Positions 1 through 28,200 of a stretch of DNA of 28,200 nt are shown piece by piece. Every line of letters begins with the position of its first letter. The first letter of the stretch is position 1. The translations under genes were made by a program, and so were the position numbers. Origin of the DNA: Ectocarpus siliculosus (lineage: Eukaryota; Sar; Phaeophyceae; Ectocarpales; Ectocarpaceae); NCBI GenBank assembly GCA_000310025.1, contig FN649752.1, positions 1,362,857 through 1,391,056 on the forward strand, read 5' to 3'. The notes beneath the pieces were generated by a model, which worked only from the letters and a program-made list of their open reading frames with translations, searched no databases and was not told the DNA's origin.

Positions 1-2168
1 CGTCATGGCGTTCGCCTCCCAAGTAAGAGTCGCGCCCATTTTCTCCAACACCTGGGGGAATCTTACGTCGCCCTGCGGAAAGAGAGAGAGAGGAAAAGAG
101 AGTAGCAGAAAAAAAAAATGACGAAGGAGCATTGGATACAAGGGGGGGGGGGGAGAGGGAGAGAGATAGCGAGATAGCGGTGCACGGCTTGGCTGTGAGA
201 AACGTTGCGGACCTTCCGAGTTCAGGATTATACCGGGTAAAAGGGTTGCACAATCTCTTACCATCGAGAGATTGTTCGCTCACAAGTTCTACGATATCCC
301 GAAAAAATTCCCGCATTCGATCCTTTGATGACCGTAAGCAAATGGGAGCGGACACCGTTTCAATTCACGTAGCGTAGGAATGCACCCCAAGGACAAGGAC
401 ACGAGGTACAAAAGGTGTGTACGTGGAACGCCCTTGATCCTGCAGCCATCCCCTGCGAACCCGCCGGTAAATATTTATTCAATTTCGCAACCACCATCGA
501 CATCGCAAGATCGGCTCGTAACGTACCTCAGCCAAGGCGCTCAGCAGGAGCACGCGGTTGCTGAGGGACTTGCTGCCCGGCAGCTCGACCTCCCCGGAGA
601 TGAGGGAGATGGGGGACACCGTCAGGCTCTCGAGTCTAGTCGCCGCCGTCGCGCCCATCATCACCTGGAAAACAGAGCCAATTAGCACACTTTTTTGCCA
701 TACATTTTTCTTACAAAGAGCGCAACATACCCATCTCTCCCACAGGCAAGAGTCCGCGGTAGATTAGCAGTGATGAGTGTTTAGTGTTCTCCGGTGACGA
801 ACTTATATTGCTACGGTTCCACCTCTTCGTGTATCGCCCTTTTCATTCTGGGCGTCAACCCGTTACACCTCGCTCTCTGGACACGTATTTGGTCCAACAC
901 GCGAAACAGGGGGGTATTTGGCGCCGTCAGGGCTCGAAAGTGGTCCGTCGTGCCAAACAGCGAAACTGACACCGTCAGGGCTCTTGGATACCCAAAGGAC
1001 GGCCAGATTGGGGTAAGAAAGGGCAGATTGGAGTAAGAAAGGGCAGATTGGGGTAAGAAAGGGCAGATTGGGGTAAGAAAGGGCAGATTGGGGTAAGAAA
1101 GGGCAGATTGGGGGAAGAAAGGGCAGATTGGGTCTTGGCGTGGATGGAAGGAAGAAAGTCCCCCGTAGATGTGCATCACGAGGCCGTCGTTATGTGGGGG
1201 CGGGGGTGCTGCTTCTGCTTGCCGCCGCGACGTTCGGCGTGGTTTCACGGTACGACTGTTGCGCGAATGCCTCCTACTGCTGCTCGTAGCTTCATTTTCG
1301 GCGCTGGGGGCGGCAAAGGAGAGCCGTTGGTATGTAGGGTATGTATCGGTAAGGTATCGAGGCGACGCCGTGGTCTACCTGCGATGACCCGTAACAGCAA
1401 GCAGGCCAACGGCACTTCGGTGTTCGGAATGCTCTGCTGGTGCTACGGGGCACATCTAAATGCACGCTCGGCGAACGGAAGTCTCCCGTGTGCATGGTGC
1501 TACGTCGTCAACCATCCTGCTCAGTATCGGGCAGCGGCTATCGAGAATCAACGCCCATAGATGGTCGACTCTGAGGCTTTGTGCACGGCTTTGCCTGGCT
1601 TATAAACTGTTGTAAACCTCGGTTGGAAACATGCATAACATGCGCGGACGCTGACGATACATTGCCGACTTTCTAGTTATTGTGCTTGCCATTAAGGTGC
1701 TGCGGTATCTGCACAGCAGTAGGTACCGCTCGACTACTGTACAACTGCAGAGCACTCGAGCAACGAAGGCAAACGACTACGTGCCGATTGCACACAGAGC
1801 AGCTAGCCGTGGTCTACATCAGGAGACTGCGTCCACCACGTGCACAAGCTAGTACAGCAGAGACGGGTTTCTCCCTTCCGTGCATTTCCATGACGGTCTG
1901 GCTACCCTTGGTCGAATAAGCGTCCTCCACTTACGCCTTCGTCACTCACATGGCGCTGCCGCCTTCTGCAGTTGCGGCTGCCTCGGACACCAGCCTCGGC
2001 GCCGTTGCTGTGGGGCCGAGCTGAGGCCGCCTGCTGCCGCACGTCAAGCGAGCTCAGTCCTCCCGGCCGCCGCGTGTTCACGGCAGGCGGAACAGCTACG
2101 AATGCGTGCACCGGCTGCACAAGGGCCAGGACACAGCATGTCGCAGCGAGGACTCCTGCATGGTTCAT
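1..2168 (-). CDS. EPSP synthase (3-phosphoshikimate 1-carboxyvinyltransferase), plastid-targeted; partial, central exons not found
   Basis: This enzyme joins phosphoenolpyruvate to shikimate-3-phosphate in the plastid. Three exons are visible on the minus strand: 2168-1950, 664-527 and 72-1 (continuing off the edge). Exon 1 starts at ATG 2168 with a hydrophobic signal peptide ending VQPVHAF, then a basic Ser/Ala-rich stretch, as in heterokont plastid presequences. Its GTGAGT donor is at 1949-1944. Exon 2 has a TTTTCCAG acceptor and GTACGT donor and encodes the family N-terminal signature [14 protein letters not shown]. Exon 3 follows a CCGCAG acceptor and encodes [14 protein letters not shown], from the C-terminal domain. 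All joins are phase 0. Roughly 230-260 residues normally lie between exons 2 and 3, including the GNAGT and SSQ active-site segments, but only 454 bp separate them and none of it resembles EPSPS. Assignment of exon 1 to this gene rests on phase, strand and order. Confidence 0.75.
1001..1132. repeat. Tandem repeat, 20-bp unit, six copies plus a partial
   Basis: Six near-identical 20-bp units of the form GGGCAGATTGGGGTAAGAAA run from 1001 to 1120, with a partial seventh to 1132. The few differences are single bases. The array lies in the long first intron of the EPSP synthase gene, on the strand opposite to the gene. Each unit carries a GGTAAG splice-donor-like hexamer on the plus strand. Confidence 0.95.
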
Positions 2169-2414
2169 GCCTAGTGTAGCTTCCCCTTCTGTGTAAGATG
2201 TTGTGCTAGTGCTGCCGCTGTGCAGGCAAAGACGCACCGACCACACATGCGGCACAACCTCAATTTTTCTCGATACTGTACCGCACGTGCTGCTATCCTC
2301 ACTGCGCATCCCCCCCTACAGCATAGCAGCATAGTGCTCTCGTTCGTTCACCCAGGTACCTCCACTCTCCCCTTCCCTTCGCCATCCCCCTCACGCGGGG
2401 AAAAGACGTTAGTC
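2169..2414. promoter_or_regulatory. Probable shared divergent promoter of the EPSP synthase and zinc-finger genes
   Basis: Only 246 bp separate the two outward-facing start codons (ATG 2168 minus, ATG 2415 plus). The interval must hold both 5' UTRs and core promoters unless untranslated first exons lie elsewhere. It contains CT-rich stretches before 2400. I see no clear TATA box. The role is inferred from position only. Confidence 0.5.
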
Positions 2415-5400
2415 ATGGCGAGCATGACGAGCGCGTGCCGGAATGCCACAAGGGCGGTGCTTTTCGCACGATGGCCATTGATTGCGCCCGCCAGGCTTGT
2501 TGTGCCCGTCGCGCCTGTCGCTGCTGTCCGAGCGCTGAGCTATGCACAAGACGGGGGGCAAGGCGGCGTACCATGGAGTGGGCACGGGAATGACGGGGGA
2601 GGACACGGGGTGACGGGAAGGAGCCACCGTCCCCAGCGTAGAGTGGTCGAGAGGCGACCCGGCGATTGGTGAGTTTGGCAATTGGTGTGTGTAGTAGGAT
2701 GTGCGTCGGGTGCTGCTGTCTCCTGCGTTTGTTGGCTCCAACAGGAGCCTACGGCTGCAGCTGACCGCACAAACTTTCCTCAGCTTTCAGGGTGTTGCCT
2801 CTCCTTGGCTGTCACACAAAGACGGGTGCCCTGCTTGATCGATGCTGCCGGCAACGCTGCTGCTGCTGCTGCAGCGAATTACGGTGCTGGCGCGGGCATG
2901 CTGTGCTGCTCTGCAATTTGGACGTTTGCGCCTCGTCGGTACGGCCGTTGACCACCACTCCCCTTGTACGAACAGGGCACGCAGCATTATAATAGAGCCA
3001 AGCGCCGACTCACCCCCCCCCCCCCCCCCCCGACTCCAATGGCGCCTATCGAGTACCTTAGCCGTTGGTGTTGGCGCAGTTTCCTGAGAACTGGACACAC
3101 AGCTACATACTGCTGTACTTTTTTGCTCTGACAACCGCTTCTTCTTGTCGTCCAAACTCTAATGGGATGGTTTTGCCTCCCATCTCCTGAGCGATGGGAG
3201 AGAGCTCTCCAGCAGATCGGTGGTGGCGCTCGTGCAGAGTAGTTGCGTTGATCTACAGTATACTGGCAACGGGCCGGTACTTCCCTCATCTGCAGGGCTT
3301 GGTCGTTAGTTGTGCATCCTCAATACCATGTCGCATACAATCGAGAACAAAAAAAAATATTATTGTCTATGTGTTGTATACGATACGTATACGATACGAT
3401 ACGGAGGAAATCTGGCAGCTCGTCAGCAGAGCGTGGTGCGGTCTGACAGCAGCTGTCTGGGGCTCTTCGTGAGGTGATGTCTCACACAACACCGACCGTC
3501 TCAGGAGGGCCCCGTGTTCTTTGGCCTACCCCCCTCCCCTCCCGCGCGCGCGCTACCGGTAGATGCTAGTTTACACTCGGTGATATCGATTGGCTTCGTC
3601 ACAGCAGTATGACGCATGATCTAGTCGCCAGTCTCCCGCACTTGGCAGCAAGCACGCGAACGAGCTTGCTTTCTCCCCCTTCCGCATCCATCCCTCCATT
3701 GTGGTCTTCACTCCCGCGGCCGCGATAGCGCCGTATTCGACGGCGTGATGCGCGCGCACACACGCTAGAAGAACAATGCCGAAACGAAGTTCCAAATCCC
3801 TCATGACACCACACGTGAGATCAGAGAAAAGTCGTTTTGCGTGTACGAGGTGTTGGGCGCGTTTCGCGCCGCGACTAAAGGTTTCGTTGAAGCGGCATCC
3901 TGCGTACGGGTGCGTCAGGTGTATGTAGATGGGTGGGGCTGTGATTGCGGCCGGAGCGAGCGAATCAAATGATGTCCAAAATTATCTACATTGTCGGACT
4001 TCTAGACTGAGGACACAAACACCAAACACCGTCCAGCGGTGACTGATGGTTCGCTCGACACACCGATTGCAATGCAACGTTCTAGACCGACCATTTTTCG
4101 TTTATCGTGGATCAAGCTGCGCGGGCGCCCGCAAAAGAAAGCGTCTAATTTATTGTGGTGGTTGCATTGAAGCGCTACATTTTTTTCGAACAGATGGATA
4201 CGTTTTTGACGGGTCTGACAAACTGCGACCTAACCTAGAGATTCATCGAAGCGGCATACTGCTTGCACGGAGTGGCGCGTCAGGTTTAAAGGGGTGGGGC
4301 TGTGATTGCGGCCGGTGCGCGCGAATCAAATGATGTTCAAAATTATCTACATTGTCGGACTTCTAGGCTGAGGACACAAACACCTACACCGTCCAGCGGT
4401 GACTGATGGTTCGCTCGAAACACCGATGCACGATTCTTGGAAAATGTACAAAGAAACACTGAAAGGCTGCCCGTTGGAGATAAAACCACAGTCGAAGGGG
4501 ATGTGTTGAAGTCGTTGCAGTGAGTGAAGGGAAACCGGACATTGCAAGAAGGCGGCCGACCACCGTCCGGTTGTCGTGGATCAAGCTTTGCGGCCGCGCG
4601 CGGGTGAAAGCGTCCAGCTTGTTTTTGTCGTCGCAATGCAACGCTGGAGTGATTTCTCGAACAGATGACGCTGTTTTCGACGGGCTCTCACAAAACTGCC
4701 GGTGTTATTCAAGCCGTCCCCGCTCCCCGCCCTCGTGCCCTGACCTTTGGGAGGGAGTAGCTTACGTAAGATACCACCACCCCTTGGACCAATCTTCGAA
4801 GCCCGATTGCTCTGCAGCACAAACTACTCCTGTAGTGGTGTCCAGGATGAAACTCGTGTCGTCGAGAGCTTTCCAAAATCTTGTGGATTGACTTTGGCTT
4901 CCTCTTGGTTGTTGAGTCATTGTACTCTGAAATGTGCGTCCATTGAGTGTGTGAAGTCGTGTGCAATCCTACGTAAGCGGTATAAGCATTTTACTCAAGA
5001 AGGGGGAATACGGTTGGCGAGAAGGTTCCGCCATCGGAGGTGGTGGATGTGTAGCCCAGAAGCAGGCAATCGAACCAAAGCCAAGACGGCGAAAAGCAAA
5101 AACAGTAATTACCTTCATGTGTCCTCGGGGGTTCCTGTCTCTCTCCTTGCTGTACCATCTGCGGGGGTGCCCTCCCATAGCGAGCAACCGGGCTGGCTTT
5201 GCAGGGTCGACCTTCCTCCTTCATACCATACCAGTACTCATAGCAGTAGTGGTGCGGGCCCGCAGATAAAAGCGAAAGGCTCAAATTTCCGCAACACAAT
5301 GTGAAGAGTGGGTTAACACAGCTCTTTTAGCTTAGCTGGAGATCTCAAGTATCCTGTACTCGACGGCGGTGATGACGTATGAAGTTGAGCTTTGACCCCA

Positions 5401-5870
5401 AATTGACGTGCATTTCCTCGTTCCCGTGCCCTCTACGTGTGCTGCCCTTGACCCTCCTCTCTGCCCGCCGGGGGCCCCGCAGGGACTGCCCGACGTGTGG
5501 CAACCACGTCTTCGCCTCGCGGTCCGTGTGCCCAAGATGCCGGGAACCCAAGCCGTACGAGGAGGGATGGGGGGTCAGCAGTTCCGGCGGCGGTGGGGGG
5601 GGGGGGTACAGGCAGAGAGAGCCGGTGCAGAAAAAGGAGGGCGACTGGGATTGCCCGTCGTGCCAGTTCCACAATTTCGCGAGCCGACAAGTTTGCTACA
5701 GGTGCCAGGCGCCAAGGCCACACGACGCGGACGATTACGGAGATGGAGGCGGTGGACGGCGGGGGGGAGGGGGGTGGGGAAGCGGTGGTGGTGGGGGGGG
5801 TGGTTGGGCCAGCGGTGGTGGCGGTGGAGGTGGGGGTGGGTGGGCTAGCGGAGATGGGGGAGGTTACTGA
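2415..5870 (+). CDS. Two-RanBP2-zinc-finger, glycine-rich protein, probably mitochondrial
   Basis: Two exons, 2415-2668 and 5483-5870, give 213 residues. The donor is ATTG/GTGAGT and the acceptor CCCCGCAG/GGAC; the join rebuilds GDWDCP in frame. Residues 1-43 are Arg/Ala-rich with no acidic residue, typical of a mitochondrial presequence. Finger 1 is W85 with C87, C90, C101, C104; finger 2 is W140 with C142, C145, C156, C159. Both have the CX2CX10CX2C spacing and the NxxFASR core of RanBP2 fingers. Residues 168-213 are almost all Gly with spaced Trp. Such fingers bind single-stranded RNA in ZRANB2, and in plant organelle zinc-finger (OZ) editing factors they occur in organelles, so an organellar RNA-binding role is inferred. 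The start is the first ATG of the presequence. The single intron is 2.8 kb. Confidence 0.85.
3013..3031. repeat. Poly-C tract (19 C) in the zinc-finger gene intron
   Basis: An uninterrupted run of 19 cytosines lies inside the 2.8-kb intron. Similar runs of 10-16 C or G occur at about 139-150, 10008-10018, 20727-20740 and 25667-25682. The exact length may be affected by sequencing. Confidence 0.9.
3885..4706 (+). repeat. Imperfect direct repeat of about 360-470 bp in the zinc-finger gene intron (family D)
   Basis: Two direct copies sit side by side. Copy 1 is about 3885-4245 and copy 2 about 4246-4706. Matching landmarks are GGGTGGGGCTGTGATTGCGG at 3931 and 4292 (offset 361) and CGTGGATCAAGCT at 4106 and 4575 (offset 469). 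Copy 2 thus has about 108 bp (around 4428-4535) absent from copy 1. Part of that segment (about 4466-4530) resembles 12212-12281 in PEX11 intron 1, suggesting a dispersed element. No coding capacity is recognised. Confidence 0.85.
4754..4875 (+). repeat. Dispersed repeat family A, copy 1
   Basis: This copy reads AAGATACCACCACCCCTTGG, then a GAAGCCCGATTGCTCTGCAGCA block, and ends near GTCGAGAGCTTTCC. The same ordered blocks recur at 14826, 24244 and 25403, all on the plus strand. It lies in the zinc-finger gene intron. No ORF of note is present, and it looks like a decayed non-autonomous element. Confidence 0.65.
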
Positions 5871-6884
5871 TGGGTGCCGAGTTTTCGGAGAGCTATATAT
5901 GTTAAGTGGGATGGACGGAGGGTAGTGTATCGTGCAGTCCTTTGCATTTTTAAAGAATCACAGCAGGTGGTGTGTAGATTGCTCTATCGTGGTCTGCCGG
6001 TAAAGCAGCAGATTGCAGTGCGACAGGTAGTGCCAAGTTTGTGGAGATGGAAATAGCTGATTGCGTCCGTCTCTAGTACTTTGTACAAATCGAGTCGTTG
6101 TCGCACGTTGTATACCTGATTTACTGAAAACACCATTTTTTTTCTTTCTCCGCTACGGTCGGGCAGGCTCTAGTGCATAATACCCGTGTTCGCCAGAAGC
6201 GGTGATGTGATGGCAAGGATGGCGAGGCAAGCCGCTAGCCGAGACACGTGATAAAGAGAACGACGTGCGTTGAAGTATCCATACAAGAACTTAATGATAC
6301 TGGTGGACTTGCCCACCATCGCAACTCATGCTGCGTTCTTTGAACGATTTCTGTCGGTTCTCTGCGTTTGTTCCGATTACCTGCCACCACTTCACCTAGG
6401 TTTGAGCATCCTTGGCTGAAAATATATCCTCTGCAGGGAATCCGACAACATATATAGGTTTTAGTGTGGCGTGGGGTACAACTCCTTAAAACTTGGTGTA
6501 TTTTGACGTTTTCATGGCCTCAGGACACTGACTGCCGATCTCTCCAAAAAGGTGGTGGTCAGTACAAATTGCTGTCCGGCAGGAGAGGGCGTGTTCGTCG
6601 CCGTAATTTCGAACCTGCCTGTCCACGAAGAGAGACCAGGTTAGCCATCCCGATAGCCTGGAAACTGGAAACCCAAGTCGCCTTCTTCTCGTTGCGGTCT
6701 ATGGCATCCTGCTCTCTCGACAAGTGCGCCTCCTCATGTAGTGTCTACCGCATATACTTAGCCTCGCTCGCCCAACCGCTCCTGTTCTGTCGTATGCGGC
6801 ACCACCGTATCACGAATACGCCTGGCTTGTACTCAAAACAGTGTGTAAGCTCAATCCAGTCTCTTAGACGAATACGCGGTCCCC

Positions 6885-7010
6885 ATTTGGAAAGCCCAAC
6901 CCCTTGCCCGACCAGATCTCAAATGCTGATCTCAAGCTGCATACAGCAGTGCAAATCAAATGGTGCCTCGAGTATGGCTCGGTAGGAAATCGAAAAATCA
7001 GGGGCCCTCG
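6885..7010 (-). repeat. Dispersed repeat family B, inverted copy
   Basis: Read on the minus strand, this stretch runs through GAGCCATACTCGAGGC, GATTTGCACTGCTGTA and GAGATCAGCATTTGAGA to GGTCGGGCAAGGGGTTGGGC. The same ordered blocks appear on the plus strand at 16675-16790 and, most completely, at 17900-18010. It is the only inverted copy I see in this window. Confidence 0.75.
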
Positions 7011-7756
7011 ACTACCCGTACATGCTGCCGTGCGTGCCTGTTCTGTTTCTGAAACTCAGCCTTTTCTTCGGCTCGCGTACGTAGTACTTCCATTTCCATC
7101 ATCATCGTGGTAATCGTCGCTGCCAAGAAAACAGTGCTCACTTACAGTCTCCACTCTCGTCGATTTTCTTCTGGCACGAGCGAGCGCGATGCCGCGGGGC
7201 ATTCCGAGCAGAGAACGCCGTGTCACGTCGTTAGTTTTCGACCAGCCACGGTTTCCTGGTACATGCCACGTTCTGCTTTGTTTAGCATCGACCATGTTTC
7301 CTCGGCAAGACAGTGAGGCCACGGACGGGCGAGAGTGGCGCCTTGTAGGCACCGAACTGTTTCCAAGGAAAAAGCAAGCGCGGGAGCGGCTTGCTTCCGA
7401 TATCACCAATATCTACATACTAAGGCAAAACCAATAAACAAACATGTCATCACTCATTATGACACGTTCGCATGTCATACTTTAGGATTAATGACAAAGA
7501 GTAACGGCCACCTGAGGACTTCGTAAGGGATCCATCTCTAGTGAAGGCCGTGTACGGTAGCCCCTACTCTCCTCACGATTGAATCGCGCTGAAGTGGTCA
7601 GGAGCACTACATGCACCGGCACGCGATTGCAGAAAACGCACACCCGTTACGTTTATAGGCAAACTGTCAGGTCCGAGGCATTCCACTTGACACTACTACC
7701 GCAAGGGGTGACCGACTTACGCCATGTCGGAAGAAGTCTAAGGTCGATCCCCATCT

Positions 7757-7912
7757 CGGTGAGTTTTTTTTCCCTTTTTGTTTTTCACGTGGCGGACAAA
7801 AGTTCGTGTTCGAACCCTACTTGCCAGGGAGGGTACCACACACCAAGGTTCACACGCTGTGCTAAGATTTTCTACCAAGTGTCGATAGATTAACCAGTTA
7901 ACCACGAGTCCG
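7757..7912 (-). repeat. Probable tRNA-derived SINE (A box, B box, A-rich tail)
   Basis: On the minus strand a pol III A-box-like GTGGTTAACTGG (around 7894-7905) is followed about 78 bp later by a B-box-like GGGTTCGAAC (7807-7816). An A-rich tail of several A runs follows (about 7764-7790). Flanking GGAC and GTCC could form part of an acceptor stem. The body is too long (about 120 nt) and poorly paired for a functional tRNA, so a tRNA-derived SINE or degenerate tRNA is more likely. Confidence 0.4.
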
Positions 7913-9014
7913 GCAGGGAGGGGATAGATACACGCCGTGTTGGTTTCTGGCGAAGAACCCTTCTCTTATCTGTCACTGAAGGAAGCTTTCATTGTCCGTC
8001 TATTTTCTGTCCCCCGCAAGCTTGGTGTGTTTTCTTCGTTTCGTCGGGTATTTTTGCTCGAAACGGACATGCTCCCATCATCAGAGGAACGCGCGGCATC
8101 GGCGCGCTCGCTCACCAGAGAGTCTAACGATAATCGATGCACCACGCCACCGAGTTTGTTTCGAAATTCCGTGGCTGAAAGGAAGTGAGTAGCAAAAATC
8201 AGGGAAAAAATCAAGAGATAAAAAAATTGCCGCCAGTCGCCTGGACCTCCACAGTCAACTGGCAACGACGAGCCCATCCCACATGATAACTTTCAAGACC
8301 TCGGCGTGGCGTGCGTGGTATTTACACATCATGCATGCCTCCCGCGCAACATCGGCATTGCGGGGGAACTTGACCACCACAAGAAGTAAACGCTACGCCT
8401 ACGCAACGTACTTGCATCTCCGCGACCTCTCCACGAAAACAAATTATATCTCTACACACGTGGTTTAGCTCGGGGATAAGTGGATAAACTCATACTTTCC
8501 CGAGGTTCCCTGACCAGCTCTGACGCGATCAGCATGGGGCCTTCACCGACGGCTTGTTGTACTTTCACCCTCGAAACCCCACGAAATTCTTAGCTTAGTG
8601 ATACAAGGCGAGACGAACTGCCATCACAAGGACAACACTCTCTACCGTCACCGCCGACAGAACTCCAAAAACTCATATGGTTGTCTAAACCCACAGAGGG
8701 TCACATGATACGTGCATTCCACATAGCGCGCTCCCATCACCTCGCACCAGTCACCGTCCGATTCCATCACCCATACACCACACAAAAGGGCCTGAAAACA
8801 CATAGACATCCGTAAGCATCGAAATATACGTGACACACCCACAACTGTTACATAGACGAAACACTCTCACATTCCGCAAAAAAAAAATCACGCCGAGGTC
8901 CGCCACTTCCTCCAGTCGCTGCTGGCTTCCTGGCCCTCATCACCCCCGTTGCCCCAACACGACTCTAGCGTAGAACCACAGCAGAGCCGTCTATCCACTC
9001 TGCCGATGATGCCA

Positions 9015-12000
9015 TCACCTCGACGCACTTGGCTGTATTGCAACCCCGGCTCCTTGGTGTGACTGCTCCTGTTTTCGCTGCAGCAGCAACTGCTGCTGGT
9101 GCTGCTGCTGGTGCTGCTGCTGCCGCGAGGGCCAATTGTTGTACAACACGCAGAGGGCGGAGGCGCAACCGGCGGCCCCGATAATACCATCGTTAAGCTT
9201 ACGCCCGAGAAGCCGCTTGGGGAAGTCCATGCCGGTCACGTTGACGGCGCATGTTAGGTCCAGGGCTCCCTGTCAAAGCACAATAGGATTCATGCATACC
9301 GGTCGATTAGATATGGTGCGGTGTGGGGATGGTCGTGAAAATCGTGAGGAGCCATCGGAACTGTGTTGGTATTTCCGGGCAAGGCCTGCACACCGACGGC
9401 TTGCTGAGGTGACGGCTTACACACTGTAGACAGCCCAAAAGAACTGCATTCTCGAGGAACCACTCGAAACATGAGTGGTGGAATTCGGTCATGCACCGAC
9501 AAATACAAACAAAGTCTACCGAAACCGAACCCCAAAGTCGGAGACTCTTCGTAAGACAGGTGTTGGGTGTCGGAATTCGCAGTACAAAATGGGCTCGCGA
9601 TTGCGTTGTGTTGCCCCTCCCGTTCGTGCCCTGGGTTCGGTCCCGGCTACCCTGTCGTCTGTACACCAGCAGCAACATGCGGCGGAATTAGCAAAGCATC
9701 AAGAAAAAACTCGGGGCCGTCATGTCCTCACCTTGAGCACCATTAGCCACGACTTGAAGTGGTCCGCGTTCGCTCGTCTAAGGGCCTCTCGCAGCCCCGC
9801 CACATCTCCTTCTCCATCTCCCTCTCCGTCACGCTGCCGCTGCCGCTCCACCACACCGTAGCTTTCACCGTTACTATTCCCGTTGCCGTTACAGTGACCA
9901 CATCGGTCGGGCGGTGCTATTCGTTCGCTCACCGCGGCGGCATAGGCTGACAGCGCTTCTCGCCGCTTTTTCTCGGTCTGAAAAAGCAGAGAGGGCAGGA
10001 GTGCGGGGGGGGGGGGGGGTCTCATTTGTTTCTCGCCCAGTTAGTTGATCATTGACCACACACCTCTTCCACGAAGATGCACCGTTCCAACGCCAACTGC
10101 GGGGGGGGGAGACGGTAAGTGGTGATTTATGCACACTCGAGGGCACCTGCAACTGCTCTCAAGGACCGGACAGGTGGTCCGGAGGCGTTCAAAGACTGCC
10201 GAAAAAGGTTGAAAACGAAACCACAGGGAAATCGGATCCGAGGGAAGTACTCCCCCCGCTCCCCCCCCTCTCAAAGGCGCTATTAGCACAAAGAAAAGAC
10301 TTGTCTTCTTTCGACGTCTTCCGGGCGCATAATACGGTCGATACCGACCCACCTTTCTTAGAGAGTCGATGCCGAGCATGATGGCTAGGGCACTCGACAC
10401 GGACCATGATCGGGAGAATCCCCTCGTTGCTTTGGCCACGCCGAAGTTAACCTGTAAAGTTAACGGAAAGCGAGGCGGGCCGTCAAAGACGCTTCGATCG
10501 ACTTAGCTGCGAACAGGGCAGTCGGAACGACTGTAGCAAGCTTCTCTTTTCTCGCTCGCTGTTTTAATACTTTGTCTCTGTCTCTCTATCTGTCTCTGTC
10601 TCTGTCTCCTTCTCTGCCACTGTACGACGGATAGGCTACCGAAAAAAAAAATATATATATATGTGGTTCACCCGTCTCCCTCTTCGTCGCGCGACAGCGA
10701 CTTTGCCAATCACAACATCCAACCCAAGCAAAACGTGTGTAGCAACAAATCGCGACAAGCGCACTTTCAGTCTCAAATCAACGCGAAAACGATTCCATAC
10801 ACCACTGCCGCTATTGGTGACTTCTCTTATCGGCCGGGCACACACCGTCTCCGTGATGGTGAGGTAGTTGAGGTTGTCGAACGTCCAGAAGGCGCCCATA
10901 GCGAGGCACCGGACGGACATCAGGGTCTCGGCATACCCTAGGAAAGCCGTCCTCGAGCTGGCGCTGTTTCCACCGGCGGTGCGGAGAATTTGCCGCAGCT
11001 TTACCACCTCGTCCAATATCTGGTGCCGATGGTTCGGACGTCGCACGGCCGACACGCGGGGGGGAGGGGGGGTACTCATGTTTTGCATGCCTCACACGGG
11101 GGGATCATACTAATAGCGCTGGTTGCAAGAAGATGTAGCCCCCAGTCGCGAGAATGCGTTGCTGGCGAGTTGCCTAATGATGGCATGGTGTCTACGGGTG
11201 GCACATTCTTACAGTCTGAAGAGGCGGTACACTGCTTAGGGCTACATGGTAACTACCTGGAGAGATCCGCGTCAGTTCAGCGCAACAAAGGCAGTTCATT
11301 CGACACGCACACGATTCTCTTCCGGTGCACAAAAACGACGACGGAGTATACACGAACGGAAGTAGGGGGGCCTCAGTAGTGCTGGTTGAATAGGGACGGT
11401 GCCCGGTATAGTGTCGGTGTTGCGGCTGGCACAAAACGCACTATTGAGGGACCATCACTGCTGTACAGCTACGCCTTGAAGTGTTTGTGCACGCATGTGT
11501 AGGTCTGCGAGAGATCTGTCCACATAAGACGTGTGTCAGAGGCTGATGCCAAGACTGCTATCTGCGCTACATGTATGCCAGGAGATGCAGCATGTTGTAC
11601 CTCACGAAGCCGAAGCCGAGGGTTTGAGCCAACAGAGGAGAAGGGGGAGAAAGGACACAGGCTACCCTCTTAAAAAGGACGCCTAGATCGTGGCAGTATG
11701 TGCGACACCAGTGGTATCGCGTCATCTCTATGCTACGACTCGAGAAGCTCTCCGCGGGTGTACTCTGTAGAGTTGTTTCTCTTGCCTTGAGCATGCGGAA
11801 GGCCTTGCGCGATCGCTGGGTGGTCCTGTAGAGCTTGAAGACACGCTGGGACAAGTCCGGGTCCCTCGCCGACAACCACCACGCCAAGAAACGGGCCCCG
11901 TACTGCATCAACTGCGAATGACAAAACACGAAACGACAAGGGTTGGGTCATGGAACACTCTGAATGCCTTGTAGCAGTAGTTTGTCCTATTTAAACTAAT

Positions 12001-12745
12001 GCCCTTGGATAGAGATGTACTCGTTGTGCTTACGGAAGAAAAGACCAAAGGCGTCCATTAAGCCGAGCTGCTGCTGTCACTTGTAGAATGTAGGTGCCAT
12101 CCAGAAACAGACGCCGAGCCCGTGATGCGATGACTGATGTAGACAACATTATAATAATAGTAACTTCCAGTCGGACCTTCAGTGCAGATGCACATACAAT
12201 CACAGCGAAGACTGCCCGTTTGAGGTTGTACGCCCCGATCGAAGGGATGCGTTCAAGTCTTTACATGTAGTGAGTGGGTTATCATACATACGCTGTTAGG
12301 ACATTTTGTATCCGTGTCTCAGACAAAAATGCTTTTCTGAAAAGTAGTCACAACAGCAGAGACTGCCCGCGATGCCCCAATTATACCAGAAACTGTCTCT
12401 TGGTTGAAGCTCGTACAACGGCAGCACACAGCACGCACTCCCCAGGAAATACATACCAACAGACTGAAAAAGCCCTGTACGCGCACGGTTGAATCGCCGA
12501 CAGGATCTACCTCACGGCAGCGTGCATGGCCAGAGAATCGTCGCGGGGCACGTCGTTGCAGCGTGATGCTCACTGGAGGCCGCGCGTCTTTGACTGACCG
12601 AGTGTCCGGCCGAACTCACCTTGGTGAACTTGTCCCGGCCATCAAGCTTACGGAGAGTCGCCACAAAGCTCTCCAAGCTCACGGCCTCCTTCACCGCCAA
12701 CGCGTCATCGATCGGAATCATGGTCGGTGGCCCCGGCACCACCAT
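9015..12745 (-). CDS. PEX11: PEX11-family peroxisomal membrane protein
   Basis: PEX11 proteins elongate and divide peroxisomes from the peroxisomal membrane. Five exons on the minus strand (12745-12620, 11911-11786, 11019-10846, 9977-9732, 9269-9015) join entirely in phase 0 to give 308 residues. The N-terminal VATLRKLDGRDKFTK, then LMQYGARFLAWWL (residues 43-55) and RKAFRMLK are the family's first conserved region. LMSVRCLAMGAFWTFDNLNYL (exon 3, residues 85-142) is the central one. The C-terminal membrane segment LNDGIIGAAGCASALCVLYNNW (about 250-271) matches the usual end of the family. The start ATG at 12745 follows an in-frame stop. Intron 2 appears to use a GC donor (CTCAAG/GCAAGA) with a CAG acceptor. 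Two additions are unusual: a hydrophilic Gly/Asn/Asp/Gln-rich insert in exon 4 and a Gln/His-rich tail from about 274. The usual length is about 230-250. Confidence 0.88.
9079..9123 (-). repeat. CAG trinucleotide repeat coding Gln/His near the PEX11 C-terminus
   Basis: An interrupted CAG/CAC array on the minus strand encodes blocks of three Gln separated by His, followed by Leu and Gln. It lies after the last conserved membrane segment of the PEX11 protein and extends the tail beyond the family's normal end. Confidence 0.85.
10571..10618. repeat. TCTG/TC microsatellite in PEX11 intron 3
   Basis: A plus-strand run of TCTG and TCTC units about 48 bp long lies in the intron between PEX11 exons 3 and 4. 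A short AT alternation follows at about 10650-10662. Confidence 0.85.
11058..11094 (+). repeat. Short dispersed block, G-rich run followed by CTCATGTTTTGCAT
   Basis: A GGGGGAGGGG-type run followed by CTCATGTTTTGCAT and CCT lies in PEX11 intron 2, just upstream of exon 3 on the gene strand. A matching block lies at about 21850-21886 in intron 5 of the Ycf49 fusion gene. The element is too short to classify. Confidence 0.5.
12212..12281 (+). repeat. Partial copy of repeat family D in PEX11 intron 1
   Basis: The ordered blocks CTGCCCGTTTGAGG, TCGAAGGGATGCGTTCAAGTC and AGTGAGTGGG match the extra segment of the second intron repeat at about 4466-4530 in the zinc-finger gene. The identity is moderate. 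Confidence 0.55.
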
Positions 12746-12967
12746 CTTCGTGCAGTCACAGCAGTCGTTGTCCCAGGGAGCAAGCGACCAAGGCGTTCGA
12801 GATGGGGCAGTGAGGTAAAGCGGCGGAAATTATCGCACCCGACAGCGCCAACGCCTCGTCTCATTTGTTACCCGATACGCCCCAACCATCCCCCCCCTCC
12901 CCACGCTCGAAATCTCGAAATGCTTGAAATTGCGAAACATACCGGCCATCTTCCCACACTCGACACG
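12746..12967. promoter_or_regulatory. Probable shared divergent promoter of PEX11 and the DUF3593-Ycf49 gene
   Basis: About 222 bp separate the PEX11 start (12745, minus) from the preferred start of the plus-strand gene (12968). If the alternative ATG at 13210 is used, the gap is 464 bp. The interval includes a C-rich stretch near 12890-12900 and a GAAATCTCGAAATGCTTGAAA-like A/T-richer segment near the plus start. No clear TATA element is seen. The function is inferred from position. Confidence 0.45.
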
Positions 12968-15900
12968 ATGCGATTGGAACCGCTGTGCTGTGAGTACGAG
13001 CTGAAGAGCGGTGGTGCTGTTGTAGAGCCTTTTGTCTCCTTGCACATGGAAGCATGCCTCAGTGCATGAGATAGCTGTACATGTGCGTAGCTCACATCGG
13101 GAACAGGACATGCGTCAACCTACATGCTGCATCAGATGCGTACAAATAAACAGACAGTCCCGTGCCATCCCGCTCCCGCCCCGCCTTGTCGCGTGCCTCG
13201 AACCTGGCCATGGCCCTGGACCGAATCTCAGATTTGTCTGCCCTAGCGGTGCTTCTCCCGCACCAGAGCTCCGCGTTCACCCCACGCAGCCTCTCCCGAG
13301 CAGCTCGAACAACCCCCTCAGGCACGTGCCCCCGTCAACAGCAGCACCTATGTAGCCGGCGGCACGGGGCGGCGGCGGCGGCACCTGCAGGCCTTTTCGA
13401 CCGGGGGGGTGCCTCGAGAGCGCTAGGGGGCGTGGCAGGGTCGAGGCGCAGGAGACGGCAGCATCGAGGGTCTTCGAAGCTGCACATGCTTGACCCGGGT
13501 ACGGCGGTGGCGGCGCTATCCACCGCTGTGGCGGCCGGCGGCGGGGGGGCCGATGGCGCTGTCTCCGCTTGGTCGGTCACGTCCATCACCAGCGACTTCG
13601 CCGCGGAGCTGTTCCAGGCGTCGCTGTTCCCGTACCTGGCGTTCCTGTGGCTCTTGAGCAGGAAGGAGACCAAGACGCCCGAAGGGGGCACGTTTGGGTT
13701 CGCCTTCCTCCTCGTCTTTGTCGTTGCCACCATCCCGGCCGGAATCTACGGTAAGCATTGCGCTCTTTCGCTTTTTGTGTTCGTCCCGCCACACTCTGCA
13801 GCGCGCTACACACCGAAATGTTTGTGGTTTATGGTTGACGTGTCAGGCGGTGCACGTAATTTTGGCGTGGGGGTCTTGGGGCATGGGTAGTGAAAGCGAC
13901 AGCCTCCATAAAATAAGGAAAAATAGAATGGGCCCAGCCGGGGGAAAGTAGCCACGTCTGAGCCTGTTATCGCTCCACAGCAGAGAACGAAGCTTTTGGC
14001 GACGGCAGACCACGCTTTGTAGCACTTTGTACGTGCTGCTTCGAAAATTTGCGGTCATTCCAGGCACGCGTGTTGGGAAACGAGATGATTTGTGCGCCAC
14101 CGTCTTCTTGCTGCCGGAGAACATTCTGGAGAGCAGCAGTAACCCCGCGATGCACGTGTAAACGGCCGAGTTTGGTTCCGGTTCAGAAACCGTTTCGACC
14201 CCCCGCCATTCCATCTTCGAAACGGTACAGCAGTAGATGAATTTTTCAACGGCGAGCGTTGGGAGTTGGGAGAGTCATGCAACCGGGCGGGTCCGGCACG
14301 CTGTTCATGCGGCGGCGTATCTCGTCGTCTCCCCGTGTTTCCGACCTCTGCTTCCACCTCGCTCCTCCTCGTCGTCCTTCATCTTGCCCTCCAAAACCGG
14401 GCCGCCATGCTGCTGCTGCTGATGCTGCTGCGCGTGGCTTCATCCGACCTTAGCCAAGACGGAGTACAACGAGATCCTGGCCAACGTGGACTACCTTCAC
14501 GGCATCGCGGAGTCGTTCCTAACCCTCACCAACCTTTTCATCGTCTCGGCCTTCCGTAAGGCGGTCGTCGGCAAACAGCCGGCCGCGGGCGGTGAGTGAG
14601 CGGCAGCAGTAGGCGCAGCAGGACCAGCAACATGGGGTTTGAACATCTACGTAGTGCGAGAGCAATATATCAGCTGCAAGTACGCATTGTCATAGCAACT
14701 CGACGAGTATCGTCGCGTTGCCTGTCTGAAGCTTAAAGCTTTCCAGTTTTTTGGCGGTTGATAAAGTCGAGGGCGCACACCGCGACACGCTCGCCCACCG
14801 AGAACGACAAAGAGTTCTGTACACAGAGTAGATGACATAACATATCACACCCACCCCCTGAACAGTTTTTAACTTTCAAAGCTCGATTACTCCACAGCAG
14901 AAAGCGTGGCCGGGCGGCGTTGGCACCGATAGCTTTCCGAAACAAACCTATCGTTTGACATCCTCGTCGTCGTGGACTAACATTATTTGCTGTGAATATT
15001 GATGATGCGATACATTATGTCACGTACTGCCGGTACATGCCATGCATAAGAACAAGGAGCACCCTCCACTTCAGTAAGTAATTGAAACCTCTCATTACCC
15101 ATCCATGAAGAAGTCGTTTTATACACTAATACTTCATAAGTGCTGCAAAAACTATCCATGGACGAACCCAGCAGTTCCGTTGTTGTTGTCTTCACCATTA
15201 ATTACAAAACCGTTCGTTCTGTTCTCTCTACCCAGTACCTTCTTCGTCTGTCCGTACTACTATGTATGATAGTCTGACACTTGACGCGGTCGATTCCCGC
15301 CGTGGTCACAGGCTAACTTACCCAAAAAGTTACACGAAAATAAAATTGACCCTAAGAAGGGTCCGCAAGTCAACGACAGATTATTAGTCTAGGACCCTCC
15401 GCTCGCTTCAACACGCTATGCGAGGTAGCAGCCATAGACTGGACAACGTAACAATAAAAAGCAAAACAATATTAGAGGCGACGTCACGCGCACCCGAAAA
15501 AACCGTCAGTCTTCAACCGCCACTTCTCACTACGCCCCATCCATGCTTTCAAGAATGCCGCCAATGATCTCGTTGATCTGTTTCTTTCGTTTACATGCAT
15601 GTAGCACGCACGTCACACCCAAATGAAAAGGAGACCACACCCAGAACTCGCTCTTCCTCACGCTGGGAATGAATCCGGGACTTAATGAATGCGGACGCCA
15701 GAGGAGATGCACTTTTCACTTTAGGTTATCTCTCCGGAACGAGAGAGCCGGAGGAGAGAGGGGGGGAAAAGCAGAGGCGTAGTAAGCGTTCCCCGTTATG
15801 GACATATCGTAAGAGTCATATTGTGGTGGTGGCAGGAACCTCTCTCCGCACGATCAGGTTAGAAGGCCATCAGTCCCCGGGACTCTTCTGTTGCACCCAC

Positions 15901-18900
15901 CCGTGGACGCAGCAGTAGTAGTAGCGCATGTCCTTTAGTAGACCAATACTACTGCTGAAAATATTGGAGACCACGAATCATAGGGACAGGTGGGTTGTGG
16001 GTGGGCGGGGGACCCTAAGAAACAGTCAGACTCAGCCAGTGCACATCCTCACAGTGTATTGTATTGAAAGCAGGAACGAAGGGCGATAACAAAAGAGAGA
16101 CCGCCAGCGACAGGAAACAAAGAAGTAGAGGAGAGCAGAGCTAAGAAACAGGTGAAGAAACAAGGCCCCCTTGCCGCTCTGACCCACCGGAAGCTTTCCA
16201 TGTACCGCAGCAAATATCAGGGGCAGCACCCACTACCTCACAACATGCAGTACCCGGGTACACGGACTGGTACGTAGTGGAAGTTTAGTCTCTTTCTCCG
16301 GCAAGAACAATTAACACCCGGGCGAACTTGAACTTGTTGTAGTCACAAGAAATAGGGTCATGACGACGTACTTCATTCTGCTTGCCGTGGGAGATGCGCA
16401 TCGTTACGCGAGGAAGGCGTTGACTCCTCGCACAGAATATTATGCTGCCGTAGACCTTATCCCTCAAGCTCAACCACAGCTGTACCCGAATATGGTAGCA
16501 TCATATCCAGCTGTAGAAGAATCGAAAAAAAATCTGTTTTCTTGGTGGCGAAGCGGGCCCTCTTTTTTGTGACTCTCCAACTGCTGTTCGTGAATGGCGA
16601 CGACATGGCGACACAGACAGACAAAATCTAGGGTTTGACGTCGGTCTTATCCGCCGCAGGAGGTGGAAGCTACTCAAAGTCGGGGAGGGGTCGTGATTCG
16701 CAATTCCCTACGGAACCGTACTTGAGGCGCCATGAGATTTATTTGCACTGCTGTAGCCGAGGTTTTTAAATAGTCGGCAGGGAAACACAAAAATAAAATC
16801 TTCGGCGGACCGGGCCCTCTTTCTTTCAACTGGCCAACTGTTGTTTGGATGGCGAGACAATTTCCGGTCTTCTTGTCCGTCACAGGAAGCCGAAGCTGAT
16901 ACTCAAACTGGGGGAGGGGTCATTGGTTGCGATTCCCTCCCGAACCATACTCGCTCGGGGCACCACGTCATGGACATGACAAGAAAAACACCCCCCCAAC
17001 GAAAACTGCTGAAATTCATGGATGGGTGGGTGAGTGGGGAACCCCAAAACAATGATACAGTCGCGGTTCGCGTTGTTCTGGGGCCCTACCGGCGAAAAAA
17101 GACACCGTCGCCGCTCTGAACCGCTGGAAGCTGTCACACAGCACTGCATGTGCGGCGAACCGTAGGGGCCATGCGCATTGCTTGACGGCAAGAGGCGGCG
17201 CCCATCGCCTCACATGCAGCAGCCAGGTACACGGGTAGCCTCCTACTCAGCAAGATGCAAAACGATTGCCGTTGACGTTCGACGTTATAGGGACCCTAAC
17301 GGCGAAAATGCAACAGAGAGAGAGAGAGAGGTAGACTAAAGGAAGAGAGACTCGAGAAGACAAGGCATGAACTCTCGAGAAGACACTCACTCTCATCCAT
17401 CTGGCCCACCGCAGGCTTGAACACGTGTAACGAACGGCGACATCCGATGTGCGCTCAGCAACAATAAACACGACCAAAGAAAAATAGTCGTCGTTTCCGA
17501 ACTGCTGTGGAGATAGTGTAAGTTGGTGGAGACTTTCTTTCTTTTCTGGTATGAAGTGGCAACAAAGAAGAACACGACTATCTGTGTAGACTAGAAGCAC
17601 GACGAAAGAAACTATCATCTCAATGCGCTTGCCGTCGCGATAGATGCGCACCGCTACCGCTATACGAACGAGCAGACTGTTGTCAAACCTGACTACGATA
17701 ACCGTACGACCAACCGCATGTATGTGTACATGCGATGGTGGTCACTCAAGAACAAACGCAAAAAAAAAAAAAATGTGGCGCGCAGCACGAAGGACCCTAT
17801 TTCGCTGTTCAACCGGCCGTTTCCATGGCGAAACAGGCAAGGAACAGTCGAGGCCGACTCTTGCCGGCTACAGGAGGTGGAAGCTGCTCAAACTCGTGGA
17901 CGGCTCATGATTTGCGATTCCACACCGAACCATACTCGAGGCGCCACGAGATTTGCACTGTAGCTCGAGATCAGCATTTTAGACCGGGTCGGGCAATGGG
18001 TGGGGCATACGAATGAAAACTTCCACGGATATTGAACGATGAGACTGAAGCTAAAGATTGTCAACAAGGGTAGCAGCACCAACAACAGCATCGGAGGTAT
18101 CAACACGTACTATACGCAGCGTTGTAGTGCGAGAACAATGACCGCTGCAAATTTGAACCGCCAGCAACGGTAGGAGCGTCGGCAACAAACCTCGGGGGAT
18201 ATCGACACAAGTAGATGGCAGCACCGAGAGCAGGAGGTAGTTGTTTTTTACATCGTAGAGGCCCAGTTTGAGGAGACACGCGCGCCCATCTTTCGCTGGC
18301 CTACCATGGACAATAGAGGGTTCAAGCGTCCTGCATGCTGTGGTGTCTGCCCTCGATCTTAGCGCGGCAGTTCGGACGCAAGCTTATCATTTCCATCGAA
18401 CGTTCCCGCATGGTTCATTTGGCTGTCGGTGTTGTCGGAGGCGTAGTAGGAGGTTTGGCCAAACGGCTTCGTGTGTAGGGTACACCATTACGTCAGTTGC
18501 GGGGCCCCCTCGACATGCCGACTGCGTAGGACACGATGCGCGAAGTGAAGATATATACGGTTTAACACGTTGAAGAGAGTGCCCTACAATAGATGTTGGG
18601 TTTGCCTCTTCAACGAGAAGATTTTGTTTTTTTCTCCAGCAGGTGGACGACGCGTGTTTAATTAAAGACCCCGAGTCACCTACGGAAAGGAAAACAGTTA
18701 TCGTACCTCCCCTCCCCCCCCCCCCGTGCTCCCGCCTTTGCCCAAACTGTGCCGGTTTGAAGGAGCTGGAAGTACCGCGTTGAGGAGCAGCACGGCGGCG
18801 GCGGCAGTAGCAGCCCTCGCAGCAGCACCGATGGTGAGCGTTAGCGTTCACTCAAGGACGTCGTCTTTCAAGGAGGTTCAGTGGGGTACATGGCGCTATG

Positions 18901-21900
18901 TAGAGGTGCACTCGGTCGAGGCATGCTCCATGTAGTGCTTGGCTGGGTGCTCGGTTGATGCACGGTTACGAGGGCAACGGGAGCTTGGCTTGATGGCCTG
19001 GTCAATGACCCTCTTGTCACGAGGGGGGTGGTTGGTGGATGCATGCTTTTGGAATCAGAGGGCGTTCGACTGTGTGTGCGTTCGTCCCATCTATTCTGGC
19101 GCCGGTTTTGAGGCCTTTCGGCGTAAATACCATACCTGGCGCATCAGCCGAGGGCACACAAGAGCAAAGTCACGCAGGAGTTCTGTGTTGACTAAAGGTT
19201 TATTAGTATCGAAGGTGCACCAGTCTTGTCACTGCTGGTGTTGTTCCCTGGCTGTTTGGGCACGTCTTTTCGTCGTTGCTTGGCTACAGCTGTAGTAACA
19301 CCTTTTTGTTTTGCTCATTTTTGTGGGTGATCGTGTCAATGTCCAGGTTTCTAAAACAACGTCTTCCTCCGCAATACTCTCCATAGGAGGTACATGGTAT
19401 GGTATCTCGCTTTTTTCCCCGCTTCTCTCCCTCCCATGACTCCGAAGTGATACCGATAGGATGGATAGGCTAGAAAAAGACATTTTTGAGCCACCATTGG
19501 CAAAGTAGGAAGGAACGATTGGCCATTGGTGATCGGTCCTGTGGGAACAATGCTCCGTCCAGCCTGGCTTGCGCGTGTTGTCGGTTGATGTTGTTGGCAT
19601 TGCCGGGAAAGTTGTCACGGACGGACGGCCACGCCTTGCGTGCTGCCTGCCTGAACATGCTTGGTACGTATCCCACAAACCAGCATAAACATACGTGCCT
19701 GCAGTGCCTGCCTCTGCTTGACACAACCACCGCACACACATAGACATGCGTGCTGTCGCTTGGATTGGCAGTGTGCACACATATACCCGCCTTTACCTGA
19801 TGCCTTTGCTTGAAATGCCAGAGTACGTATGTACTACATGCACATGCTTGTTGATATACCGGCGTACTAGTGGATACATACGTTTACCACGTTGGTCTTG
19901 GTGCGTCTGCAGATGCTCGCCGCGGCGCACACGGAACCGGGGAACGCCCTGTCTTTCCCGACGTGGATGGTGCACGTGTCGAGCTTGATCGAGTGGCTCG
20001 CTGCCATGACCTACGTTTGGAGGTGATATGATTACCATACCCCAGTAACACACCGCACGCAAGACATCCTGTCTGCGGCGAAGATCGTCTTAGAATTGCT
20101 TAAACCCATGGCGCTCACTGCGGTAGCTTTTAAGAGCAACACCGCGTTGTGCTATAATACCCGTTTAGCAAACGTCATACAATGATAGATTCACAAGCTC
20201 ATTTTTTGGTACAGCTATAGCCCTGTATTTTTGTCTTTTAGCCTTGTCTTGTAGGAGCGATCAGGGAGTAAATAGTGTGATTTGGCTACGGCGAATTAGT
20301 GGACACGAAAAATCGATTGTTTCCCTCCTTTTGAAATCATGTCCTCCATTGCGCGAACCCCTTTCCACCCACCCCCGCCAGGTGGACTTGTAGCAATGCG
20401 GTGGTCTTTAAGCATGCTTAGTTTGGAGCACGTTGAACACTATCGTGGTGTGGTGGCGCGATTCAAAGCACACCATGATGTCTTCCATGACATGGAGCAC
20501 ATTTGGCGTTTTGGACCCCTCCGCCCGCCCCCACCTGCGACCGCCTTCCATGCCATCTCTTCGTCGCGAGAAAATCAGGTTCGCGGACGTGTCCGGCCTT
20601 AAGGAGTGGAAGGGGTTAACGTGGGGCATGCTGCCCCTACACACGAGCGGTCTGATCGCTTGCACGTACCACATCTTCTACAACGCCCCCGAGCTTATCT
20701 CGCTTGTGGCGATGCAGGTGCGACCCCCCCCCCCCCCCACACTGGCCATTCATGGTTTCTGGCATGTACGGTGCCGCCACAATGGCGTTCAAGTACTGCA
20801 GTAGATGCTGTCGGGTCTTTGGCGCCGACGCCACTTGATTTGACTTCAGCGGGGATTCCGTGGGGGGTTGACTGCGATTATTTCATTGGTCCAATTCTAC
20901 AGTCCAATAGACCCCCGTCACCGCCGCGCAGCATCTGTTAGGCACGGCTCGCCGTGGCCCTTCTTGGTAAACTTATTGATCAGTTTTCAGGAATCGTGTT
21001 GGAGGACAAGTGGAGTTCTGCCCATCATCGCAGTGACACGGTCGCGACTTTATTTTTTTTATTGTCGCTCAAGGACTGGGGTTTGGCTTCGGGTTGAGGT
21101 CGGGGTGGTTCGGCGAGCGCACCGAGAGACCCAGCCGCCTGCACCCCAGCGATGGGGCGCGGGACCGCACACCCCCTCGGCTGCTGAATAGCCGCCGGCA
21201 GGAACAGTTCCGTTCTTCGCCTGAGTTAAGTGCCGTTCAGCGCGCGTGGCACACAGACGTGCTCGGTATGAGCGAGCAGGTATGTATGTATGTATGAACG
21301 TGCTCCGGGCCGCTGTCTTCGTTGCGTACGGACGTCACCCGCCTGCAAAGCAGCAGTCTCTAATTTGAACGGCATCGACCCGACTCGAAAATCAGGCGGG
21401 GCTGACGTGCTTCGGGAACGCTACGATGGCGTTCGCTACGTGGAGAGTCTGGCAGGCGGGGAAGCAGGAGTGGAGGGGAGACGAGGTGGAGGAGGCGGAA
21501 GCGGCGGCGGCGGCGGCGGCGGCGGCCAGCGAGGGGTGAGGAAGCAGGGCTAAATAGTGCGACGCCTCCCTTTGACGTTGTCGGACCGGCCTTCGTGGGC
21601 AGTTGTCGGACCGCCTTCGCGAGAAATTAAGTTTATGAGGAACAAGAGCAGGGAGGGGGGTACGCAGACCCTATCCCTTACCCTAAACCCTAACCCAGCT
21701 TCCCCGATTGCATCCTTTATCCGATGTGTGTAATAAATCGAAAAATTCTGCCAAGGCCACTGATTTTGTCCCCATGCGAGTGTTGCGCGATTCTGTGTGT
21801 CGTCTAGGTGTTAGCAGTAGTGGTGTGAAGTCTTCAGGAAGTAAATAGCCAGGGGGGAGGGCGTGCTCATGTTTTGCATACCTTAGCGGTTAGGCCTTCG

Positions 21901-22593
21901 GCCATGTAGGGGTGAGTTGCCGTCATGGGAGGGTCAGAAGTGGAGAACCTTTTCGTACCATTCAATATTGCCTGCTTCATGCTTCACCCAGCTCGCGCGA
22001 CAGACGCTCCCCCCCACGACCCACAAAAACCGCTCGCAATTCCCCGGTCTTGGCGCAGCTAGCTAGCACAAGGGTGTTGTCAGCCCGGGAAGCTGGTGTC
22101 TATTGTCGTCCTTCTTGATGAATCATAGCAGCCTGACTCGGCTGATCGCCACGTACCCGCATCACGCGAGGCCGATGGTCTGACGACTATGGCCTGTGTG
22201 CCCTGTGTTTTTTTTTTTGTTCATGCAAGGGTTTCCTCCGGAGTGGGCGGGCTCATGAGAGCACAGTAGTACCATCAAGCGGTGATTGCTAGATGATATA
22301 AGGAAAGCTCGAACAGCCCTATAGCTGACGCGTTTAGACTCGAAGAGCCCAGCGAACCACATCCACTCCAAGAAGAATATTTATCCAATCTGAATACCGG
22401 CTTACATACCCCCCCCCCGCTACGGACACCTTCTTTTAACGCCCGAGAAGCTTGTGGTGGCTGGTTTCAACTGCCACCAAGGCATCGAGAAAAGAAGGAT
22501 ACCACCCCCGCTTTCCCTTCCCCGAACCGCTCTGCCTCGCCGTTTCGCTCTTTTTGACACACCCTGTGGCTTGTGACCGGTACGTTTTTCGTG

Positions 22594-22652
<59 letters not shown>

Positions 22653-22975
22653 GTGTCTCTCTCTCGCTCTGTCTGTCTGTCTGTCTCCCTCTCTCTCTGT
22701 ATGTGTGTGTGTCTCTCTCTCTCGCTCTGTCTCTCACTCTTGGCAGGGAGGCCTCATCGTCCCTTGGTGACGATGTTCCCTTCTACGGCCAGGTACTGGC
22801 GATCACGGTGGTCGGAGCGGCGCTGGTCAAGTGGGGGGAGCTCTACCTCGACTTCCCGTTCCAACCGTCGTACGCCGCGGCCGCCGCGCTTATCCTTGGC
22901 CCAACCGCCCTCAACGCCAAGAAGTGGGCAGATAGGAGCAAGGATCCCTCCGCTGCGATCGAGGGCATCATCTGA
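12968..22975 (+). CDS. Plastid membrane protein: DUF3593 + Ycf49 (DUF2499) + C-terminal helical module
   Basis: Proposed exons are 12968-12989, 13232-13750, 14454-14591, 18763-18833, 19913-20022, 20579-20717, 21396-21535 and 22747-22975, giving 455 residues with every phase consistent. The start MRLEPLCYLSALAVLL..SSAF gives a signal peptide with the plastid SAF motif. The alternative ATG 13210, unspliced, has the same length but an acidic n-region. Residues about 130-222 are DUF3593 (FPYLAFLWLL, IPAGIYAK, LHGIAESFLTLTNLFIV). Residues about 259-355 are Ycf49 (NALSFPTWMVHVSSLIEW, WGMLPLHTSGLIACTYHIFY, GLTCFGNATMAFATW). An Ala/Glu linker follows, then residues 380-455 with two hydrophobic segments (around VVGAALVKWGELYL and AAAALILGPTALNAKKW). 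Both named families are cyanobacterial/plastid membrane proteins of unknown function. The weakest joint is exon 18763-18833. If it is wrong, the DUF3593 part could end at TGA 14597-14599, leaving two genes. Confidence 0.75.
14826..14960 (+). repeat. Dispersed repeat family A, copy 2
   Basis: The copy carries CACACCCACCCCCTGAACAG, then TTTCAAAGCTCGATTACTCC, ACAGCAGAAAG and a GATAGCTTTCCGAAA end. The order matches the copies at 4754, 24244 and 25403. It is inside the long intron of the Ycf49 fusion gene. Confidence 0.7.
15985..17245 (+). repeat. Pair of diverged direct repeats around 16 and 17 kb
   Basis: The segment 15985-16275 and the segment about 17015-17245 share ordered blocks. These are a GTGGGTGGG/GACCC-like start, CCGCTCTGA with CCGGAAGCT or GCTGGAAGCT, and CCTCACA with ATGCAG leading to GGTACACGG. 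The spacing is about 1.0 kb. Family B copies lie between them, so the whole looks like a duplicated composite element in decay. Confidence 0.55.
16547..18030 (+). repeat. Dispersed repeat family B, three direct copies
   Basis: Copies are at about 16547-16790, 16805-16970 and 17790-18030. Each starts near a GACC/GGGCCCTCTTT-like block, passes an AGGAGGTGGAAGCT-like block, and reaches GATTCC, GAACCATACTCGAGGCGCC and GATTTGCACTG. The third is the fullest and continues to GGTCGGGCAATGGGTGGGGC. An inverted copy lies at 6885-7010. No transposase-like ORF is visible, so this is a non-autonomous or remnant element. Confidence 0.75.
19454..19560 (+). repeat. Dispersed repeat family C, copy 1
   Basis: This copy contains TTGGCAAAGTAGGAAGGAAC followed by GATTGGCCATTGG and GTGGGAACAATGCTCCGTCC. 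The same blocks occur at 26698-26850. It is located in the intron between 18833 and 19913 of the Ycf49 fusion gene. Confidence 0.85.
21501..21522 (+). repeat. GCG trinucleotide run coding poly-alanine in the Ycf49 fusion protein
   Basis: A run of GCG codons near the end of exon 21396-21535 encodes about eight alanines after a Glu-rich stretch. It links the Ycf49 domain to the C-terminal helical module. In another frame it reads as poly-glycine, but the Ycf49 homology fixes the alanine frame. Confidence 0.8.
21669..21696 (+). repeat. Short interstitial telomere-like tract
   Basis: Four CCCT-based units of mixed 6- and 7-bp length (CCCTAT, CCCTTA, CCCTAAA, CCCTAA) plus CCC occur in a row inside intron 5 of the Ycf49 fusion gene. 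They match the complement of TTAGGG/TTTAGGG telomere repeats. Confidence 0.75.
22597..22740 (+). repeat. CT microsatellite adjoining the last splice acceptor of the Ycf49 fusion gene
   Basis: About 140 bp of CT dinucleotides, with interruptions such as CTGT and ATGTGTGTGTGT, ends only a few bases before the CTTGGCAG acceptor at 22746. It appears to serve as an extended polypyrimidine tract. Long Arg/Glu or Ser/Leu reading frames across it are artefacts of the repeat. Confidence 0.95.
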
Positions 22976-23143
22976 TTAGGGGGGGTGTCCTCGACGCTAG
23001 GAAAGAGGGTAGATAGGTGCAGTGAACGTTTGGCTGCATTCGATAGCATCATCTGCTCGGGGAGGGGGGGGGGGTGCCCTCAATGCCATGAAGTGGGTAG
23101 ACAGGAGCAAAGATCCCTCGGCTGCAATCGAAAACATCATCTG
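22908..23143 (+). repeat. Three tandem copies of the coding 3' end of the Ycf49 fusion gene
   Basis: The last 67 bp or so of coding sequence (22908-22974, encoding LNAKKWADRSKDPSAAIEGI and the terminal I) recurs at 22989-23054 (diverged) and at 23077-23143 (close). Both extra copies lie after the TGA stop, separated by G-rich spacers. The third copy keeps an open frame reading LNAMKWVDRSKDPSAAIENI followed by IW and a stop. A possible weak fourth trace is at about 23505-23540. Confidence 0.9.
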
Positions 23144-24243
23144 GTAGGGGTGGGGGGGGGGCATGACCGCGCGTGTTGATGACAGCCAAAACTTGTTGCA
23201 TCCAGTGTCTCACACCGTGCAATTTCAAACGTGCGATTATCAATGTTGATGTTTTGTTTTGTGTGGGTGGCCGTAGGCGTAAACCTGTGGTTCCACACGA
23301 TTGGCGTTGTATGTAACGGTCGCGGTGTATGTCGGAACGAATGCCTCCAATAGAAACCCACACGTCTGGTCGCGGACTGGACTGGATTGGGTTGGACGGT
23401 GTACGGGTATATCGAATCACATGATTCTGACGACCGATTGACGGGAAGGAGTCGACGTTTGACGACACGCGCCACCGTATGACCTCCTCATCTATGAAGA
23501 AGCTGCCCCAGCTGCAGTCGAGAGCATCGTTGTGCATGAGGTAGAATAGTATTTTCCCCAGTCGTGCCTCGAGGGCCGCGAGGCTTCGTTCGGTTGGAAA
23601 GGCTGAGTTGTGTCTCAAGAGAGGAGGACTGGTCAGACCTTACCTCTAGGTTCGCGTTTTTTATCCCAATAAAGCCCGACGAAAAAAAAGGCGGAGTGAT
23701 AAGCGCGAACGCCAACACGGGGGGCGGGGCGGCTCTGCCGAGGGGTGACATAATCCAAAACATGTGGCTGGTTCCTAGGACGTCAATCGGCCGATAGCTA
23801 TTGTAACTTCTTTTTTTGGGGGGATGGTCCTGGCGGCGCGTGGACAGTCAACAGCTCAAAGGAGGGTGGGTGTTCCTGAAGAAGGCTGAAGAGGCCAGTT
23901 GATGTTCTAAGGCAGGCAACAAGTCCTTTTTGTGTTGGTTGTTTCTCTCGTGTACCCGCAGACGGAACCACGGGCCGACCGAATAGCGCTTACATAACTC
24001 CACAATCCTGCTGAGGATTGGTTTCTGGCCCCCCCCCCAAAAAAAAAAATGCTTCATTTTTACGGTCGTCGGCATTGTTTCGTGTGACACACAAGCGCTC
24101 CTATTATAGTGCGGCGGGGGGACACGTCCATCTTCTCATTTTTCGTCTCGCAACGATAAAATGTCACGTCTTCCGAAACCGCAACCGTTCGTTCCTTGTG
24201 TTGATTATTTCTTGAGATGTCTGCCTACGCCTCACATCAGTCT

Positions 24244-24400
24244 ACCGTAGTAGTATACGTGACACAAGATACCACACCCCCTGAAGCTGTTTTCAAAGCT
24301 CGATTTCTCCACAACAGAATGACTGGCACCGCCGAACATGGCGGCGTTGAAACCGTCTCGCCGAGAGCTTTCCGACATCGTGTCGATTCTTTTAAGCTTG
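24244..24400 (+). repeat. Dispersed repeat family A, copy 3
   Basis: The copy contains GATACCACACCCCCTGAAG, then TTTTCAAAGCTCGATTTCTCC, and ends at GAGAGCTTTCCGACATCGTG. It is the fullest of the four copies in the window. Confidence 0.75.
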
Positions 24401-25402
24401 CTCTCCATCGTGCAGTAATCGAGGTTTGCAAATCGGTCCAGGGGGTGTGTTATCTTGTGTCGTATCAACGGTAGCTGTACGTACGGATGAAACAGAGACA
24501 AAACAAGACGACAATTTCTCAATTTGGAAACTTGGAGAGACATGGCTACAAAATGAAGAGCGGGCTCTTTCTTCGCCACCCTCGTTCCGACGGCAGTGAG
24601 CTGCAACGAGTGACATCTATGTAGTAAAACTCATCGCTATTTCACACTGGGCTTCTGCCGTTTTTCTAGCCCCTAGACTAGGTAAATGCTGACAAGGGTT
24701 CACACCGACCCCGACCGTCGGTCGGGCATAGTACCTGGAGTGTCCAAAAACGTTTACCAACTACCCATCCGAAACTACGCGACAGCAAGCATGAACCCGG
24801 CTGCAAACAACCCTCTTCCAACCTACCTGTGCTCGCTCAAGTAACCTAACCCTCAGTCATGAAAATGCACACGATGCATGTAGTGCTACACCTTACGACA
24901 ACAACGCGTGTGCTCTGAACACTAATCTATATTGTGCTTCGCCGGATCTGGCGCTATTAAATCGCGCCGCTTCCGGCCGCGAAAGTCGGGGACCATGCCG
25001 CACACGCTCGGGATTTCATATTCCACACTCGCGGGAGAGCTGAAGGCTCTCAACGCACGTCTGAGCTGTGCCATCTATGCACTCCCGACACTCGAAAGGG
25101 GGGGGGGTTCAGTGTCATGCACGGCTCATTTTTTCGTTCATCACTGGTCCAGAACGGGAAAAGCCGGGGTGCAGACAAGGAGAAAGCCGCACACAACAGT
25201 ACTACTGCTCTATCTCGGTTGTTGCGGCGCTCAAATGGCGATGGCAGTACGGCGGTAGAGCCTTTGCGCGAGCGCTGTTGTGTGTCTTCTTCACGTGCCC
25301 CGCACGCAGCTGTTGGGCGTGACTTGTCACGCTCGGCGGAAAACAATCCCGTTGCCTCCCCCCGCACAAGTCCAGGATAGGTAGATATGCATACAGCACC
25401 GT

Positions 25403-25545
25403 CGGTGACATGACGTAGGGTACCACACCCCATTGGGCCATTTTCCGTGCTCGACTACCCCGCGACCCTATGGGTGTCTGCATCAAGCGGCACGGTTTTC
25501 GCCAAGTTCTCAACGAGACGGCGGTGCCAACGCCATCATTTTCGG
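25403..25545 (+). repeat. Dispersed repeat family A, copy 4
   Basis: The copy contains GGTACCACACCCCATTGGG and a CCGTGCTCGACTACCCCGCG block, then diverges. It lies just past the 3' end of the TAF4-like gene. Confidence 0.6.
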
Positions 25546-25690
25546 CGCCGTCACCCGTTCCTGCTGTAAAGCTGCTGTAAAGCAGTCTGGCATTGAAAAC
25601 CGGTCCAACAATGGGTGCGATACAATCATACTCCGTCTATGGCGTACGGCACATAGACCTCCAGCACCCCCCCCCCCCCCCCAACCTGGG

Positions 25691-28200
25691 CTAATAAAAG
25701 CTTGGAGGAACAAAACTCCACCCGATTCCTCTAACCCCCGTCCCGGGGAGCTGGGGCACCCCCCCCCCTGCTGCGGCGTACGTCGCCACCCTCCGCCACT
25801 GCGCTCTCGTCGAGGACGGCGGTCCGACTAACCTCGGCGTCGTCTCCAGCGCCGACTGCAGGTGTCCCGGCGTCAAGACGCCTCCTCCGCTGCCCCCCCC
25901 TCCGACTCCCCGCGCCGCTGGTGCTGGTGCCGGCGGGCTCATCAAGGTTGCGGCTGCTGTCGGCGTGGTGGCCCCTGGCGAAGCCGCCCCCACTTGCTTC
26001 TTTACACCGCCTGGTGGTGGTGCTACCGCCCCGTTGCTAGCCTTGGAAGGGTTTGCCGCCGGAGCAATGCCTGCAGCGGGAAGGGAACCAACCGGCCGGG
26101 GGCACAAGAAAAGTAGAATTGGATTAACGTGGACACGAGGGGCACGAGGTCGTGGAAGATGCGACGCCTAAAACTAAACGGCGAGGTGGCGTGTGCCCGA
26201 TGAGACAATGCTGAAAAGTGCGCAGGCTTGTGGCATCAACCCCCTCCCCCCGGACTCCCCCGCCCGGTTCATTCTGACACGATGCCAAGGGGGGCAGGGG
26301 CAGACCAAAGGTCGTGCTCCGAAGAACGTACATACTGTACTGCCCTTCGTGCACAGGATCGAACACTTGATGCGTAAAGTTAGTTGTTCTCCACCATTGG
26401 GACACACAAAATGCACACACGGAAGCCAAGACATGGCAAGCGTAGTCGCACCTCTCACGCCCGCCTTCACCTCCACCTTCCCCCGCCGCCGCCCATCCCG
26501 CGCGTTGACGAGACAAGCCTCTATGATTCGCCGCAGGTATTCCTGGGGCGTTCGCAGACAGGGACGGACGGGAAGATCAACGAGAACGGGAGCGGGCGGT
26601 GTGTGTGGTCGGACTCATGAACACGAGCGAAGTCTAGCTGCGGGTCCACTACGCCACGGGGGAAACCAAGGACCCGGAGCGCGACTAATTACCCCCGCGA
26701 CAGGATAGATAGGAGAGGGAAAACATGCTTGAACCACGTTTGGCAAAGTAGGAAGGAACGATTGACCATCGGCGCCAAAAACAACAACAATTGGTAATTT
26801 TTTTCAAAATGTATATTCTTGGTCGGTCGCGTGGGAACAATGCCCCGTCCTCTCGAAGACGCGCGGTCGAACAACCACCAAGTATGACATGCTAAACATG
26901 TGTATACCTCCCCCCCCCCGCAACCCTTCTCGCTCTTTCTTTCTTTCTTCGCTCTCGACTCTGCCATCCACGCCTTCTCTCGGCGCTCCGGCTCCTCCTC
27001 CTCCTCCTCCTCCTCATCCCTCACCTTTACGCCTGCCGTCATTACCCGACACACTTCGTGCGAGACCTTCATCTTCTGCGACGCCGTTACCGCCTGCAGG
27101 AACGGGGCCAACGCTCGCGCCCCCGGGACCCGCTGCGACCGGTGGCTGGGCGAAAGCTGTTCCGCCGCGGCTCTCGCCGCCGCCTGCTCCAACGCCGGCG
27201 CCGCCCCTTTCATCTCCCTTGTCGTTGATCGTGGCTCTAAAGTTTTGGAAGTGCGTTATGGCCGGTGTGGTGGTTCCGGTAAGACAATGGGGGGTCATCT
27301 CGTCAAAGGGTTGACGTGGCGAAGGGCTTAGGTAGGAATTCCAACCTCGCGCGCTCGGTTCTCGTGCATGTACTCAAGACGGGACACATGCATCCTCCAA
27401 CAGTGCCGCGAAAATTAGTTGGGAACAACGTAGCCCCATCTCCCTCCCTCATGGTCACGGCACACACACATCGAAACCCCAACCCATTTCTCGACGCCCC
27501 CCCCCCCAAAAAAAACAGATGTACGACACTGCTGTCCCTGAATACGGACGGACCAAGTCTAAACTCACCGGGGCAATACAACGCCCCGTTGGCAGCAGAG
27601 CCACCGCCACCGGCCGCCGCTACCCCACCCTCGGTCTTCAGAGACTTCGTATCTCTCTCGTTGGCGTAGCAGCCCGTCGAGTTAGTCTCCTGCGACAGCG
27701 GCGCCGGCCTCTTGACGCCCTGCGAGCTGCTCCGTTCGAGTCTCCCCGAACCCCATTCTTCTCGCGACGACCAGGGGTGCCACAAGTCCGAGCCTGTACC
27801 GAAGGACGCTTCTATCTCGTCTTCTAGCAGCTGCGCGTCCCTCGACAGCAGCTCCGCCTCAACGAGGCAGTCCACCCCTCCCCTCTCCCCCCGAGGTATT
27901 CGGTCGTCGTCTCTCCGGCGTTCTCCCCCCGGGGATGACACCGCATCATCCCCTGCCGAAGGCGCAACGGCAGAAGTCAACCCGCTCCTCGCTGCCGTTG
28001 TCTCCAGCTTTGCCACGCCGGGCGCCTGCGTCGCCGGCTTCGCCCCGCTGCCGAACTCGGTTTTCACGGGTGCCGCAGACAAGCCGCTGCCGTCGACGGC
28101 GTATCCCTCCGCGTTCAACAGGAGCCCCTCCGCCCGTTTCCCTTGGAAAGGTAACGACGCGGCGGCGGCGGCGGCGATGGCATCTGCGTAGATTGGGTTT
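25691..28200 (-). CDS. TAF4-like TFIID subunit; 5' end outside the window
   Basis: TAF4 pairs with TAF12 through a histone-like fold in TFIID, in the nucleus. Proposed exons on the minus strand are 28200-27569, 27236-27025, 26542-26452 and 26070-25691 (stop at 25693-25691). Phases agree (1, 0, 1), giving at least 437 residues. The first exon is low-complexity and acidic/Ser-rich, open to the window edge. Exons 2 and 3 join to read MKVSHEVCRVMTAGVK then EYLRRIIEACLVNARDGR. This fits the second and third helices of the TAF4 histone-like domain, preceded by an Ala/Gln-rich helix and ALAPFLQAV. The last exon is Gly/Pro/Ala-rich and ends with VLTPGHLQSALETTPRL, comparable to the C-terminal segment of TAF4. 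Donors for exons 1 and 2 are GTGAGT and GTGAGG. The end of exon 3 is uncertain: GTGCGA fits phase 1, GTGAGA fits phase 0. Family assignment is by motif resemblance only. Confidence 0.6.
26698..26850 (+). repeat. Dispersed repeat family C, copy 2, with an AT-rich insertion
   Basis: This copy shares TTGGCAAAGTAGGAAGGAAC and GTGGGAACAATGC..CCGTCC with 19454-19560. It carries about 44 extra A/T-rich bases at roughly 26777-26820. It lies in the intron between TAF4-like exons 2 and 3. Confidence 0.85.

Follow-up and report, generated by a model that had tools for sequence, protein, structure and literature searches.

Plastid-encoded ycf49, a member of the DUF2499 family, is described for eustigmatophytes, cyanidiophytes and Cyanophora in the accessible part of PMC4603697; in cyanidiophyte and eustigmatophyte plastids it stands in the order petL-ycf49-ycf4-trnG-psbEFLJ, with photosystem genes around it. 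A fusion of DUF3593 with DUF2499 is not a first: a 2012 table, in the accessible part of PMC3478156, already lists a diatom protein gene model with both domains, Thaps3_38514 of Thalassiosira pseudonana, and the discussion of that entry in the same part does not mention a third module, targeting or a function. The literature searched, as far as its text was accessible, reports no function for DUF3593 or DUF2499/Ycf49; PMC6015050, a candidate ycf49 paper, was rejected, its text reading Ycf4 with a superscript 9.

The window analysed here is a stretch of 28,200 nucleotides of the Ectocarpus siliculosus genome (contig FN649752.1, positions 1,362,857 to 1,391,056 of the forward strand). It appears, judged from the DNA, to hold a single gene that encodes DUF3593, Ycf49/DUF2499 and a membrane tail in one putative transcript: eight exons on the + strand (12968-22975) join into 1368 nt with zero internal stops, for a protein of 455 aa; all seven introns are GT-AG, and the phases agree at every junction, as the original prediction of eight exons in one frame had proposed. 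The features are as follows (window coordinates).

12968..12989, + strand: exon 1 (MRLEPLC...), an optional start; GTGAGT donor, phase 1 into 13232.
13232..13750, + strand: exon 2, presequence with SSAF-TPR, then PF12159 positions 2-52; GC3 0.78.
14454..14591, + strand: exon 3, second part of DUF3593, PF12159 positions 48-87.
14592..18762, + strand: long intron of 4171 bp, from DUF3593 to the tentative linker exon 4.
18763..18833, + strand: exon 4, alanine-rich linker, tentative; GC3 0.61.
19913..20022, + strand: exon 5, start of Ycf49/DUF2499, PF10693 positions 1-30.
20579..20717, + strand: exon 6, middle of Ycf49/DUF2499, PF10693 positions 26-72.
21396..21535, + strand: exon 7, end of Ycf49/DUF2499, then an acidic/alanine linker.
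22747..22975, + strand: exon 8, C-terminal third module (VLAITVVGAALVKWGELYLDFPF...); phase 2 match; stop TGA at 22973.
22989..23153, + strand: two degenerate tandem copies (~22989-23066 and ~23076-23153).

GC3 is 0.78-0.89 in exons 2, 3 and 5-8, and the G+C content of the six introns measured is 0.49-0.58. The long intron contains degenerate repeats (16645-16740 and 17859-17954, 80%), and the tandem copies behind the gene derive from 22907-22985, i.e. the 3′ end of exon 8 with the bases that follow.

Searched with hmmscan, the joined protein matches both families over their whole length and far above the Pfam gathering scores: PF12159 (DUF3593) at residues 132-218 (profile 2-87 of 88, E 1e-35, 122.1 bits vs. 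a cut-off of 25) and PF10693 (DUF2499) at residues 262-350 (profile 1-89 of 89, E 8.2e-35, 119.4 bits vs. a cut-off of 22.1). The family names first given to the two segments are thus correct. A six-frame search of the genome gave two matches to DUF3593, exons 2 and 3, and two to DUF2499, exons 5 and 6; exon 7, with which the PF10693 match of the joined protein runs on to position 89, has no separate genome match, and the searchable part of the 189-Mb genome, i.e. outside assembly gaps, yielded no further copy of the two families. Scans of viral contigs gave no eukaryotic relatives of the fusion or of its tail.

Ochrophyte plastid-targeted proteins carry a signal peptide followed by a transit peptide that opens with F, W, Y or L at an ASAFAP-like site. 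Joining exon 1 to exon 2 produces an N-terminus that resembles a signal peptide; alternatively, the ATG at 13210 opens the frame of exon 2 without exon 1. With either start codon, SSAF-TPR, which we take to be an ASAFAP-like plastid motif, comes after a moderately hydrophobic stretch, and on this one SSAF motif the protein may be plastid-directed.

In cyanobacteria the two families go together. Among 244 genomes of the cyanobacterial phylum, searched alongside 14 control genomes, DUF3593 was matched in 114 and DUF2499 in 110, and all 110 genomes with DUF2499 also have DUF3593. The two genes are adjacent on one strand in 82 of these 110 genomes and non-adjacent in 28, a positive answer to the question of cyanobacterial neighbourhood raised with the original prediction; ycf49 comes first in 83 of 83 adjacent pairs, the reverse of the order in the Ectocarpus window. 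In one Leptolyngbyaceae MAG (HOT.MB2.61; L008 below), ycf49 and DUF3593 form a single ORF with both Pfam domains. Across 48 cyanobacterial loci, genes outside the ycf49/DUF3593 cluster itself recur as neighbours in at most 17.

Both families behave like core photosynthesis genes. The best match is stop-free for DUF3593 in 111 of the 244 genomes (two of these are not plainly intact: a group II intron interrupts the gene in G119, and in G062 the match ends at position 71) and for PsaD in 112; 111 genomes have both and 132 neither, so that the two agree in 243 of 244. DUF3593 and Ycf49 are both found in 110 of the 112 genomes with stop-free PsaD. Where photosynthesis has been lost, the pair decays: in G155 and G191, the genomes of non-photosynthetic spheroid-body endosymbionts (PMC5638926, accessible part), DUF3593 is broken by stops and DUF2499 is unmatched. 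Two genomes appear to depart from the pattern, one having PsaD and PsbO with both families unmatched (G095) and the other DUF3593 without DUF2499 (G213). DUF2499 and PsaD match in Synechococcus elongatus, and DUF3593 matches in none of the 14 control genomes; this photosynthetic species thus seems to have Ycf49 but no detectable DUF3593. The functional link between DUF3593 and Ycf49 is stronger than was known when the fusion was predicted: that they act together is supported by the co-occurrence in 110 of 110 genomes, the adjacency in 82 of 110, the L008 ORF and the diatom gene model (PMC3478156, accessible part), and the fusion itself is a direct hint that the two act as one unit.

AlphaFold predicts a bundle of three helices for each of the two cyanobacterial proteins, with a mean pLDDT of 93.1 for Ycf49 and 89.7 for DUF3593. 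Foldseek searches of the PDB with these models returned nothing below E 1 and no informative fold match, and profiles of Ycf49, DUF3593 and the small cyanobacterial family introduced below matched no PDB chain at E<=1; none of them is thus seen as a chain in the PDB entry of a solved photosynthetic complex, which we took as the mark of a stable subunit. Two candidate kinships were rejected. MAFFT superposed DUF3593 and Ycf49 nearly gap-free, but the profile-profile probability is 0.1-0.5% once the one-ORF fusion L008 is removed from the Ycf49 rows (the 100% obtained with it is an artefact of that fusion), so internal homology does not hold at sequence level. The joined protein also gave 12 phmmer matches (E<=10), 11 of them to KcsA-type channels (best E 0.0007) along a helix-plus-charged stretch, which we take as an effect of composition; the twelfth is an unrelated chain.

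The third module, predicted from the outset to follow Ycf49 and joined to it in frame, in the predicted exon set, by the phase 2 match of exon 8, is a C-terminal membrane tail of ~75 aa with one full copy in the genome; a weak match on contig C2 was judged to be chance. Whether this tail has a cyanobacterial ancestor is the point on which an alternative survives best: that it is an unrelated, lineage-specific addition falls just short of an even call. The 75 residues have no match in Pfam or NCBIfam, and the nearest candidate is a small two-helix family of cyanobacteria that has no name and is matched in 90 of 244 genomes at E<=0.01 and in 82 at E<1e-5. Its members are like the tail in size, in their two hydrophobic stretches and in a K-[YW] and P pattern, and unlike it in being stand-alone proteins of ~60-70 aa. 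Against an unrelated tail, K23 and P45 of the family's invariant residues are retained and Y24 is replaced by W; K10 is replaced by Q, and L53 and R56 fall outside the alignment.

Profiles of the small family score the tail at 12.8-15.3 bits (hhalign 82-87%), and Ycf49 proteins score alike. A 56-member profile that excludes the seed group gives the tail 12.8 bits, 12.4 of them in a single stretch (P 5e-6, hhalign 82%), a score reached by 1 of 5000 hydropathy-class shuffles and by none of 5000 composition shuffles, which speaks for kinship; with a profile built from the first 19-20 non-seed members, the match is weak, being beaten by 2-4 of 5000 hydropathy-class shuffles (hhalign 39%). With the 56-member profile, the presumably unrelated Ycf49 reaches up to 14.6 bits, summed over two weak stretches (best single 10.0), and among 4991 ORF frames of cyanobacterial loci, Ycf49 frames alone come near the score of the tail. 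Because Ycf49 proteins score as high as the tail, we lower the homology of tail and small family to suggestive. The small family is, moreover, free of stops in G155, which is non-photosynthetic, and was not seen in 26 of 113 PsaD genomes, as a lineage-specific tail would allow. It is a doubtful idea that DUF3593, Ycf49 and the small membrane protein form an ancient photosynthesis device whose three parts were all welded together in the brown alga; if true, it would expose a missing member of photosystem building that is nameless in the family libraries searched and without function in the literature searched.

We lean towards a plastid-targeted auxiliary factor, for assembly or maintenance of photosynthetic complexes, with three modules tethered in one nuclear-encoded protein. 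One nuclear gene would give rise to a plastid-targeted polytopic membrane protein, whose chain would tether the three helices of DUF3593, the three helices of Ycf49/DUF2499 and the short C-terminal membrane module, and which would stand in for the separate cyanobacterial Ycf49 and DUF3593, encoded mostly side by side. The site of action would be the thylakoid membrane, where the two bundles of three helices may pair physically; this pair may serve in the assembly or upkeep of photosynthetic complexes while not being one of their stable subunits.

From co-occurrence with photosystems, a role in photosystem assembly cannot be told apart from one concerned with pigments, quinones, lipids or transport.

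A photosynthesis-linked role other than assembly, e.g. transport, or partnership with an enzyme, in supplying the thylakoid with pigment, quinone or lipid, would suit the phyletic profile, as would any photosynthesis-only function, and no fold match by Foldseek constrains the mechanism; we consider such a role unlikely, given that each family has ~100 aa and three predicted helices, a modest size for an enzyme or transporter, and that plastid ycf49 sits among photosystem genes (PMC4603697, accessible part).

In the single-gene reading, the two halves would be joined by splicing across introns of 4.2 and 1.1 kb. A direct splice from 14591 to 19913 is out of frame, so a fusion with this exon 3 donor needs a bridging exon. 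Between 14592 and 19912, 403 single exons of 25-300 bp are frame-compatible, 13 of them, including exon 4, with a GTRAG donor; exon 4 is therefore not dictated by the phases. Its acceptor is no weaker than others (pyrimidines 8/15, vs. 6/15 for exon 6 and 8/15 for exon 7).

That DUF3593 instead ends as a gene of its own at TGA 14597-14599, where read-through of exon 3 would stop, and that a Ycf49 gene with unseen first exons starts within 14600-19912 draws on the frame open to that stop with a complete DUF3593, on the ATG that opens exon 5 and on the lack of an open in-frame direct splice from 14591 to acceptors within 19700-19960, but it is quite improbable: the diatom gene model has both domains (PMC3478156, accessible part), chance neighbourhood of such a pair in 189 Mb would be unlikely, and a nuclear Ycf49 would require its own targeting sequence. 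A scan of 14600-19912 for ATG frames of at least 25 aa with a 9-residue Kyte-Doolittle window of at least 2.0 near the start, which would miss a presequence spread over several exons, gave four frames. In one of them, at 19039, there is a VCAF motif, yet the hydrophobic stretch does not precede this motif but overlaps and follows it; of the five phase-0 donors of this frame, none reads GTRAG.

In comparison with the known systems, the putative fused gene of Ectocarpus resembles Thaps3_38514, a multi-TM protein in which another photosynthetic stramenopile unites both domains; that case is an entry in a table whose subject is gene clusters of silicon transporters (PMC3478156, accessible part), and the comparison is with this listing. 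The cyanobacterial ycf49-DUF3593 pair has both domains at full length, but as separate proteins, with ycf49 first and no third module attached. L008 shares the union of both families in one open frame; it differs in being bacterial, in having Ycf49 first and in lacking the third module, and, as a single MAG, it may reflect a sequencing error. Plastid-encoded ycf49 belongs to the same DUF2499 family, but is a small separate plastid gene, neither nuclear nor fused (PMC4603697, accessible part).

The eight exons of the original prediction, on the forward strand between 12968 and 22975, stand as sequence: all borders are GT-AG, the phases agree, and the joined 1368 nt encode 455 aa without an internal stop. 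Both proposed family names hold too, as a Pfam search of the joined protein returned a complete DUF3593 (PF12159; residues 132-218) and a complete DUF2499/Ycf49 (PF10693; residues 262-350). GC3 is coding-like in exons 2, 3 and 5-8 (0.78-0.89); G+C is 0.49-0.58 in the six introns measured. No further DUF3593 or DUF2499 locus was found beyond this gene's exons in the searchable part of the genome (189-Mb assembly, 492 contigs; assembly gaps and withheld stretches aside). Expansion of the EsV-1-7 repeat family is a brown-algal hallmark, and the same genome gave 880 first-look candidates for this family, with all 150 of those scored matching, in line with a probable brown-algal host. Whether translation begins at 12968 (with the splice to exon 2) or at the ATG at 13210, the presequence contains SSAF-TPR, a candidate plastid cleavage site that resembles ASAFAP, the cleavage motif of ochrophyte plastid proteins.

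Features of the gene and its surroundings
482-763, reverse strand: likely EPSP synthase exon (PF00275 positions 3-31), near the window edge
1004-1132: tandem array of a 20-bp unit repeated 6.4 times (97% matches)
5376-5867, forward strand: ORF for a RanBP2-type zinc-finger protein (PF00641) whose tail is rich in glycine
13232-13750 and 14454-14591, forward strand: exons 2 and 3, DUF3593
16547-17954, inside the long intron: degenerate dispersed repeats (52-bp unit three times, 96 bp twice, 42 bp twice)
18763-18833, forward strand: exon 4, tentative bridge
19913-21535, forward strand: exons 5-7, Ycf49
22747-22975, forward strand: exon 8, third module
about 22989-23066 and about 23076-23153: tandem degenerate copies following 22907-22985 (69 bp at the 3' end of exon 8 plus the next 10 bp)

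The alternative to a fusion is two separate genes, with DUF3593 ending at the TGA at 14597. A direct splice from exon 3, which ends in phase 1, to exon 5, which starts in phase 0, would be out of frame; 403 bridges restore the frame, 13 of them with a GTRAG donor, the proposed exon 4 (GC3 0.61) being one of these. Phase agreement by itself is therefore weak proof of fusion. A separate Ycf49 would start within 14600-19912; a scan of this interval listed four ATG frames whose beginnings are hydrophobic, none of them resembling a canonical plastid presequence, and the frame at 19039 has a VCAF motif but a hydrophobic stretch at and after it. A table in PMC3478156 gives DUF3593 and DUF2499 in a single multi-TM protein for the diatom gene model Thaps3_38514, and in the window the two families, kept as a pair by cyanobacteria, lie within 10 kb on one strand. 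These three points (the diatom model, the lack of a canonical separate presequence and the closeness of the pair on one strand) favour a single gene, and we consider a DUF3593-Ycf49 fusion very probable. The fusion as such is already published, as that one table line for a diatom (PMC3478156); what is added here is how tightly the pair is bound to photosynthesis, both genetically and in its phyletic distribution, plus a possible third partner.

That bond was apparent in a survey of 244 cyanobacterial-phylum genomes. PsaD was matched in 113 and PsbO in 112, the copy in genome G191 carrying stops in each case. When best matches without in-frame stops were counted, 111 genomes had DUF3593 and 112 had PsaD; the two occurred together in 111, both were missing from 132, and one, G095, had PsaD alone. 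Two of the 111 DUF3593 genes are not plainly intact, namely those of G119, where a group II intron lies inside, and G062, where the match ends at profile position 71. The G119 locus (L169; G119:C71:25300-28600) is split by an intron that matches Rfam RF00029 and has a 595-aa reverse-transcriptase/maturase-like ORF, and PsaD and PsbO of this genome are stop-free. Of the 113 genomes with PsaD, three (G095, G213 and G191) lack DUF2499. In G095 the small two-helix family described below was matched along with PsaD and PsbO, but neither DUF3593 nor DUF2499 was; its gap reflects either incomplete assembly or real loss.

The contigs of G155 and G191 (2,794,318 and 3,020,309 bp) have precisely the lengths published for the spheroid-body chromosomes of Epithemia turgida (EtSB) and Rhopalodia gibberula (RgSB); according to PMC5638926, photosynthetic ability is wholly gone in EtSB and functional photosystem genes were not found in RgSB. 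Both genomes carry in-frame stops in DUF3593 and gave no DUF2499 match; as the two endosymbionts are related, we count them as roughly one loss event.

AlphaFold models of the orthologues at one cyanobacterial locus (L005) are three-helix bundles (mean pLDDT 93.1 for Ycf49, whose middle helix is kinked, and 89.7 for DUF3593), and neither model showed useful likeness to solved structures. Sequence comparison gave no homology between the two families, and a common origin was rejected at that level. Cyanobacterial photosystem structures are present in the PDB, yet profiles of Ycf49, DUF3593 or the small two-helix family matched no PDB chain at E<=1; stable subunit status of DUF3593 and Ycf49 in these photosystems is therefore unlikely, and an auxiliary role more likely. 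The literature passages available, which are table lines and plastid gene inventories, assign no function to DUF3593 or DUF2499/ycf49. For cyanidiophyte and eustigmatophyte plastids, PMC4603697 describes ycf49 as flanked by petL and ycf4 within a block that also holds psbEFLJ, a setting that agrees, circumstantially, with photosystem biogenesis.

The possible third partner is the exon 8 product, which is roughly 75 residues long and has two hydrophobic stretches. Exon 8 is single in the genome, save for the adjacent degenerate copy of its tail and one match at chance level; the farther tandem copy holds the tail-peptide frame, at 70% identity over 30 aa. In 117 cyanobacterial-phylum genomes the best match of the tail was a 66-aa two-helix protein (E 0.059), whose small family was matched at E<=0.01 in 90 of the 244 surveyed genomes, with E below 1e-5 in 82; four members searched against Pfam, NCBIfam or both hit no family above cut-off. 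Against profiles of few members that excluded the seed group, the tail scored 10.8 or 9.5 bits, which 2 or 4 of 5000 hydropathy-class shuffles reached, and hhalign gave 39%; this is modest evidence of kinship. With 56 members, again without the seed group, it scored 12.8 bits (P 5e-6; reached by 1 of 5000 hydropathy-class shuffles; hhalign 82%). Against the same profile, Ycf49 proteins reached 14.6 bits with two stretches summed (4991 ORF frames, cyanobacterial loci); the best single stretch was 10.0 for Ycf49 and 12.4 for the tail. The small family has a stop-free copy in G155, which is non-photosynthetic, and gave no match in 26 of the 113 genomes with PsaD. Homology of the tail to it, judged from sequence, is thus suggestive, an evenly balanced call.

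In eustigmatophytes ycf49 has remained a plastid gene (PMC4603697, PMC3999925), and it is fused to DUF3593 in the tabulated diatom model (PMC3478156) and in our gene model. The fusion may predate these groups, with a plastid copy persisting alongside in some of them, or may have arisen repeatedly.

That the two genes might be neighbours in cyanobacteria, a point raised by the original prediction, was confirmed. DUF3593 was matched in 114 survey genomes and DUF2499 in 110, all 110 having both; the pair is adjacent on one strand in 82 of the 110, and ycf49 comes first in 83/83 such pairs. Synechococcus elongatus, one of 14 named control genomes outside the survey, matches DUF2499 and PsaD, and DUF3593 was matched in none of the 14; this photosynthetic species may lack DUF3593 or carry a diverged copy. 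The DUF3593 segment as query retrieved 48 cyanobacterial loci, 42 with ycf49 upstream on the same strand; ycf49 lies elsewhere in five of the other six genomes and was not seen in G007 (1.8 Mb). From ycf49 stop to DUF3593 start the distance is -43 to 516 bp across 40 of the 42 loci (script-chosen start codons; L008, which is fused, and L032, at a contig edge, left out), with a 4-base overlap in ten. The window has the reverse order, DUF3593 before Ycf49, so simple read-through from one ancestral gene into the other does not account for the algal fusion. A Leptolyngbyaceae MAG (HOT.MB2.61; L008:4620-5288) also joins Ycf49 and DUF3593, in a single 223-aa frame, but in the opposite domain order to that of the Ectocarpus gene.
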